Positions 1-64,000 of a stretch of DNA of 64,000 nucleotides are shown piece after piece. The first letter of the stretch is position 1, and the number at the start of each line of letters is the position of its first letter. The stretch is from Pseudarthrobacter raffinosi. GTDB taxonomy: Bacteria; Actinomycetota; Actinomycetes; Actinomycetales; Micrococcaceae. Location of the stretch: contig NZ_JAMXBH010000010.1 in assembly GCF_023913735.1 (NCBI RefSeq), forward strand, positions 124,001-188,000. The letters are read 5' to 3'. Below the pieces are notes generated by a model that had not been told where the DNA came from, did not search any database, and saw only the letters and a program-made list of their open reading frames with translations. The position numbers and the translations under genes were made by a program.

Positions 1-334
1 CGGACACCTTGTGCGCCGCGACGGCGTCCGACCAGCTCAACTGGCCGGTCACCATACCAAGCCAGGTGGCGGCGTCGCATTCGATCACGTTGGGCGGGGT
101 TCCGCGGGTGTGCCGCGGTCCCTCCACGCACTGGGTGACGCCGAACGGCGGCACCCGCACCTCCACCGAGTTCCCCGGCGCCCGCGCGGTCACCTCCTCC
201 AGCGTGTACCGCACGGCCGTGGCGGTGACGTTGCGGGGGAGCGGAATGTCCGACGGCGATGCGGCGGCTTCCTGCCATGCGGCCAGTGCCGCTGTGCCTT
301 CTTCAATGCCGATCCGACGGCGTGCTACAGCCAT
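1..334 (-). CDS. Sterol carrier family protein (partial, 3' end outside window)
   Basis: The ATG (334-332) overlaps the TGA of the upstream asparaginase gene in a TGATG junction, so the two are translationally coupled. The 111 visible residues begin MAVARRRIGIEEGTAALAAW and contain the stretch NSVEVRVPPFG followed by VEGPRHTRGTPPNV, which I recognise from the short actinobacterial 'sterol carrier family' proteins (SCP2/MDMPI-C-like fold). There is no signal peptide or membrane segment, so it should be cytosolic. Its biochemical role is unknown in the family; lipid or small-ligand binding is only inferred from the fold name. The C-terminus lies outside the window. Confidence 0.75.
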   Translation of the reverse strand, partial: MAVARRRIGIEEGTAALAAWQEAAASPSDIPLPRNVTATAVRYTLEEVTARAPGNSVEVRVPPFGVTQCVEGPRHTRGTPPNVIECDAATWLGMVTGQLSWSDAVAAHKVS

Positions 335-1350
335 CAGTCCAGGAGCGCGGACACGGCCGGGCCCAGGCGGATCTTGCCCACCTCGTGGCTGCCGCCCATC
401 ACCGGGGCCACCACTTTTTCGAGGACGCTGGAGACGCCGGGGATATCCACGGCGCCAACCGCGGCGAGGAGGGTCAGGCCCACCAGGGACGTGGCCCGCA
501 GATTCCCGTCAAGCATCTTGATGGCCACCGAGACACCCTGGGGTGTGGCCATGGCCAGGACGCCCTCGGCACCAATCTTGGCGATGATGCCCAGTTCGTC
601 CATCACGATGGTGTTGGCCTCGCCGTGCCCCTGGACGGCCCAGGGGTAGTCGAGCATGGACGTGGCGATGGTGGCGGCGCGGGCGTTGGAATTTTTGTCG
701 CCCGGGGCCTTGGCCAGCATCGAGAACGCTCGCGCCAACCCGGTCAGCGAAATGGCGGCCACCGGGGCCCCACACCCGTCAATGCCCAGGTGGGCGATCT
801 TTTCGCCGCTGTATTCCTCGATCACACTTCGGACGCGCTGCTGCAGAGGATGGTTCGGTTCAAGGTAGCTGTGGGTGTCCCAGCCGTTTTCGGTGCAGGC
901 CCACAGGAAGGCGGCGTGCTTGCCGGAGCAGTTGAAGGCTAGCTTCGATTTGCCCTTTTCGGACCTGACCAGCCAGTTGCGGGCCGTCTCGTCCTGCGGC
1001 CAGGCGGCGGGGCACTGGAGCTGGTCCTCCCGGACGCCGGCGGCCTTGAGCATTCCCTCCACCACGTCCATATGGTCCAGGGAGCCCACGTGGCTGCCGC
1101 AGGCCAGCGCCACCTGAGCGCCGCGCAGCGGAACTCCGGACTGCATGGCCGCCAGGGCCTGCAGCGGTTTAAGCGCGGACCGTGCGTACAAGGGAGTCCG
1201 GATGTCACCGAGTTCTGTGACGACGGACCCGTCGCCGGACAGTACGACGGCTGAGCCGATGTGCCGGGACTCCACAAAACCGCTTCGTTCAATAACGGCG
1301 AGTTCGACAGCGGAGTCCACGGTGAACGTGGCATGCGGGTTGTGCGGCAT
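334..1350 (-). CDS. Asparaginase (Asparaginase_II family, PF06089)
   Basis: The 338-residue protein would hydrolyse L-asparagine to aspartate and ammonia. It matches the Rhizobium etli-type asparaginase family rather than the E. coli AnsA/AnsB fold. Recognisable blocks are ERSGFVESRHIGSAVV near the N-terminus, RSALKPLQALAAM around residues 57-70, LAFNCSGKHAAFLWAC near 135-150 with the conserved Ser/Lys pair, and GIDGCGAPVAAISL near 190-203. No signal peptide is present, so it acts in the cytosol. It starts the transcription unit with the sterol-carrier gene, and the 1-bp stop/start overlap implies coupled expression. Length is normal for the family. Confidence 0.88.
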   Translation of the reverse strand: MPHNPHATFTVDSAVELAVIERSGFVESRHIGSAVVLSGDGSVVTELGDIRTPLYARSALKPLQALAAMQSGVPLRGAQVALACGSHVGSLDHMDVVEGMLKAAGVREDQLQCPAAWPQDETARNWLVRSEKGKSKLAFNCSGKHAAFLWACTENGWDTHSYLEPNHPLQQRVRSVIEEYSGEKIAHLGIDGCGAPVAAISLTGLARAFSMLAKAPGDKNSNARAATIATSMLDYPWAVQGHGEANTIVMDELGIIAKIGAEGVLAMATPQGVSVAIKMLDGNLRATSLVGLTLLAAVGAVDIPGVSSVLEKVVAPVMGGSHEVGKIRLGPAVSALLD

Positions 1351-1386
1351 GATGCCAGTCTAGGGGCGGAATCGGCGAATGCCGGG

Positions 1387-2964
1387 CTACTCCACGGTGA
1401 CCATGACAGACTGCCAGCCGGAGGCGCCGTCGGGCACCGGATCGGCCCGCTGATCGGTCTGGACCTCGCCCGTTCCGTCGGTGGCGCGGACCTTGATGTA
1501 GTGCGGTCCCGGTGTGGCTTCCCAGTCGAAGGACCACTGGCGCCACGTGATGAGGGACGCCTCGGTGGACAGGACTGCCTCGGCCCAGGGGTTGTTGTCG
1601 ATCTGGACTTCCACCTTGGTGATGCCGCGGGTCTGTGCCCACGCAGTGCCGCCGATCGCCACCCGGCCGGCGGGCACCTTGGCGAAGGACTTCGGAACTT
1701 CCACCCGGGCCATGGTCTTGATGGGGCCGCGCTCGGACCAGCCGCGCTGGGTCCAGTAGGCCTTGCTGTCCGCGAACCGCGTCACTTCCAGGTCCACCAC
1801 CCACTTGGTGGCGGAGACAAAACCGTACAGCCCGGGCACCACCATGCGCACCGGATAGCCGTGCTCCAGCGGCAGGGGCTCGCCGTTCATGCCGATCGCC
1901 AGCATGGCATCGCGGTCATCCTGCAGGACCTCCAGCGGCGTGGAGGCGCTGAAGCCATCGATCGACGTCGACAGCACCATGTCCGCACCGTCCTTGGGAC
2001 GTGCGCGCTTGAGGACCTCGCGGATGGGAAGGCCGAGCCAGCGAGCGTTCCCGGCGAGGTTTCCGCCCACGGGATTGGAAACACAGGTGAGGGTCACGTG
2101 CGATTCGATGAGGTCGGCGTCGAGCAGGTCCTGGAAGGTGAGGCGGACCTCTTCCTCCACCAGCCCGTGCACGCGGAGCTCCCAGTCTTCGGCGTTGATT
2201 TCGGGCACGCTCAGGGCGGTATCGATCCGGTAGAAGTCCCCGTTGGGGGTCAGCCAGGGGCCGACGCCGGCTGCCGGAGACTGGACGCCGGCGGGCACAG
2301 CGGCCGCGGCCTTTGCCGGGGTGGGCAGCTGCAGGGCCTCGCGGGCCTTGGTGATGTTGCTGCGGGCGGCGCTGAGCAGGCGTCCGCCCGTGGCTGCGAT
2401 CCCAGCGCCGGCCACGGTGATCCCGGCCGCGGCGAAGAAGCGTCGGCGGCTGGTGGCGGGACGGTCAGGTTCCGCGGCGCCCGTGTCGGCAGGAGCCTCG
2501 GGCCAGGACTTCAGCCGCCAGAGCGGGGCGATCAGCAGCCGCAGCACCACCAGCCCTGCAATTGTGCCCAGCACGGTGGGGATGGCATCCAGCGGCTTCA
2601 CGCTGGCCCGAGTCACCACGCTGGCCACGATCACCGCGCCCATCAGCAGCACACCGGCAACGCCCAGCGCCCACTTGCGGTAGGCCACCACACCCAGCAC
2701 GCAGGCCAGCAGGAAAATGGTCAGGCCCATCCCCACAAACAGCGCGGCTTTGTCATTCGTGCCGAACGTGGCGATGGCAAAGTCCTTCATCCACGGCGGT
2801 GTGAAGTCGATGAACGTGGACCCCAACGCGATCACCGGAGTTGCCCGGGCGGTAAAGAACGCTCCGATCAGCTCCGCTACGGAAAGTACGACGGCGGCAG
2901 CCGCCACGCCTGCCAGCGCGGCCATTGCGGCGGGGTCCTTGAGCCACTTCAGAAGCTTCTTCAT
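1387..2964 (-). CDS. Membrane-anchored molybdopterin-dependent oxidoreductase (sulfite oxidase/YedY-like)
   Basis: A 525-residue protein with about five N-terminal membrane segments (residues 1-150), a linker with a basic SRRRFFAAAG motif before another hydrophobic stretch, and a C-terminal oxidoreductase molybdopterin domain (about 230-430) followed by a Mo-co dimerisation domain. The cofactor-ligating cysteine is probably Cys294 in the LTCVSNPVGGN motif. The active site is expected outside the membrane. The substrate cannot be read from sequence; sulfite or another S/N-oxide is possible. I chose the internal ATG at 2964 (MKKLLKWLKD), which begins directly before the first membrane helix, over a GTG at 3012. 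It is divergent from purD with about 100 bp between. Confidence 0.85.
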   Translation of the reverse strand: MKKLLKWLKDPAAMAALAGVAAAAVVLSVAELIGAFFTARATPVIALGSTFIDFTPPWMKDFAIATFGTNDKAALFVGMGLTIFLLACVLGVVAYRKWALGVAGVLLMGAVIVASVVTRASVKPLDAIPTVLGTIAGLVVLRLLIAPLWRLKSWPEAPADTGAAEPDRPATSRRRFFAAAGITVAGAGIAATGGRLLSAARSNITKAREALQLPTPAKAAAAVPAGVQSPAAGVGPWLTPNGDFYRIDTALSVPEINAEDWELRVHGLVEEEVRLTFQDLLDADLIESHVTLTCVSNPVGGNLAGNARWLGLPIREVLKRARPKDGADMVLSTSIDGFSASTPLEVLQDDRDAMLAIGMNGEPLPLEHGYPVRMVVPGLYGFVSATKWVVDLEVTRFADSKAYWTQRGWSERGPIKTMARVEVPKSFAKVPAGRVAIGGTAWAQTRGITKVEVQIDNNPWAEAVLSTEASLITWRQWSFDWEATPGPHYIKVRATDGTGEVQTDQRADPVPDGASGWQSVMVTVE

Positions 2965-3068
2965 GCCTTGGATTCGTTGCGGCGGGCCGCAGGGATGGCC
3001 GGGCGAGGACACAGCTTAGGAGCACCCCCTTAGGAAAGGGCAGGGTGCACAAAGTACCCTTGGAGACT

Positions 3069-4385
3069 GTGAAGGTACTCGTCATTGGCCCTGGAGGCCG
3101 CGAACACGCCATTGTCCGCTCCCTGCTCGCCGACCCCAACGTATCCGAGGTCCATGCGGCTCCCGGCAACGCCGGCATCAGCAAGCTGGTCCCCACCCAC
3201 AACATTGACGGGAATGATCCCGACGCCGTCGAGGCGCTGGCCACCAAGCTCGGCGTGGACCTCGTGGTGGTGGGCCCCGAGGCGCCGCTGGCTGCCGGGG
3301 TGTCCGACGCCGTCCGCGCCGCCGGCATTCCGGTCTTTGGCCCCAGCAAGGCCGCAGCGCAGCTGGAAGCCTCCAAAGCGTTCGCCAAGGAAGTTATGGC
3401 CGAAGCGGGAGTCCCCACGGCCATGGCGATGGTGGCCACAAACGCCGAGGAAGCCGCCGCGGCCCTGGACACCTTCGGCGCACCCTATGTGGTGAAGGAT
3501 GACGGCCTCGCCGCCGGCAAGGGCGTGGTGGTCACCAACAACCGCGACGAAGCCCTGGCCCATGCGCAGACGTGCTTCGACGCCGCTGGCACCGTGGTGA
3601 TCGAGGAGTTCCTCGATGGCCCCGAGGTTTCCGTTTTTGTCCTCTGTGACGGCCGCAACACCGTGGCACTGTCCCCGGCGCAGGACTTCAAACGCATCTT
3701 CGACAACGACGAAGGCCCCAACACCGGCGGCATGGGTGCCTATACGCCGCTGGAATGGGCCCCGGCCGGGCTGGTCCAGGAAGTCATCGACCGCGTCGCG
3801 CAGCCCACGGTCAACGAGATGGCCAACCGCGGCACCCCGTTTGTGGGTGTGCTGTTTGTGGGCCTGGCGCTGACCACGCGCGGCACCCGCGTCATCGAAT
3901 TCAACGTCCGCTTCGGCGACCCCGAGACGCAGGCCGTCCTGGCCCGGCTCAAGACCCCCCTCGGTGCGCTGCTGCTGGCAGCCGCCAAGGGCGAACTGGA
4001 CAAGGCAGACGAGCTGCGCTGGTCCAAGGAGACCGCCGTCGCCGTCGTCGTCGCGTCCGAAAACTACCCGGACACCCCGCGCACCGGTGACCGCATCCGC
4101 GGACTCAAGAAGGTGGACGAGCTCGACGGCGTGCACGTGATCCACGCAGGCACTGCGCTCGACGACGACGGCAAGGTGATCTCCGCCGGCGGCCGGGTGC
4201 TCGCCGTCGTTGCCCTCGGCAGCGACCTGGTGGAGGCCCGGGAACGGGCGTACGACGGCGTGGAGCTGGTTCAGCTGGAAGGCTCCCAGTTCCGGACGGA
4301 CATCGGACGCAAGGCCGCCCGCGGTGAAATCAAGGTAACGGCACTGGCCACCGGATCGCTCCCTGTCACGAAGGCGAAGGCATAA
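3069..4385 (+). CDS. purD: Phosphoribosylamine--glycine ligase
   Basis: PurD ligates glycine to phosphoribosylamine with ATP, the second step of IMP synthesis. The GTG at 3069 gives the typical N-terminus VKVLVIGPGGREHAIV and has a GGAG ribosome site at 3062-3065; a start at 3045 would add eight unlikely residues. An ATP-grasp domain spans the middle, with KDDGLAAGKGV near residue 145, EEFLDGPEVSVFVLCDG, and the metal-binding end EFNVRFGDPETQ near 282-293. The length of 438 residues is normal. It is followed after one base by purC, so the pair is an operon. Confidence 0.97.
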   Translation: MKVLVIGPGGREHAIVRSLLADPNVSEVHAAPGNAGISKLVPTHNIDGNDPDAVEALATKLGVDLVVVGPEAPLAAGVSDAVRAAGIPVFGPSKAAAQLEASKAFAKEVMAEAGVPTAMAMVATNAEEAAAALDTFGAPYVVKDDGLAAGKGVVVTNNRDEALAHAQTCFDAAGTVVIEEFLDGPEVSVFVLCDGRNTVALSPAQDFKRIFDNDEGPNTGGMGAYTPLEWAPAGLVQEVIDRVAQPTVNEMANRGTPFVGVLFVGLALTTRGTRVIEFNVRFGDPETQAVLARLKTPLGALLLAAAKGELDKADELRWSKETAVAVVVASENYPDTPRTGDRIRGLKKVDELDGVHVIHAGTALDDDGKVISAGGRVLAVVALGSDLVEARERAYDGVELVQLEGSQFRTDIGRKAARGEIKVTALATGSLPVTKAKA

Positions 4386-4386
4386 C

Positions 4387-5340
4387 ATGACTGAGAACTC
4401 CGCCCAGGAACCACAGCAGCCCCGCGGCTTCAGCACCGAAACCCTGGACCTGCCGGGCTGGACGCACGTTTACTCCGGCAAGGTCCGCGACCTCTACGAG
4501 CCGGCGGACGAAGCCATCCGCCGGCAGGTGGGCCAGGACTGCGTCCTGGTGGTGGCGAGCGACCGCATCAGCGCCTTCGACCACGTGCTGGCCAGCGAGA
4601 TCCCGGACAAGGGCCGCATCCTCACGCAGTTGAGCCTGTGGTGGTTCGACCAGCTTGACGTGGTCCACCACGTGCTGGCATCCACCGTGGAAGACGGCGT
4701 TCCCGCGGCCGTGGAAGGCCGCGCGATGATCTGCAGGAAGCTGGACATGTTCCCTGTGGAATGCATCGCCCGCGGCTACCTCACCGGCTCCGGACTGCTG
4801 GAGTACAAGGCCAGGGGTACGGTCTGCGAGATTCCGCTGCCGCCAGGCCTGGTGGACGGATCCCGGCTGGAACAGGCGATCTTCACACCGTCGGCCAAGG
4901 CCGAGGTGGGCGAGCATGACGAGAACATCTCCTACAACGATGTTGTGGCCATGGTGGGGGACGACATCGCCGCACGCCTCAGCGAGCTGACCCTCAAGAT
5001 CTACACCGGCGCGGAGAAGATCGCCCGCGAACGCGGCATCATCCTGGCCGACACCAAGGTTGAGTTCGGCTACGACGCCGTGTCCGGGGCCATCACCCTG
5101 GGCGATGAGGTCCTGACACCGGATTCCTCGCGTTTCTGGGATGCGGCCACGTATGAGCCGGGCAAAGCGCAGCCTTCTTACGACAAGCAGTATGTGCGCG
5201 ACTGGCTGACGTCCGCCGAATCAGGCTGGGACCGGTCCTCCGAATCGCCACCGCCAGCCCTGCCCGCAGACGTGGTGGCCCGGACGCGCGGCCGCTACGT
5301 CGAGGCCTACGAGAAAATCACCGGCAGGACGTTCGCCTAG
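4387..5340 (+). CDS. purC: Phosphoribosylaminoimidazole-succinocarboxamide synthase
   Basis: SAICAR synthase condenses CAIR with aspartate using ATP in purine synthesis. Diagnostic features are YSGKVRDLYE near residues 28-37, LVVASDRISAFDHVL near 55-69, VECIARGYLTGSG near 120-132, and LADTKVEFGYD near 221-231. At 317 residues it is the longer actinobacterial/eukaryal-type enzyme. It starts two bases after purD ends, with no promoter room, so it is cotranscribed. A strong hairpin right after the stop terminates the operon. Confidence 0.97.
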   Translation: MTENSAQEPQQPRGFSTETLDLPGWTHVYSGKVRDLYEPADEAIRRQVGQDCVLVVASDRISAFDHVLASEIPDKGRILTQLSLWWFDQLDVVHHVLASTVEDGVPAAVEGRAMICRKLDMFPVECIARGYLTGSGLLEYKARGTVCEIPLPPGLVDGSRLEQAIFTPSAKAEVGEHDENISYNDVVAMVGDDIAARLSELTLKIYTGAEKIARERGIILADTKVEFGYDAVSGAITLGDEVLTPDSSRFWDAATYEPGKAQPSYDKQYVRDWLTSAESGWDRSSESPPPALPADVVARTRGRYVEAYEKITGRTFA

Positions 5341-5350
5341 AACACCTTTG

Positions 5351-5377
5351 ACGGGCCCGGCTTCCGGCCGGGCCCGT
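5351..5377. terminator. Bidirectional intrinsic terminator between purC and the XRE gene
   Basis: A perfect 10-bp GC stem, ACGGGCCCGG (5351-5360) with CCGGGCCCGT (5368-5377), and a 7-nt loop lies between two converging genes. It ends two bases before the XRE stop codon. There is no long U tract, as is common in high-GC actinobacteria. Confidence 0.7.
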
Positions 5378-5379
5378 TA

Positions 5380-6654
5380 CTAGCTTGCCTTGGCGTTTTT
5401 CGCTCCTGCGGCGGCCCGCTGCTGGGCGAGTCTGATCTCAAGGACCGCGTCCAGGGCCTGCTGGACACGGTCCGAGGCTCCCGCGGCACTGAAGGCCTTC
5501 TGCGCTTCTTCGAGGTAGACCAGGGCTTCGTCGGACTCACCGGCGGCCTTCAGCGACTTGCCCAGCAGGAGTGAGACTTCCCCGGCCGTGTGCTTGGCCA
5601 GCGCGCCGGATTCGGCGTGGATTTCCCGGAGCTTGTTGATGGCAGCCACGATGTCGCCGGTGAGATAAAGCCAGCGCGCGCGGATAAACGCAACTTCGAG
5701 TTGGTCGCTCTTGTTGCCGCCCACAATGGACAGCGCCAGTTCGGCGCGCTCGATGCTGGAAAGTGTTTCCGGTTCTACGATTCCGGAGGACAGCCGGACG
5801 GCGGCCGAGGCCTTGTTGAAACGGGCCCACAGATCGATGTCGTTGGCAGGTGACAGCATCCGGGCGGCGCGCTCGTGGTACTTGATGCCTTCGGGGTAAT
5901 CGTGCCGCATAAAGGCCACGTTGCCGATCACCCAGGCAACCTCACCGGCGAGCTGGGACATGGAGTGCTCGTCCATCTGGTCATTCATGGCCTGGCAGTA
6001 TTTCCAGGCCTCATCCAGGCGGCCGCTCTCCGCCAGCGCCCCGATCAGCGCGCGGTAGGCGCCGATGATCAGGGTGGATCCGTTGGGCAGCTGGCCGCAG
6101 AGTTGTACGGCCGCCAGCGCATGTTCGACGGCAGTGCTCAGCTGGCCCTGGCCCTGGCAGATAGCGGCGAGCATCTGGCGGGCACGGACGGCGAGGCCGG
6201 CAGATTCCGTGGCCATCGGGTGCTCCAGGAGGTGCTGCATGATCTTTTGGCATTCCTGCCAGTTGCCCTGTTTGATCAGGCATTCGGCCTGCATGTAGGT
6301 CATGTTCCACCACGCGCTGGTGTTCTTGCCCTCCAGAGCTATCTGGGCCGCGGTGGCTGCGTGGGTGGCCGCCAGCGGATAGTCCCTGAGGTCCCAGGCC
6401 TGGCGCGCGTAGAGGCCGGCCAGGACGTACTCGGCGTCGCTGACTGTGATGGGTTGGCTCCAGGCTTCCAGCGCCTTGGGCGCCAGCTCCAGCCTGCGGG
6501 CGAGCTCCTCGATGACTTCGGCCGTCGGCTCACGGCGGCCGGTTTCGAGGAGGGAGATATAACTGGGGGAATACAGGTCCTTGCCCAGTGCAGCCTGTGT
6601 CAGCCCACGTTCGAGACGCTCCGCACGGAGCTTCTCCCCGAATCCGTTGCCCAC
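5380..6654 (-). CDS. XRE-family HTH regulator with TPR domain (RRNPP-like)
   Basis: The GTG at 6654 is preceded by a perfect AGGAGG seven bases upstream, which fixes the start; 424 residues. Residues about 4-60 are an HTH_3 domain (GEKLRAERLERGLTQAALG, then SPSYISLLETGRREPT as recognition helix and beyond). The rest is a chain of helical pairs typical of tetratricopeptide repeats, for example WWNMTYMQAECLIKQGNWQE and AGEVAWVIGNVAFMRHDYPE. This domain order and length match RRNPP peptide-sensing regulators (Rgg, NprR, PlcR type). That it senses a peptide is inference, supported by the divergent gene for a small secreted peptide 132 bp away. A plain TPR transcription factor without a peptide ligand is the alternative. 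Confidence 0.88.
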   Translation of the reverse strand: MGNGFGEKLRAERLERGLTQAALGKDLYSPSYISLLETGRREPTAEVIEELARRLELAPKALEAWSQPITVSDAEYVLAGLYARQAWDLRDYPLAATHAATAAQIALEGKNTSAWWNMTYMQAECLIKQGNWQECQKIMQHLLEHPMATESAGLAVRARQMLAAICQGQGQLSTAVEHALAAVQLCGQLPNGSTLIIGAYRALIGALAESGRLDEAWKYCQAMNDQMDEHSMSQLAGEVAWVIGNVAFMRHDYPEGIKYHERAARMLSPANDIDLWARFNKASAAVRLSSGIVEPETLSSIERAELALSIVGGNKSDQLEVAFIRARWLYLTGDIVAAINKLREIHAESGALAKHTAGEVSLLLGKSLKAAGESDEALVYLEEAQKAFSAAGASDRVQQALDAVLEIRLAQQRAAAGAKNAKAS

Positions 6655-6673
6655 GGGAATTCCTCCTGATTCT

Positions 6674-6757
6674 GGACAGTCTTTGTACTCAATGCTTGAC
6701 AGTACCTGTGCAAAACATTTTACAATGTATGTCAACAAGGACAGTGCTGACTTTGTA
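6674..6757. promoter_or_regulatory. Shared divergent control region of XRE-TPR and peptide genes
   Basis: For the plus strand there is a perfect -35 TTGACA (6696-6701) and a -10 TACAAT (6721-6726) with a rather long 19-bp spacer. A mirror-image TTGACA lies on the minus strand (6735-6730). A direct repeat is present: GGACAGT plus CTTTGTA at 6674-6687 and again GGACAGT (6739-6745) plus CTTTGTA (6751-6757). ACATT (6715-6719) and AATGT (6724-6728) form a perfect dyad over the -10. These are good candidates for XRE operator sites; binding is not shown by sequence alone. Confidence 0.55.
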
Positions 6758-6786
6758 ACGAATCCGACTCGTATTGAGGAACTCAT

Positions 6787-6954
6787 ATGTTGAAGAATAT
6801 TGCGGCCGCAGGCCTACTTGCTGCTGCCTTGGCATTTTCTGCGGCGGCCCCGGCTGTCCTGTCGGCAGGTTCCATCGCCGATACCACCGGCGTATCCGTA
6901 GCCGTTGGCAACTGGCCCGATCCAATGTCCAAGCCCGTCAAGGACAAGGGCTAG
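6787..6954 (+). CDS. Small secreted peptide precursor, candidate pheromone (55 aa)
   Basis: ATG 6787 has a GAGGA site (6776-6780) six bases upstream. The product has a textbook Sec signal: a Lys at position 3, a hydrophobic run IAAAGLLAAALAFSAAAPAV, then VLSAG as probable signal peptidase site near residue 27. The remaining about 28 residues, including VGNWPDPMSKPVKDKG, would be exported. It lies divergent from the XRE-TPR gene and is followed by its own terminator, so it is a single-gene message of roughly 320 nt. Phr/Rgg-type signalling peptides have this size and architecture; I infer a signalling role from context only. A simple secreted micro-protein is the alternative. Confidence 0.7.
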   Translation: MLKNIAAAGLLAAALAFSAAAPAVLSAGSIADTTGVSVAVGNWPDPMSKPVKDKG

Positions 6955-6987
6955 ACCTACACCACCAACGTGGGCAACTGACCCGAT
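6904..6987 (+). repeat. In-frame direct repeat of the VGNWPD coding motif
   Basis: GTTGGCAACTGGCCCGAT (6904-6921) inside the peptide gene recurs as GTGGGCAACTGACCCGAT (6970-6987) beyond its TAG stop. Identity is 16 of 18, the spacing is 66 bp (22 codons) so the frame is kept, and the two changes are a synonymous Val codon and TGG to TGA. This looks like an internal duplication that is now outside, or cut from, the reading frame. Confidence 0.7.
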
Positions 6988-7012
6988 GTAAGGAATCCTC
7001 TCAGGAGGCGAG

Positions 7013-7052
7013 GCCCCGGGGCATGGTCATCATGCCTCGGGGCTATTTCTTT
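7013..7052 (+). terminator. Intrinsic terminator of the peptide gene
   Basis: GCCCCGGGGCATG (7013-7025) pairs with CATGCCTCGGGGC (7031-7043) over a GTCAT loop, with one mismatch, and is followed by the U-rich TATTTCTTT. Confidence 0.85.
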
Positions 7053-7106
7053 GCCCGGACACGTGACGGTTCTGCCCCGGGTACTTGACCGCCGGGAGAT
7101 ACAAAA

Positions 7107-7132
7107 GAGGGCCTCCCCTGGGGGAGACCCTC
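7107..7132 (-). terminator. Intrinsic terminator of tRNA-Pro
   Basis: GAGGG-c-CTCCCC (7107-7118) pairs with GGGGAG-a-CCCTC (7121-7132). Read on the minus strand the stem is followed by TTTTGT, so it terminates the tRNA transcript; TTT also follows on the plus strand. Confidence 0.8.
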
Positions 7133-7139
7133 TTTCGAT

Positions 7140-7216
7140 TGGTCGGGATGACAGGATTTGAACCTGCGACCTCGTCGTCCCGAACGACGCGCGCTACCAA
7201 GCTGCGCCACATCCCG
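7140..7216 (-). tRNA. tRNA-Pro (anticodon CGG)
   Basis: Read on the minus strand, CGGGATG (7216-7210) and CATCCCG (7150-7144) form the acceptor stem. The D-arm contains AGCTTGGTAGC, the anticodon loop is TTCGGGA giving anticodon CGG, and the T-arm carries GGTTCAAATCC. The CCA end is encoded (7142-7140). It decodes CCG proline codons, which are frequent in this DNA. A terminator follows immediately. Confidence 0.95.
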
Positions 7217-7297
7217 ATCCGCTGCAAAAGCAACTTTACAAGGATAGCCGACGCCGGGCCCGGATGCGAAATCGGCGGCGCCGGCCGGGTCAGATCC

Positions 7298-9196
7298 CTA
7301 GTCCAGGGAGTCCTTCCAGGCGCCGTGGAGGTCTGCGAAGCGTCCGCCGCCGCCGATGAGTTCCGCGGGGGTGCCGTCCTCAACCACGCGGCCGTCATGG
7401 ACCACCAGGACGCGGTCGGCGGTTTCGACGGTGGAGAGGCGGTGCGCGATGATCAGCGCCGTCCGGCCGCCGCCCGCAGAAGCTGAGCCCTCGGTCGCAA
7501 ACCCCGCACCAGACGAGCCCGGGGCACCTGCCGGACTGCCGGCGTCGGACGTTGCCCGCAGAAGGCGCGCCAGGCCGCTCTGGACGAGCCGCTCAGAGGG
7601 GATATCCAGCGACGAGGTGGCCTCGTCCAGGATCAGCACCGCCGGCCGGGCCAGGAACGCCCTGGCGAAGCTGATCAGCTGCCGTTGCCCGGAGGACACC
7701 CTGCCGCCGCGCTTGTTGACATCGGTGTCATAGCCTTCGGGGAGTTCGGTAATGAAGTCGTGGGCGCCCACGGTCCGGGCAGCATCCTCGATCTCCGCCC
7801 GGGAAGCCTCCGGCCGGCCAAGGGCGATGTTGTCCGCCACGGAGCCGCTGAACAGGAACGCCTCCTGCGTGACCATCACGATGTTCCGGCGCAGGTCCGT
7901 GGTGGTGAGGCTGCGCAGGTCCACTCCGTCCAGGGTCAGGGAGCCGGAGGAGACGTCGTAGAAGCGGGCGATCAGCTTGGCAAGCGTGGATTTCCCGGCG
8001 CCGGTCTGCCCCACCAGGGCAACGGTCTGGCCGGCGGGGATGTGCAGGTCCATGGTGGGGATGACCACAGGGCCGTCGCCGTAGCGGAACTCCACACCCT
8101 TGAAATCGACGGCGCCCCTGGCATCGCGGAGCGCAACAGGGTTCTTGGGCGGACGGACCGTGGGAACCTCCTCCAGCAGGCCGGACACCTTCTCCAGGGC
8201 AGCCTGGGCGCTCTGGAAGGAGTTGTAGAACATGGCCATCTGGTCCACCGGCTGGAAGAAGCGTTTGGTGGACAGGATCAGTGCCAGCAGCACGCCCACG
8301 GCAAGGTCCCCGCCCAGCACACGGAACCCGCCAAACAGGAGCACCACGGCCACGCAGACGTTGCCGATCAGCACCAGCCCGGGCTGGAAGATGCCGTTGA
8401 GGTTGATAGAGCGGACCGTTACCAGCCGGTAGTCCTCAGCCAGCCGGCCATACGTCCCGGCGTTCTCAGTTTCCCTTCGGAAAGCCTTCACGGCGCGGAT
8501 CCCGGTCATGGTCTCCACAAAATGCACAATCAGCCGGGCGGACACCACCCGGGATTCGCGGAATACGATCTGGGAGTGCTTCTGGTACCAGCGCGAAAGG
8601 AAGTACATCGGGACGCCGGCGGCCAGCACGATCAGCCCGCTGCGCCAGTCCAAGGCAAACACCGTCACAGCCGTGAAGACCATAAACAGCAGGCCCGAGG
8701 CCAGGGAGCTGACGCCGGAGTCGAGGAGTTCCCGCAGCGCATCCAGGTCCGAGGTCTGCCGGGCGATGATCCGTCCCGACGTGTACTTTTCGTGGAACTC
8801 CAGGCTCAGGCGCTGCGTGTGCCGGAAGACCCGGACGCGCAGGTCCAGCAGCATCGCCTGGCTGAGCCGCGCGGTGGAGGTGACGTAGAGGGCGGTGAGT
8901 CCCGCCGTCGCGATCGCTGCGAGCAGGTAGGCGACGCCGGTAAGCACCAGAGGGAGGTTGTCGCCCGCCTGCAACGACGGGAGCGCGTGGTCGATGCCGA
9001 ACGCGATCAGTGCAGGCCCGGCCACGCGCGCGGCCTGGGACAGGACCACGGTGGCGATGGTCAGCCAGAACCTGAGCCGCACCGGACGGATCAGGGTGGC
9101 CAAAAGGGCGAGCGACCGCCGTCGTACGGTTTTACTGTCCGACTTGCTGAGGTGGGTGTCGTCCTCGTTGGCGGTGCCGAAGGTTGTGTTACTCAT
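7298..9196 (-). CDS. ABC exporter subunit (permease-ATPase fusion), second gene of pair
   Basis: A 632-residue half-transporter with six membrane helices (residues about 35-330) fused to an ATPase domain. Walker A is GQTGAGKST, Walker B is [11 protein letters not shown] with the catalytic glutamate intact, but the ABC signature reads VSSGQRQ instead of LSGGQ. The ATPase contains an unusual Ser/Gly/Ala-rich insertion ([21 protein letters not shown]) after the D-loop, before the H-loop IIAHRLSTV. The ATG overlaps the stop of the preceding gene (ATGA), so the two subunits are made together. The substrate is unknown; the family includes multidrug and lipid exporters. Confidence 0.9.
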
Positions 9197-11001
9197 CGGA
9201 TGCTGTCCTCTGACTCGTCCTCAAGCTCCGACAGTTCCGAATCCAGGTCCCGTGGTTCCTGGTCCAGGCTGGCGATGACGTAGCGGTAATGGGGGTTGTG
9301 CGCCAGAAGTTCCGTGTGGGTTCCGACGGCGGCGATCCGGCCATCCTCGAGCAGCGCCACCCGGTCGGCCAGCGCCACGGTGGACGGGCGGTGCGCGACG
9401 ATCAGCGTGGTGGTGTCCTTCAGGACCGCGCGGAGCCGGGTCTCCACAAGCTCCTCGGTGTGCACGTCCAGGGCCGAGAGCGGATCGTCCAGTACGAGGA
9501 CCCGGGGCCGCGCCGCGATGGCCCGGGCCAGGGCGATCCGCTGCCGCTGCCCGCCGGAGAGGCTCAGTCCCTCCTCGCCGATGAGGGTGGCCACGCCTTC
9601 CGGCAGCGAGTACGCGAAGTGCGCCTGCGCTACATCCAGGGCTTCGTCCAGGGCTCCCTCGGTCCGGTCGGGCGCCCCGAGGAGCACGTTGTCGCGGACG
9701 GAATTGGAGAACAGCGTGGTGTCCTCGAACGCGACGCCCACCACGCGCCGGAGCCCGTCGACGTCGAACTCGCGCAGGTCCACCCCGTCGATGGTGATGG
9801 AGCCGTCGGTGACGTCGAACAGGCGCGGGACCAGCTGGATCAGCGCGCTCTTGCCGCTTCCCGTGATGCCCACCAGGGCCATGGTCTCGCCCGGCCGGAC
9901 GTCCAGATTGATCTCTTTGAGGATGGGCTTGTCCGGTGCGTCCTCGAACGCGAATGTGGCGTTCTTGAAGCTGAGCGCGCCCTTCAGCTGCGAGGGGGTG
10001 CGCGGCGCCGGGGGACTGGTGATGGTGTTGACCGAATCCATGACCTCGAAGTGGCGGTCGACGGCGGACTTGGCGGTGAGTGCCATGGCCAGCAGCATGC
10101 CGGAGAACTCCACCGGCGTCGCAATGACGGCGGCGGTGGCGAAGAAAGCCACCAGGGCGCCGATGCTCAACTGGCCGCTGGCGCAGAGCATCACACCCAC
10201 CACCAGCCCGGCGCCGAGCGCGAGTTCCGGCAGCAGGGTAACCACCATGGTGAACGTTGCCTGGTGCTTGGCCTTCACGATCTCGGTCTGGCGGAGTTCC
10301 TCGGCCTGCTCGTTGAAGTTCTCCAGGGCCTCGCGGCTGCGGCCGAAGGCCTTCAGGACGCGGATGCCGTGGACGGATTCCTCCACCGTGGTGGCGAGGT
10401 CGCCGGCCTGGTCCTGGCTCCGCCGCGCCACCTTGCTGAAGCGCGTCCGGAACCGGAAACCGTAGGCCATGACGGGCACCGCTGCGGCCAGGAAAATCAG
10501 GGCCAGCTGCCAGCTCATGGAGAACATAACCACAATGCCGATGACCACCGTGAGCGTGGTGACCACCAGCATGATGGCACCGAAAGCCATCCAGCGGCGC
10601 AGGAAGTTCAGGTCCGTCATGGCACGCGACAGCAGCTGGCCGGAGCCCCAGCGGTCGTGGAAGGACACAGTCAGGTCCTGCAGGTGCCCATAGAGCGAGA
10701 CCCGCATCCGGGTTTCCACGGTGGTGGCCGGGTTGATCACAAACTGCCGGCGGAGGGCCACGAGTCCCGCCTCGGCGATGCCCAGGACCAGGATGACGAC
10801 GGCGGCAGTCCAGACGGCGTCCGACGCGCCACCGGGTTTGAGGGACTCATTTACGAGGACGCGCAGCACCTGCGGTATGGTCAGCGCCACGACGCTGGCC
10901 AGAAGTGCGCAGAGTAGCCCCATCACCAGCCGGGGGATGATCGGCCTCACGTGAGGGTAAAGACGGCTGATGGATCTGAAAAATGAGGTCTGCTTGGCCA
11001 T
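9193..11001 (-). CDS. ABC exporter subunit (permease-ATPase fusion), first gene of pair
   Basis: A 602-residue half-transporter with six membrane helices and an ATPase domain. Walker A is GITGSGKSA and the signature [10 protein letters not shown] is canonical, but Walker B reads [11 protein letters not shown], with Asp in place of the catalytic Glu. Combined with the altered signature of the partner, this is the pattern of heterodimeric exporters with one degenerate ATP site (TM287/288 type). The C-terminus is acidic ([13 protein letters not shown]). It is the first gene of the operon; a GTAGTT-N9-AACTAC dyad lies 28-48 bp upstream. Confidence 0.9.
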
Positions 11002-11028
11002 GCCCGCTTCTCAAGCTCTAAATCGAAT

Positions 11029-11049
11029 GTAGTTTCCCTTAGCAACTAC
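11029..11049. promoter_or_regulatory. Possible MarR-type operator upstream of the ABC exporter operon
   Basis: GTAGTT (11029-11034) and AACTAC (11044-11049) form a perfect 6-bp inverted repeat with 9-bp spacer just upstream of the first exporter gene. TAGTT/AACTA dyads of this spacing are typical of MarR-family sites that control drug exporters. No MarR gene is in the window. Confidence 0.4.
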
Positions 11050-11083
11050 CCTATGCCATGGCGTGAGCAGGTTCACACCTTCG

Positions 11084-12031
11084 TTATTCGGGGGAGGTGA
11101 GCGTCAGCAGGACGGCCTCGGGTTTGCAGGCGATGCGGATGGGAGCGAACCGGGAGGTGCCGATGCCGCCCGAGACGTTGACCGGCGTCGTACGTCCGTT
11201 GCTTTCCCAGTTGTTGAGTCCCTTGGCCCGCCACGTGGGGAGGTCGCAGTTGGACACCAGGGCGCCGTAGCCGGGGATGCAGAGCTGGCCGCCATGGGTG
11301 TGGCCCGCCAGCAGCAGGTCCGCGCCGTCCTGCGTGAAGTGGTCCAGGACCCGCTGGTACGGGGCATGGATGACCGCAACGCGGAGGTGCGCGTTCTCAT
11401 CCTGGTCACGGGTGCCGCGGGGCCAGCCCGCATAGCGCTCCCGGCCCAAGTGCGGATCGTCCACGCCGGAAAAGTCGAAACGGATGCCCTTCAACACCAC
11501 CGACTGGTGCCGGTTGGTGAGGTCCACCCAGCCGCCCATGCCGAAGCCGGACCGCAGCCGCGGCCAGTCCAGTTCGATGGGTTTGGGCTTGACCTTGGAC
11601 GGGCCCAGCAGGTAGGAACCGGGGTTCTTGAATCTAGGGCCGAAGTAGTCGTTGGACCCCGGGACGAAAACGCCGGGAAACTCCAGAAGCGGTCGCAGTG
11701 CCTTGAGCAGGGGCTCCACCGCCTTGACGTGGCTGAGGTTGTCCCCGGTGTTGACCACCAGGTCCGGCTCCAGCGACGCCAGCGACTCCAGCCAGCGCGC
11801 CTTGGTGTCCTGGCCCGGGACGAAGTGGATGTCGCTCAGGTGCAGGACGCGGAAGGGCGGGTGGCCTGCGGGCAGGATGGGCAGTGCCTCCTCGCGCAGG
11901 ACAAACTGGTTCTTCTCCCACAGCCCGTATCCGAAGGCGGCGAGACCCGCTGCGGTTCCCGCGCCAGCGGTGACGGCAAAGCCGCGCCCGATGTTCCGGA
12001 CGCGGCTGGCCAATGCAGGGCTGACTGCCAT
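11084..12031 (-). CDS. Metallophosphoesterase (calcineurin-like, YkuE-type)
   Basis: A 315-residue protein with a hydrophobic N-terminal segment (RGFAVTAGAGTAAGLAAFGYG) that probably anchors or exports it. The metal-binding motifs of the calcineurin-like fold follow in order: LHLSDIHFVPGQ, NTGDNLS, VPGSNDYFG and LLAGHTHGGQ. Relatives act on lipid-linked or other phosphate esters at the membrane; the exact substrate is not evident. It begins six bases after the penicillin-binding protein gene and is probably cotranscribed with it, a pairing common in actinobacteria. Confidence 0.88.
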   Translation of the reverse strand: MAVSPALASRVRNIGRGFAVTAGAGTAAGLAAFGYGLWEKNQFVLREEALPILPAGHPPFRVLHLSDIHFVPGQDTKARWLESLASLEPDLVVNTGDNLSHVKAVEPLLKALRPLLEFPGVFVPGSNDYFGPRFKNPGSYLLGPSKVKPKPIELDWPRLRSGFGMGGWVDLTNRHQSVVLKGIRFDFSGVDDPHLGRERYAGWPRGTRDQDENAHLRVAVIHAPYQRVLDHFTQDGADLLLAGHTHGGQLCIPGYGALVSNCDLPTWRAKGLNNWESNGRTTPVNVSGGIGTSRFAPIRIACKPEAVLLTLTSPE

Positions 12032-12037
12032 GGGAGG

Positions 12038-14314
12038 CTAGTTCTTCTTGTCGCTGTTGCCCGGTGCAGGGTCCGTGGACGGCTGCGGGGCGGGAGCCGT
12101 GGCAGGCGCGGTGGCCTGCGTTGACGGCGTGGTCCGGGCGGGCGTTCCGCTCACCATGTTGGTGGGCGGGGCCGTGAACGCGTTGGTGCCATACGCCGGA
12201 GCGACCTGGGCCATGTACTTGGAGAACATGGGACCGGCGATCATGTAACCGTCGATCGCCTTGTAGAACTTTCCATTGACCGTGAGGTTACGGCCCTCAC
12301 GGCTCTGGTCACCCAGCGGGTCACCGAACCATGCGGCGGTGGCCACACCGGTGGTGAAACCGACCACCCAGGTGGATCCGTTGGTGTCGTTGGTGCCGGT
12401 CTTGGCGGCCACCGGGAAGTTGGTCTTCGTGGAGAGTCGCGGCTTGATGAGGGATCCGGACCCCTCATCCAGGACCTTCTGCATGGCATACGCAACGCCC
12501 CGGGCGACCTCCGGTTTGACGGCATCCCGGCAGCTCGTGGCCTGTGCCGGGAGCTGCGCGCCGGTCTGGTCCGTGACAGAGGTGATAGCGATGGGCTCGC
12601 AGTACTTGCCGTCATTGGCGAACGTGGCAAACGCGGAGGCCATGGTCAGCGGGGCGGTCTGCGTGGAGCCGATCAGGTTGGCCAAAGTGGTCATCTTGAC
12701 CTTCGGGTTGGGATCTTCAGCCGAGGGCAGGCCGCCGTGGATTCCGACCGCATCCACGATCTTCTGGATGCCGCAGAGGTCAACCTGAGCCGCCGAGGCG
12801 AAGGTGGCCGTGTTGATCGAGTTCTGCAGGCCGTACAGGATCGTCATGTTCCGGTAGTAGCCCTCGTCGGAGTTCTGCAGGTCAAAGCTGCCGGGAATCC
12901 TGGCGTCGTACCAGCCAACGGTGGGGTCCGGGCACGTGTTCTTCCAGGGGAAGTTCTGCGGGTACTTGCGAGTGGCGGCGTTGATGTTGGTGTTCATGGC
13001 CTTGCCCTCGTTCAGCCATTCGGCGAACGTGAAGGGCTTCATGGTGGAACCGGGCTGGAATCCGCCCAGGCCGTTGAGGTCGTTGCCGTCCTTGTCCAGC
13101 TTGTCTACGTTGAAGTTCTGCGTCTGGTTGAACTTGCCTTCGGTGGGCAGGAACGACGTGTTCTGCGCCATGTTCAGGATCTTGCCGGTGTTGGGCTGCA
13201 CGGAGACGATGGACGCACCCCAGTTGTCCGGATTGACGCCGGCGGCTGCATCAGACTCAGCTTGGGCAACGTTTTGGGCGTTGACGTCCAGCGTGGTGGT
13301 GATGGTCAGGCCACCGCGGAAGATCTTCTGTTCGCGCTCTTTTGCGTCCGCACCGTAGGCCGGGTTGTTAAGCAGCAGGTGTAGCACGTAGTTGCAGAAG
13401 TAAGGTGCCGTGGTGGCGTACGCGCAGCCCTGGCGTGACTCTGTGATCTTCGGTTCCACGGGGGTGGCCACAGCGGCGTCGTGATCGACCTGGGTAATCT
13501 TTCCCTGGTCCAGCATGAGGCCCAGCACCAGGTCCCGGCGCTGTTTGGCGTTCTCCGGGTTGGTGATGGGGTCAAACGCTGACGGGCTGTTAACGAGGCC
13601 AGCCAGGAGTGCTGCCTGCGGGAGGGTCAGATCCTTGGCGGTGGTGCTGAAGAAGAATTTGGACGCGGCCTCGATGCCGTAGGCGTCGCGGTTGAAGAAG
13701 ACGATGTTGAGGTAACCCTCGAGGATCTGTTCCTTGGAGAATTCCTTCTCCAGGGCGATCGCGAGCTTCATTTCGCGAAGCTTGTCTCCCACGCCCTTGT
13801 TAACACCGTTGAGCTTGATGTCCTCAGTGTTTCCCTCGGCAGCGAGGTTGGAGTTGAGCACGTTGTTCACGTACTGCTGGGTGATGGTGGAGGCACCCTG
13901 TTTGTTGCCACGGGCTGTGCTGACCATGGCGCGGAGGATGCCGGTGGTGTCCACACCGCCATGCTCGTAGAACCGGCTGTCCTCGACAGCGATGATGGCT
14001 TCCTTCACGAACGGCGAGATCTGGTCGAGGGCAACCTTGGTCCGGTTTTCCTCGTAGAGGTTCGCGATCAGGCTGCCGTCCGCGGCGAGGATCCGGGTGG
14101 ACTGGCTGGGGGGGTCCACTTGCAGCTCTGCCGGGAGGGTATCGAAGAACTCGATAGAACCGCTTGCCGCGCTGCCGGAAACGGCCGCAGCCGGAACCAG
14201 CAGGCCCGCCACCAGGACACCACAAATCGCGCTCACACCGAGGAAACCAAATATCTTTCCGAGGGTAGTGGCCGTGTCGAAAATGGGGTTCTTACGAGTC
14301 ACCATGTTTTCCAC
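12038..14314 (-). CDS. Bifunctional penicillin-binding protein (class A)
   Basis: A 758-residue peptidoglycan synthase: one N-terminal membrane anchor (about residues 18-45), then a GT51 glycosyltransferase domain with VEDSRFYEHGGVDTTG and GASTITQQYVNN, and a transpeptidase domain with the SxxK serine in GSTMKPF, the SxN motif in LQNSINTA and the KTG motif in AAKTGTND. The C-terminus is a Thr/Ala/Pro-rich tail without PASTA domains. Start could be this ATG or the internal ATG at 14305 (MVTRKNP). It acts outside the membrane in cell-wall growth and is followed by the metallophosphoesterase gene. Confidence 0.95.
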   Translation of the reverse strand: MENMVTRKNPIFDTATTLGKIFGFLGVSAICGVLVAGLLVPAAAVSGSAASGSIEFFDTLPAELQVDPPSQSTRILAADGSLIANLYEENRTKVALDQISPFVKEAIIAVEDSRFYEHGGVDTTGILRAMVSTARGNKQGASTITQQYVNNVLNSNLAAEGNTEDIKLNGVNKGVGDKLREMKLAIALEKEFSKEQILEGYLNIVFFNRDAYGIEAASKFFFSTTAKDLTLPQAALLAGLVNSPSAFDPITNPENAKQRRDLVLGLMLDQGKITQVDHDAAVATPVEPKITESRQGCAYATTAPYFCNYVLHLLLNNPAYGADAKEREQKIFRGGLTITTTLDVNAQNVAQAESDAAAGVNPDNWGASIVSVQPNTGKILNMAQNTSFLPTEGKFNQTQNFNVDKLDKDGNDLNGLGGFQPGSTMKPFTFAEWLNEGKAMNTNINAATRKYPQNFPWKNTCPDPTVGWYDARIPGSFDLQNSDEGYYRNMTILYGLQNSINTATFASAAQVDLCGIQKIVDAVGIHGGLPSAEDPNPKVKMTTLANLIGSTQTAPLTMASAFATFANDGKYCEPIAITSVTDQTGAQLPAQATSCRDAVKPEVARGVAYAMQKVLDEGSGSLIKPRLSTKTNFPVAAKTGTNDTNGSTWVVGFTTGVATAAWFGDPLGDQSREGRNLTVNGKFYKAIDGYMIAGPMFSKYMAQVAPAYGTNAFTAPPTNMVSGTPARTTPSTQATAPATAPAPQPSTDPAPGNSDKKN

Positions 14315-14342
14315 TTTACCGGCAAGGACTAGTCTTTAGCTC

Positions 14343-14498
14343 ATGACCAAATGGGAGTACGCGACGATTCCGCTCATTATTCACGCCACCAAGCAGATCC
14401 TGGACCAGTGGGGAGAGGACGGCTGGGAGCTCGTCCAGGTAATCACCGGACCTGACGGCAACGGCCTGGTTGCCTACCTCAAGAGGGAGAAGCAGTAG
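14343..14498 (+). CDS. Small DUF4177-like protein (51 aa)
   Basis: A 51-residue protein beginning MTKWEYATIPLIIHATKQIL and containing DQWGEDGWELVQV, the pattern of short DUF4177-type proteins, ending in GLVAYLKREKQ. It is divergent from the penicillin-binding protein gene (28 bp gap) and lies two bases before the RidA-like gene, so the two are cotranscribed. Function is unknown; it has no signal peptide or membrane segment. Confidence 0.82.
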   Translation: MTKWEYATIPLIIHATKQILDQWGEDGWELVQVITGPDGNGLVAYLKREKQ

Positions 14499-14500
14499 CA

Positions 14501-15058
14501 ATGAGCACCCCCGCAGAGACCACGTCCGGCCCTTTATCCACGCCGGAAAACGCGTCTGAGTCAGCGCCGGTTTCCGCCGTCGAGCAGCGCCTCGCCGAGC
14601 TGGGACTGACCCTCCCCGAGGTGGCCGCTCCCGTCGCCGCCTACGTGCCGGCCGTCATCACCGGCAGCCATGTTTACACGTCCGGCCAGCTGCCGTTTAT
14701 TAACGGCAAACTCGAAGCAACCGGCAAGGTCTCCACCGGCACAGAGGGCGCCTCCGACGAGCCCACCGTGTCCCCGGAGGACGCCAAGGCCTACGCCGCT
14801 GTCTGCGCCATCAACGCACTGGCGGCCATCAAGAGCGTCATCGGCGATCTGGACCGCATCACCCGCATCGTCAAGGTGGTGGGCTTCGTGTCCTCCGATC
14901 CGGCCTTCACCGGACAGCCTGGCGTCATCAACGGTGCGTCCGAGCTCCTCGGCCAGGTCTTTGGTGACGCAGGCCGGCACGCCCGCTCCGCCGTCGGCGT
15001 GTCGGTTCTTCCGCTCGACTCTCCCGTAGAGGTCGAACTGATCGCTGAATTCAGCTAA
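14501..15058 (+). CDS. RidA/YjgF-family protein
   Basis: A 185-residue protein, longer than the usual 125-155 because of an acidic, Ser/Thr/Glu-rich leader of about 25 residues (MSTPAETTSGPLSTPENASE). From VEQRLAELGLTLPEVAAPVA on, it follows the RidA-like fold, with VYTSGQLPFINGKL and RIVKVVGFVSSDPAFTGQP. RidA proteins deaminate reactive enamine/imine intermediates, but this subgroup lacks firm biochemical assignment. It is tightly coupled to the DUF4177-like gene before it and the Nudix gene 17 bp after it. Confidence 0.88.
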   Translation: MSTPAETTSGPLSTPENASESAPVSAVEQRLAELGLTLPEVAAPVAAYVPAVITGSHVYTSGQLPFINGKLEATGKVSTGTEGASDEPTVSPEDAKAYAAVCAINALAAIKSVIGDLDRITRIVKVVGFVSSDPAFTGQPGVINGASELLGQVFGDAGRHARSAVGVSVLPLDSPVEVELIAEFS

Positions 15059-15075
15059 GGACCCGGTTCACTCAA

Positions 15076-15987
15076 TTGCCTCAGCTCGCCCGACGATTAT
15101 TTGCCCTTCCTCCGGATCTTGAAGGGGCTGCCCAAAGCTGGCTCGAACACGGTGAGCGGACCCCGCGTGCCGCCCGCTACGCATCGTCCGTTGTGCTGCT
15201 GCGGGACTCGCCCACCGGCCTGGAGACATGGCTGGGGTACCGGCCCGGCTCCTCGCCGCTGGGCGTCCTCGCTTTCCCCGGAGGTTCCCTGGAGGCGTCC
15301 GACAACGACGCCGTCGGCTGGCTGGGCCCCTCACCCCAGCATTGGGCCGAGCAGATGGGGACGGACGACGTCGGGCTGGCGCGGCGCCACGTGGTGGGCG
15401 CCATCCGCGAACTCTTTGAGGAAGCCGGCGTGCTCCTTGCCGGGCCGGACATGTCCACCACCGTGGAAAACACGTCAACGCAGGACTGGATGCGGGCCCG
15501 TGTGGCCGTTGCCGACCAGGAGAAGACCTTCACGGAGCTCCTCGCCAAGCGGGGACTCTCGCTGCGGACCGATCTGCTGAAGCCGCTCGTCAACTGGCGC
15601 AGCCCGGACTTCGCGCACCGCCGCTTCGACACCCGCTATTTCGCCGCCACCGTCCCCATGAACCAGCAGCCCAGCCTGCTGGAGAGCAAGGGCGTCTGGG
15701 GCCGCTGGGTGTGCGCCACCAAGGCCATCGCCGCGCGCAGCACCACTGCCCTGGGCGATGAAGTGGGCCAGGAGAACACCGTTGGCCTTACCCTCGGCCA
15801 GCTCCTGGTGCCGGGGTCGGAGATCATGCTGGAGAAGATGGCCGCAGCGAACGGCTGCATCGCCTACCTCAGCTACAAGCGCAAACCCCACGTGTACCAG
15901 GCACGGCTGGTCGAAGAAGAGGGCACGCTCATGCTCGAAGTCGAGGCCGCCAAAACCGTAGCAGGAGACCCCCAGCGCGAACGCTAG
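15076..15987 (+). CDS. Nudix hydrolase (NUDT19-like, split Nudix box)
   Basis: A 303-residue protein read from a TTG start. It contains LAFPGGSLEASDND, then an insertion of about 30 residues, then AIRELFEEAGVLL, so the Nudix box is split as in NUDT19/NUDT7-like enzymes that hydrolyse CoA or related diphosphates. The helix residues REL-EEAG are intact. The substrate is not determined. The start is uncertain since only a weak AAGGA lies upstream. It is the last gene of the unit that begins with the DUF4177-like gene. Confidence 0.82.
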   Translation: MPQLARRLFALPPDLEGAAQSWLEHGERTPRAARYASSVVLLRDSPTGLETWLGYRPGSSPLGVLAFPGGSLEASDNDAVGWLGPSPQHWAEQMGTDDVGLARRHVVGAIRELFEEAGVLLAGPDMSTTVENTSTQDWMRARVAVADQEKTFTELLAKRGLSLRTDLLKPLVNWRSPDFAHRRFDTRYFAATVPMNQQPSLLESKGVWGRWVCATKAIAARSTTALGDEVGQENTVGLTLGQLLVPGSEIMLEKMAAANGCIAYLSYKRKPHVYQARLVEEEGTLMLEVEAAKTVAGDPQRER

Positions 15988-16048
15988 TCCGCGGACCGCC
16001 CGGTTAAGTCCGCCGGACAGCGGCCCTTCGCCGTCGCTTAGACACGAC

Positions 16049-16094
16049 GCATAGGGAAACCTCCGGTCGCTGTGCGACCTCCGGTTCCCGATGC
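16049..16094. repeat. Long intergenic hairpin
   Basis: GCATAGGGAAACC (16049-16061) pairs with GGTTCCCGATGC (16083-16094) with one mismatch and one bulge, and inside it GGTCGC (16065-16070) pairs perfectly with GCGACC (16074-16079). It lies in the 362-bp gap between the converging Nudix and Crp genes and may belong to the same repeat unit as the following cluster. Confidence 0.5.
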
Positions 16095-16135
16095 GCCGCG
16101 ATGCGCTCCTACGCGAAAGACCGCCGCCCAACTCG

Positions 16136-16238
16136 AACGCTCTCTCACTTGATGCAGGTTTTTGGGCAACGCTCTCTCACTTTCCCTAAGAAAGTGAGAG
16201 AGCAGTTGGGGAAAAGCCCCATAAAGTGAGAGAGCGTT
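16136..16238. repeat. Nested REP-like palindromic cluster
   Basis: Four copies of one 12-15-bp unit. AACGCTCTCTCACTT occurs directly at 16136-16150 and 16168-16182. It occurs inverted at 16192-16203 (AAGTGAGAGAGC) and 16224-16238 (full AAGTGAGAGAGCGTT). The inner pair makes a 14-bp perfect stem with a CCTAA loop, and a small GGGG-CCCC hairpin sits between copies 3 and 4. The gap 15988-16349 holds this and the preceding hairpin, and no gene. Confidence 0.75.
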
Positions 16239-16349
16239 GGCAGGGCGTAACGCAAAAGGCCCCAAGGGTGGCATCCGGAAGCATGCGTCAAAGCGACGAA
16301 GGAGCAGCACGCGGAGGATGTCAGCCTTAGGGCCTCAATCGTGAAAGGA

Positions 16350-17027
16350 CTAGCGGGAGCGCTGGCGGAGGCGCTGCATGTCGAGGATCACTACGGCACG
16401 GGCTTCGAGGCGGAGCCAGCCGCGCTGGACGAACTCTGCCAGGGCCTTGTTGACCGTCTCGCGTGAGGCGCCTACCAGCTGGGCCAGCTCTTCCTGGGTG
16501 AGCTCGTGGGCTACCAGGACGCCGTCAGTTGCCGGGCGGCCGAAGCGGTCGGCCAGGTCGAGCAGGGCCTTGGCCACGCGGCCGGGGACGTCGGAGAACA
16601 CCAGGTCCGAGAGTGAATCGTTGGTGCGGCGCAGGCGACGGGCCAGGGCCTGCAGCAGCTGCGCCGAAACCTCGGGGCGCGTCCGCAGCAGGGCGTTGAG
16701 GCTTTCGTTCTTCAGGCCAGCAAGGCGGGTTTCGGAGACAGCCGTGGCCGTGGCCGTGCGGGGGCTGGGGTCAAAGAGTGCCATTTCGCCGAACAGTTCA
16801 CCCGGGCCCAGTATGGCGAGCAGGGACTCCCTGCCATCGGGGGACGTGCGGCCCAGCTTCACCTTGCCGGAGACGATGAAGTAGAGCTGGTCGCCCTGGT
16901 CGCCCTCGCGGAATACCGATGCACCGCGGGAGAGGTCCACCTCGGTCAGCTCGTCCGTCAGCAGGCGGAATGCTTCGTCGTCGAGCGTGGCAAATAGGGG
17001 TGCTCGGCGCAGTACCTCGATGTCCAT
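16350..17027 (-). CDS. Crp/Fnr-family transcriptional regulator (GlxR-like)
   Basis: A 225-residue protein with an N-terminal cyclic-nucleotide-binding domain (GDQLYFIVSGKVKLGR, then GPGELFGEMALFDPSPRTATA, the phosphate-binding cassette with Glu and Arg-Thr) and a C-terminal winged helix with LTQEELAQLVGASRETVNKAL as DNA-reading helix. It closely resembles corynebacterial GlxR, the cAMP-responsive global regulator of carbon use. TGTGA-N6-TCACA-type sites occur upstream of a sugar binding protein gene (33267-33282) and of acs (35605-35620) in this window. A weak half-site TGTGA lies upstream of its own gene near 17094. Confidence 0.93.
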   Translation of the reverse strand: MDIEVLRRAPLFATLDDEAFRLLTDELTEVDLSRGASVFREGDQGDQLYFIVSGKVKLGRTSPDGRESLLAILGPGELFGEMALFDPSPRTATATAVSETRLAGLKNESLNALLRTRPEVSAQLLQALARRLRRTNDSLSDLVFSDVPGRVAKALLDLADRFGRPATDGVLVAHELTQEELAQLVGASRETVNKALAEFVQRGWLRLEARAVVILDMQRLRQRSR

Positions 17028-17292
17028 GAAATCTCCTGAATAAAAAGTGTCGGCTGTGGCGCTTTTGCCATTGTTTCAGAATTTTCAAGGTTCTGTGACG
17101 TACTTGGCAGCGGAAACGCCGCTGACACTGTGCAATGCGGGCCCGATCCGGTGCCCGGCCGCGCCCGGGGTGTGAGTTTGACGACTGAACGTGAGGCGAA
17201 CCTGGCCCCAATAGGCGGGAGACTGGCGCCCACGGAATAATGTCAGCCTGCGCCACTAGAATTGGGTCTCAACCGTATTAGAGGAGCGCTCA

Positions 17293-18477
17293 GTGTTTGG
17301 CTTGACTGTTCTGGACCTGGCGCTGATCCTGGCCCTGCTGTCTTACCTGATCTATGGCCTGCGCAACGGCTTCCTGGTCACCCTCGGGGGTATCGTCGGC
17401 TTCGCCGCGGGCGCCGTGGCTGCCTTCTTTGCCGTTCCACTGGTCAGCAACTTCGTGGACGACTCCGGCTGGAGGCTGACCGCCATCGTGGCCGCCGCCG
17501 TCGTACTGATGGCTCTGGGCCATGGCCTAGGGACCATGATCGGGCGCAAAATCCGCGGCGCCGTGCGGATCAAGCCGCTGCGGGCTGTGGACCGGCTGGT
17601 GGGCGGGGCCGTCAACGTGGTGGTCTCGGCGCTGGTGATGTCCATGCTCGCTTTCAGCGTCAGCGCTCTCGGCGTTCCGTTTGTGTCCCAACAATTGGCC
17701 GAGTCCAAAGTCATCCGATACATCGATGGGCTGACGCCTGTCCCGGTGAAGACCACCATGGCGCAGCTGCGGTCCACGGTGATCGGCAACGGAATCCCCA
17801 CGCTGCTTGAAGGCCTGGACCAGGGTCAGCAAGTGGCAGTGCCCAATGCAAGCACCGATACGCCAGCGCTGAACCGGGCCGCGCAGTCAGTCCTGAAAAT
17901 TGCCGGAACCGCCTACCAATGCGGGCAGAACCAGACCGGCACTGGCTTTGTGGTTTCCCCTGGCCGGGTTGTGACCAATGCCCATGTTGTGGCGGGCGTG
18001 TCGCAGCCGGTGGTTGAAATTCCCGACGGCGGCGCGATGCCCGGGCGGGTGGTGTACTTCGACACCAGGCACGACCTCGCTGTTTTGGCCGTTGACGGGT
18101 TGCCTTCCGAACCACTCACGCTGACGTCCGACCTTCCGAACGGCAGCCCGGCAGCTTTCGCGGGGTACCCTCACGGCGGTCCGTTCCAGTCCAACCCCGC
18201 CACGGTCCAGGACATCACCTCGGTTCTGGTGCCCGACATCTACGGCGAAAACCCGGCCCCGGAAGAGATATACCGCCTGGCCGGCAACGTCCAGCCCGGG
18301 AACTCGGGCGGCCCGCTGCTGACCATGGAGGGTCTGGTGGCCGGCGTCATTTTCGCCAAGGCAACCTCGGACACCGAAATGGGTTTCGCGATCACCATGA
18401 ATGACCTGTTCCCGGTCGCATCCCAGGCCGCAAGCCTCAGCGCTCCAGTCTCCTCCGGGCAGTGCATCCAGAAGTAG
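17293..18477 (+). CDS. MarP-family membrane serine protease
   Basis: A 394-residue protein with four N-terminal membrane helices of the CvpA type (residues about 5-130) followed by a trypsin-like protease domain. The catalytic triad is visible as His in VVTNAHVVAG (about 231), Asp in TRHDLAVLAV (about 261) and Ser in QPGNSGGPLL (about 338). In mycobacteria MarP is an extracytoplasmic protease needed for acid and oxidative stress survival. GTG at 17293 has an AGAGGAG site upstream. It stands alone, convergent with aroQ. Confidence 0.9.
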   Translation: MFGLTVLDLALILALLSYLIYGLRNGFLVTLGGIVGFAAGAVAAFFAVPLVSNFVDDSGWRLTAIVAAAVVLMALGHGLGTMIGRKIRGAVRIKPLRAVDRLVGGAVNVVVSALVMSMLAFSVSALGVPFVSQQLAESKVIRYIDGLTPVPVKTTMAQLRSTVIGNGIPTLLEGLDQGQQVAVPNASTDTPALNRAAQSVLKIAGTAYQCGQNQTGTGFVVSPGRVVTNAHVVAGVSQPVVEIPDGGAMPGRVVYFDTRHDLAVLAVDGLPSEPLTLTSDLPNGSPAAFAGYPHGGPFQSNPATVQDITSVLVPDIYGENPAPEEIYRLAGNVQPGNSGGPLLTMEGLVAGVIFAKATSDTEMGFAITMNDLFPVASQAASLSAPVSSGQCIQK

Positions 18478-18486
18478 CCCGGGCGG

Positions 18487-18530
18487 CCTGAGCCACACGA
18501 GCCTGAGCCACACGAGCCTGAGCCGCACAG
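18487..18530. repeat. 15-bp tandem repeat, three units
   Basis: CCTGAGCCACACGAG is repeated twice perfectly (18487-18501, 18502-18516) and a third time with changes (18517-18530), just after the MarP-like stop codon and before the aroQ stop. A short variable-number repeat is likely. Confidence 0.8.
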
Positions 18531-18537
18531 CGCCGGG

Positions 18538-19017
18538 CTACAGCGCTTCGGCCAGGTAGTCGATGGCCAGCTTGTAGCCGAACACTCCAGCTCCTACGAT
18601 CACCGCGGCGCACACCGGGGACAAGAAGGAGTGGTGCCGGAATTCCTCGCGCTGGTGCACGTTGGTGATGTGGACCTCGACGGCGGGAAGCTGCACCGCC
18701 GCCAGAGCGTCACGCAGGGCCACGGAGGTGTGGGTGAAGGCGCCGGCGTTCAGCACAATCCCGACGGCGGTGCCGCGGGCTGCGTGGATGACGTCCAGGA
18801 GCACCCCCTCATGGTTGGACTGGACACACTCCACCGTGAAGCCGTGGGCCTGCGCCGCCGTAGCTGCCAGTTGCTCCACGTCCGCGAGAGTGGAAGTGCC
18901 GTACTTCTCCGGTTCACGGGTGCCCAGCAGGTTGAGGTTGGGGCCGTTGATCACGAGGATCGTGCCGCGCCCGGCAGCGGAGGCAGATGCGGAGTCAGTG
19001 GAGGAAACGTCAGTCAT
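18538..19017 (-). CDS. aroQ: Type II 3-dehydroquinate dehydratase
   Basis: A 159-residue shikimate-pathway enzyme converting 3-dehydroquinate to 3-dehydroshikimate. Motifs are [18 protein letters not shown] with the catalytic tyrosine, [30 protein letters not shown] and [18 protein letters not shown] with the catalytic histidine region. An N-terminal extension of about 18 Ser/Ala/Asp-rich residues precedes the usual start. It is not linked to other aro genes here. Dodecameric cytosolic enzyme in the family. Confidence 0.95.
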
Positions 19018-19037
19018 GGCTCCAATCTACCCGTCGG

Positions 19038-19126
19038 ATTCTGCACCATCATTCGGCCCGGGACATTCCACGTGGCCGGATTTCCGGGGGGCCGTGGACT
19101 TCGAACGGTGAATGATGGTGCAGAAT
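19038..19126. repeat. 17-bp perfect inverted repeat with 55-bp spacer
   Basis: ATTCTGCACCATCATTC (19038-19054) and GAATGATGGTGCAGAAT (19110-19126) are exact reverse complements. Inside, TCCACGTGGCC and GGCCGTGGA form a second, imperfect stem. It lies directly upstream of aroQ in a 318-bp gap (19018-19335). The rest of the gap, 19127-19335, shows nothing I can support. Confidence 0.75.
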
Positions 19127-19335
19127 TCGTCGCAAAGGACCCTAGGCGACGACGTTGACGTTCCACGGACGACACTTACTTTTCGCACAGCTGGTGGGCT
19201 GGCCGCGCTGCCAAGAGGGCCATTCGCTGGCGGGCGCTCGCTACTTCCGGCTATCCGCTGTCGCCGCTCACCCGAGTCCGCGCTAAAGGGGGCGTGCTCT
19301 GCTGCCTTGATCCATCACGTATGTATGCTCGGCAC

Positions 19336-19785
19336 ATGAACATCTTCGAAGAAGCATCAGCATTAAAGGTTCTTGGAACACATGCGTGCTGGAGATCCCT
19401 TCGGTCCGCTTCAGTCGGCCGACTGGCGGTAATTGGCACCAACGGACCTGAAATCTTTCCCGTGAACTACCTGCCGGAGGATGGATCACTGTTTTTCCGA
19501 ACAGGTCCGGGAACCAAACTGGACGCTTTGCTGGAAGGGGGAGCGGTCGCACTGGAGGCTGACGGCCTCAACCCCTACGGAACCATTGCGTGGAGCGTCG
19601 TGGTGAAAGGCCGTCCTGAAGCTGTCCCGGACAACGAACTTGATCAGGACAAGGTGGATCAGAGCCTGTCTCCCTGGGAGCCGGGGGCCAAGGATCAGCT
19701 GTTCCGCATTACGCCGACGGAAATTACTGGACGCCAGTTTGCCATCAACCCGTCCGCACGATGGTGGTCACCACGGGAGCCCTGA
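19336..19785 (+). CDS. Pyridoxamine 5'-phosphate oxidase-related flavin-binding protein
   Basis: A 149-residue protein with the split-barrel flavin-binding pattern: a SVGRLAVIGTNGPEIFPVNY strand block, LFFRTGPGTKLDALL for phosphate contacts, AWSVVVKGRPEAV, and a C-terminal arm ending in ITGRQFAINPSARWWS. Many actinobacteria have several such short proteins (Rv1155/Rv2074-like) that bind FMN or F420; the cofactor and substrate here are unknown. I used the ATG at 19336 (MNIFEEASALKVL), which matches family N-termini. It is convergent with the membrane protein gene that follows. Confidence 0.82.
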   Translation: MNIFEEASALKVLGTHACWRSLRSASVGRLAVIGTNGPEIFPVNYLPEDGSLFFRTGPGTKLDALLEGGAVALEADGLNPYGTIAWSVVVKGRPEAVPDNELDQDKVDQSLSPWEPGAKDQLFRITPTEITGRQFAINPSARWWSPREP

Positions 19786-19988
19786 GGTTCCGGGGAGGGA
19801 ATCGGGGCGAGCTCCGTGGGGCTGGCCTGCTGACTACAGGCTGAGCGCAGTTCATGGGGTCGGCCGCTGGTAGATGGATTGACCGGCATCAGTGCGCTGT
19901 GCTGGCGAGTAGTGAGTGGATTCCACTACGTGCCGCGCAGCGAAGCCAGTCAGGGCACCCACAGTGACCGCCATGAGTATGCCGGCCA

Positions 19989-20552
19989 CTAAATATGACC
20001 CCACAGGGCAGGAAATGCTGTGTTCTCGTCAATGAACGGAGACGGCGCGAAAGTCCAGAGGATGCCAGCAGCCCAGGCACCAGCGTTGACAGGGATCCAC
20101 CAGGAGGCCCGCCGTATTACCCGGCGTAAGACAAGCCACTGCAAGGTCGGAATCGAAGCCAGAAGCACCGCCGCCCCGACGACCATGAGGGCAACAGCGG
20201 ACGGCGAAGCGAAATCGACACTGCCGATCGTACTCGGCAGCATACCGATGGACCACGCGACAGCGGCACCCCCACCAGTGGCGGTAATCCAGGCAGCACG
20301 AGGGATCCCAAAAGAGCCAAAGCCGATGGACTGCCCCAACCCAAGGAGGATACCTTCGCATGCTCCGGCGGCGATCATCAACGGATAGACGACGGAAGCG
20401 GGAGCGGCGGCTAATGTCAACGCTCCACCAACAGCGGCCGGGATAATGAATCCAACGGTCTCCCCGGCCGTAACCGCAAGCACCCACCGACGCATAAAAG
20501 TGCGTCTCATGTCTGTGGCCCTCTTGCCCATGTAGCCGATAGTACGCGCCAT
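19989..20552 (-). CDS. Hypothetical membrane protein, probably frameshifted at the 3' end
   Basis: A 187-residue protein with about five hydrophobic segments, for example AGETVGFIIPAAVGGALTLA and AVALMVVGAAVLLASIPTL; GAGG lies eight bases before the ATG. No family is recognised. The reading frame stops at TAG right after ALWGHI, but the -1 frame continues with VAGILMAVTVGALTGFAARH, a clear membrane helix, and runs to a TGA at 19852-19854. One extra T in the T3 run at 19993-19991 would join the two parts into about 233 residues. Either a recent one-base deletion or a sequencing error is likely. Confidence 0.65.
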   Translation of the reverse strand: MARTIGYMGKRATDMRRTFMRRWVLAVTAGETVGFIIPAAVGGALTLAAAPASVVYPLMIAAGACEGILLGLGQSIGFGSFGIPRAAWITATGGGAAVAWSIGMLPSTIGSVDFASPSAVALMVVGAAVLLASIPTLQWLVLRRVIRRASWWIPVNAGAWAAGILWTFAPSPFIDENTAFPALWGHI

Positions 20553-20751
20553 GCCACCTCAAAACGGCCTGGGTTCGTTTCGTAAGATCGGCGGGCCCCG
20601 AAAGAGGTATGGATGGCCCAACCGGCGCAACCTTGGAGACAACACAGTTGACCGACAAACCCCCGTAGGGACAAGGAAACCATCATGATTGAATCAAGCC
20701 CGCTATTTGGCCGAACGCAATGACGCACACCCCGACACGGAGAATATGACC

Positions 20752-20976
20752 ATGACGAGCAAGAAGTCCGTGACTTGGAGCGATCTGACAAGCGGGCAGC
20801 AGGCTGTGGTCCTGGCCTTGTCCTCAGAGCAGTTGTCGCTGGCCGCCACCGCTTGGACGGATCTGGCCACCCGCCCCGCCCCGCGGGTCAACGGCCGCAA
20901 GAGTGTGTGGGCGGCGGTCATTGCCCTGTACTTCTTGGGCCCCGTGCTGTACTTCACGCACGGAATCCGCCGCTGA
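20752..20976 (+). CDS. Small PLDc_N-like membrane protein
   Basis: A 74-residue protein. The C-terminal half, VNGRKSVWAAVIALYFLGPVLYFTHGIRR region, has the pattern of the phospholipase D N-terminal membrane domain found as short stand-alone proteins (PLDc_N). The N-terminal half has a heptad-like QQAVVLALSSEQLSLAATAW stretch. I prefer the ATG at 20752, nine bases after GGAG (20739-20742); ATG 20746 and an upstream TTG at 20689 are in the same frame. Function unknown; a membrane accessory role is likely. Confidence 0.6.
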   Translation: MTSKKSVTWSDLTSGQQAVVLALSSEQLSLAATAWTDLATRPAPRVNGRKSVWAAVIALYFLGPVLYFTHGIRR

Positions 20977-21051
20977 ACCCGGCTCCGACACCGGGACGGT
21001 GCAGTCAGCCTGCCGGCCTCGTCCTTGGCGCGGGTCAGCGGGGCAGGGACC

Positions 21052-23259
21052 CTAGAGTGCCGTGAACCTCAGGACGAGGCCGTGCTCGGGGTTGAGGATG
21101 GGCATCGGCAGGCCCACTTCGGCCAGGAAGCGGCCACCGGCCACCGCCCCGTCCGCCAGCCAGGCCGGCGGCTGGACCTGCGTGAATGTGTGGGCATAGT
21201 CGGCGTCTCCGGGCGCCGGGAAGATGGCTTCCACCCGGTAGTCCCGGTCCGGTTCGAGGCCGGGGATGGTGATCCGTCCGGTCTGTTCCGCGAACGCGGT
21301 GCCCGTGCTGACCAGGGCGAACAGCGCCGCCGTCGTGCCTGGGGGAACGGTGCCCTGCGAGGCACCACTGGGGGCAACTACGCCGTGCAGCATCAGGGAA
21401 TCGTCGGGTACGTCCGCGCGGACCATGCGCCCGGAGTGGATCAGGCCGCGGTGTTCCTTGTAGAGGGCGATGAAGCGTTTGAGTTCCTCGCGCTCGGCGC
21501 CCTGGACCTCGCGGACGTCCCATTCCATGCCGAAGTGGCCGAACAGCGCTGTGATGGCGCGGAAGGACAGATCGTGCGTGCGGGCCGTGGTGTGCGAGGT
21601 GGTGGGGCCGACGTGCCCGCCCACGAGCTCCGGCGGGACCACCAGCCCGGTCCAGCGCTGGATGGTCTGCCGTTCCAGGGCGTCGTTGCAGTCCGAGGCC
21701 CAGATGCGGTCCGTGCGTTCCAGGATGCCCAGGTCCACACGGGCCCCGCCGGAGGAGCAGCTTTCAATCTCGACGCCGGGATGGGCCTTCTTGAGCTCGT
21801 TGAAGAGCCGGTAGGCGGCCAGGGTCTGTTCGTGGACCGAGGAGCGGCCGGCGTGGCCGTGCTCCAGCTGGTCCCTGTTCTGGTCCCACTTCAGGTAGCT
21901 GATGTTGTTCTCGCGCAACAGGGCGTCGACGCGGTCGAAAATGTACTGCCACGCGTCCGGGTTCACGAGGTCGATCACTTGCTGGTTCCGCCATTCAATC
22001 GGCAGGCGGCCGCCGTCCTTGTAGCTCTGGACCGAAGGACCAACGATCCACTCAGGGTGCGCGCGGACAATATCGGAGTCCAGGTTGACCATTTCCGGTT
22101 CCACCCAGAGCCCGAATTCCATCCCGCGCGAGGTCACGGCATCAATCAGGGGCGTGAGGCCATCGGGCCAGAGTGATCCGTCGACGTACCAGTCGCCCAG
22201 GCCGGCGTGGTCGTCGCGGCGGCCGCGGAACCAGCCGTCGTCGAGCACAAATCGCTCCACGCCCAGTTCGGCGGCGGAGTCCGCCAGCTCGATCAGCGTT
22301 GAGAGGTTGTGGTCGAAGTAGACCGCTTCCCAGGTGTTGAGGACCACGGGACGGGGCTTGCCCGGGTGGGTTGCCGTGCTGGCCGCGGGGAGAACGTGGT
22401 GCGGGCGGGACCGGAACCAGCTGTAGAACGCCTCGCTGATGCCATCCAGGCCGCGGTCCGAGTACGCGGCGAACAGTGCCGGCGTGGTGTAGCTGGCGCC
22501 GGGTGCAAGGATGACCTCGGCCGGGCCCAGGAGCTCGGAGCCGCCGATCATGGTGCGGCCGTCGCCGATGCTGTCCGCGAACTGCTCGTGGTTGCCGCTC
22601 CAGGCCAGGTGGGTGGCCCAGACCTTGCCGTGGCGGTTGCCGAACCCGGCGGTGCCTGCGGCGAAGAGCAGCGAGGAGTCGTGCCCGGTGCGGCCGTGCC
22701 GGCCGGCGCGGACCCACGTGCCCTGCTGGATGGGGCGGCGCTGCGGGTGGCGTTCCCGGCACCAGCGCCCGGTCAGGTCAAGGAGTTCGACGGCGTCCGG
22801 CGCCACCGGGAGGACGGTGGCCAGCTCGTCGACCTGGTAGGGCGTGGCGCCGTCGTTGGTGAGGGTGTGGCGCAGCTCCAGCAGGCCGCCGTCGTGCAGT
22901 GTCAGGGCGGACGAGACGGTGAGTCCGGCGTAGGAATCGGTCTGGACGATAATGGCGGAGTTGTCCTCGGCGCTCGCGGTCACGGCGCGGAGGCGGGCCG
23001 AGAAGTCGAGGCCAGAGACGCCGTCGGCGAGGCGGTGGCCGCGGAGGGCGGGACGGCCGCGCCAGCTGGAGGATGCCTGCGGCAGGAGGCCGGCGGGCAC
23101 GGTGGCGTCGATGGCGGAGTGGGGGATCGGTTCGCCGAGGATGGCGAGGTCCGGCAGGGTGCTGCCAAGATCCGCGCCCCAGTGGATGACCTCGGCCTCC
23201 CCGCTGTCAAAGCTCATCACCAGGCTGGTGCTGGCGGAACGGAGGTGGAGGGGGTCCAT
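21052..23259 (-). CDS. Alpha-galactosidase (GH36)
   Basis: A 735-residue glycoside hydrolase of family 36 that removes alpha-1,6-linked galactose from raffinose, melibiose or stachyose. The catalytic nucleophile is the Asp in YLKWDQNRDQ (about residue 457) and the acid/base is the Asp in RIWASDCNDA (about 521), after SCSSGGARVDLGIL. No signal peptide, so it acts on imported sugars. ATG 23259 has AAGGA upstream. It is the last gene of the operon with a binding protein and two permeases, separated by a strong hairpin. Confidence 0.93.
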   Translation of the reverse strand: MDPLHLRSASTSLVMSFDSGEAEVIHWGADLGSTLPDLAILGEPIPHSAIDATVPAGLLPQASSSWRGRPALRGHRLADGVSGLDFSARLRAVTASAEDNSAIIVQTDSYAGLTVSSALTLHDGGLLELRHTLTNDGATPYQVDELATVLPVAPDAVELLDLTGRWCRERHPQRRPIQQGTWVRAGRHGRTGHDSSLLFAAGTAGFGNRHGKVWATHLAWSGNHEQFADSIGDGRTMIGGSELLGPAEVILAPGASYTTPALFAAYSDRGLDGISEAFYSWFRSRPHHVLPAASTATHPGKPRPVVLNTWEAVYFDHNLSTLIELADSAAELGVERFVLDDGWFRGRRDDHAGLGDWYVDGSLWPDGLTPLIDAVTSRGMEFGLWVEPEMVNLDSDIVRAHPEWIVGPSVQSYKDGGRLPIEWRNQQVIDLVNPDAWQYIFDRVDALLRENNISYLKWDQNRDQLEHGHAGRSSVHEQTLAAYRLFNELKKAHPGVEIESCSSGGARVDLGILERTDRIWASDCNDALERQTIQRWTGLVVPPELVGGHVGPTTSHTTARTHDLSFRAITALFGHFGMEWDVREVQGAEREELKRFIALYKEHRGLIHSGRMVRADVPDDSLMLHGVVAPSGASQGTVPPGTTAALFALVSTGTAFAEQTGRITIPGLEPDRDYRVEAIFPAPGDADYAHTFTQVQPPAWLADGAVAGGRFLAEVGLPMPILNPEHGLVLRFTAL

Positions 23260-23302
23260 AGAATGCTGTCCTTTACGGGGTGTGGGAGAAAGTATAGAGG
23301 CC

Positions 23303-23336
23303 GCGCGCCGCGGGGAATACAACGCCCGCGGCGCGC
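23303..23336 (-). promoter_or_regulatory. Intercistronic hairpin between binding protein and alpha-galactosidase
   Basis: A perfect 12-bp stem GCGCGCCGCGGG (23303-23314) with CCCGCGGCGCGC (23325-23336) and no U tract. Such stems after binding protein genes usually stabilise the upstream message or partly stop transcription, so the binding protein is made in excess. Confidence 0.65.
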
Positions 23337-23355
23337 AGCCGGTAAAGCTCGCGGC

Positions 23356-24702
23356 CTACTTGAAGAGGGCGTTGACCTGTTCGTTGGCCTGGGTCAGCGA
23401 GCTGGCCGGGGCCTTGCCGGACACTACTGCGTCCATGGCGGGCTCCATGATGCCCTTGACCTTGGCGGTGTTGTCCGTGATCGGGTACAGGAACGTGCTC
23501 TTGTTCTTGACGTGCTCGGTGAACGCGGAGACGTCCACGTTCTTGGCGGCGAAGGCCGCGGCAGCCTTGTCGGAGGAAGCCTTGAGCGCGGGGAAGACGA
23601 CGGCCTTGGACGCTACGACGTCCTGGCAGTCAGCGGAGGCGAGGTACTCAACCCACTTGATCGAGGCGTCCTTCTTCTTGGTTCCGGCCCAGATCGAGTC
23701 GGCCAGGCCGTTGAACATGGAGGCACGCTTGCCTTCGGGGCCCACCGGGGTGGGGGCGATGCCCACATCGATGCCCTGGTAGCCGGTGTACTGGCCGGTC
23801 ATCCACGAACCGTGGGCATTGATGGCGGACTTACCGGCCGCGAACGTGTCGGCCATGCTGGCGCCGACGGTGGTCTCCAGCTTGGGCATGTAGCCCTTTT
23901 CCACGAGTCCGGCGAACCAGTCCATGCTTTCCTGGAACTTGGGGTCGTCGTAGTTGTAGTGCGTGCCCCACGGGTTCTTGTCCGTGTGGGACCAGCCGGT
24001 GGTGTTGGTGAGGTAGCTCCACTCCGTCTGCCCGGAGGAGTCGCCGCCGCCGTTGAGGCCAAGGCCATACACGGCGACGTTGTTCTTGTCGAAGCCGGCC
24101 TCGTCGCCGCGCTTGCCGTTCTTGTCAACGCTCAGGTGGGCGATGACCTGTTCGTACGTGCCGCCGTCCTGCGGGTTCCAGGTGAGGTTCTTCATCTGCT
24201 CTTCGGTGACGCCGCCGCTGGCGAGCATGGCCTCGTTGTAGAACAGGCCGATGGTGTCCCAGTCCTTCGGCAGGCCGTAGCGCTTGCCGTCCTGGCCAAC
24301 CCAGAGGTCGGCGAGGCCCTCGTTGTACTGGGACAGGTCGATGTTGTCCTTCTTGACGGCGTCGTCGATGGCCAGCAACTGCTTGTTCTCTGCCAGCTCG
24401 CCGTAGCGTCCGAGGTGGTTGGTGAAAACGTCGGGGGCAGTGCCGCCGACAAAGCCGTTGGTCAGCGTGCTCCAGTAGTCGTCCCACCCGCGCTGGGTGA
24501 TCTTGACCGAGATGTCCGGGTTGGCCTTCGTGAAGTCGTCGGCGCACTGCTGGTAGGCGGGCAGCTGGTTGGCGTCCCACAGCCAGTAGTTGATCTCGCC
24601 GCCCTTGCTTGATTCTGCCGAGGAGGATGAGCCTCCGCCGCAGGCGGACAGGGACAGTGCCATAACTGCGGCGACGGCGACGGCGCCGAGGGATTTCTTC
24701 AT
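23356..24702 (-). CDS. ABC sugar-binding lipoprotein (family 1)
   Basis: A 448-residue extracellular solute-binding protein. The signal MKKSLGAVAVAAVMALSLSACGGG contains the lipobox LSAC, so Cys would be lipidated and the mature protein tethered outside the membrane; a Ser-rich linker follows. The body has the family 1 sugar-binder pattern, with NYWLWDANQLPAYQQ near the N-terminus and many aromatic residues. Encoded between alpha-galactosidase and two permeases, it probably binds raffinose-type alpha-galactosides (inference). Starts 48 bp after the permease gene. Confidence 0.92.
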   Translation of the reverse strand: MKKSLGAVAVAAVMALSLSACGGGSSSSAESSKGGEINYWLWDANQLPAYQQCADDFTKANPDISVKITQRGWDDYWSTLTNGFVGGTAPDVFTNHLGRYGELAENKQLLAIDDAVKKDNIDLSQYNEGLADLWVGQDGKRYGLPKDWDTIGLFYNEAMLASGGVTEEQMKNLTWNPQDGGTYEQVIAHLSVDKNGKRGDEAGFDKNNVAVYGLGLNGGGDSSGQTEWSYLTNTTGWSHTDKNPWGTHYNYDDPKFQESMDWFAGLVEKGYMPKLETTVGASMADTFAAGKSAINAHGSWMTGQYTGYQGIDVGIAPTPVGPEGKRASMFNGLADSIWAGTKKKDASIKWVEYLASADCQDVVASKAVVFPALKASSDKAAAAFAAKNVDVSAFTEHVKNKSTFLYPITDNTAKVKGIMEPAMDAVVSGKAPASSLTQANEQVNALFK

Positions 24703-24750
24703 GGTTCTACTTTCCGTTTGGGAGTTGGGGAGTGGGGTTTTTGGGGGTGG

Positions 24751-25677
24751 TTACTTGATGCCGGAGAAGCCGATGGAGTTGACGATCTTCTTGCCGAAGG
24801 CGGCGAAGAGGATCAGGACGGGCAGGGCCGAAACCAGGGTGGCGGCCATCAGGCCTGACCAGTCCGGGGAACCCTGCGGTGCCTGTGATTTGAAGACCCC
24901 GAGGCCCACCTGCAGGACGCGCACGTCATCCTGGGATCCGACGAGGAGCGGCCAGAAGTATTCATTCCACTGGCCGATGAAGGTGAGCAGGGCAAGGGTG
25001 GCGATTGGTGCTGCGGCGTTGGGAAGCACAATCTGGAAGAAGATGCGGAGGTGCTTGGCGCCGTCGAGCATGGCTGCCTCTTCGACCTCGCGGGACATGT
25101 TCAGGAAGAACTGGCGGAGGAAGAAGATGGCGAACGGAGTCATAAAGACGTAGGGCAGGACCATGCCGAGCATTGTGTTGAGCAGGTCCAGGTTCTTGAT
25201 CAGCAGGAAGTTGGGCAGGGCGGTGAAGATCGGCGGGACCAGCATGGTGCCCAGGAATAGGCTGAACACCGCGTTCCGGCCCCTCCAGCGCAGCCGGGCA
25301 AGGGCGTAGGCGGCCATGGCGCTGAAGAATACGGCCCCGGCGGTGGTGATGGACGAGAAGATGATGGAGTTCTTCAGGTACAGCCAGAAATCGATGGTGG
25401 CACCGGAACCGCCCTCGGCGATGGCGTCCGCGGGGCTCTGCAGCCCGAACACCCGCATAAAGGCGCCGAACGTGAAATCGGCGGGAAGCAGGCTGGCTGA
25501 GTTGGCGGCCAGTGCCGAATTGGTGGACAGTGCCGTCCGCAGCACCCAGAGGAACGGGAGGACGGAGACTGCGATGGCCAGGACCAGGAGGGCCCAGGCG
25601 CCTGCGCGGCGGGGGTTGAACGGACGACGGCGGCGGGCCGGGGCATGCAGCGGTGCGCGGCTGGTGGTGGATGTCAT
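24751..25677 (-). CDS. Carbohydrate ABC transporter permease (MalG-like)
   Basis: A 308-residue inner membrane permease with about six helices. The coupling EAA loop is visible as EEAAMLDGAKHLRIFFQIVLP, where the ATPase docks. A basic N-terminus (RRRRPFNPRRAG) faces the cytoplasm. It pairs with the permease gene ten bases upstream. No ATPase gene is in this operon, so a shared MsiK/UgpC-type ATPase is inferred. Confidence 0.92.
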   Translation of the reverse strand: MTSTTSRAPLHAPARRRRPFNPRRAGAWALLVLAIAVSVLPFLWVLRTALSTNSALAANSASLLPADFTFGAFMRVFGLQSPADAIAEGGSGATIDFWLYLKNSIIFSSITTAGAVFFSAMAAYALARLRWRGRNAVFSLFLGTMLVPPIFTALPNFLLIKNLDLLNTMLGMVLPYVFMTPFAIFFLRQFFLNMSREVEEAAMLDGAKHLRIFFQIVLPNAAAPIATLALLTFIGQWNEYFWPLLVGSQDDVRVLQVGLGVFKSQAPQGSPDWSGLMAATLVSALPVLILFAAFGKKIVNSIGFSGIK

Positions 25678-25687
25678 GGGGGACTCC

Positions 25688-26629
25688 TTAGTCCAGGTCC
25701 GACTCGTTGCCCTTGAGGAACTTCATCTGGATGAAGGCCACCAGGGCGAGGATGAGGAAGAGAATGACGGCGATGGCGGATCCGTAACCGAAGTCCGACT
25801 CGGTGAAGGCCCGCTGGTAGATGTAGTACTGGATCACGCGGGTGGCGTTCACCGGTCCGCCCTGGGTAGTGACGGCCACGGTGTCGAAGACCTGGAAGGA
25901 GCCGATCACGGTCACCACGAGGACCAGCACCAGGACCGGGCGGAGCAGCGGAATGGTGATCTTGCGGAAGGTCTGGAACGCTGAGGCGCCGTCGAGTTTT
26001 GCGACCTCATAGATGTTGCCGGGGATGGCCTGCAGGCCGGCAAAGATGAGCAGCGCGGTGTAGCCCATGTGCCGCCAGGTGTTGATGACTGCCTGGGTGG
26101 GGATGGCCCACTCTTCGCTGCCGAAGAACGCGACGCGGGGGAGGCCGGCCCATTCGATGAACTGGTTGACCACGCCGATCTGATAATCGAGCATCCAGAA
26201 CCAGAGCAGCGCCGCGATGACGTTGGACATCAGGTAGGGCAGGAGCAGAGCGCCGCGGATGAGCGTGGACTTGGCGACCTGGTGCATCAGTAGGGCCAGT
26301 CCCAGTGCCAGCGCTGTCTGGAGGACGATGTTGATGAGGACGTACTGGCCGGTGACGGCCAGGGAATTCCAGAACAGCGGGTCCTTGGCGATCGCCGTGT
26401 AGTTGTCCATCCCCACCCATGTTGGGTCTCCGAGGATGTTGTACTCCGTGAAGCTCAAGTACACGCCGCGGATGGTTGGGACAACGTAGAAGAAGATGAA
26501 CCCGATCATTGCCGGGGCGATGAAGAACAGGGCGATCTTGAGGTCGCCGATCCGGCGGTAACCGCCGCGCGGCTTGGGTGCTCCGGTCTGGGGCGGGGCG
26601 GATCTCGCGTTTTTGGCAAGGGTGGTCAT
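25688..26629 (-). CDS. Carbohydrate ABC transporter permease (MalF-like)
   Basis: A 313-residue permease with six helices and an EAA loop reading YEVAKLDGASAFQTFRKITIP. First gene of the alpha-galactoside operon; its promoter (TTGCCA, 17 bp, TAGATT on the minus strand, 26702-26674) is overlapped by a palindromic operator. Order is permease, permease, binding protein, alpha-galactosidase. Confidence 0.92.
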   Translation of the reverse strand: MTTLAKNARSAPPQTGAPKPRGGYRRIGDLKIALFFIAPAMIGFIFFYVVPTIRGVYLSFTEYNILGDPTWVGMDNYTAIAKDPLFWNSLAVTGQYVLINIVLQTALALGLALLMHQVAKSTLIRGALLLPYLMSNVIAALLWFWMLDYQIGVVNQFIEWAGLPRVAFFGSEEWAIPTQAVINTWRHMGYTALLIFAGLQAIPGNIYEVAKLDGASAFQTFRKITIPLLRPVLVLVLVVTVIGSFQVFDTVAVTTQGGPVNATRVIQYYIYQRAFTESDFGYGSAIAVILFLILALVAFIQMKFLKGNESDLD

Positions 26630-26673
26630 CGTCGACCCTTTCCTGACTGTGATGTGGATAACAACTGCTGAGG

Positions 26674-26702
26674 AATCTACACGAGTAGATCAAGAGTGGC
26701 AA
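26674..26702 (-). promoter_or_regulatory. Promoter of the alpha-galactoside operon
   Basis: On the minus strand -35 TTGCCA (26702-26697), a 17-bp spacer and -10 TAGATT (26679-26674). The spacer and -10 are covered by the palindrome at 26675-26690, so a bound repressor would block polymerase. Confidence 0.55.
26675..26690. promoter_or_regulatory. Probable LacI-family operator O1
   Basis: ATCTAC-ACGA-GTAGAT is a perfect 6-bp-arm palindrome over the operon promoter. Its right half CGAGTAGAT is repeated in O2 76 bp away. The LacI-family gene at 28048 is the likely owner. Confidence 0.65.
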
Positions 26703-26750
26703 GTGTTAGTTTTTCTTTTATTTCTAGAGGGATTATCCAGTCGATAGGGC

Positions 26751-26766
26751 ATTGACTCGAGTAGAT
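26751..26766. promoter_or_regulatory. Probable LacI-family operator O2
   Basis: ATTGACTCGAGTAGAT matches O1 at 12 or more of 16 positions and contains the palindromic CTCGAG centre typical of LacI sites. It covers the TTGACT -35 (26752-26757) of the oxidoreductase promoter, whose -10 would be the weak AACACT at 26775-26780. Confidence 0.6.
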
Positions 26767-26839
26767 TCGAATGAAACACTGAAATCCTGATGGACAGCGC
26801 TTGCCGGCGCTCCGTTACAGCATCCAGGGAAGGCAAACA

Positions 26840-28039
26840 ATGACGTTTTCAATCGGCGTAGTAGGAGTTGGCCAGTTCGGCGGCCAGTTCGCGCACCTCT
26901 TCAATCTCCACCCCGGCGTCAGCGACGTCTATGTGGTGGACGAGCTTCCGGAACGCGCGGCCGAGGCCGTGGACCGGTACCGCCTGGCGGGGTCCGAGGC
27001 GAGCTTTGAGGACCTCCTCGCCTCCGACGTCGACGCCGTGGCCATCTTCACGCAGCGCTGGACGCACGGTCCGCTGGTGGAGCAGGCGCTCCGCGCCGGT
27101 AAGCACGTCTATTCAGCCGTCCCCATGGCCATCTCCGAGGAAGAAATCGCCCGGATCATCGACGCCGTCCGTGAAACCGGGCTGGTCTACATGATGGGGG
27201 AGACCAGTTACTACAACCCGGCCACGGTCTACGCACGCAAGCAGCATGCGGCCGGCTGCTTCGGGCGGATCTTCTACACCGAAGGAGACTACGTCCACGA
27301 CATGGACCTGGGCTTTTACGATGCCTACCAGTACAGCGGCGGTGATCGCTGGAAGGAAACCGCCAGCTACCCGCCGATGCTGTACCCGACGCACGCGGTC
27401 GGGGGAGTCCTCGGCGCCGTCCCCGCCCACGCCGTCAGCGTCAGCTGCGTCGGAGTCAAGGATGACCGCAACGACGGCGTCTTCGACAAGGAAGTCAGCA
27501 TGTTCGGCAACGACTTCTCGAACGCCACGGCCCTCTTCGAACTCAACGACGGCGGCGTTATGCGCACCAATGAGATGCGCCGCGTGGGCTACCCATCACA
27601 CATCAGGGAGTCCCGGTTCAGGTTCTTCGGGACGGAGGCCAGCTTTGAACAGCTTGCAAAAGTCACGGTCTGGCAGGACAAGGAAAACGTCCAAGACATT
27701 TCCGAGCAGTTCGAAACCCGGCCCAGTATGTCCCTCGATGACCCGTCGCTGGCCAACGTTGCGCCGGAACTGAGGGACGCCTTCGTGTCCGGACTCTCGC
27801 CGGTCCATGACGCTGATCGGCTGCCGGAGGAGTTCCGTGGCGCACCGAACGGCCACGAGGGAAGCCACCATTTCCTCGTGGATGACTTCGTGACCGCGGT
27901 CAACACCGGCACCCTGCCGCCGGTCAACGCCTGGGTTGCCGCCCGATTCACGCTGCCCGGCATCGTGGCGCACCAGTCCGCCCTCCGCGGCGGAGAGCGG
28001 CTTCCCATCCGTGACTTCGGCGACGCGCCGGGGATCTGA
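26840..28039 (+). CDS. Gfo/Idh/MocA-family oxidoreductase
   Basis: A 399-residue NAD(P)-dependent sugar dehydrogenase family protein. The Rossmann start IGVVGVGQFGGQFAHLF binds the nucleotide. The conserved EKP-type region reads KHVYSAVPMAISEEE, departing from the usual E-K-P. The C-terminal half forms the sheet domain with YPTHAVGGVLGAVPAH. ATG 26840 has GGGAAGG upstream, better than 26801. The gene is divergent from the transport operon and followed eight bases later by the LacI gene, which suggests a role in using the imported sugar. Substrate unknown. Confidence 0.88.
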   Translation: MTFSIGVVGVGQFGGQFAHLFNLHPGVSDVYVVDELPERAAEAVDRYRLAGSEASFEDLLASDVDAVAIFTQRWTHGPLVEQALRAGKHVYSAVPMAISEEEIARIIDAVRETGLVYMMGETSYYNPATVYARKQHAAGCFGRIFYTEGDYVHDMDLGFYDAYQYSGGDRWKETASYPPMLYPTHAVGGVLGAVPAHAVSVSCVGVKDDRNDGVFDKEVSMFGNDFSNATALFELNDGGVMRTNEMRRVGYPSHIRESRFRFFGTEASFEQLAKVTVWQDKENVQDISEQFETRPSMSLDDPSLANVAPELRDAFVSGLSPVHDADRLPEEFRGAPNGHEGSHHFLVDDFVTAVNTGTLPPVNAWVAARFTLPGIVAHQSALRGGERLPIRDFGDAPGI

Positions 28040-28047
28040 TAGCTAGC

Positions 28048-29076
28048 ATGTACACCATGACGACTCCCGCATTGCAGGCCCCACGCGGCCCGGTGACCCG
28101 CAAGGATGTTGCCCGGTACGCGGGCGTCAGCACCGCCGTCGTCAGCTATGTAGTTAACGGCGGGCCCAAGAGAGTGGCGCCGGCCACGGAAGCGAAGGTC
28201 CAGGACGCCATCCGCCGGCTGGGGTACCGTCCGAACGCTGCCGCGCGGGCCCTGAAACTGGGATCCAGCGAAACAATAGGGCTGGTTATTCCGGACAACA
28301 GCAACCCTTTCTTCTCGCTGCTGGCACACGCTGTGGAAGATGCTGCCGCTGAACTGGGCTACGCCCTGCTGCTTACCAACTCGGATGGAAACCTCGCGAA
28401 GGAACTCCGGCATGTCCGCAACCTTGCGGCACGCCAGGTGGACGGCGTCATTCTGTCCAGTGTCTTGATGGAACCGGGCCTGGCGGACCTTGAATCGGCG
28501 GAGATACCTGTTGTTCTCCTGAACCACAGTGCCGATGCGCCCGGATTTAACAGCGTGGGCGTGGATCTGGTGGCGGGCGCAAAATCAGCCGTTGAACACT
28601 TGATCGGCCACGGACACACCAGTATCGCCCTCGCCATGGGTACAAACACCGGCAACTATTATGACGGCCGTGAAGAGGGCTGGCTGCAGGCTCTGGCGGG
28701 GGCAGGCCTGCCTGAAGGCCCCATTGTCCGTACCGCCTTCACCCGTGAAGGCGGCTACGCCGCAGGGAAACGCCTCCTGGCCTCCGCGAGCCGCCCGACG
28801 GCCATTTTTGCCACCTCTGACCTGCAGGCTGTCGGTATCCTCCGGGCACTCCATGAGGCGGGACTGTCGATCCCCAATGACATCGCCCTGGCGTCCTTCG
28901 ACGGCTCAGCTGAAGCTGAGTACAGCTGGCCTCCCCTTACAACAGTGAAACAGCCGGCAAAGGCAATGGCGGAGGCCGCTGTCAGCGCCCTAATAGGCGC
29001 CCATCGCGGCCACGAATCGGAACATCTCATCTTTCCTGCCGAGTTGCAGATCCGGCAGTCCTGCGGCTGCCCCTAG
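28048..29076 (+). CDS. LacI-family transcriptional regulator
   Basis: A 342-residue repressor. The HTH is VTRKDVARYAGVSTAVVSYVVN with hinge region RRLGYRPNAAARALKLG; the sugar-binding domain follows (LGLVIPDNSNPFFSLL type start, then DLQAVGILRALHEAGLSIPNDIALASFDG). It probably controls the divergent alpha-galactoside operon and oxidoreductase through the palindromes at 26675 and 26751, and would respond to an imported sugar. Start may be ATG 28057. It ends tail to tail with the DeoR gene, sharing a CTAG. Confidence 0.93.
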   Translation: MYTMTTPALQAPRGPVTRKDVARYAGVSTAVVSYVVNGGPKRVAPATEAKVQDAIRRLGYRPNAAARALKLGSSETIGLVIPDNSNPFFSLLAHAVEDAAAELGYALLLTNSDGNLAKELRHVRNLAARQVDGVILSSVLMEPGLADLESAEIPVVLLNHSADAPGFNSVGVDLVAGAKSAVEHLIGHGHTSIALAMGTNTGNYYDGREEGWLQALAGAGLPEGPIVRTAFTREGGYAAGKRLLASASRPTAIFATSDLQAVGILRALHEAGLSIPNDIALASFDGSAEAEYSWPPLTTVKQPAKAMAEAAVSALIGAHRGHESEHLIFPAELQIRQSCGCP

Positions 29077-29861
29077 GCTGCAGCGAGCCGAAGCCTGCCA
29101 ACTTTCTCCCGCAGGACACGTTGCGCCTCGGAACCCAGCCCGGCGTCGCTGATGACCTCATCGGCCGCATCCAAGGGGGCGATGGTGCTGATGCCTAGCA
29201 GCCCCCACTTGGTGTGGTCGGCAAGGACCACGGTTTTCCGGGCGGCGGCGACGAACGCCCGATCCGTCTCGGCCTCCAGGAGGTTAGGTGTGGTGAAGCC
29301 GGCGTCGGCGTCCATGCCGTGCACGCCCAGGAACAGCACGTCCAGGTGCAGCTGTTTGAGCGCTGCAGTCGCGATGGGACCCACCAAAGCGTCCGACGGC
29401 GTCCGCTCGCCGCCGATCAGGATCACGGTTGATGCGAACCGGGCTGAGCCGCCGGACGCGGCGTGGTGGAAGAGATCAGCGATGCGCACGGAATTGGTGA
29501 CCACCGTGATCCGAGGACCGTTCACGAGTTCCTTGGCAAGCGCCCACGTTGTGGTCCCGGCGCTGAGTCCGACGGCCATGCCCTCATGCACCAGACCCGC
29601 AGCCTCCAACGCGATAGCCCGTTTCTCCGCGGTCAACTGAGTGGACTTGAGCTCGAAGCCCGGCTCATGCGTACTGACATCGCCGGGGAGCTTGGCGCCG
29701 CCGTGGATACGCTCCAGTTTGCCACCCTCCTCCAGCAGCTCGATATCCCGGCGGACAGTCATCAGCGAAACGCCCAGTTGCTGGGCGAGGTCCGAGACGC
29801 GGACAACCCGTTCGCGCTGGACGGCGTCCACGATTGCCTGGTGGCGTGCTGCGGGGAGCAT
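29073..29861 (-). CDS. DeoR-family transcriptional regulator
   Basis: A 262-residue regulator with N-terminal HTH (ARHQAIVDAVQRERVVRVSD, then LGVSLMTVRRDIELLEEGG) and a DeoR C-terminal sensor domain (VGLSAGTTTWALAKEL, VTNSVRIADLF, LADHTKWG). Such sensors respond to sugar phosphates. ATG 29861 has AAAGGA just upstream. It is the last gene of the second sugar-transport cluster (55 bp after a permease gene) and probably regulates it, with candidate half-sites at 33301-33324. Confidence 0.92.
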   Translation of the reverse strand: MLPAARHQAIVDAVQRERVVRVSDLAQQLGVSLMTVRRDIELLEEGGKLERIHGGAKLPGDVSTHEPGFELKSTQLTAEKRAIALEAAGLVHEGMAVGLSAGTTTWALAKELVNGPRITVVTNSVRIADLFHHAASGGSARFASTVILIGGERTPSDALVGPIATAALKQLHLDVLFLGVHGMDADAGFTTPNLLEAETDRAFVAAARKTVVLADHTKWGLLGISTIAPLDAADEVISDAGLGSEAQRVLREKVGRLRLAAA

Positions 29862-29916
29862 GTAATTCCTTTCGGGCTGAGGCGGGTGTGATATCCCCGT
29901 CACGTTCCATGATGGT

Positions 29917-30831
29917 CTAACCCTTGCTTGAACCAAGAGTCAGCCCCGCAACAAACTGCCGCTGCAGGAGCACATATATCACCAGCGTGGGAATGACAGT
30001 GATGACTGCGCCGGCGGCCAGGAGGTTGTAGTTGCTCAGGAATTCGCCCTGCAGGTTGTTGATGGCCGTGGTGATCGGAAGCCGGTTGCCGCTCTGGATG
30101 AAGATGAGGGGCCAGAAGTAGTCGTTGTAGATGAAGATGACCTGGAGCGTGCCGAGGGCGGCGAACGCCGGCCGGCAGAGCGGCATGATGATCTCCCGGT
30201 ACTGCCGCCAGATGCCGGCCCCGTCCACCAGTGCGGCCTCCGTCAGGTCTGCGGAGAGCGCCTTCATGTAGTTGGACAGCACGAAGGTGCAGAAACCCAT
30301 CTGGAAGGCGGTATTGACCGCGATCACAACGATGTAGGTGTTCAGCATGTTTCCGGAATCGCTGAATGAGTACGGCACTTCGAAGTGCTTTGCCATCTCG
30401 AACAGCGGAGCGGCGAGGACCTGCGGGGGAAGCAGGTTGCCGGCGGTGAACATGATGAGCAGCGTGATGTTGAACTTCCAGTTCACCCGGCTGACGGCGA
30501 AGGCCATGAGGGAGGCAAGGAACAGGGTCAGCAGCACGGCCGGGACGGTGATGATGACCGAGTTCCAGAAGTACGTGGAAAACCCGCCCTGGGTCCAGGC
30601 CTGGGAGAAGTTGTCGAAGTTGAAGTCGCCGGCGAAGCTGAAATAGCCGTACTGGTTTGTCGAGTCCACCGGACGGAGCGCGGTGAAAAGAGACCAACCC
30701 AGCGGGATCAGCCACATCACCGCCATAACGGCCAGGAAGATGTGGGTCCCGTAGTGGCGCTTCGGCCGGCTGCCGGAGCGGGGCGCAGCTGCGGCAGGAG
30801 TACGGCCGGTGCGGGCTGTGGTGGTGCTCAT
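29917..30831 (-). CDS. Carbohydrate ABC transporter permease (MalG-like), second system
   Basis: A 304-residue permease with six helices and an EAA loop TEAALVDGAGIWRQYREIIMP. The ATG overlaps the stop of the partner permease by four bases (30828-30831), so the two are made in equal amount. No ATPase is encoded in the cluster. Confidence 0.92.
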   Translation of the reverse strand: MSTTTARTGRTPAAAAPRSGSRPKRHYGTHIFLAVMAVMWLIPLGWSLFTALRPVDSTNQYGYFSFAGDFNFDNFSQAWTQGGFSTYFWNSVIITVPAVLLTLFLASLMAFAVSRVNWKFNITLLIMFTAGNLLPPQVLAAPLFEMAKHFEVPYSFSDSGNMLNTYIVVIAVNTAFQMGFCTFVLSNYMKALSADLTEAALVDGAGIWRQYREIIMPLCRPAFAALGTLQVIFIYNDYFWPLIFIQSGNRLPITTAINNLQGEFLSNYNLLAAGAVITVIPTLVIYVLLQRQFVAGLTLGSSKG

Positions 30832-31799
30832 GCTTTGTTCTCCTTGCCGAAGGTGCGGCTGAGGTAGAAGACGATGGGAACAAGGGAGATGACCAGCAGC
30901 ACCACTGCCAGTGCCGAGCCGACGCCGATCACCTGACCTTCGCCCACGAGGTTCTGGATCACCAGGGCGCTGAGCATTTCCAGGCCGTTGGTTCCGCGGT
31001 TGATGACGTAAACCACGTCAAAGGCGCGCAGCGATTCGATGATGGTGATTACCACGATGACGATATTGATGGGGCGCATGGCCGGGAACACCACGCGGAA
31101 GAAGGTCTGCACGGCGTTGGCTCCGTCGATGGCGGCGGCTTCCTTCAGGGTCGGATCCACGCCCTTCAGCCCGGCCAGGTACAGGAGCATCACGTAGCCG
31201 GCATGCCGCCAGGTCGCTGCAACCAGGGCGGCCCAGATGTTCACGGAGGAGTCCCCGAACCAGTCAACGGCCTGCGGTGTCCCTGCTGTGCCCAGGAGGA
31301 AGTTCAGGAGGCCGTTGTCGCGCTGGTAAAAGAGCTGCCAGATGATGCCGATCAGGGCCAGCGACAGCATCACGGGTGCGAAGAAAATGCTCTGGTAAAT
31401 CCTGCTGCCGCGGATGTTCTGGTCCAGAAGTACGGCAAGCAACAGCCCCAGCGGCGTGGCAATCAGTGCCAGGAACAGGAGCCACAGCATGTTGTGCTGC
31501 ACTGCTGGCCAGAACGGCGGGTAGTCCTGGGAGATGAACTGGTAGTTGTCCGTACCCGCCGGACGGATGTTGCCCAGGTCCAGGCCGTTCCACCGCGTGA
31601 AGCTGAGCCCCACGGACATCAGCGTCGGCAGCCACACGAGGGTCAGTTCGATCAGGGTGGGGATGCCCACCATCAGCGACAGGACGAGCTTGTCCCGTCC
31701 GGACAGGCGGCGGACCCGCCCCCCTTTTGCCCGGCGGATACGGCCGTTGCCGGGTTCCCGCGCCTCCGGCGGTATCAGTTCTTGTGCGGTGCTGCTCAT
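30828..31799 (-). CDS. Carbohydrate ABC transporter permease (MalF-like), second system
   Basis: A 323-residue permease with a basic cytoplasmic N-terminus (RIRRAKGGRVRRLSGRDK), six helices and the EAA loop LKEAAAIDGANAVQTFFRVVFP. It follows the binding protein gene after 130 bp that contain a long hairpin. Cargo is unknown; the cluster has no hydrolase. Confidence 0.92.
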   Translation of the reverse strand: MSSTAQELIPPEAREPGNGRIRRAKGGRVRRLSGRDKLVLSLMVGIPTLIELTLVWLPTLMSVGLSFTRWNGLDLGNIRPAGTDNYQFISQDYPPFWPAVQHNMLWLLFLALIATPLGLLLAVLLDQNIRGSRIYQSIFFAPVMLSLALIGIIWQLFYQRDNGLLNFLLGTAGTPQAVDWFGDSSVNIWAALVAATWRHAGYVMLLYLAGLKGVDPTLKEAAAIDGANAVQTFFRVVFPAMRPINIVIVVITIIESLRAFDVVYVINRGTNGLEMLSALVIQNLVGEGQVIGVGSALAVVLLVISLVPIVFYLSRTFGKENKA

Positions 31800-31827
31800 G
31801 GAAGTCTTCCTCTTTGGGTGGGGACGC

Positions 31828-31877
31828 AGGAAGGGAACGACGGCGGGAGCCTGCGCCGCCGTCGTCGTTCCCTTCCT
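31828..31877 (-). promoter_or_regulatory. Intercistronic hairpin after the second binding protein gene
   Basis: AGGAAGGGAACGACG-GCGG (31828-31846) pairs with CCGCCGTCGTCGTTCCCTTCCT (31856-31877) with a 3-nt bulge. As in the first sugar operon it separates the binding protein from the genes below it and probably raises its share of the message. Confidence 0.65.
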
Positions 31878-31929
31878 GGCTGGTCGCCTTGGAAACGGCG
31901 CTGACAGGGCTGGAAGTGCGGCCCTGGAC

Positions 31930-33240
31930 TTACTGCGCGGCGTAGAGCGTTTTGGCCTGGGCCTCGAGGTTTTTGACGTCTATTTTGCCGTCCTTGATGA
32001 AGCTCTGCAGGGCCGGGATCATCACGTTGTTGGCCATGGCGGGCAGGGCGTCCCGGTCGAAGAACTGGCTGATGTACTTCGCGTCCGCGATGGTGTCCGC
32101 ACACTTCTTGTTGAGCGGGCTGAACTTGGACGTGTCCGTGCCCTTGGCGGTGGCGATGTTGGACGCATCCACGGCGGCGTAGGCGTCCTGGGCCTCGGCG
32201 GTGCCGAGGAACGCCATGAAGTCGCGGGCCGCCTTGTTGTCCCCGCCCTTTTTGGACAGCAGGAGGCCGTCAATGGGGGCTTCGACGGCGTCGCGGCCTT
32301 CCATGGCGATTTCCGGAAAGGCGAAGAAATCGATGTCCGCCAGCACCGCCGGGTCGGTGAATTGCTGGGTGACGAAGGAACCCAGCAGGTACATGCCGGT
32401 CTTCTTGGCTTCCAGCGCTTTGGCGGCGTCCTGCCAGGTCTGGCCGAGGGCTGCCGGATCCTGGAAGGGAAGGAGCGCCGCCCAGGTGTCGAAGACCGCG
32501 CTGACCTTTTGCTGGTCCCAGGATTCCTGGTGCGCGCACAGGTCCACATGGAACTGGTAGCCGTTGAGCCGCATGTTCATGTAGTCGAACGTGCCCATGG
32601 CCGGCCAGCCGTCCTTGTCGGCGAAGCCGATGGGAATGATGCCATCTGCCTTCATCTTCGTGGCGAGGGCCTTGAGGGCGTCAAAGGTCTCCGGCACCTG
32701 GTACCCCTTTTCGGCCCAGAGGCTCTTCCGGTAGAAGAACCCCCACGGGTAGTTGTAGTTGGGTACGAAGTACATCTTGCCGTCCGGTCCGGTGGAGGCT
32801 TTCTTCAGCGCATCGGAGTAGTTGCCGCCGATGGTCTCCCAGACGTCATCGATGGGCGCAAGGAGCCCTTTGCCTGCGTAGTACTGCATGCGATATCCGG
32901 CGAACCATGTGAACGTATCGTCCGGGGAGCCCTGCAGGTAGGAGTTGATCTTGTTCTGGAAATCATTGTGGGGCACCACGTTCGTGGTGACCTTCTTGCC
33001 GGTCTTGGCCGTGAAGGCGTCGGTGACAGCCTGGTACGCCCGCTTGGGGACGTCATCGGAGGACCCGGAACCGAAGGTAAGGCCGGAGGAGCCGGAACCC
33101 GTGGCGGATGGCGCACTTCCGCCCGTGCAGGCTGCGAGCAGTGGAATGCCGGCCAGGCCTGCTGCGCCTATGCCAACGGTCTTGAGGATGCTTCGCCTGC
33201 TGGGAAAAGCAGTTGCAGACGCATCAAACTGTGAAGCCAT
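31930..33240 (-). CDS. ABC sugar-binding lipoprotein with Tat-type signal
   Basis: A 436-residue extracellular solute-binding protein. The N-terminus has twin arginines (FPSRRSILKTVG), a hydrophobic run and the lipobox LLAAC, so it should be exported folded and lipidated; a Ser/Gly linker follows. ATG 33240 has GGGAGAG upstream. The body has the family 1 pattern (YNYPWGFFYRKSLWAEKGYQ). It is first in its operon, with a perfect Crp-type site and GTTC/GAAC half-sites upstream. Ligand unknown. Confidence 0.9.
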   Translation of the reverse strand: MASQFDASATAFPSRRSILKTVGIGAAGLAGIPLLAACTGGSAPSATGSGSSGLTFGSGSSDDVPKRAYQAVTDAFTAKTGKKVTTNVVPHNDFQNKINSYLQGSPDDTFTWFAGYRMQYYAGKGLLAPIDDVWETIGGNYSDALKKASTGPDGKMYFVPNYNYPWGFFYRKSLWAEKGYQVPETFDALKALATKMKADGIIPIGFADKDGWPAMGTFDYMNMRLNGYQFHVDLCAHQESWDQQKVSAVFDTWAALLPFQDPAALGQTWQDAAKALEAKKTGMYLLGSFVTQQFTDPAVLADIDFFAFPEIAMEGRDAVEAPIDGLLLSKKGGDNKAARDFMAFLGTAEAQDAYAAVDASNIATAKGTDTSKFSPLNKKCADTIADAKYISQFFDRDALPAMANNVMIPALQSFIKDGKIDVKNLEAQAKTLYAAQ

Positions 33241-33266
33241 GTTCTCTCCCTTGAAAAATAGCCGCA

Positions 33267-33282
33267 TGTGAGACGCCTCACA
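33267..33282. promoter_or_regulatory. Crp/GlxR-type site upstream of the second sugar operon
   Basis: TGTGA-GACGCC-TCACA is a perfect consensus TGTGA-N6-TCACA site within an 18-bp palindrome (ATGTGAG-ACGC-CTCACAT), centred about 35 bp before the start codon. A possible -10 (TATAGT) lies on its upstream side, so repression is as possible as activation. Confidence 0.7.
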
Positions 33283-33300
33283 TTGCATCTGACTATAAAC

Positions 33301-33324
33301 GTTCAAAACAGAACATGGAAGAAC
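33301..33324. promoter_or_regulatory. Possible DeoR half-sites
   Basis: GTTC at 33301 and GAAC at 33311 and 33321 recur every 10 bp. DeoR-family proteins often bind such regularly spaced half-sites; the regulator at 29073 is the candidate. Confidence 0.35.
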
Positions 33325-33376
33325 GGGAAATAACATTCTTGGTGTTGATTTTTTTGAATCGTCCCAAACAGCGAGC

Positions 33377-33413
33377 GGCCCCGATTTTCCCGTGGGACGG
33401 GAGAATCGGGGCC
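33377..33413 (-). terminator. Terminator of acs
   Basis: GGCCCCGATTTTCCCGT (33377-33393) and ACGGGAGAATCGGGGCC (33397-33413) form a 17-bp stem with one mismatch and a GGG loop, 36 bp after the acs stop codon. Confidence 0.75.
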
Positions 33414-33448
33414 ACTCGATGGCGTCGGACTGGGTGGTGAGGCGGCTG

Positions 33449-35458
<2,010 letters not shown>

Positions 35459-35604
35459 GGTGAACCTCATCATTCATCGGTCTTTTTAGCGGCTGCCGTC
35501 GCCCGGCCGTGCTCCGCCGCTTTGCGCGGCAGGGTAGCGGCCGATCACGGACATTCCGCAAAGAGCTGTTCCGAAATCAAGCCTAATACGCGCCGGGGCC
35601 GCGA

Positions 35605-35620
35605 TGTGTTCGCTGTCACA
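35605..35620. promoter_or_regulatory. Crp/GlxR-type site upstream of acs
   Basis: TGTGT-TCGCTG-TCACA differs from TGTGA-N6-TCACA at one position. Acetate activation is under Crp/cAMP control in several bacteria, which fits. The 405-bp gap 35459-35863 also holds a GGGACGG-AA-CCGTCCC palindrome (35822-35837) just before the next gene; otherwise I see nothing definite. Confidence 0.55.
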
Positions 35621-35863
35621 AAGGCCCCCACGAACGGCATTTATTTAGCGGTGAATGGTTAAAGGACCCTGCCCACTGGCGTCCCGCCGCTGCGGATCAG
35701 CTAGTGATCGGCCATGCGGTTGACTAGGCTGAGATTGAATTGTGACTTTCTACGGAGCTGTCGGATCCGGTGTATCGCTGCCGGGCCTGGCCGTTTCCGC
35801 CGTTTCGGACGGCACAGTTTTGGGACGGAACCGTCCCGGTGCCGCCACGCTAAGGAGTACAGA

Positions 35864-37171
35864 ATGAACCAGCAAAGCTTCGGCCGGAAGTTTGGTCGCA
35901 CAACCGAGGCAGGGCCTGGCAGCACCCCGGGAGGCGGCTCAGCGAAGGGCGTGCAGAAGCCGGCCGGCGCCAAGCCGGGCACCACCAACCAGGCCGTGCT
36001 GGGTCCGTTCACGCTGCGGGACCTGACGGTTTTCGCCGCCACCCTCATTCTGCTGGTCGCCTCGCTGCTGCCCATCTTCTTCGGCCGGTTTAATCTCTGG
36101 AATGCAGGCAGCCTGTTCTTCCTGGGTCTCGGCATTGTGCTGCCGCTGATTGTCACGGCACTCTTTGCTGCCCGCCGGCTCGCTCCCGCCACGAGGGTCC
36201 GCATCGGTTCGCTGTCCGTTGACCAGTTTGGGTCTGTGGTGGCTTCCTTTGCACTGGCGTTCTTCTTCGTTTCCACGGCCGCGGCCTTTGTGCCCAGCCT
36301 GTTGGTGGGCCTGGTGGGTTCCGTCGTGCTGTTCGCGGGCACCGTGCTGAGCCGCTTCATTCCGTACTTCGCCGGCGACTTCCTGGGGCGCGACGAAACC
36401 CCGGCCCACGTGATGGCGCGCGACTCGGCTGTCCCGCTGCCCAAGCCGCACACGCCCAAGGAACCCAAGGCTGCGACCACGCCCGTTCCGGAGGCTTCCG
36501 CGCCTGTTGCCGCATCTTCAGCGGCGGCAACTTCTGCGCGTGCCGCCACCCCCACCGCTTCAGCCGGGGCCTTTTCCGCCGCGCCCACCTCACCGGCTGC
36601 GTCAGCAGCCGTCTCTTCCGCCCCGGAGGTCACCGAGTGGTCCGCTGCCGGTGACGCGAGCCCCGCAACCCAGGCGGCCGACGTCGTGCCTTCCCCTCCA
36701 GCGACGGGCACCTCCACGGCGCCCGCCGTTGCGGAGACGTCTGCGGGTGACATCCCGACGGCGGCTGCGGCTGCCCCTGCGCCGACCCCTACGGCGTCCG
36801 CCGCCGCTGCCCCTGAGGCAGCAACCCACGACGCCGGCACAGGCGTCGCTGCCTCGGCTCGCCAGTCTGCCGCGGAACCTGCAGCGACGGCCGTGCATCA
36901 GCAGGTGCGCCGCGTGGAGCCCATCGGCGCCACCGTGGATCCGGCATCCAGGCCGGAAGAATCGTACGAAGAGCCTGCGCATGAGGCGTTCTGGTTTGCC
37001 GTGGCACAGCACCGGACCGCGGTGGACCCCCAGACCGGCGCCCCCGCCTTTGTGATTGAACCGGGCGGCTGGGTGCTGGCCCTGGAAGACCGGGGCCACG
37101 AATTCCTGGTCCAGCACACCGACGGACGGGTGGGCGTGCTGCGCGACCTCAGCAACATCGAGCGCGGCTAA
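35864..37171 (+). CDS. Hypothetical membrane protein with Ala/Pro-rich linker
   Basis: A 435-residue protein; ATG 35864 has AAGGAG upstream. After a polar N-terminus there are about four hydrophobic segments in two pairs (residues 45-165). A linker of about 200 residues rich in Ala, Pro, Ser and Thr follows. A folded C-terminal part of about 70 residues begins [20 protein letters not shown] and includes [15 protein letters not shown] and [13 protein letters not shown], which looks like a small beta-barrel. I do not recognise a family with a known job. It sits nine bases before nth, a neighbour in this group of bacteria. Confidence 0.8.
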
Positions 37172-37179
37172 CCGGCCCC

Positions 37180-38004
37180 GTGGCCACGTCCCGTAGACCC
37201 GGATCCGGCCCGGCCACAACAGCCCCGGAGTCTTTGCTGGCGTTGAAGCGCCGGGCGCGGCGGATCAACAAGGCCCTGGCGGAGAAGTATCCCTATGCCC
37301 ACGCGGAGCTGGATTTCCGAAACCCGTTTGAACTGGTCGTGGCCACCGTCCTGTCGGCCCAGACCACCGATGTGCTGGTCAACCGGGTCACCAAGATCCT
37401 GTTCGCGCGGTACCCGGACGCCCGGGCCATGTCAGAGGCCGATCCCGCCGAGCTGGAAGCGATCCTGCAGCCCACCGGCTTTTTCCGGGCCAAAACGAAG
37501 AGCGTGCTGGCCCTGAGCACCCGCCTGGTGGACGAGTACGACGGCGTGGTCCCCGGCCGTCTGGAAGACCTGGTGACGCTGCCGGCAGTGGGGCGTAAGA
37601 CCGCCAATGTGGTGCTGGGCAATGCCTTCGGCGTCCCCGGGATCACTGTGGATACCCACTTCGGCCGGCTCGCACGGCGCTTCGGCTGGACCGCGTCCGA
37701 GGACCCGCTACAGGTCGAATTCGACGTCGCTGAACTGTTTGAGCGCAAGGACTGGACCATGCTCTCGCATCGGGTGGTGTTCCATGGGCGGCGTGTGTGC
37801 CACTCACGGAAGCCAGCCTGCGGCGCGTGTCCGGTAGCGAACTGGTGCCCCAGCTACGGGTTGGGCGAGACTGACCCCGTCAAAGCTGCCAAACTCCTTA
37901 AATACGAGTTGGCGCCCGGGAGCGAAAGCCTCCTGGAACGGTTGCTGGCCGAGACGCACCGCGCCGCTGAAATCCGGATGGAATCGCAGAGGCGGCTCCC
38001 GTGA
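37180..38004 (+). CDS. nth: Endonuclease III
   Basis: A 274-residue DNA glycosylase/AP lyase for oxidised pyrimidines. The helix-hairpin-helix [18 protein letters not shown] contains the catalytic lysine and is followed by [13 protein letters not shown] with the catalytic aspartate. The 4Fe-4S cluster cysteines are in [17 protein letters not shown]. Ends with an extension of about 45 residues beyond the cluster. Start is GTG 37180; others are possible. Its TGA overlaps the GTG of the following Nudix gene. Confidence 0.95.
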
Positions 38005-38678
38005 GCGCACGCCAGGACCTGATCGACCTGGTGCGCAGATCGGACAGCGGCGACGTCACCGCGCCGAACACTGCCTGGGCGGCACTGACCGTAGATGAAA
38101 CCATAGCCCGCAAGGCGGCAATCCTGATGCTTTTCGGTGTGCTGGACGACGTTCCCGCGGCCTCCGGCAAACCCCTGGCCGCGGCGGATCTTGATGTCCT
38201 GCTGCTGGAACGCGCGCACACCCTGGATTCCCACCCCGGCCAGGTCGCCTTTCCCGGCGGTTCCATCGACGAGGACGAAACCCCGGTTGCCGCGGCCCTT
38301 CGGGAAGCCGAGGAGGAGACCGGACTGGACTCCTCCGGTGTGGAGGTCCTGGGCGTGCTGCAGGAGCTTGGGCTGGCGCGCAGCAACTTCCTGGTGACGC
38401 CGGTGCTCGGATGGTGGGCGTCGCCGTCGCCGGTGCACGTGGTGGACTACGCCGAATCCGCCCAGGTTTTCCGGATCCCAGTCCGGGACCTGCTGGACCC
38501 GGCCAACCGGGTGACAGCCACGGTCAGCCGCGATGGCAGGACCTTCAGCAGCCCCGCCTTCGCCGTCAGCGGCGTGCTGGTCTGGGGCTTCACCGGGATC
38601 ATTCTGGATGGACTCTTTGAGCAGCTGGGCTGGGCCGTGCCGTGGGACCGGACCCGGCTCCACGAGGTGGTCGTCTAA
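38001..38678 (+). CDS. Nudix hydrolase (CoA pyrophosphatase type)
   Basis: A 225-residue protein with the signature [16 protein letters not shown] followed by [13 protein letters not shown], the combined UPF0035 and Nudix box of enzymes that split CoA and its derivatives. GTG at 38001 overlaps the nth stop (GTGA), so it is coupled to nth. C-terminal part ([20 protein letters not shown]) also fits the family. Two hairpins follow. Confidence 0.88.
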
Positions 38679-38725
38679 CGTCGGTGTAGCTTCTAGGTTC
38701 GGGGTAGCTCGCAGTGTCGGTGTGG

Positions 38726-38749
38726 CCCGGCGGGACTGAGCCCGCCGGG
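38726..38749. terminator. Hairpin after the Nudix gene
   Basis: CCCGGCGGG (38726-38734) and CCCGCCGGG (38741-38749) form a perfect 9-bp stem 48 bp after the stop codon. Confidence 0.6.
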
Positions 38750-38763
38750 TGTGCACCATGAGT

Positions 38764-38790
38764 GTGTGCGCCGGCTGAGCTGGCGCACAC
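38764..38790. terminator. Second hairpin, between converging genes
   Basis: GTGTGCGCC (38764-38772) and GGCGCACAC (38782-38790) form a perfect 9-bp stem just before the YegP-like stop codon, probably serving both converging genes. Confidence 0.6.
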
Positions 38791-38794
38791 CGGC

Positions 38795-38992
38795 TTAGCT
38801 GGCGATCGGCTGCTGCCGAAGATCAATGACAATGCCGGTGGCCGCGTTTTCACGCAGTGCATTGATGCCGTCCTTCAGTGCACCGAGATGCTTGAAGTCG
38901 GGCGAAACTGCCACGATATTCCCGTTTGAGTCGGTGAGCCTCAGCCGAAAGCACTCGTCACTTACGCGATGTATTTCAAACCTGCCAGCCAT
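38795..38992 (-). CDS. YegP-like DUF1508 protein (65 aa)
   Basis: A 65-residue protein starting MAGRFEIHRVSDECFRLRL, with NGNIVAVSPDFKHLGALKDG and INALRENA, which is the DUF1508/YegP repeat seen once. ATG 38992 has GGGGAGA eight bases upstream, so I prefer it to a longer frame from 39097. Function is unknown; no membrane segment. It lies alone between hairpins and the DNA polymerase gene. Confidence 0.75.
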   Translation of the reverse strand: MAGRFEIHRVSDECFRLRLTDSNGNIVAVSPDFKHLGALKDGINALRENAATGIVIDLRQQPIAS

Positions 38993-39127
38993 ATGCCGGA
39001 TCTCCCCTGATATGCGTCTTTGCATGAATAGCTGGACCGTCTGCTTCAGTCCTGCACTGATGTAATCATGGTCACAGCGGTTCGACCAGCTACTCACGGG
39101 TAGGTTTCTTCCGGCTAACCGAATTTG

Positions 39128-40840
39128 CTATTTTGCGTGGTCGTAGGAGTCCACCACGGCCACGCTGACAGGGAATTCCACCGGGATGGGGCCGAACAGC
39201 AGTTCCTTCGCGGCGGCGGCAGCTTCCTCGATGACCCGGATGCAGGCCTGGACGCCAGCCTCGGGGGCATGGACCATCACCTCGTCATGCAGGAAGAACA
39301 CCAGCTCCGCCTGAACGGAACCGTCGGCACGCAAGGCCCGCAGTCGCCGTCGTAATTCCGCCAGCCAGCACGCCGCCCAGTCAGCGGCGGACCCCTGCAC
39401 CACAAAGTTGCGGGTGAAGCGGCCGCGGGAACGGGCAATGGATTCCGCACGGCGTTGCTCCTCGGCAGTGGCCGACTGCTGGCTCCGGTACCACCCTTCC
39501 GACGGGGGCGGGCTGCTCCGGCCAAGCCGGGTGGTCACGGTGCCGCCAGCCTCGCCGTCGCGCGCCGCCTGCTCCACAAAGCCGACGGCGCGGGGGTAGG
39601 TCCGTGCCAGCTGCGGCATCAGGCGCCCCGATTCGCCCGTGGTGGCGCCATAAATGGCGCCGAGGAGGGCGACCTTCGCCTTGGCGCGATCGCCGCCGAA
39701 ACCCTGGGCGGCGATGCCGGCGTACAGGTCCTGGTCGCGCGCTGCTTCCGCCATTTTGGAGTCCTGCGCCAGCGCCACCAGCACGCGGGGTTCCAGCTGG
39801 GAGGCGTCCGCGACGATGAGCTTGTGGCCGGGATCCGCATGGACGGCGCCGCGGATCTGCCGCGGGATCTGCAGGGCCCCGCCGCCCCGCGAGGCCCAGC
39901 GGCCGGACACCACACCGCCCACAACATACTCGGGCTGGAAGCGGCCCTTGGCTACCCATGCGTCCAGCCAGGCCCAGCCGTTGGCGGTGTGCAGGCGGGA
40001 CAGTTTCTTGTAGGCGAGGAGCGGTTCGATGGCGGGGTGGCTGGACTCCATCAGCTCCCACTGCCGCGTGCTTTTCACCTCGATGCCGTTGCGGTGCAGG
40101 GCGCGCATCAGTTCCTGCGGCGAGTCCGGGTTCAGTCCGGGCGAGTTGAGCAGCCCCCGCAGTTCGGTGTTCAGGGCCTCCAGCTTCGCGGGGCGGTGAC
40201 CGGACGGCGGGCGCGGCCCGAGGTGGCCGGCCAGGATTTGCTCGTGCAGGTCCTCGCGCCAAGGGACGCCGGTGTGCTGCATCTCCGCGGCGATCATGGC
40301 GCCGGCGGACTCGGCGGCCAGCAGCAGCTGGAGCCGCTTCCGCTTGTTTTCGTCCGGAGGCGCATCGGCCAGGGCAGCCTGCTGGGCGGCGTATTCTGCG
40401 CGGAGCTCCGCCAGGCCTTGCCGTGGGGCGCGGTGGCGGACATCGTCAAAGAGGGCGCCCTGATCCGCCGGCGGGGGCGGCGGCTGGAGGGCGCGGGGCG
40501 TCTCCTGGGGATCGTCCAACGATTCCTTGTCGGCGTTCCGCGCGTACTCCGTGTGGGCAGTGAACTGCGAATACGCCAGGATATTGCCGCACAGACCGAG
40601 GTCATAGCAGCGCTCCAGTTCCACACCGGCCGCCAGCAGGGCGGGGTACCAGTCCTGGGTCCGGTTCCAGATCCAGCGGGGCGGCGCCTCGCGGGGCCGG
40701 TTCTCCAGCTGGCGAACGACGCCGGCCAGCTCGCTTGCGCTGATGAGGCGCGGTTCGGGGCGGTCGGGGTGGGGATCGCCCGCCTGGGTGACCTGCTGGA
40801 GGGCTGCGCCGTGGGCGTGGGCGGCGAGCAGCAGATACAT
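39128..40840 (-). CDS. Bifunctional 3'-5' exonuclease/DNA polymerase, family A (non-PolA)
   Basis: A 570-residue protein with the polymerase A palm motifs: VADASQLEPRVLVALA (motif A), the finger helix AKVALLGAIYGATTGESG (motif B) and FFLHDEVMVHAP (motif C). The N-terminal about 190 residues form a reduced exonuclease-like domain. It is much shorter than PolA and lacks a 5' nuclease domain. Role is unknown, possibly repair synthesis. It is driven by TTGACG-18-TATATT inside a palindrome shared with a divergent small HTH gene. Start ATG 40840. Confidence 0.88.
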   Translation of the reverse strand: MYLLLAAHAHGAALQQVTQAGDPHPDRPEPRLISASELAGVVRQLENRPREAPPRWIWNRTQDWYPALLAAGVELERCYDLGLCGNILAYSQFTAHTEYARNADKESLDDPQETPRALQPPPPPADQGALFDDVRHRAPRQGLAELRAEYAAQQAALADAPPDENKRKRLQLLLAAESAGAMIAAEMQHTGVPWREDLHEQILAGHLGPRPPSGHRPAKLEALNTELRGLLNSPGLNPDSPQELMRALHRNGIEVKSTRQWELMESSHPAIEPLLAYKKLSRLHTANGWAWLDAWVAKGRFQPEYVVGGVVSGRWASRGGGALQIPRQIRGAVHADPGHKLIVADASQLEPRVLVALAQDSKMAEAARDQDLYAGIAAQGFGGDRAKAKVALLGAIYGATTGESGRLMPQLARTYPRAVGFVEQAARDGEAGGTVTTRLGRSSPPPSEGWYRSQQSATAEEQRRAESIARSRGRFTRNFVVQGSAADWAACWLAELRRRLRALRADGSVQAELVFFLHDEVMVHAPEAGVQACIRVIEEAAAAAKELLFGPIPVEFPVSVAVVDSYDHAK

Positions 40841-40893
40841 AGGTCCAATTCTGCCCTGTGGCGGGGACATTCAAGCCCCAATCCCCTGCCGTC

Positions 40894-40943
40894 AATATAT
40901 GTTGACGCCCCTCCATTCGTCAACTAAAGTTGACGAATGGAGG
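40894..40943. promoter_or_regulatory. Overlapping divergent promoters within a 34-bp palindrome
   Basis: CCTCCATTCGTCAAC (40910-40924) and GTTGACGAATGGAGG (40929-40943) are exact reverse complements around TAAA. Minus promoter: -35 TTGACG (40923-40918), 18 bp, -10 TATATT (40899-40894). Plus promoter: -35 TTGACG (40902-40907), 17 bp, -10 TAAAGT (40925-40930). GTTGACG/CGTCAAC boxes thus occur three times. Confidence 0.65.
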
Positions 40944-40951
40944 TAGAAAGG

Positions 40952-41152
40952 ATGAAAACGCTGGTCGCATCAATGGACGGGAAAGGTCCCGCTGAAGCGC
41001 TGTACGCAGTGGCGGAACTGCAGAAGGAGGTCCGCCGCGCCGAAGCGGCCCTGGTTCGCAAGGCGAGGCAGGCCGGTCTGTCTTGGGAAGCCATTGCCCT
41101 GTGCCTTGGGGTCAGTAAGCAGGCCGTCCACCGCAAATACGGGAAGCAGTAA
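40952..41152 (+). CDS. Small helix-turn-helix protein (66 aa)
   Basis: A 66-residue protein with a C-terminal HTH: LSWEAIALCLGVSKQAVHRKYGKQ, of the sigma-70 region 4/AsnC-like kind; the N-terminal half is helical (AEALYAVAELQKEVRRAEAALV). ATG 40952 has GGAGG eight bases upstream. ATG 40937 in the same frame lies inside the palindrome at about the predicted transcript start, so leaderless translation of a 71-residue form is possible. Probable DNA-binding regulator of its own and the polymerase promoter. Confidence 0.78.
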   Translation: MKTLVASMDGKGPAEALYAVAELQKEVRRAEAALVRKARQAGLSWEAIALCLGVSKQAVHRKYGKQ

Positions 41153-41268
41153 CGGCCCGGCCGTTCGGCCCGTCTTTCTGTCCGGCCTATCGGCCGGGTG
41201 GATGGAGTTGTCCACATACGGTGGCATGGCCCTGTTTCTCCCCCTTGAGTTCGGTGGAGAGTTGCTGC

Positions 41269-42510
41269 ATGAGCAGGCACCAGCTATCGCCACCCCCTTC
41301 CGAGCGGCCTTCCGCCCAGCTGTCCCGTGCCCGGCCCTCCCCTCCCCAAGGATCTGAACCCGGTGGTTCCCAGGCCCGTGGTTCCAGGTCCGGTGGTTCC
41401 ACGTCCTGTGCGCCTGCCTCGGCACAGGCCGCGGGAGCCTGGCTGCCGGACCCCGCTGGTGCCGAGGTCCTCCTGGTCACCGGCTACGACTTTCTGCAGG
41501 GCGAAGTGGAACGGATTGTGGCTGCCGCTGGCGGCCAGCTGCGGGTGGTGGCGGACGTGGCTAATGCCGCCAAGTACTGGGACGCCGCGGCCGCAGTATT
41601 GGTGGGGAGCGATGTCCGCGAGCTGCCGCCGCGGCGGCGGGCCCCTGCCGTGTTGGTGGGCCTGAACGGGGAGGGGGACAGTCTCTGGCACCTGGCCACA
41701 GCCCTCGGAGCGGAGCGGGTGGCGGTGCTTCCGGATGCCGCGGCCTGGCTGGCAGAGTACCTGAGCCGGTCGCGGTCACCCGAAGCGGGAGGACTGGTCC
41801 TCGGGATAACAGGGGGCTGCGGCGGTGCCGGTGCCACCACCGCGGCAATCTGGATCGCCCAGGCGGCAGCCGGGCTCGGTGTGCGCGTGTTGCTGGTTGA
41901 TGGCGACCCGTGGGGCGGTGGCCTGGAACTGGCGCTGGCAGCTGAGGAGACGCCGGGGCTGCGCTGGCCTGACCTGTCCGACGCGAGCGGAAGCATCGAT
42001 CCCGAGCAGCTGGCCGACTCACTGCCGGTAGCCGGCGGGTTTTCCTTCCTGTCCTGGCCCGGCAGCCGCGACCGCCAGGCACCGGTGGATGCCGCCACCA
42101 CCGGCGGCGTCCTAGATGCGGGCCGGCGGGGCTATGAACTGGTGGTGGTGGACATCGGTCGGGGCACCGAACCCGTGCGTATGTTTGCCTGGGACTGTGA
42201 CCGCATCCTGGTGGTTGTTCCGGCGCAGCTGAAGGCAGCGGTGGCCACGGCCCGGCTGCTGCACGAGCTTCCGCCGGTTGAGGCAGCCCTCCTGGTCCGG
42301 GGCAAGGCCGGTGCCGCGCTGGACGCCGGACTCATTGCGGACGCCGTCGGGCTGCCGGTCCAGGGCCGCGTTCCGGAGCTGCGCGGCGTTACGGCTGCCG
42401 GGGAAAACGGCAGGCTCCTTGACGTGGGCAAACGACGGAGTGTCAGGCATTTTGCCGCCTCAGTGCTCGATCTGCTGGACGGCGAGATCCCTGTCGGAGA
42501 CCTGCCGTGA
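41269..42510 (+). CDS. Septum site-determining protein Ssd-like/CpaE-like ATPase
   Basis: A 413-residue protein with a Pro/Ser/Gly-rich N-terminus, a receiver-like domain (VLLVTGYDFLQGEVERIV, then VLVGSDVRELPPRR) and a deviant Walker A ParA/MinD-type domain (LGITGGCGGAGATTAAIWIA, VLLVDGDPWGGGLEL). In mycobacteria and relatives such proteins head the tad operon and help place the secretion machine; Ssd also affects septum placement. ATG 41269 follows GGAGA. Its TGA overlaps the GTG of tadA. A 12-bp repeat encodes Gly-Ser runs near residues 30-45. Confidence 0.88.
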   Translation: MSRHQLSPPPSERPSAQLSRARPSPPQGSEPGGSQARGSRSGGSTSCAPASAQAAGAWLPDPAGAEVLLVTGYDFLQGEVERIVAAAGGQLRVVADVANAAKYWDAAAAVLVGSDVRELPPRRRAPAVLVGLNGEGDSLWHLATALGAERVAVLPDAAAWLAEYLSRSRSPEAGGLVLGITGGCGGAGATTAAIWIAQAAAGLGVRVLLVDGDPWGGGLELALAAEETPGLRWPDLSDASGSIDPEQLADSLPVAGGFSFLSWPGSRDRQAPVDAATTGGVLDAGRRGYELVVVDIGRGTEPVRMFAWDCDRILVVVPAQLKAAVATARLLHELPPVEAALLVRGKAGAALDAGLIADAVGLPVQGRVPELRGVTAAGENGRLLDVGKRRSVRHFAASVLDLLDGEIPVGDLP

Positions 42511-43760
42511 GCGCGCAGCGGCCAGTCCCGCCGCCGTCGCCCCAGGACCAGCGGACGGGGGCACGCCGTCGGCAGGCCCGTGTCCTGGATCCGCGCTTTC
42601 TGGATTCGGCACTGTTGGAAACCGTCCGTGAGTCAGTCATGGCCGACGCCGGACCTGTCACCCCGTCCCGGGTTGCCGCCGCCGTCCAGGCCACCGGCCG
42701 GCTGCTGGGGACTGCCGGCTCCCTTGCCGCCGTGGAACGGATCAGCGCCGAGCTGAACGGGCTCGGCCTACTCCAGGAACTGACGCGGGACGTGCACGTC
42801 ACCGACATCTTCGTCAACGCCCCGGACTCGGTCTGGATCGACCGGGGTCAGGGCCTCGAACCGGCAGGGGTTTCGTTTTCCGGCGAGGCACAGGTGCGGG
42901 CCTTGGCATCGCGGCTGGTGGCCGCCGGCGGCAGGCGGCTGGACGACGGGTCCCCGTGCGTTGATGTCAGGCTTGAGGGCGGATACCGCGTCCACGCCGT
43001 CCTGCCGCCGATTTCCACCGCCGGCACCTTGCTGAGCGTCCGCATCCGGCGGGAGCAGGTCTTCTCCATGGACGAACTCCGTGCCGGCGGCATGTTCGGC
43101 AGCACGGTCCAGGAGGTCCTTGAACGGGTTGTTGAGCAGCGGCTGAGTTTCCTGATCAGCGGGGCCACGGGTTCCGGAAAGACCACGTTGCTGTCCACAC
43201 TGCTGGGGCTGTGCTCCCCGGCGGAACGGCTGGTCCTGATCGAGGACGCGTCCGAACTGAACCCCGTCCATCCGCACATTGTGTCGCTGGAGTCCCGTCA
43301 CGGAAACCTCGAAGGCGGCGGCGAAGTGGATCTCGGCGAACTCGTCCGGCAGGCACTGCGGATGCGGCCGGACCGGCTGGTGGTGGGGGAATGCCGTGGG
43401 GCCGAGGTGCGGGAACTCCTGACCGCCATGAACACAGGCCACACCGGCGGGGGAGGGACCATCCATGCGAACGCTGCCACCGCTGTCCCGGCCCGCCTGA
43501 CAGCTTTGGGAGCACTGGCAGGCATGGGCCAGGACGCGGTCCGGCTGCAGGCAGCCAGCGCCTTGGACGTTGTGGTCCACGTGGAGCGGTCCGGCCACGG
43601 GCGGCATGTTGCCTGCGTGGGCGTGGTGCAGGACGGTCCCGGCGGTCTAACCGTGGTTCCGGCGTTGGAGGCCAGACGCGGCCAGGTCGGCACCGGTCCA
43701 GCCTGGGAGGCGATGAGCAAGCGGCTGGGACTGTCCCTCGAGGCGGGTGCCGCCGTATGA
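42507..43760 (+). CDS. TadA/CpaF-family secretion ATPase
   Basis: A 417-residue ATPase of the type IV/tad pilus secretion class. Walker A is SGATGSGKTTLL (about residue 218), followed by the Asp box LVLIEDASEL, Walker B/His region MRPDRLVVGECRG and the histidine box NTGHTGGGGTIHANA. It powers assembly of Flp-type pili or related secretion at the inner membrane. GTG start overlaps the upstream stop, and its own TGA overlaps the ATG of the tadB-like gene. Confidence 0.95.
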   Translation: MSAQRPVPPPSPQDQRTGARRRQARVLDPRFLDSALLETVRESVMADAGPVTPSRVAAAVQATGRLLGTAGSLAAVERISAELNGLGLLQELTRDVHVTDIFVNAPDSVWIDRGQGLEPAGVSFSGEAQVRALASRLVAAGGRRLDDGSPCVDVRLEGGYRVHAVLPPISTAGTLLSVRIRREQVFSMDELRAGGMFGSTVQEVLERVVEQRLSFLISGATGSGKTTLLSTLLGLCSPAERLVLIEDASELNPVHPHIVSLESRHGNLEGGGEVDLGELVRQALRMRPDRLVVGECRGAEVRELLTAMNTGHTGGGGTIHANAATAVPARLTALGALAGMGQDAVRLQAASALDVVVHVERSGHGRHVACVGVVQDGPGGLTVVPALEARRGQVGTGPAWEAMSKRLGLSLEAGAAV

Positions 43761-44638
43761 CCCTTCTGCTGGCCGTGGTCCTCGTGCTGGCGGTCGTGCT
43801 GCTCTTCAGCCCGCCCGGCGGTGCCACAGGCCGTTTCCGGCGGGCCGTGGGGAGTGCAGGACCAGGCTTCGCCTCTCGGGTTCAGGGCGGGGCTGGTGGC
43901 ACCAGGACGGGCGGCTCGTGGCGCAGGTCGCTCCGTGCCGGACCGGAACGGAATGACCTGTCACTGACCCTTGTGGTGCAGCAGCTTGCTGCGCTGCTGA
44001 AGGGCGGCCGCACTCCGGCACGGCTATGGGATGAACTGTGGCTGGTCCACGGTGGCCGTCGGGAGCCAGATTCCGCAACTACGGGTGCAGGTTCACGCGC
44101 ATCGCAGGACCTTGGCGGACGGGCGGAACCAATCCGCGGGTCAGCGGCCGGGCGCAGCGGTCCGAGCCTCAGCGCAGGTTCCCTGGTGATGCTTGGCGCC
44201 GTCCGGGCAGCAGCGTTCCGGGGCGCACCCGTGTCGGAGGCGATCCGGAAGGCCGTGCAATCGGAGTTTTCGCGCGCCGACAGCAGGGAGTTACGGATCT
44301 GGTGTGAGCTGGCCGCCTGCTTTGACATTGCCGAAGCCAGCGGCTGTCCACTGGCGGACGTCCTGGCGAGGTTTGCGGCCCAACTGGAAGTGGAAGACGA
44401 CGCCGAGGCCGCACGGCAGACAGCGCTCGCCGGGCCCAAGGCCACGGTAGGTCTCCTGACCTGGCTCCCGCTGATGGGACTGGGCCTGGGAATGGCGTTG
44501 GGCGTGGATCCCCTGGCCATCCTGATCGGGACCCCGCTGGGTCTGGCGGCCCTCGCCGCGGGCGTGGGCCTCACCATCACCGGAAGAATCTGGTCCGCCC
44601 GCCTGGTCGGTGCTGCCGCCGGGGCCGGTGTGCCATGA
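43757..44638 (+). CDS. TadB-like type II secretion F-domain membrane protein
   Basis: A 293-residue membrane protein: an N-terminal helix (LLLAVVLVLAVVLLFSPP), a disordered Arg/Gly/Ser-rich region, an F domain (SLTLVVQQLAALLKGGRTPARLW) and two C-terminal helices (VGLLTWLPLMGLGLGMALG). It would form the inner membrane platform of the tad machine with the next gene. ATG lies in an ATGA overlap with tadA; its stop overlaps the next ATG likewise. A longer frame upstream inside tadA is not used. Confidence 0.88.
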   Translation: MTLLLAVVLVLAVVLLFSPPGGATGRFRRAVGSAGPGFASRVQGGAGGTRTGGSWRRSLRAGPERNDLSLTLVVQQLAALLKGGRTPARLWDELWLVHGGRREPDSATTGAGSRASQDLGGRAEPIRGSAAGRSGPSLSAGSLVMLGAVRAAAFRGAPVSEAIRKAVQSEFSRADSRELRIWCELAACFDIAEASGCPLADVLARFAAQLEVEDDAEAARQTALAGPKATVGLLTWLPLMGLGLGMALGVDPLAILIGTPLGLAALAAGVGLTITGRIWSARLVGAAAGAGVP

Positions 44639-45243
44639 CGGACATTCTTGTGCCGGGGCTTGCCTCGGCCGTTGTTCTGGCTGCTGCCGCCTGCCTTGCC
44701 CTTTCGCAGCCAAGCCGAGTCCGAAAGCGACTGCTCAGGCTGCGAGGGGACGTGGGCGCCGGGCCGCATGGGGCCGATGAAGCACTCACTCAAGGCGGCC
44801 GCCTTCACGGATTGCGCGACACGGCAATGATGCTTGAGCTCGTGGCCGCGATGCTGGACGCGGGGTCTGGCATTGGCCGGTCCCTGGAACTCGTCGCGGC
44901 CTCGGCCTCCGCGGACTACGGCAAGGCGCTGCGTCCGGTGGTGTCTGCGCTCGCCATCGGAGCCGACTGGGAGACAGCCTGGCGCAGTTCCGAAGTCCGT
45001 CTTCCTGTAATCCTGGAATTGCGTGACGCACTGGGATTCGCCGCCCTGACCGGAGCGCCGTCGTCGGCCATCCTTTACGCACAGGCCGCGAGGTTGCGCC
45101 GGGAAAGATTCCGCGCTGCGGAGAAACGGGCGGCCTCCCTCGGCGTGAAGCTGGTCATTCCGCTGGGCCTGTGCTCGCTCCCGGCCTTCATCTGCCTGGG
45201 CGTAGTCCCGGTCCTGCTGGCACTGGTGCCGTCCGGGTCCTGA
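44635..45243 (+). CDS. TadC-like type II secretion F-domain membrane protein
   Basis: A 202-residue membrane protein with an N-terminal helix, an F domain (AMMLELVAAMLDAGSGIGRSLEL) and a C-terminal helix (LVIPLGLCSLPAFICLGVVPVLLAL). It is shorter than proteobacterial TadC but normal for the actinobacterial tad operon. ATGA overlap with the tadB-like gene. Confidence 0.88.
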   Translation: MTDILVPGLASAVVLAAAACLALSQPSRVRKRLLRLRGDVGAGPHGADEALTQGGRLHGLRDTAMMLELVAAMLDAGSGIGRSLELVAASASADYGKALRPVVSALAIGADWETAWRSSEVRLPVILELRDALGFAALTGAPSSAILYAQAARLRRERFRAAEKRAASLGVKLVIPLGLCSLPAFICLGVVPVLLALVPSGS

Positions 45244-45416
45244 CCGCGGGATTTGGGCTACGGTCCATTCCTCCACACCCCGTCCCGTCCTCCACAATCC
45301 GCTCAAAGCGGCGCTTATCCACTTACGGGATGTTTGCACTTACCGAGATCTGCGGAGCCGGGAAGAGTCGAAATCAGCCGGCAACTCGGCCGGAGCACAG
45401 AAGGGAAACCGTCACC

Positions 45417-45779
45417 ATGACCATCATCCAAAACAGCCTTTCCGCCGCCCCTGCGCCGGAGCTCAGCACGGGAGTTGCGGGGACCCCCGCATGGGACTCC
45501 GTAGTACTTGCCAATGCAGGACTGGGCGCGTGTACCTGCCAACGGGAGGTGGCCCCAGAGGCCGTTGGCAACGTCGTGGAGCTATACCCCGGTGCCAGCG
45601 AGGCGAAAAAGCGCCGGCCCCGGCTCACAGCTTCAGAGGCCGGAATGGCGACGGCCGAATACGCCATAGCTACCCTTGCCGCGGTTGGCTTCGCCGGACT
45701 TCTCGTCTTCATTCTCCGCAGCGACGAAGTGCGCGGATTCCTGCTGAACCTCATCCGCACGGCGCTGGCCTTGCCATGA
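45417..45779 (+). CDS. DUF4244 protein, Flp pilin-like
   Basis: A 120-residue protein. The C-terminal part RLTASEAGMATAEYAIATLA followed by AVGFAGLLVFILRS is a class of prepilin-like sequence (Gly before Met-x-x-x-Glu, then a hydrophobic helix) and corresponds to DUF4244, always found in actinobacterial tad clusters. It is the likely main pilin. It carries an unusually long N-terminal region of about 75 residues for a pilin, with two Cys in ACTCQ. ATG 45417 with AAGG upstream; a promoter may lie in the 173-bp gap before it. Its TGA overlaps the next ATG. Confidence 0.82.
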   Translation: MTIIQNSLSAAPAPELSTGVAGTPAWDSVVLANAGLGACTCQREVAPEAVGNVVELYPGASEAKKRRPRLTASEAGMATAEYAIATLAAVGFAGLLVFILRSDEVRGFLLNLIRTALALP

Positions 45780-46306
45780 GTCTGCCGCCGGCAGCGCTGC
45801 CACGGGCTGATGGCCGGAGCAGCCGCTGTGGCCGCTTCCGGAACCAAGGCGTGGAAAGCCGCGTGGCGCTGGGACCGGCGGCCGCACTCCGTCGCTGGCG
45901 CCGTGGGCCGGGGAATGCCCATGGCGCCGTGACGGCGGAGTTCGCGGTAGCGCTGCCGGCAGTACTGTTCCTCCTCGCACTGCTCCTGGCAGGAGCCTCC
46001 GCGGGCGTCACGCAGCTCAGGCTCGAGGAGGCGGCGCGGGCCGGCGCCAGGGCGTTGGCCCGCGGCGAGGACCCGGCCGCAGTGCAGGGGATCGTCAGGA
46101 CCTTGGCGGGGACGTCGGCAACGGCGTCCGTTGCGTCTGACGGCGAGTGGCTCAGCGTTACGGTGGCTGACGGTGTGGGCGGACCGCTGGGGGCAACTGT
46201 GCTCTGGACCCTCACGGCCAAGGCCACCACGCGGAGCGAAACGCCGGCTGCCGCGGCCACTCCGGGGTTGGAGCCGGTCGGGGCCCCGGAGGAGGCGCCG
46301 TTGTGA
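45776..46306 (+). CDS. TadE-family pseudopilin-like protein
   Basis: A 176-residue protein; after a basic N-terminus the stretch HGAVTAEFAVALPAVLFLLAL is the TadE pattern (Glu within the helix start), followed by LRLEEAARAGARALARGE. It would be a minor pilin of the tad system. ATG 45776 overlaps the stop of the DUF4244 gene, and its TGA overlaps the next GTG. Confidence 0.85.
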   Translation: MSLPPAALPRADGRSSRCGRFRNQGVESRVALGPAAALRRWRRGPGNAHGAVTAEFAVALPAVLFLLALLLAGASAGVTQLRLEEAARAGARALARGEDPAAVQGIVRTLAGTSATASVASDGEWLSVTVADGVGGPLGATVLWTLTAKATTRSETPAAAATPGLEPVGAPEEAPL

Positions 46307-46662
46307 ACAGGCAATTCCGGGACAACCCGGAGCGCGGTTCGGGAACAGTACTGGCTGCGGGACTGGCGCTGGTTGTCATCATGGCGATGGCCCTGATGCT
46401 GTTGTTCGCACAGTCCGCGGTGATGGCCAGCAGGGCAGCGGCAGCGGCGGACCTCGCTGCCCTTGCCGCGGCCGATGCCCTGCGCGGGATCACTCCGGGA
46501 GACCCCTGCACGGTGGCCGCCGAGGTAGCAGGCCGCCATGAGGCGGCCCTCGTCAGCTGTACGGAAGGGGCCGGCCAGACCGTCATGGTCCGAACGGAGC
46601 TAAATGCACGCATACTGGTTGGCGCCGCAACCGGTCAGGCGCGGGCCGGACCGCCGCCCTGA
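46303..46662 (+). CDS. TadE-like protein of the Rv3654c family
   Basis: A 119-residue protein with RGSGTVLAAGLALVVIMAMA as N-terminal helix and ASRAAAAADLAALAAADALRG next, the pattern of the small 'helicase/secretion neighbourhood' TadE-like proteins (Rv3654c). Two Cys (GDPCTV, LVSCTE) may form a disulfide. GTG overlaps the TadE stop. The last 28 bases overlap the 3' end of the converging helicase gene. Confidence 0.85.
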   Translation: MNRQFRDNPERGSGTVLAAGLALVVIMAMALMLLFAQSAVMASRAAAAADLAALAAADALRGITPGDPCTVAAEVAGRHEAALVSCTEGAGQTVMVRTELNARILVGAATGQARAGPPP

Positions 46663-49064
46663 GCGCCTGTGGTGCTGAACGGCTCCGTGCTCGCCAGGAA
46701 TTCCGCACTGCGGAGAGGCCTTTCGCGCGCGTCTTTAAGGAGGACGTCGATGAGCGTGACGGCGGCAGCCTTGTCCAGCGGATTGTTCTTGTTCCCACAT
46801 TTGGGGGACTGGACGCAGGACGGGCAGCCCGACTCGCATTCACACGCCTTGATGGCGTCGCGCGTCGCCGAGAGCCACACCTTTGCCTTGTCGAAGCCCC
46901 GTTCGGCAAAGCCGGCACCGCCGGGGTGCCCGTCGTACACAAAGATGGTGGGCGCGCCGGTGTCGGCGTGGATGGCGGTGGATACTCCGCCGATGTCCCA
47001 GCGGTCGCTGGAGGCCACCAGCGGCAGCAGGCCGATCGCTGCGTGTTCGGCGGCGTGCAGGGCCCCCGGGAACTGCGCCTCGATGAGCCCGGCGCCCGTC
47101 AGCGAACGGTTCTCCACCACAAACCAGACGGCCTTCGTGAACAGGTCCCGGGCGCCCAGCTCCAGCGGCTCCTCGCCCAGGATTTCGTTTGAAATCAAGG
47201 CCTTGCGCTGAAAGGAAACCACCTGTGTTGTCACTTTCACATCACCGAAGTGGACGGCGATATCGCCCCAGTGCTCGGTCCGGAGTGTTTCGAGCACTTC
47301 GATCTGGGTCACGTCCCGGGCCGTTGTGTAGTAGTCGGGGTTGGCGCGCCGGACCACCACGCAGTGGTCGTCTTCGTTCAGGTCCTCCACCACATAGCTG
47401 TCGCCCTGGTGCACATAGATGGCACCTGTGTGCGCCTGGTAGTGCGTCTGGGGCGAATCCATGGTCCCGAGGAGGGAGCCGGTGTCGGCGTCAACGATGC
47501 TCACCGGTCCGCCTCCGTCGGCACGAAGGTTCACCATGGCCGCAGCGCTCTGGGAGTGCGTCCAGAACCAGCCCGCCGGCCGGCGGCGCAAATAGCCCTG
47601 CGCCACGAGCTGCCCTAACAACTTCTCTGCTGTGCCGCCGAACAGGCCAAGCTCAGCCACGCCCAGCGGAAGCTCCGCGGCGGCGGCACAAAGATGGGGC
47701 CCCAGCACATAGGGATTGGAGGGATCAAAGACGGTGGCCTCCACCGACACGTCGAAAATCGCCTCGGGATGGTTCACCAGGTAGGTGTCGAGCGGATCAT
47801 CGCTGGCCACAAACGCGGCAATCGCATCCTGGCCCGCGCGCCCAGCCCGGCCGATCTGCTGGAACAGCGACGCCCTGGTGCCTGGCCAGCCCGCGACCAG
47901 GACGGCATCCAGCCCGGAAATGTCGATGCCCAGTTCAAGGGCGGACGTGCTGGAGACACCCAGCAGTTCGCCGGAGCGGAGTGCCTTTTCCAGGGCCCGG
48001 CGTTCTTCCGGAAGGTAGCCGGAACGGTAGGCGGCCACGCGTTGGGGAAGACTGGGGTCCACTTCGTCCAGAAGGCGCTTGGTGATCGAAGCGATTGTCT
48101 CCGCACCGCGGCGGGACTTGATGAAGGCGATGGTCCGGATGCGGGACGAAACCAGGTTCGCCAGCAGATCGGCCGTTTCAGCAACGGCGGTGCGGCGTTC
48201 CCTGGCGCCGTTCTCGCCCTTGAGATCGGTCAGCGCAGGCTCCCAGAAAGCCACCGTAGTGGAACCGTGCGGCGAGCAGTCCTCGGCAACGGCCCGGACC
48301 GGCGCCCCGATCAGGCGGCCGAAGGATGAGCCTGGCTCAGATGCCGTGGCAGACGCGGCGATGAACACCGGACCGGGGTGGGTGGTCCCGGCACCGTAGT
48401 ACGCGCAGATGCGTCGCAGCCGGCGCATCAGGTTGGCCACGTGCGAGCCGAACACCCCGCGGTAGCTGTGGGCCTCATCCACAATCACGTACCGCAGCCG
48501 CCGGAAGAAGCTGGCCCACCAGGCGTGATTGGGAAGGATGCCGAAGTGGAGCATGTCCGGATTCGCCAGGATGAAGTTGGCGTGGTCCCGGATCCACCGG
48601 CGGGACGCGGGTTCGGTATCGCCGTCGTACGTCTCGGCCCGTACGGTGGGCAGATTCAGGGAACGGATGGCTGCGAGCTGGTCGGCAGCGAGAGCCTTCG
48701 TGGGGGAGAGGTAGAGTGTCACGGCGCCGTCGTCGTGGATTTTTCCCGGTTCGGACAGGACGCGCAGTTCGGAGCGGTGGATGGCGTCAAGTGCCGGCAG
48801 TTGGTAGGCCAGGGACTTTCCGGAGGCGGTGCCGGTGGCGATGACCACGTGCTCGCCGCCGTGGGCCAGGGTGGCGGCTTGGATCTGGTGCCGGTACGGC
48901 TCGTGGATGCCCAGGGAGCCATAAGCGGCCACCAGATCCGGGTGCGCCCACGTTGGCCACGGTTCGTGGACTGCCTGCCGGGCTGGGATGGTGCGGACAT
49001 GACGCAGCTGTTCCGGGTCCGGGCCTCGGCCCAGCAATGGAATCAGGGAGTCATGGGGGTTCAC
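46635..49064 (-). CDS. DEAD/DEAH-box helicase with DUF1998 domain (MrfA-like)
   Basis: An 809-residue helicase. Motif I is ATGTASGKSLAYQLP, motif II is VDEAHSYRG, and motif VI reads QQIGRAGRAGQ. The C-terminal DUF1998 domain holds four cysteines in CECESGCPSCVQSPKCG, a metal site. Relatives (yeast Hrq1, Bacillus MrfA) are 3'-5' DNA helicases in mitomycin-type repair. Start GTG 49064 has only a weak ribosome site. It lies tail to tail with the tad operon, a conserved actinobacterial pairing. Confidence 0.93.
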   Translation of the reverse strand: MNPHDSLIPLLGRGPDPEQLRHVRTIPARQAVHEPWPTWAHPDLVAAYGSLGIHEPYRHQIQAATLAHGGEHVVIATGTASGKSLAYQLPALDAIHRSELRVLSEPGKIHDDGAVTLYLSPTKALAADQLAAIRSLNLPTVRAETYDGDTEPASRRWIRDHANFILANPDMLHFGILPNHAWWASFFRRLRYVIVDEAHSYRGVFGSHVANLMRRLRRICAYYGAGTTHPGPVFIAASATASEPGSSFGRLIGAPVRAVAEDCSPHGSTTVAFWEPALTDLKGENGARERRTAVAETADLLANLVSSRIRTIAFIKSRRGAETIASITKRLLDEVDPSLPQRVAAYRSGYLPEERRALEKALRSGELLGVSSTSALELGIDISGLDAVLVAGWPGTRASLFQQIGRAGRAGQDAIAAFVASDDPLDTYLVNHPEAIFDVSVEATVFDPSNPYVLGPHLCAAAAELPLGVAELGLFGGTAEKLLGQLVAQGYLRRRPAGWFWTHSQSAAAMVNLRADGGGPVSIVDADTGSLLGTMDSPQTHYQAHTGAIYVHQGDSYVVEDLNEDDHCVVVRRANPDYYTTARDVTQIEVLETLRTEHWGDIAVHFGDVKVTTQVVSFQRKALISNEILGEEPLELGARDLFTKAVWFVVENRSLTGAGLIEAQFPGALHAAEHAAIGLLPLVASSDRWDIGGVSTAIHADTGAPTIFVYDGHPGGAGFAERGFDKAKVWLSATRDAIKACECESGCPSCVQSPKCGNKNNPLDKAAAVTLIDVLLKDARERPLRSAEFLASTEPFSTTGAQGGGPARA

Positions 49065-49091
49065 CCCAACATTCTTTCACCCGAGGAAAAA

Positions 49092-49784
49092 TCACCCCAC
49101 GGAAAGGTCTGCGCCTTCGTCGGACGTGGACAGCATCAGCACGCGGCAAACAGTTGACCAGCCCAAGTGGGAATACAGCTTCTGGCCGTCGATCGAGGCC
49201 AGCAGCAGGCCGTTCTCCACGTACGGTCCGATGGCCTGCGCCGCAAGGGCCTTCATGATGAAGCTGCCCAGTCCGCGGCGCTGGAACGCGGGTTGGACCA
49301 CAATCTTGTCGAACACTGCAGTCTCGCCCACCACAAAAGCCCTGCCGCTCGCCGCTACAGTGTCACTCGAGCGGACCACTGCGTGGTGGACGCCGTCGAG
49401 CTGGGAGGTGACCAGGTTCAATTCGTCGTCGGAGAGCCACGGATCTTCCGTATCCTGCGTGGCCATGTCCACAATCATCATGGCCTGCGATGCGGACGTG
49501 ACGTTCAGCCCGTGTTTTTGGGCCAGTGCACTGAAGCGGGCAACATCATTGGTGAGGATGGTCAGGACCCTGGCCGGGGCCTCGGCGGTCTTCGCAGCCA
49601 GGGCAGCGAACTCATTCTCGGAGGGGTCATGGGCGAAGTATTCCCACTCCCCGGAGGTGTCGGCCCGCAGTGCAGCGGGGAAGCGGCCCTCAACTGAGGT
49701 CTGGTAACCGCGGCAGCCGGCCCAGCCAGCTACCCAGACTTCAAGAAGGCGTGTGATGTCTTCAACCAAGGCGTCCGGACTCAT
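49092..49784 (-). CDS. GNAT-family N-acetyltransferase
   Basis: A 230-residue protein. The C-terminal half carries the acetyl-CoA site (VQPAFQRRGLGSFIMKAL) and ends LYSHLGWSTVCRVLML; the N-terminal half (EVWVAGWAGCRGY) is a second, weaker domain. Target is unknown. I prefer ATG 49784 (MSPDALVED) over a TTG at 49817. It may be cotranscribed with the helicase gene 27 bp downstream. Confidence 0.82.
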   Translation of the reverse strand: MSPDALVEDITRLLEVWVAGWAGCRGYQTSVEGRFPAALRADTSGEWEYFAHDPSENEFAALAAKTAEAPARVLTILTNDVARFSALAQKHGLNVTSASQAMMIVDMATQDTEDPWLSDDELNLVTSQLDGVHHAVVRSSDTVAASGRAFVVGETAVFDKIVVQPAFQRRGLGSFIMKALAAQAIGPYVENGLLLASIDGQKLYSHLGWSTVCRVLMLSTSDEGADLSVG

Positions 49785-49879
49785 GTCATGAGAGTATTCC
49801 AGCCCCGACACAAGCAACAGGGGTAGGGTGCCCCCGATGTGACTTGCCTATGCAATCGTGACAGGACAAGACTGACGGC

Positions 49880-50338
49880 ATGCCCGCCGCCAAGGAACCG
49901 TCCAAGAACACTTTTCCGCTGTCCCTGCTGGTTTGTGTCGCCTTAATGGTGGCCATGGTGGGCGGCGCCAGGTATTGGGAGACGGCCACGGGCGTGGCTT
50001 ACTGGGTCTGGCTTGCCGGCGGGCTCGTCCCGCTGGTGGCCGGCGCACTGACCTACCGGAATTCGAAGCGCCCGCTGGACTTTCTGGGATCACGCTCCGA
50101 GCCCGAAGGAGCGCAACGGCAGGGACTTGGTGGGCTTCTTACTGCCGTGGTCCTGTTTGTGGTGCCGCGCCTCGTTGGTGACGGTGCGGCAGAACTCGCC
50201 CTCAACAATGGCGCTGGTGCTTTCGGGGCCGCCGTGACGGCAACCGCGGTGCCGTTCGCCGTCGTCGTCCTGGGGTACCGGACGGCCGAAACCGCCCTGA
50301 ACAGGTGCGACGCCGCCATCGCAGCGGCGCAGCCTTAG
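49880..50338 (+). CDS. Hypothetical membrane protein (152 aa)
   Basis: A 152-residue protein with four hydrophobic segments: [52 protein letters not shown] and [17 protein letters not shown]. No motif or family recognised. It stands alone, divergent from the GNAT gene and 52 bp before trhO. Confidence 0.65.
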
Positions 50339-50390
50339 CCCCCGGCCAATCGGCGGGTCCGTTCTCCGGCAACCCAGTACCCTTAAATAC

Positions 50391-51284
50391 GTGGCTTTGA
50401 ACCGAATTGTGCTCTTTTACGGCTTTACCCCCATCGCTGATCCGGACGCGGTGCGGCTCTGGCAGCGTGCCCTGTGCGAAAAACTCGGGCTGACCGGACG
50501 CATCCTCCTTTCCAAGGACGGCATCAACGCCACGGTGGGCGGCGAGATCGGCGCCGTCAAGCAATACGTGAAGACCACACGCGAATACAAGGGATTCCAC
50601 GGCATCGACGTGAAATGGTCCGACGGCGGCGCGGAGGACTTCCCGCGGCTGAGCGTTAAGGTCCGGGACGAGATCGTCTCCTTCGGCGCGCCAGGCGAAC
50701 TCAAGGTAGATGAGCACGGTGTGGTGGGCGGCGGCACGCACCTCAAGCCCGAGGAACTGCACGAACTGGTGGAGGCCACCAAACAGGCCGGCGAGGACGT
50801 GGTGTTCTTCGACGGCCGCAACGCCTTCGAGGCCCAGATCGGCAAGTTCAAGGACGCGATCGTCCCTGACGTGGCCACTACCCACGATTTCATCAAGGAG
50901 CTCGACTCCGGCAAGTACGACGCCCTCAAGGACAAACCGGTGGTCACCTATTGCACCGGCGGCATCCGCTGCGAGGTGCTCTCCAGTCTGATGGTGAACC
51001 GCGGTTTCAAGCAGGTGTACCAGCTCGACGGCGGCATCGTCCGCTACGGCGAAACGTTCAAGGACCAGGGCCTCTGGGAAGGCTCGCTCTACGTGTTCGA
51101 CAAGCGCATGCACCTGGAATTCAGCGAGGACGCCAAGACCATCGGTGAGTGCGTCCGCTGTGCCGCGCCCACCAGCAAGTTCGAGAACTGTTCCAACCCG
51201 AGCTGCCGCACGCTGACCTTGTATTGCGCCGAGTGTGCCGCCAGCCCGGAGACGCTGCGCTGCCCCGAAGGCTGCGTGGCCTGA
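50391..51284 (+). CDS. trhO: tRNA uridine(34) hydroxylase (rhodanese-like)
   Basis: A 297-residue protein with an N-terminal acylphosphatase-like domain ([15 protein letters not shown]) and a rhodanese domain with active Cys in [11 protein letters not shown] (about residue 187). The C-terminal part has a cysteine cluster [20 protein letters not shown] and CAECAA, as in the TrhO/YceA family, which makes 5-hydroxyuridine in tRNA with oxygen. GTG start. A triple short repeat follows the gene. Confidence 0.92.
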
Positions 51285-51310
51285 GCTGCATGGTCTGAGC
51301 CCCGCTGCCG

Positions 51311-51367
51311 GTTCAGAGCCGGCTGGCTGAAAGTTCAGAGCCGGCAGGCATAAAAGTTCAGAGCCGG
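51311..51367. repeat. Triple direct repeat GTTCAGAGCCGG
   Basis: Copies at 51311-51322, 51333-51344 and 51356-51367, spaced 22-23 bp. The third copy spans the stop codon of the next minus-strand gene, so the other two look like duplications of the gene's 3' end (LSRL-stop). Confidence 0.75.
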
Positions 51368-51951
51368 GACAGCCGGTACGCGAAATTGGCGGGGGACTGC
51401 GCTTCGACCTGGAAATGCAGCACCGTTTCCTTGGGCAGGTAGATCACGCTTTCGCGCCGTGATCCGCAGCGGAGGCTGAGGTCCACCATGGTGAATTCGT
51501 CATTGCGGACTTTGAAGTCGACGCGCCGCTGGCTGCGGCACACCAGCACCAGGACGTAGGTTCCGGCGGGGAGGGGCTCCGTGGCGTCCGTTCGGACTTC
51601 TTCCGCGCGCAACAGGCCGAACGTCCTATGCGCCACCTGCAGGCCGGGCCCCACCTGGGACTCCGTCAGCCAGGCCTCCATTTCAGCCTCGCTGACGGGA
51701 TCGTTCCGCCACAGCTCAGCGCTCGGCCCCGGCTCGGTCACCTCCGGCGCGGCCGTGGCCTCGGCGGGACGCCACCCTTCGTCGTACGTGTATTCACATC
51801 CGGCGAGCGCAGTTCCGGCCACGAGTGCGCCCGCCGTCCAGAGTACGACGGCGGCCCTCACCCGGGTGCGCACGGAGACTGACCGGGACGGGCAAGCGCC
51901 CGGACGAAGTACCGCCCTGCGGGGCGGCGGCGCCCCCTGCGTTGCGGGCAT
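51358..51951 (-). CDS. Secreted lipoprotein, paralogue of the next gene
   Basis: A 197-residue protein with a basic N-terminus, a hydrophobic run AAVVLWTAGALVAGTALAGC ending in a lipobox (ALAGC), and an exported domain. A GTG at 51873 would start nearer the signal. The end, from LPAGTYVLVLVC through CGSRRESVIYLPK to FAYRLSRL, aligns with AGKYTLTLVC, CYGARESIKITLP and YAYQL of the neighbouring lipoprotein. Function unknown. Confidence 0.75.
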   Translation of the reverse strand: MPATQGAPPPRRAVLRPGACPSRSVSVRTRVRAAVVLWTAGALVAGTALAGCEYTYDEGWRPAEATAAPEVTEPGPSAELWRNDPVSEAEMEAWLTESQVGPGLQVAHRTFGLLRAEEVRTDATEPLPAGTYVLVLVCRSQRRVDFKVRNDEFTMVDLSLRCGSRRESVIYLPKETVLHFQVEAQSPANFAYRLSRL

Positions 51952-52040
51952 ACTCCGACTCTATGCCGGGCAGGGACCCCAATCCAGAGCCTCGGGCATC
52001 ACCCGTCCGGCGGTCAGCCGCATGGTGGATTCGAAGGGAC

Positions 52041-52478
52041 TTAACCCGCAGTTACCAGTTGGTAGGCGTAGATCAGCGGTGCGTCGACGCTGGAGGCGCT
52101 GAGCTGCAGCGGTCCGGGTTCCGGGAGTGTGATTTTGATGGACTCCCGGGCACCGTAGCAGGCGGCCCCGAGGTCGGCGAGTTCCTTGCCTCCGGACCGC
52201 ACTGCGAGGAAGGCCTTGCCGCCGCCTTCACAGACGAGTGTCAGCGTGTACTTGCCTGCCGGCACGTTCTCCGTATGGTCAATGGGTTGGGCGTTGAGAA
52301 TCTTGCCGGAGTCCTCGGCAACAACGCCGCTGGCCGACGGCAGTGCCGTGGCTTTCCAGGCCGGCACATCGGCGTTCTCCACCGAAAGCTGCTGCGCGCA
52401 GGCAGAGAGGCCCAGGAGGACAGCTGCGGCAGCCACAGCGGAGAGGGCGCGCGGAAAGGACGAAGGAATAACAGCCAT
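52041..52478 (-). CDS. Small secreted lipoprotein, paralogue of the previous gene
   Basis: A 145-residue protein. The signal ALSAVAAAAVLLGLSAC ends in lipobox LSAC. The mature part has the pattern VPAGKYTLTLVCEGGGKAFL followed by CYGARESIKITLPEPG, a beta-rich domain with two Cys that is shared with the gene after it. Function unknown; exposed on the cell surface. It is divergent from a MerR regulator. Confidence 0.8.
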   Translation of the reverse strand: MAVIPSSFPRALSAVAAAAVLLGLSACAQQLSVENADVPAWKATALPSASGVVAEDSGKILNAQPIDHTENVPAGKYTLTLVCEGGGKAFLAVRSGGKELADLGAACYGARESIKITLPEPGPLQLSASSVDAPLIYAYQLVTAG

Positions 52479-52523
52479 GCTTCCAACTTACCCGGCTCCA
52501 TCTGTGCTCCGTGATTCAGTCCC

Positions 52524-52554
52524 TTGACCTTGACGCTACGTCAAGATTTATCGT
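52524..52554 (+). promoter_or_regulatory. MerR-type promoter with 19-bp spacer
   Basis: -35 TTGACC (52524-52529), 19-bp spacer, -10 TATCGT (52549-52554). The spacer holds the perfect dyad CTTGACG-CTA-CGTCAAG (52529-52545). A long spacer bearing a dyad is the hallmark of MerR-controlled promoters; the gene below encodes such a regulator, so autoregulation is likely. Confidence 0.7.
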
Positions 52555-52618
52555 TGAACCATCAGCCGGACCAGAACGTCCGAACCATCCCGCAAACAGA
52601 GCAGGAAAGGAAGAATAC

Positions 52619-53401
52619 ATGGACTGGTCCATCCAGGACATCGTCCGGATCGCAGGGACCACCAGCAGGACGCTGCGGCACTATGACGACATCGGCCTGC
52701 TCAAGCCCAGCCGCACCGGCCACAACGGTTACCGCTACTACAACCAGGCGGCGCTGGTGCAGCTCCAGCGCATCCTGCTTCTGCGCGGGCTGGGGCTGGG
52801 CCTGCCGGTGATCAGCCAGGTGCTCGACGATGAAACGGACGCCGCCCAGGCACTCACCGGGCATCTCGAATGGCTCAAGCAGGAACAGGACAGGCTTGCG
52901 CGGCAGATCGCGTCGGTCACACAAACCATCGAGGCAGTGAAAGGAGGTGGCGAAATCATGGCAGAAGACATGTTCAACGGTTTCGACCACACCCAGTACA
53001 AGGACGAAGTGGAGGAACGCTGGGGCAAGGACGCCTACGCGAAGGGGGATTCGTGGTGGCGCGGCATGAGCACCGAGGAGAAGGCGGCGTGGAAGCAGCG
53101 ATCGCAGCAGCTGGGCGAGGACTGGATCGCCGCCGCCACTGGGGGTATAGCACCGGACAGCGCGGAGGCCCAGGACATCGCGAGGCGGCACGTCGAATGG
53201 CTGACCGGCATCCCGGGCACCCCGGCGTCGGACGCCCGCGGCCAGGCTGACGGCAAGGGCAACGCTGACGTCAAGGCATACGTCACCGGGCTCGGCGAAA
53301 TGTACGTTACTGACCCCCGCTTCGCGAAGAACTACGGCGGCGCGGAGGGTGCCGGCTTCGTCCGGGATGCCCTGAAGATCTACGCCGCGGAGAACCTGTA
53401 G
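52619..53401 (+). CDS. MerR-family regulator with TipAS-like domain
   Basis: A 260-residue protein. Residues 1-70 are a MerR HTH (WSIQDIVRIAGTTSRTLRHY, DIGLLKPSRTGHNGYRYYN). A coiled-coil dimer helix follows (EWLKQEQDRLARQIASVTQT). The C-terminal about 140 residues match the TipAS antibiotic-binding domain (NGFDHTQYKDEVEERWGKDA, GMYVTDPRFAKNY). TipA-type proteins bind thiopeptide and other drugs and switch on their own gene. ATG 52619 with GGAAAGGAAG upstream. Confidence 0.92.
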   Translation: MDWSIQDIVRIAGTTSRTLRHYDDIGLLKPSRTGHNGYRYYNQAALVQLQRILLLRGLGLGLPVISQVLDDETDAAQALTGHLEWLKQEQDRLARQIASVTQTIEAVKGGGEIMAEDMFNGFDHTQYKDEVEERWGKDAYAKGDSWWRGMSTEEKAAWKQRSQQLGEDWIAAATGGIAPDSAEAQDIARRHVEWLTGIPGTPASDARGQADGKGNADVKAYVTGLGEMYVTDPRFAKNYGGAEGAGFVRDALKIYAAENL

Positions 53402-53440
53402 CCCGTCAGGAGGAAGCGTGCCCGCCAATAGACTTGGGCG

Positions 53441-55171
53441 GTGACTGATTCCACGCTTTTCCTGGCCGGCAACACCCCCGATGCCCCGCGCAGCGACCTC
53501 CCCGGGCTGCTGACGGCGCTCGCCGCGGACCTGCGCCGGGTGGATTACACGCTCGACGGCGTGGCGGGGCTGCTGGGCGAGTCAGCGTACCGCGCGCTGA
53601 ACCGGGACCAGATCATCCCGGCGCTGCTGGCCACCGAAAGCGCCCTTCAGATTGATGCGGCAGGGGGTGAGGCTGCGCACGGTGAGAAGACGACGGCGGC
53701 GCTCGCCGCCGTCGTCCGTCTCTGGCTCCTGGCGGAACCGCAAAAACGGGAAACGCTCGACGCCGCGCTGCCGGGAGTACGGGCGGACGGCCTGGTGGAG
53801 CTGGGGCTGCTCGAGCCCGTGCCCGGCCCAGATCGGCCCGGCCCTGAGCTGCCCGCCGCCGATCAGCCGGCGCAGGACTTGCTGCAGGCGAAAGCGGATC
53901 TGCGGCCGTACGGCTGGGACGCCAATGAGGACGGCAGCGGCGGCGCCGAGCTCTGGGTGGCCAGCGACCTCGCCGCGCACCAGCAGGCCGGCATGCTCCG
54001 GCACGACCACGTGCTGGGGATCGGGCAGGCGTCCACCACGCTGGTGCAGACCACCGTCCGCCGCCACGTCGCCAAGGCCCTGGACCTGGGCACGGGCTGC
54101 GGCATCCAGTCCTTCCACCTCCTGCACCATGCCGAGCACGTGACGGCAACGGACATCTCAACACGGGCGCTGGCCTTCACCCGGTTCAACCTCCTGCTTA
54201 ATGCCGCGGCCCTGCACCTGGACCCGGACAGGTTGGAGGACCGGGTCAGCCTTCGGCTGGGTTCGCTCCTGGAGCCGGTGGCCGGGGAGGAATTCGAGCT
54301 GGTGGTGTCCAACCCGCCGTTTGTGATCACGCCGCGGACCTTGGGCGAGCACGCGTCCGGGCAGTTCACCTACCGTGACGGCGGGCTGCCCGGCGATGAC
54401 ATTGTGTCCTCGCTCGTGGCGGCGCTGCCCGGTGCCCTGGCCCCGGGCGGCACCGCGCAGCTGCTGGGCAACTGGGAAATTCCCGCGGGGACCGAGTGGT
54501 ACATACGGCCCAAGAGCTGGATCGGTCCGGACGCGGATGCCTGGTTCATCCAGCGCGAGCAGGTGGGCCCGGAGCAGTACGCCGAAACGTGGCTGCAGGA
54601 CGCGTCCGAATCCCGCGACCGGAAGCATTACCGGGACGCCTACGCCGCCTACCTGGCGGACTTCGCCTCCCGGAACGTGGCGGGGATCGGCTTCGGGATG
54701 ATCTGGCTGCGCCGGCCGCTGTCGGAATCCGGCGCCGCCTCCATCAGCCGTTTCGAGGAAATCACGTACCCCATTGAGCAGCCCATCGGGCCTCACGTGG
54801 GCGCCGCCGTCGAGCGTTCCGACTGGCTGGCCGCCAACCGCCTGGCGGACGCGCACCTGCTCGTCGCGGACGACGTCACCGAGGAACGCCATCAGCGCCC
54901 CGGCGCCGAGCACCCCGGCGTGATCCTGCTGCGCCAGGGCGCGGGCCTGCGCCGGACCAATCTGCTCACCACCGAACTCGCCGGATTTGTCTCCGCCTCC
55001 GACGGTGACCTCTCCGTCGGCCAGATCATCGGAGCCCTCGCGGCGCTGCTCGGCGGGAGCCTTGCCGGAGAGGGCGGGTTCGACGGCGACGCGTTCCGGA
55101 CCAGGCTGCTCGACGACGTCGCGAACCTGGTCAGCGACGGTTTCCTGGTTCCTTCCGAGCCTGCTGAATAG
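53441..55171 (+). CDS. SAM-dependent methyltransferase, large multi-domain
   Basis: A 576-residue protein. The middle has a class I methyltransferase domain: ALDLGTGCGIQSFHLL (SAM-binding), VTATDISTRALAFTRFN and the catalytic VVSNPPFVITPR, the NPPF type of amide or base methylation. The N-terminal about 180 residues (YRALNRDQIIPALLATE) and C-terminal about 150 residues are extra domains typical of an actinobacterial subgroup next to topA. Target unknown; PrmC/RsmC-like activity on protein or rRNA is the closest known chemistry. Start GTG. Confidence 0.85.
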   Translation: MTDSTLFLAGNTPDAPRSDLPGLLTALAADLRRVDYTLDGVAGLLGESAYRALNRDQIIPALLATESALQIDAAGGEAAHGEKTTAALAAVVRLWLLAEPQKRETLDAALPGVRADGLVELGLLEPVPGPDRPGPELPAADQPAQDLLQAKADLRPYGWDANEDGSGGAELWVASDLAAHQQAGMLRHDHVLGIGQASTTLVQTTVRRHVAKALDLGTGCGIQSFHLLHHAEHVTATDISTRALAFTRFNLLLNAAALHLDPDRLEDRVSLRLGSLLEPVAGEEFELVVSNPPFVITPRTLGEHASGQFTYRDGGLPGDDIVSSLVAALPGALAPGGTAQLLGNWEIPAGTEWYIRPKSWIGPDADAWFIQREQVGPEQYAETWLQDASESRDRKHYRDAYAAYLADFASRNVAGIGFGMIWLRRPLSESGAASISRFEEITYPIEQPIGPHVGAAVERSDWLAANRLADAHLLVADDVTEERHQRPGAEHPGVILLRQGAGLRRTNLLTTELAGFVSASDGDLSVGQIIGALAALLGGSLAGEGGFDGDAFRTRLLDDVANLVSDGFLVPSEPAE

Positions 55172-55182
55172 CGGTTTGGCGG

Positions 55183-55212
55183 GCCCCGGAACACCCCAAA
55201 TCGGGGTCCCGG
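55183..55212 (+). terminator. Probable terminator after the methyltransferase gene
   Basis: An imperfect GC stem around ACCCC-AAATC-GGGGT, extended by CCGG/CCGG, lies 12 bp after the stop codon. No U tract. Confidence 0.4.
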
Positions 55213-55327
55213 ATGTGCCTGATGAGTCAACGGGTTTTCCACATGAATGCGCACTATTGTCCAAAATATGGTGAACTAGGCCAATATGGGCTCATCTGCC
55301 CGAGCAACCTTTTTCTGTAGGAGCACC

Positions 55328-58057
55328 GTGCCAAGCAAGGCCAAAACAGGCAAGAAACTCGTGATTGTGGAGTCTCCGGCCAAGAGCAAGACCATCGCCA
55401 AGTACCTCGGCGAGGGCTTCATCGTAGAGGCCTCCATTGGTCACATCCGCGACCTGCCGCAGCCGTCTGAGCTTCCTGCAGAACTGAAGAAAACCTCGGT
55501 GGGCAAGTTCGCCGTCGACATCGAAAACGACTTCAAACCGTATTACGTGGTGTCCGCGGACAAGCGGAAAAAGGTCACCGAGCTGAAGGCCGCGCTCAAG
55601 GATGCCGACGCCCTCTATCTCGCAACCGATGGGGACCGCGAGGGCGAGGCCATCGCGTGGCACCTGCTGGAAGTGCTCAAGCCCAAGGTCCCCGTGTACC
55701 GGATGACGTTCGGCGAAATCACCAAGGAAGCCATTCACCGCGCCATGGACAACCTGCGCGATGTTGATACCGCCCTGGTGGACGCCCAGGAAACCCGCCG
55801 CGTCCTGGACCGGCTCTACGGCTACGAGATTTCCCCCGTGCTCTGGCGCAAGGTTGCCCGCGGCCTGTCCGCCGGGCGCGTCCAGTCCGTGGTCACCCGC
55901 ATGGTGGTGGACCGTGAACGCGAACGCATGGCCTTCAAGGCCGCCTCGTACTGGGACCTGACGGGCCAGTTCGGCGCCGGTTCCGGTTCGTTCAAGGCGA
56001 AACTCGCTGCGGTTGACGGGGCCAAGGTCGCTTCGGGCAGGGACTTTAACGACGACGGTGTCCTCACGTCGCGCAATGCCGCGCACCTCAACGAGGAACT
56101 CGCCACGTCACTGGCCGCCGGTCTCCAGGATGCGGACTTCCGCGTCCGGTCCGTGGATACCAAGCCGTACACACGCCGTCCGGCGGCGCCGTTCACCACT
56201 TCCACGCTGCAGCAAGAGGCCGGCCGCAAGCTCCGCTTCTCCTCAAAGAGCACCATGCAGGTGGCCCAGCGGCTGTACGAAAACGGCTACATCACCTATA
56301 TGCGTACCGACTCCTCGGCGCTGAGCGACGAAGCCGTCACGGCCGCCCGCCGCCAGGCCTCCGAGCTGTACGGCCCGGAGTACATCCCGGCGTCGCCCCG
56401 CGTGTACACCAGCAAGGCTGCGAACGCGCAGGAAGCCCACGAGGCCATCCGCCCCGCCGGTGACTCCTTCCGCACCCCGGCGCAGGTGGCCAAGCAGCTC
56501 TCCGGCGACGAGTTCCGCCTGTACGAACTGATCTGGAAGCGCACCGTCGCATCCCAGATGGGTGACGCCAAGGGCTCGACGGCGACCATCCGCCTGGGTG
56601 CCGTGGCCACCGATGGCCGGGACGCTGAGTTCTCCGCCTCCGGTACCGTCATCACGTTCCCGGGCTTCCTGGCCGCCTATGAAGAAGGCAAGGACGAAAG
56701 CCGCGGGGACGACGACTCCGACGAAGCCCGGCGGCTGCCGAACGTGGCCAAGGACGATGCCCTCACGGCGTCGGACATTGTGGCTGTGGGCCACGAAACC
56801 TCGCCGCCTCCGCGCTTCACCGAAGCGTCGCTGACCGCCGAGCTGGAAAAGAAGGGCATCGGCCGCCCGTCGACCTACGCCTCCACCATTTCCACCATCC
56901 AGGACCGCGGCTACGTCCGGAAGCAGGGTTCCGCGCTGGTGCCCAGCTGGATCGCGTTCTCCGTGATCCGCCTGCTTGAGCAGCACTTCACGGACTATGT
57001 GGACTACGAGTTCACGGCGGACATGGAAGGCGACCTGGACAAGATCGCCAACGGCCAAGCCGTTGGGTCCGCCTGGCTCAAGCACTTCTACTACGGCGAA
57101 GACTCCGACCCGGGCCTGCTCAGCATCGTGAACAACCTGGGCGAGATCGACGCCCGGGAAATCAACTCCATTCCCATCACGGATGAGATCACGCTGCGGG
57201 TGGGCAAATTCGGCCCGTACCTGGAAAGCTCCGCTGCCACGGTGGACGCCAAGACCGGCGAAATCGTGGAGAACTCCCGCGCCAACGTCCCCGAGGACCT
57301 GGCGCCGGACGAACTGACGGCGGCGAAGGCCATCGAACTGATGGAAACGGCTGCGCCGGAAGAACGCGTACTGGGCGACGACCCTCACACCGGCCACAGC
57401 GTTGTCGCCAAGAACGGCCGCTACGGCGCGTACGTCACCGAAGTCATCCCGGAGATGACCGAGGAACAGCTGGCCAACCAGCCCGTGGAGTACTACAAGA
57501 ACGGCAAGCCGAAGCCGCCGAAAAAGCCCGTCAAGGCCAAGCCGCGCACCGGTTCGCTGTTCGCGTCCATGACCGTGGATTCCGTGACCCTGGACGAAGC
57601 GCTGCAGCTGATGAGCCTGCCCCGCGCCCTGGGTGAGGACGCCGAAGGCAACCTCATCACGGTGCAGAACGGCCGCTTCGGTCCGTACCTGAAGAAGGGC
57701 ACGGACTCCCGCTCCATCGGCACCGAAGAGGAAATCTTCACCATCACGCTGGAGCAGGCACTGGAGATCTACTCCCAGCCCAAGCAGCGCGGCGCCCGTG
57801 CCGCGGTGGCCCCGCTGGCCGAGTTCGGACCGGACCCCGTTTCCGAGAAGAACATCGTGGTGAAGGAAGGCCGCTTCGGCCCGTACATCACCGACGGCAT
57901 CACCAACATCACCGTCCCGCGGTCCACGTCGCTGGAGGAACTGACCCGCGAACAAGCCATTGAACTCCTCGCCGAGAAGCGGGCCAAGGGTCCGGTCAAG
58001 CGCGCCACAACGGCCCGCAAGGCCCCGGCCAAGAAGAAGGCTCCAGCTAAAAAATAA
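55328..58057 (+). CDS. topA: DNA topoisomerase I
   Basis: A 909-residue type IA topoisomerase. The Toprim start is KLVIVESPAKSKTIAKYLG with acidic triad region LATDGDREGEAIAWHLLE; the catalytic tyrosine is in GYITYMRTDSSALS (about residue 324). The C-terminal part has several beta repeats of the form GRFGPYL or GRYGAYV instead of zinc fingers, and a Lys-rich tail (KAPAKKKAPAKK), as in actinobacteria. GTG 55328 has AGGAG seven bases upstream. Essential for relaxing negative supercoils. Confidence 0.96.
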   Translation: MPSKAKTGKKLVIVESPAKSKTIAKYLGEGFIVEASIGHIRDLPQPSELPAELKKTSVGKFAVDIENDFKPYYVVSADKRKKVTELKAALKDADALYLATDGDREGEAIAWHLLEVLKPKVPVYRMTFGEITKEAIHRAMDNLRDVDTALVDAQETRRVLDRLYGYEISPVLWRKVARGLSAGRVQSVVTRMVVDRERERMAFKAASYWDLTGQFGAGSGSFKAKLAAVDGAKVASGRDFNDDGVLTSRNAAHLNEELATSLAAGLQDADFRVRSVDTKPYTRRPAAPFTTSTLQQEAGRKLRFSSKSTMQVAQRLYENGYITYMRTDSSALSDEAVTAARRQASELYGPEYIPASPRVYTSKAANAQEAHEAIRPAGDSFRTPAQVAKQLSGDEFRLYELIWKRTVASQMGDAKGSTATIRLGAVATDGRDAEFSASGTVITFPGFLAAYEEGKDESRGDDDSDEARRLPNVAKDDALTASDIVAVGHETSPPPRFTEASLTAELEKKGIGRPSTYASTISTIQDRGYVRKQGSALVPSWIAFSVIRLLEQHFTDYVDYEFTADMEGDLDKIANGQAVGSAWLKHFYYGEDSDPGLLSIVNNLGEIDAREINSIPITDEITLRVGKFGPYLESSAATVDAKTGEIVENSRANVPEDLAPDELTAAKAIELMETAAPEERVLGDDPHTGHSVVAKNGRYGAYVTEVIPEMTEEQLANQPVEYYKNGKPKPPKKPVKAKPRTGSLFASMTVDSVTLDEALQLMSLPRALGEDAEGNLITVQNGRFGPYLKKGTDSRSIGTEEEIFTITLEQALEIYSQPKQRGARAAVAPLAEFGPDPVSEKNIVVKEGRFGPYITDGITNITVPRSTSLEELTREQAIELLAEKRAKGPVKRATTARKAPAKKKAPAKK

Positions 58058-58116
58058 GCGCCGGGTGTTCGGTCGGCCCAACTCCGCCCTGTGGTGGAGC
58101 CGGTTGAAACAGTAGA

Positions 58117-58253
58117 AAACGGGAGGGGAGGAATCCGGCAGCGTGCGTCTAAGGTGGGCCCACTGCGACGGGGTTCCCTGGCCGAGCTTGCGAGGTTAGG
58201 GAGTCGCTGGGGAGGAACGAGCGAGCACGCCGAGGATTTCGCTCCTCCCGTTT
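58117..58253. repeat. MITE-like element with imperfect terminal inverted repeats
   Basis: AAACGGGAGGGGAGGAATCC (58117-58136) and the complement of GGATTTCGCTCCTCCCGTTT (58234-58253) agree at 17 of 20 positions, and a further GCGTGC block is shared just inside. No coding sequence is inside the 137 bp. No target duplication is evident. Confidence 0.55.
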
Positions 58254-58293
58254 GCGGTTTGCGCCGGGCTCTCCAACGTGGTCGAGTAGATAC

Positions 58294-58746
58294 ATGACTG
58301 AACAGCCCGGCACAGCCGATCTCACGCCGCTCAACGAACTCGAAGAGAAGCTCGCCCTGGGCGGCCAGCCCGAGGGCAGCCCGGTGGACGTCATCCTGTC
58401 CTTCCTCAACAGCGAGGTCTACGTCATCAGCACTGACGGGATCGAGGGGGAGGATTCCCAGGTGGAGCCGCTGGTATTGGCGAACGCCGACGGCGAGCCC
58501 GTCCTTGCGGTGTTCTCGCACCCCAGCCGCGTTGACGAGCAGTATCTTGAGGCGGCCCCGAACGTCCTGGGGACCCAGGGTGCAGCCATCATCGCCAACA
58601 TTGGCGAGGAATTGGGCATGGTGATCAACCCCGGCGCTGCGTACGGGTTTGAGATCAACCCGGAGGGCGTCGCCAACATCAAGCGCGACTTCAAGCGGGC
58701 GGATGAGCTTCCCGACGGCGCACCCGAGGACGCCTCCGCAAACTGA
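58294..58746 (+). CDS. SseB-family protein
   Basis: A 150-residue protein with the SseB N-terminal fold: LNELEEKLALGG, VDVILSFLNSEVYVIST, PLVLANADGEPVLAVFSHP and MVINPGAAYGFEINPEGVANI. Function of such short SseB-like proteins is unknown in actinobacteria. Cytosolic, acidic. ATG 58294; it lies between the MITE-like element and the Ppx/GppA gene 52 bp downstream. Confidence 0.85.
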   Translation: MTEQPGTADLTPLNELEEKLALGGQPEGSPVDVILSFLNSEVYVISTDGIEGEDSQVEPLVLANADGEPVLAVFSHPSRVDEQYLEAAPNVLGTQGAAIIANIGEELGMVINPGAAYGFEINPEGVANIKRDFKRADELPDGAPEDASAN

Positions 58747-58798
58747 CATCTTTAGTACAGGTTGTGAGTGAGGGCCCGGGCGGGGGAATAATGGCAGG

Positions 58799-59803
58799 AT
58801 GCGGCTAGGCGTCCTTGATATCGGGTCAAACACTGTCCACCTTCTCCTGGTGGATGCCCACCCTGGCGCGCGTCCGGTGCCTTTTGCGTCGCACAAACGG
58901 CCCATATCCCTGGTCCAATACCTGGATACCGACGGCAACATCACCGACGAAGGGCAGCACGAGCTGACCGAATTCGTCCTTGAAGCCTGGGAGTTTGCCG
59001 CCAGGCACAAAGCGGACGACCTTCTGGCTTTCTGTACGTCTGCCATCCGTGAAGCCACTAACGGCCCTGCAGTGCTGGCCCGGGTCAAGCACGAAACCAC
59101 TGTCACCCTGCAGGAACTGACCGGCAGCGAAGAAGCCTCCATGACCTTCTTCGCCGTCCGCCGCTGGTACGGCTGGGGTGCGGGCCCGATCCTGAACCTG
59201 GACATCGGCGGCGGCTCCTTCGAAATGGCCTTCGGGCAGGACGAACTGCCCGAAGTGGCCACTTCGGTGCCGCTGGGCGCCAGCCGCCTGACCCGCGACT
59301 GGCTGGCTGAGGACCCGCCTTCCGCCAAGAGCGTCAAAGAGCTGCGCCGCTACATCCGGGCCACCCTCGCCCCGGCGGTCAGGCAGTTCGACGGCCTGGG
59401 CCGCGCCAACGTTGTGGCTGGAACCTCCAAGACCTTCCGGTCGCTCGCCAGGGTCGCCGGAGCAGCCCCGAGCGCAGCAGGGCCCTACGTGAAGCGCACA
59501 CTTAACGCCACGGATCTGGGCGTGTGGGCGCAGCGCATTTCAGCCATGAAGTCCGAGGACCGGCTCTTTCTGCCCGGCGTGTCAGAGGCCCGCGCGCACC
59601 AACTGCTCGCCGGGGCTCTGGTGGCCGAGGCTGCCTTGGAAATGTTCAAGTTCAAGAAGATCAGGATCTGCCCGTGGGCGCTGCGTGAAGGGCTGATCCT
59701 GCGCCGGCTCGACCAGCTGGTATTCGCCGGTCCGCTGGATCCGGCCCCGCATATCATGGAGCCCGCCGCGGCACGCCAGACGATCGAGGCTTCACCCGCC
59801 TAA
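58799..59803 (+). CDS. Ppx/GppA-family phosphatase
   Basis: A 334-residue protein of the actin-like ATPase fold. The phosphate loops are LGVLDIGSNTVHLLLVD at the N-terminus and ILNLDIGGGSFEMAFG near residue 135. Members degrade polyphosphate or pppGpp; which one applies here cannot be told. Length is normal for the actinobacterial short form with no HD domain. Confidence 0.92.
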   Translation: MRLGVLDIGSNTVHLLLVDAHPGARPVPFASHKRPISLVQYLDTDGNITDEGQHELTEFVLEAWEFAARHKADDLLAFCTSAIREATNGPAVLARVKHETTVTLQELTGSEEASMTFFAVRRWYGWGAGPILNLDIGGGSFEMAFGQDELPEVATSVPLGASRLTRDWLAEDPPSAKSVKELRRYIRATLAPAVRQFDGLGRANVVAGTSKTFRSLARVAGAAPSAAGPYVKRTLNATDLGVWAQRISAMKSEDRLFLPGVSEARAHQLLAGALVAEAALEMFKFKKIRICPWALREGLILRRLDQLVFAGPLDPAPHIMEPAAARQTIEASPA

Positions 59804-59840
59804 GGCCCGCCGCGGCTTGAAAACAGCGTTAACGCGAAAG

Positions 59841-60059
59841 CGCCGGCGTCCACAGCAGGAAAATGGGGGAAAACCTGCTGCAAACCACCGGCGCCTCGGG
59901 CAAACATCCCCATGCTTGCCGCATCACTCGCACCCTCAATGAGGTAATAACTACGTTAGGCGGCGAAGTTGTGTGCAAGCTGCAGCGAACATGGGAGTCG
60001 GCTGTGAATCGGTTTCGGCGGGTTCCCGGTTTTTCCGATTCGTTTCCATTTCTGAAACG
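59841..60059 (+). other. Hairpin-rich intergenic leader before proC
   Basis: Nested stems: GCGCCGG (59841-59847) with CCGGCGC (59889-59895) enclose CAGCAGG (59854-59860) with CCTGCTG (59875-59881). Two more follow: GAATCGG/CCGATTC (60006-60012, 60035-60041) and CGTTTC/GAAACG (60041-60046, 60054-60059). The first may be the Ppx terminator; the last two lie just before proC. Confidence 0.45.
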
Positions 60060-60086
60060 GCCCACCCGAACTGCAATGATGGAAGC

Positions 60087-60920
60087 ATGAGCAACCGAAT
60101 CGCCTTCCTGGGCTGTGGATCCATGAACGAAGCCATCCTGTCCGGCCTCCTGGCCGCCGGGACGGACCCCGCCGACGTCATAGCCACAGTCAGGCGTGCG
60201 GAACGCGCCGAGGAGCTGGCTTTGCGCCACCACGGCATCACGGCCGTCGCTGGCGAAGAGGAACCGGACAACAACAAAGACGCGGCCAAGGGCTCCACGG
60301 TGGTGATCCTTGGCGTCAAACCCGTGGGCACCGTCGACCTGGCGCGCGAGATCAGCCGCTCCCTGTCCCCGAAGGCCATCGTTGTCAGCGTGGCCGCAGC
60401 CGTGTCGCTGGCGCAACTGGAAGCTGCGCTGCCTCCCGGACAGCCGGTGATCCGCGCTATGCCGAACACCCCTGCCAAGCTGGGCCGCGGCGTCGTGTCC
60501 GTCTCACCCGGAACCAACTGCACGCCGGAACAGCTCCAGACCGTCAAGGACATCCTTCGGGCCACTGGCACTGTGGTGGAGGTGCGCGAGGATCAGGTAG
60601 ATGCGTTGTCGGCCATCAGCGGCTCGGGTCCCGCCTACGCGTTCTACCTGGCCGAGGCCATGGCAGCTGCCGGCGTCGAGCTGGGCCTGGATCCCGAGTT
60701 GTCGCTGCTCCTTGCGCGGGAGACAGTCGCAGGCGCGGGCTTCATGCTGGCCGAGCCGGGCGCCGATCCCTCGGCCCTGCGCAAGGGAGTGACCAGCCCC
60801 AACGGAACCACAGAAAGGGCCATCGCCACCTTCGACGACCGGGGCATTCCGGCCATCATCGCCGCCGGCGCCCGCGCCGCAGCGGACCGCTCCGCAGAGA
60901 TCACCAGGCAGCTCGGCTGA
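60087..60920 (+). CDS. proC: Pyrroline-5-carboxylate reductase
   Basis: A 277-residue enzyme for the last step of proline synthesis, with NAD(P)H. Rossmann start is IAFLGCGSMNEAILSGLL; the family signature is SALSGSGPAYAFYLAEAM-like (here ISGSGPAYAFYLAEAMAAAG near residue 178), and the end has LRKGVTSPNGTTERAI. ATG 60087 with GGAAG upstream; earlier frames are rejected. Convergent with the potassium genes. Confidence 0.95.
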   Translation: MSNRIAFLGCGSMNEAILSGLLAAGTDPADVIATVRRAERAEELALRHHGITAVAGEEEPDNNKDAAKGSTVVILGVKPVGTVDLAREISRSLSPKAIVVSVAAAVSLAQLEAALPPGQPVIRAMPNTPAKLGRGVVSVSPGTNCTPEQLQTVKDILRATGTVVEVREDQVDALSAISGSGPAYAFYLAEAMAAAGVELGLDPELSLLLARETVAGAGFMLAEPGADPSALRKGVTSPNGTTERAIATFDDRGIPAIIAAGARAAADRSAEITRQLG

Positions 60921-60938
60921 CATCTTCGCGGGTGGGGA

Positions 60939-61625
60939 CTACGGCCGCGCCGCGAACCGTTCCAGCAGGTCCACGTGCCCGGACACGATCAGCATGTCGC
61001 GGGCGGACACCTTGGTTTCCGGGCGGGCGTAGGTGAAGTCCTCGCCGGGCGACTTCACGCCCACGATGGTCACGCCATACTTGGAACGCACCTTGGACTC
61101 ATCCAGTGTGAAGCCCACCGTCTCGCGCGGCGGGTACATTTTCACGATGGCGAAGTCGTCGTCGAACTCGATGAAGTCCAGCATGCGGCCGGAGACCAGG
61201 TGTGCGGCACGGACGCCGGCGTCGGCCTCGGGGTAGATCACGTGGTTCGCGCCGATCCGGGTGAGGATCTTGCCGTGTGATGGCGTGATGGCCTTGACCC
61301 AGAGGTGCTCGATGCCCAGGTCCACCAGGTTCACGGTGATCAGCACGGAGGACTCGATCGAGGTGCCCACGCCACAAACGGCGGAGCTGAACTCCTGTGC
61401 ACCGAGCTGGCGCAGCGCATCAATATTGGTGGCGTCCGCCTCCACCACGTGGGTGAGGAGCGGCGCCCACTTCTGGACCAGGTTCCGGTCGCGTTCGATC
61501 GCCAGCACCTCGCGGCCCTGTTTCACGAGCTGCTCGGCTGTGGACGAGCCGAAGCGGCCCAGCCCGATCACCAGGACCGGCGCGTTGTGGGCGGGGCGGT
61601 TGGGGGCGCCTGAGGAATTAGCCAA
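60939..61625 (-). CDS. TrkA-family potassium uptake regulator
   Basis: A 228-residue cytosolic gating subunit. TrkA-N Rossmann start is VLVIGLGRFGSSTAEQLVKQ with acidic end of strand two (VLAIERD), binding NAD(H)/ATP; a TrkA-C domain forms the end. The start is TTG 61625 (GAGAGG seven bases upstream), overlapping the TrkH stop by eight bases. It regulates the TrkH channel encoded just before it. Confidence 0.92.
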   Translation of the reverse strand: MANSSGAPNRPAHNAPVLVIGLGRFGSSTAEQLVKQGREVLAIERDRNLVQKWAPLLTHVVEADATNIDALRQLGAQEFSSAVCGVGTSIESSVLITVNLVDLGIEHLWVKAITPSHGKILTRIGANHVIYPEADAGVRAAHLVSGRMLDFIEFDDDFAIVKMYPPRETVGFTLDESKVRSKYGVTIVGVKSPGEDFTYARPETKVSARDMLIVSGHVDLLERFAARP

Positions 61626-63051
61626 TGATGGGCCTCTCTTCCGGGTAGTGGTACAGCTGGCTGCGCTGGCGCAGGGCCAGGCCAGCTGCAAGGGTGACAG
61701 TGCCGACGCGGCCCGCGAACATCAGGGCGGTGAGGACATACACGCCCGACGGCGGCAGTTCGGCACTGAGGTTTGTGCTCAGTCCCACGGTGGCAAAGGC
61801 TGAAATGGTTTCGAACAGCACGCGGTCCAGGGATGCGCCGCTGATCTGCAGCAGCAGGAACGCTGAGACGGAGACCAACGTGGCGCCGGCGACGATCACT
61901 GAGATGGCCACCCGCATGGTGCCCTGCGGGATGGTCCGGCCATACACCTTCACGTCGGAGTCGCCGCGGGCCTCCGCGGCGATGGCGAGGAACATCACGG
62001 CGATGGTGGTCACCTTGATGCCGCCCGCCGTGGACGCCGAACCGCCGCCGGCGAACATCAGCGCGTCCGTCAGCAGCATGGTGGTGGATTCCATGTGGTT
62101 CTGGTCCACCAGGTTGAACCCGCCCGAGCGGGTCATGACGGAGGCGAAGAGGGAGTGCGTGATCTTGTCGCCGAGGTCCATGTGGCCGATGGTCCGGGCG
62201 TTGTCCCACTCCATCAGCGCCCACAGCAGCGTGCCGGCGGCCAGCAGGATGAAGGACACCTGGATGGTGAGCTTGGTGTGGAGATTCCACTTTTTCCAGT
62301 TGAGCCCATTCTGCTGCAGGACCATGACCACGGGAAAACCCAGGCTGCCCAGGAACACGCCGAGCATCAGCGGGATGAGGATCCACAGGTCGGTCTCGTA
62401 CGGCACAATGCCATCCGAATGCGGGGTGAAGCCGGCGTTGTTGAAGGAGGAAATTGAGTAGAAGACTCCATGCCATACCGACTGCCAGAAGGGCTCGCCC
62501 AACGTCATGAACCGGGGGATCAGCGCCAGCGCCAGGACGCCCTCGATTACCACGGAGGTCACGATGACGATCCGCAGCAGAGTACCCACTTCACCGAGCC
62601 GGCCGGCGTTGTTCATGGCTTCCTGCGCGATGAGCTTGCCGCGGACGCCAAGCTTCTTGCTCACCATGAGGGCCAGCAGCGACGCGAGGGTCAGGGTTCC
62701 CAAGCCGCCCACAAAGATGCCGATCAGGATGACCAGCTGGCCGAAGAAGGACCAGTGCACCGCCGTCGAAACAACCGTCAGACCGGTCACGCAGACCGCG
62801 GACACCGCGGTGAACAATGCCTGGTGTATCGGAGTGGCCGTACCGGTGGCGGAAGAGATGGGCAGCGAGAGGAAGAACGTGAACACCAGGCAGACCGCGC
62901 CGAAGGCGCTCAGGGCAAGCCGGGCGGGCGACGTATTGGCAATATCGTCAACGAAGTCGCGTACGCGGGTGAAGATCCAGAGACCTTCGCGCTCCGGTGC
63001 GGCGGGGTGCCAGCTTGCCGGGTTCCGGGGCCTCGACTGGCGTTGCGTCAT
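61618..63051 (-). CDS. TrkH-family potassium uptake channel
   Basis: A 477-residue membrane protein with about ten helices and the repeated pore-loop pattern with glycine filters, seen for example as AVSAVCVTGLTVV, SSFNNAGFT, TRSGGFNL and SAFATVGLS. It conducts potassium (or sodium) inward together with the TrkA-like subunit. I chose ATG 63051 (MTQRQSRPRNP) with GAGG upstream instead of a start at 63162. First gene of the pair. Confidence 0.92.
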   Translation of the reverse strand: MTQRQSRPRNPASWHPAAPEREGLWIFTRVRDFVDDIANTSPARLALSAFGAVCLVFTFFLSLPISSATGTATPIHQALFTAVSAVCVTGLTVVSTAVHWSFFGQLVILIGIFVGGLGTLTLASLLALMVSKKLGVRGKLIAQEAMNNAGRLGEVGTLLRIVIVTSVVIEGVLALALIPRFMTLGEPFWQSVWHGVFYSISSFNNAGFTPHSDGIVPYETDLWILIPLMLGVFLGSLGFPVVMVLQQNGLNWKKWNLHTKLTIQVSFILLAAGTLLWALMEWDNARTIGHMDLGDKITHSLFASVMTRSGGFNLVDQNHMESTTMLLTDALMFAGGGSASTAGGIKVTTIAVMFLAIAAEARGDSDVKVYGRTIPQGTMRVAISVIVAGATLVSVSAFLLLQISGASLDRVLFETISAFATVGLSTNLSAELPPSGVYVLTALMFAGRVGTVTLAAGLALRQRSQLYHYPEERPIIG

Positions 63052-63155
63052 GGGGGGCTTTTCCTCGGTTGAAACTGTTTCCTCCAGTAGTAAACCACTA
63101 ATGCCCGCGTAATGGCCGGGCTGGGGCAGTGGCGTCCTCCGGTAGCCTGTCATTG

Positions 63156-64000
63156 ATGACATTCCTGCCCGGTCTCAGCCAGCCCGCGCCACCAACGATG
63201 GTGGTGTGGAATTCGGCCATGACGGCCTACAATTTTGGCCCGGGCCACCCCATGGCTCCTGCCCGGCTGGACCTGACGGCCCGGCTTTCCCGCAGCCTCG
63301 GCCTGCTGGACCTTGCGCACGTGTCCGTGGAGGCTCCGGAGGTTGCGTCCGATGCCGAACTCGAAACCGTGCACTCGCCTGAGTTTGTGGCCGCGGTTCG
63401 CCGGGTCAGCGATGACCCGACGTCGCCGGATGAAGCCCGCGGACTTGGCACCGACGACGATCCTGCCTTCGCCGGCATGCACGACGCCGCCGCGAGGCTC
63501 GCCGGCGGATCGCTGATCGCTGCGTCCGCCATCCTGGACGGATCCGCGCTCCACGCCGTGAACTTCGGCGGCGGCCTGCACCACGCGGCCCGCGACCGTG
63601 CCAGCGGCTTCTGCATCTACAATGACTCCGCGCTGGCGGTCCAGAGACTGCTCGACGGCGGCATCCGCCGCGTGGCGTACATCGACGTCGATGCGCACCA
63701 CGGCGACGGGACGGAAAGCATCTTCTGGGACGACCCCCGGGTCCTGACCATTTCCCTGCATGAAAGCGGACTCACGCTGTTCCCAGGGACCGGTTTCGCG
63801 AACGAGATCGGCGGTCCGCAGGCTGAGGGCAGTGCCGTCAACATTGCCCTGCCGTCGGGCACCGGCGATGCCGGCTGGCTGCGTGCTTTCCACGCAGTGG
63901 TGCCGCAGCTCGTGGGCGCGTTCCAGCCCGAAGTCATCGTGAGCCAGCACGGCTGCGACTCGCACCGGCGTGACCCTCTGGCCCATCTGAACATCAGTGT
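63156..64000 (+). CDS. Acetoin utilization protein AcuC / class I-II histone deacetylase family (partial)
   Basis: 281 residues are visible, with the 3' end beyond the window. The fold is the zinc deacetylase: FGPGHPMAPARLDL, NFGGGLHHAARDRASGFCIYND with the HH pair, YIDVDAHHGDGTESIFW with zinc Asp/His, and VSQHGCDSHRRDPLAHL near the end. AcuC in Bacillus deacetylates acetyl-CoA synthetase; acs lies elsewhere in this window, so the same role is possible (inference). Divergent from trkH. Confidence 0.9.
   Translation, partial: MTFLPGLSQPAPPTMVVWNSAMTAYNFGPGHPMAPARLDLTARLSRSLGLLDLAHVSVEAPEVASDAELETVHSPEFVAAVRRVSDDPTSPDEARGLGTDDDPAFAGMHDAAARLAGGSLIAASAILDGSALHAVNFGGGLHHAARDRASGFCIYNDSALAVQRLLDGGIRRVAYIDVDAHHGDGTESIFWDDPRVLTISLHESGLTLFPGTGFANEIGGPQAEGSAVNIALPSGTGDAGWLRAFHAVVPQLVGAFQPEVIVSQHGCDSHRRDPLAHLNIS

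Follow-up and report, generated by a model that had tools for sequence, protein, structure and literature searches.

A candidate peptide-pheromone and receptor pair of the RRNPP type in Micrococcaceae (Actinomycetota)

The window, a stretch of 64,000 nucleotides of Pseudarthrobacter raffinosi (positions 124001–188000 within a 4.58-Mb assembly), carries an HTH-TPR regulator gene and, divergent from it, a short gene for a Sec-type propeptide. The two genes likely constitute a peptide-pheromone/receptor pair of the RRNPP type in Micrococcaceae (Actinomycetota); very probably they serve communication by peptides, in a form that has otherwise been described from another bacterial phylum. The decisive observation for the pair, drawn from sequence comparison, was a co-switch of residue 1 of the octapeptide with three receptor residues. 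An RRNPP-type pair had been proposed in a sequence-only reading of this locus, and that proposal was supported by the layout, the conservation of the peptide, purifying selection, the co-switch and a predicted fold resembling nine TPRs.

The pair sat between purC and tRNA-Pro (Table 1), and the closest named relatives of the regulator belonged to Arthrobacter and Pseudarthrobacter strains (97–98% identity). Both genes were re-derived, which confirmed the description of a 424-aa HTH and TPR regulator lying head to head with a 55-codon Sec-type gene, 132 bp apart. Strong ribosome sites had also been claimed and were recovered on both genes: AGGAGG preceded the GTG of the regulator, and a conserved SD, ATTGAGGA, preceded the peptide gene in the aligned loci. 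Terminators had been placed on both sides of the pair; the one behind the peptide gene (7012–7044) was confirmed, but behind the regulator there was a strong hairpin without a T-run, and the terminator scan gave no match there. The Pfam HTH_31 match of the regulator scored 44.7 bits (cut-off 27), and its TPR matches were also above the Pfam cut-offs. An N-terminal HTH, one of the RRNPPA criteria, was thus present. A 468-aa ORF from ATG 6786 was rejected as the gene, the conserved N-terminus being MGNGFG.

Table 1. Positions of the features of the regulator/peptide locus, numbered within the window.
Feature	Position	Strand	Remark
HTH-TPR regulator, proposed cytoplasmic receptor	5380..6654	-	GTG start, 424 aa
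HTH domain, residues 5-64	6463..6642	-	Pfam HTH_31/HTH_3
TPR domain, residues 69-423, 17 helices	5386..6450	-	AlphaFold2 model, mostly pLDDT >75
Receptor residue 127: Ile here, Met in Ile-peptide strains	6274..6276	-	co-switch with octapeptide residue 1
Receptor residue 132: Trp here, Leu in Ile-peptide strains	6259..6261	-	co-switch
Receptor residue 167: Gln here, His in Ile-peptide strains	6154..6156	-	co-switch
Divergent promoter region, 132 bp, common to both genes	6655..6786	.	36-locus alignment
Promoter core TTGACA-19 nt-TACAAT-TGTCAACAAG	6696..6739	.	36-locus alignment; putative peptide promoter/operator
Sec-type propeptide gene, 55 aa	6787..6954	+	
Signal-peptide region MLKNIAAAGLLAAALAFSAAAPAVLSA	6787..6867	+	sequence, kept in relatives; putative cleavage site
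Octapeptide VGNWPDPM, proposed pheromone core	6904..6927	+	
Decayed second repeat VGN*PDV	6970..6987	+	intact in L002, L114, L116
Intrinsic terminator of peptide gene	7012..7044	+	hairpin with T-rich tail, -30.7 kcal/mol, z -4.45
GC-rich hairpin between convergent purC and regulator genes	5345..5379	.	z -3.97

The regulator was present in 61/61 genomes of the same genus, the window's own included (it was split across two frames in G053), and the divergent peptide stood beside it in all 61. The peptide lay 126–141 bp upstream of the regulator in 30 of these genomes, and was also found in G015; 30 further same-genus peptides were found among 40 extra regions, every one of which contained the peptide (40/40, including L276, L281, and L304). 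These extra regions included same-genus genomes without an exact-motif match, in which the octapeptides start with Thr or Ser. Among the best 80 of 291 relatives, the peptide was present in 80/80 named loci, L162 and L179 included; the 61-genome and 80-locus sets overlap in genomes. A search for the pair across Micrococcaceae genomes, as the sequence-only reading had advised, recovered it in both sets, and the peptide ORF, on whose conservation that reading had staked its case, was kept in sequence and frame across relatives. With leaders called by charge and hydrophobicity only, the adjacent short propeptide carried a Sec-type leader, i.e., the predicted export that is another of the RRNPPA criteria. 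purC adjoined in 77/80 loci and a tRNA in 79/80, which indicated a core chromosomal locus. A mobile or phage origin was rejected, the synteny with purC being conserved; one profile scan of viral_contigs confirmed no relative, and the plasmids gave no peptide match.

Across the 80 loci, the propeptide comprised one to four octapeptide copies, mostly [IV]GNWPDP with M, A, or V as the last residue. A copy formed the exact C-terminal end in 78/80, the exceptions being L115 and L117, close relatives of the window. This tandem repeat, found in most relatives, had been overlooked in the earlier reading. All copies were identical at the protein level in 71/77 propeptides, against ~27 in a shuffle that ignores relatedness. 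In 2048 comparisons within the 100 genes with at least two copies, 601 codon differences between repeats were synonymous and 21 were non-synonymous, and 15 of the 21 fell on the last octapeptide residue. The ratio of 601 to 21 and the identity of the copies indicated that purifying selection maintains a single short product. A TAG at 6952 in the window strain is followed, in the second copy, by a TGG to TGA change and the loss of the end of that copy, which leaves a single intact octapeptide; the second copy was decayed by stops and indels in L115 and L117 as well, and L307, another close relative of the window, had one copy too. No Pfam or NCBIfam family was above the cut-off for the peptide, and PF20844 was the best of the weak sub-cut-off matches. 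Octapeptides beginning with Thr or Ser (TGNWPDP, SGNWPNP, and TGIWPDP) were seen in the same genus at L268–L275 and L292–L298, where the copies matched within each propeptide.

The co-switch was observed in 105 distinct Arthrobacter-group receptors from 122 loci. Residue 1 of the octapeptide was Ile in 58, Val in 41, and Ser or Thr in six. Co-conservation of the peptide motif with the TPR domain had been suggested as a check, and residue 1 tracked receptor positions 127, 132, and 167 without exception: the Ile peptides occurred with M127/L132/H167 in 58/58 receptors, and the Val peptides occurred with I127/W132/Q167 in 41/41. The six receptors with Ser or Thr peptides had MLQ (four), VLQ (one), or LLH (one) at these positions. 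Only three of the 136 variable receptor columns, those same positions, reached a phi of 1.00 with residue 1. The Ile/Val trait changed four times on the tree, and 4/4 independent pairs agreed; a sign test on the four independent switches alone gave p 0.125. The smaller side chain on the peptide (Val) was paired with the larger one on the receptor (Trp), a match that a pocket would lead one to expect. For octapeptide residue 8 (Met/Ala), the best phi with the receptor was only 0.86, with too few switches.

Two other explanations were weighed against this co-switch. The first is linkage: without any contact between the products, a single recombined block might carry both the peptide and the initial part of the receptor gene, since the genes adjoin and the three residues lie within the first 40% of the receptor. 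However, none of the 236 synonymous third positions (in codons of invariant residues) tracked the switch; the maximum phi was 0.74 overall and 0.59 in codons 110–185, even near the three residues. Moreover, no perfectly matched pair besides 127/132/167 existed among the 91 common receptor columns, and we give linkage hardly any probability. The second casts the peptide as a secreted effector with an antimicrobial, matrix, or surface role, which the TPR regulator would control while sensing something else. A secreted-type, repeated product behind a conserved promoter would fit an effector, but residue 1 switched together with three receptor residues and with no synonymous site, and the motif drifted beside diverged receptors across genera; this explanation is very unlikely.

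The pheromone/receptor reading was also compared with the predicted structure of the regulator. The AF2 model, made from 36 sequences (mean pLDDT 78.1, pTM 0.65), was usable for the TPR part, and its residues 1–68 (the HTH part) had a pLDDT <50 and were unreliable. It predicted 17 TPR helices in residues 69–423, corresponding to about nine TPRs, within the five to nine of the RRNPPA criterion. Structure matches included Rap with the competence and sporulation factor (4gyo, Z 22.5, rmsd 4.5, 323 aligned), apo NprR (5dbk, Z 22.1, rmsd 6.2, 318 residues), Rap phi105 (Z 22.1), and RapF (Z 21.4). LGN and other eukaryotic TPR proteins reached Z 26.5, with LGN above Rap, so the fold was compatible with RRNPPA and not diagnostic of it. 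By sequence, the regulator was linked to RRNPPA receptors via the HTH only (profile A1 matched the PlcR HTH, E 2.6e-6), and the pair would work like RRNPP systems as a new actinobacterial variant, whether through shared ancestry or convergence. The A helices line the groove in TPR proteins; conservation did not differ between A and B helices (35/137 vs. 28/121, p 0.67).

Here, the following mechanism is proposed. The propeptide would be exported via the Sec route and cut to the octapeptide, VGNWPDPM in this strain, which has one intact copy where relatives have as many as four. It might then re-enter through an oligopeptide ABC importer; the genome had eight SBP_bac_5 (PF00496) matches, which allow oligopeptide re-import and no more. 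In the cytoplasm the octapeptide would bind the HTH regulator in its TPR groove, where a pocket formed in part by residues 127, 132, and 167 would take up residue 1. Binding would alter the action of the regulator on the divergent promoter and, most likely, switch the peptide gene through feedback; the system would presumably sense density.

The divergent promoter had been described as containing mirrored TTGACA boxes and a GGACAGT/CTTTGTA repeat. The boxes, TTGACA (6696–6701) and TGTCAA (6730–6735), were invariant in 36 aligned loci, but the repeat was upheld only in part, its first copy not being conserved. TGTCAAC was likewise invariant in this alignment, and the window spacer from TTGACA to TACAAT, on the peptide strand, was 19 nt. 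The inner 32 bases of the putative operator core occurred once per genome, at its own locus only, in 7/7 genomes, and a regulon search by this core found no second site in any of the seven. A related box was found in other genera, with 20/25 matches in L081 and L086 and 17/25 in L073 and L091 (shuffles, 13–15); the peptide-less L088 had 14/25, within the shuffle range.

Within the 395 genomes of the family sample, 86 genomes from 5/32 genera had the exact motif, two of these genera by a single match each, and regulator homologues (E 1e-15) were found in 221 genomes and 17/32 genera. With the own family included, homologues occurred in 6/85 genera of the order sample (E 1e-15) and 4/114 genera of the class sample (E 1e-20). 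Among the remote homologues of the order and class samples, a peptide was plausible in L229, doubtful in L230 and L264, and absent in the others. The peptides of other genera had the same build, with the cores VGIWPNS, VGNWPDA, TGNWPN, PGNWPD, PGIWPDS, VWIWPD, VGEWPH, and VG[DN]WPH, the last in eight copies in L091 of one other genus. Trp-Pro was retained in these genera while the motif drifted.

An automatic peptide rule, which requires Trp-Pro and a leader, was passed by 194/220 regulator loci, including all 122 Arthrobacter-group HTH-receptor loci and the doubtful L203 (NQNDWPI); this set is redundant, since some genomes enter more than once. A chance ORF was rejected, as the rule fired on 27/970 shuffled upstream regions and on 0/167 downstream regions (167 of the 194 loci, the other 27 having too little downstream sequence). 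The remaining 26/220 loci failed the rule. In L092, L193, L196, and L201, a divergent ORF was short, had no leader and ended in or near [IV]GDWP[DH]; L205 had repeats without a recognised leader, and the peptide of L194 was elsewhere in the locus. The other 20 had no recognisable peptide. Regulators without a signal-peptide ORF had been named in advance as evidence against the pair; they occurred in these 20/220 loci, which were paralogs or in other genera, but not in the Arthrobacter group, where 122/122 passed. The 20 are real exceptions, which show that a receptor can be kept where no peptide gene adjoins it. They include orthologues from one genus that lie next to purC (L088, L089, L096, L097, and L101–L104), which are possible orphan or eavesdropping receptors, and paralogs such as L074–L079 and L100.

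Some diverged loci differed in the form of the peptide. In genus g61, the HTH receptors L193, L196, and L201 stood beside leaderless ORFs ending in VGDWPD and as short as 21 aa. In genus g44, the distant HTH receptors L198, L199, and L205 were accompanied by long repeat peptides with at least five copies of AVGNWP[DA]. L078, L081, L090, L098, L198, L199, and L205 do carry an HTH.

The exact motif was also dispersed in other parts of related genomes. Of 29 extra exact-motif loci that were read in same-genus and g36 genomes, most encoded leaderless micro-ORFs, for example MSSIGNWPDPM, MYSIGNWPDPM, and MNRIGNWPDPM. A hydrophobic leader was present in L240, L246, and L248 of g36; L243 had no credible start, and the reading of L065 was ambiguous too. 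Leaderless [IV]GNWPDP micro-ORFs of 11 to ~70 codons were seen in L063 (3536–3688), L061, L062, L064, L239, L245, L247, L249, and others, and many of those in relatives had an SD, AGTCAGGAG. None of the 13 leaderless loci scanned for the operator box was clearly above shuffles (L066, 16/25 vs. 13–15). In 17/29 loci, the motif was preceded, at a distance of 103–188 nt, by the stop of an ORF that ends in DPG[SC][STR]P[DG], and this end looks like a conserved peptide tag. One such ORF without a Pfam family (L063, 2440–3447) was located just upstream of the micro-ORF; similar ends were found in L061, L062, L067, L068, L072, L239, L241, L244, L249, L250, L252–L255, L257, and L258.

Residue 1 of the micro-ORFs agreed with the main locus in 14/16 same-genus genomes (Val 4/4, Ile 10/12; exceptions G432 and G455), for which a one-sided p of ~0.008 was calculated by hand, ignoring relatedness. 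G029, outside these 16, had a Thr-type main locus and a micro-ORF with two Thr copies and one Val; in g36, one of ten dispersed copies (L244) had Val although its genome was Ile-type. That signal-less ORFs encode the same octapeptide, matched in residue 1, favors another explanation, in which the TPR regulator would bind the octapeptide as its ligand mainly inside the cell, and the octapeptide would report secretion status, signal-peptide turnover, or the expression of other genes instead of density. However, the conserved partner of the regulator is the Sec-type propeptide throughout the 61 same-genus genomes, its repeats suggest extracellular processing, and the window's own genome had a single exact motif match. 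An intracellular role of this kind is therefore improbable.

Among known systems, the proposed pheromone pair resembles NprR of the Bacillus cereus group in having an HTH followed by a nine-TPR-like array and an adjacent exported-type propeptide. It differs from NprR in belonging to Actinomycetota, in its divergent peptide gene and in its tandem Trp-Pro octapeptide; the similarity shown is one of predicted fold. PlcR-PapR, ComR-XIP, and Rgg-SHP also place an HTH-TPR receptor beside a propeptide, whereas the window protein has a longer TPR array than these five-TPR receptors, and the peptides are different. In ComR, two pheromone residues are reported to touch aromatic pocket residues (PMC8605241). 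The short signal-less ligand ORFs in relatives of the window recall RopB-LCP (PMC10518010). Unlike in RopB-LCP, these micro-ORFs lie elsewhere in genomes that also encode the octapeptide within a Sec propeptide; the window peptide itself has a Sec-type leader, whereas LCP is defined by having no signal peptide. Tandem Phr propeptides of two Bacillus phages contain several pheromone copies each (PMC11343458); the copies here are near-identical octapeptides, and one other genus has eight copies of VG[DN]WPH (L091).

Among the matches listed for open-licence PMC articles (bioRxiv and subscription journals excluded), there was no report of the peptide, of RRNPP in Arthrobacter or of RRNPP in Actinomycetota. 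The sources consulted described RRNPP-type signalling in Firmicutes. In the sections consulted of the following sources, one large survey covered only Firmicutes and viruses and described actinobacterial signals as typically small molecules (PMC10075063), and a 2016 review of actinobacterial quorum sensing gave AAA, LuxR-like, and REC domains for Arthrobacter (PMC4748050). The words Actinobacteria, Actinomycetota, and Arthrobacter were absent from the portion of a 2026 review that was available (PMC13220807). Section 7 of PMC12700828 treated RRNPPA as a Bacillota family and wished for an outgroup to root the receptors, a place that Arthrobacter receptors might fill. A coevolving, genus-wide peptide/TPR pair in Arthrobacter would carry RRNPP-type signalling into a second phylum, and a three-residue receptor-ligand code would be amenable to testing by mutation.

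Receptors without an HTH fell mostly in one tree branch. Since this branch also contains the HTH receptors L193 and L195 and some of its forks are open, loss of the HTH on a single occasion was not proved; HTH loss has been proposed for the origin of Rap too, in the same section 7 (PMC12700828). These receptors had their own Trp-Pro peptides (IGWWPN, VNNWPY, NNNWPL, GGLWPY, and others). As in Rap-Phr, some members of the family here lack the HTH and are accompanied by short Sec peptides whose ends are the presumed pheromones, e.g., ...SIGWWPN; the window protein differs from Rap in possessing the HTH, and the HTH-less relatives differ from it in their GGDEF-EAL neighbour. A homologue of the L069 GGDEF-EAL gene was located downstream on the same strand in 21/31 HTH-less loci vs. 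0/157 HTH loci, and a relative of the L069 histidine kinase was present in 12/31 vs. 0/157; the 31 loci were picked by hand, and L071 and L232 are the same gene. This arrangement suggests a peptide-to-c-di-GMP route, which did not appear in the titles and opening lines of abstracts among the matches listed. In L069 itself (2835–5869), an HTH-less TPR receptor with a divergent ...WWPN-type peptide stood directly upstream of the GGDEF-EAL gene.

As a tentative and broader proposal, for which the chances are somewhat below even, Micrococcaceae may possess a separate 'Trp-Pro' pheromone superfamily. In it, three kinds of gene would supply one octapeptide per pherotype: Sec propeptides with tandem repeats, leader peptides with a single copy, and micro-ORFs that have no leader and go down to 11 codons; the HTH-TPR receptor would read it, and the HTH-less branch would read its own peptides to control c-di-GMP enzymes. 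If so, population signals and internal gene expression would converge on a single receptor family and a single second messenger. At L194/L218 (G196:C1), two HTH-less receptors were arranged in tandem with two different peptides, one with KVGNWPGS repeats and one ending in ...LIDDWPH.
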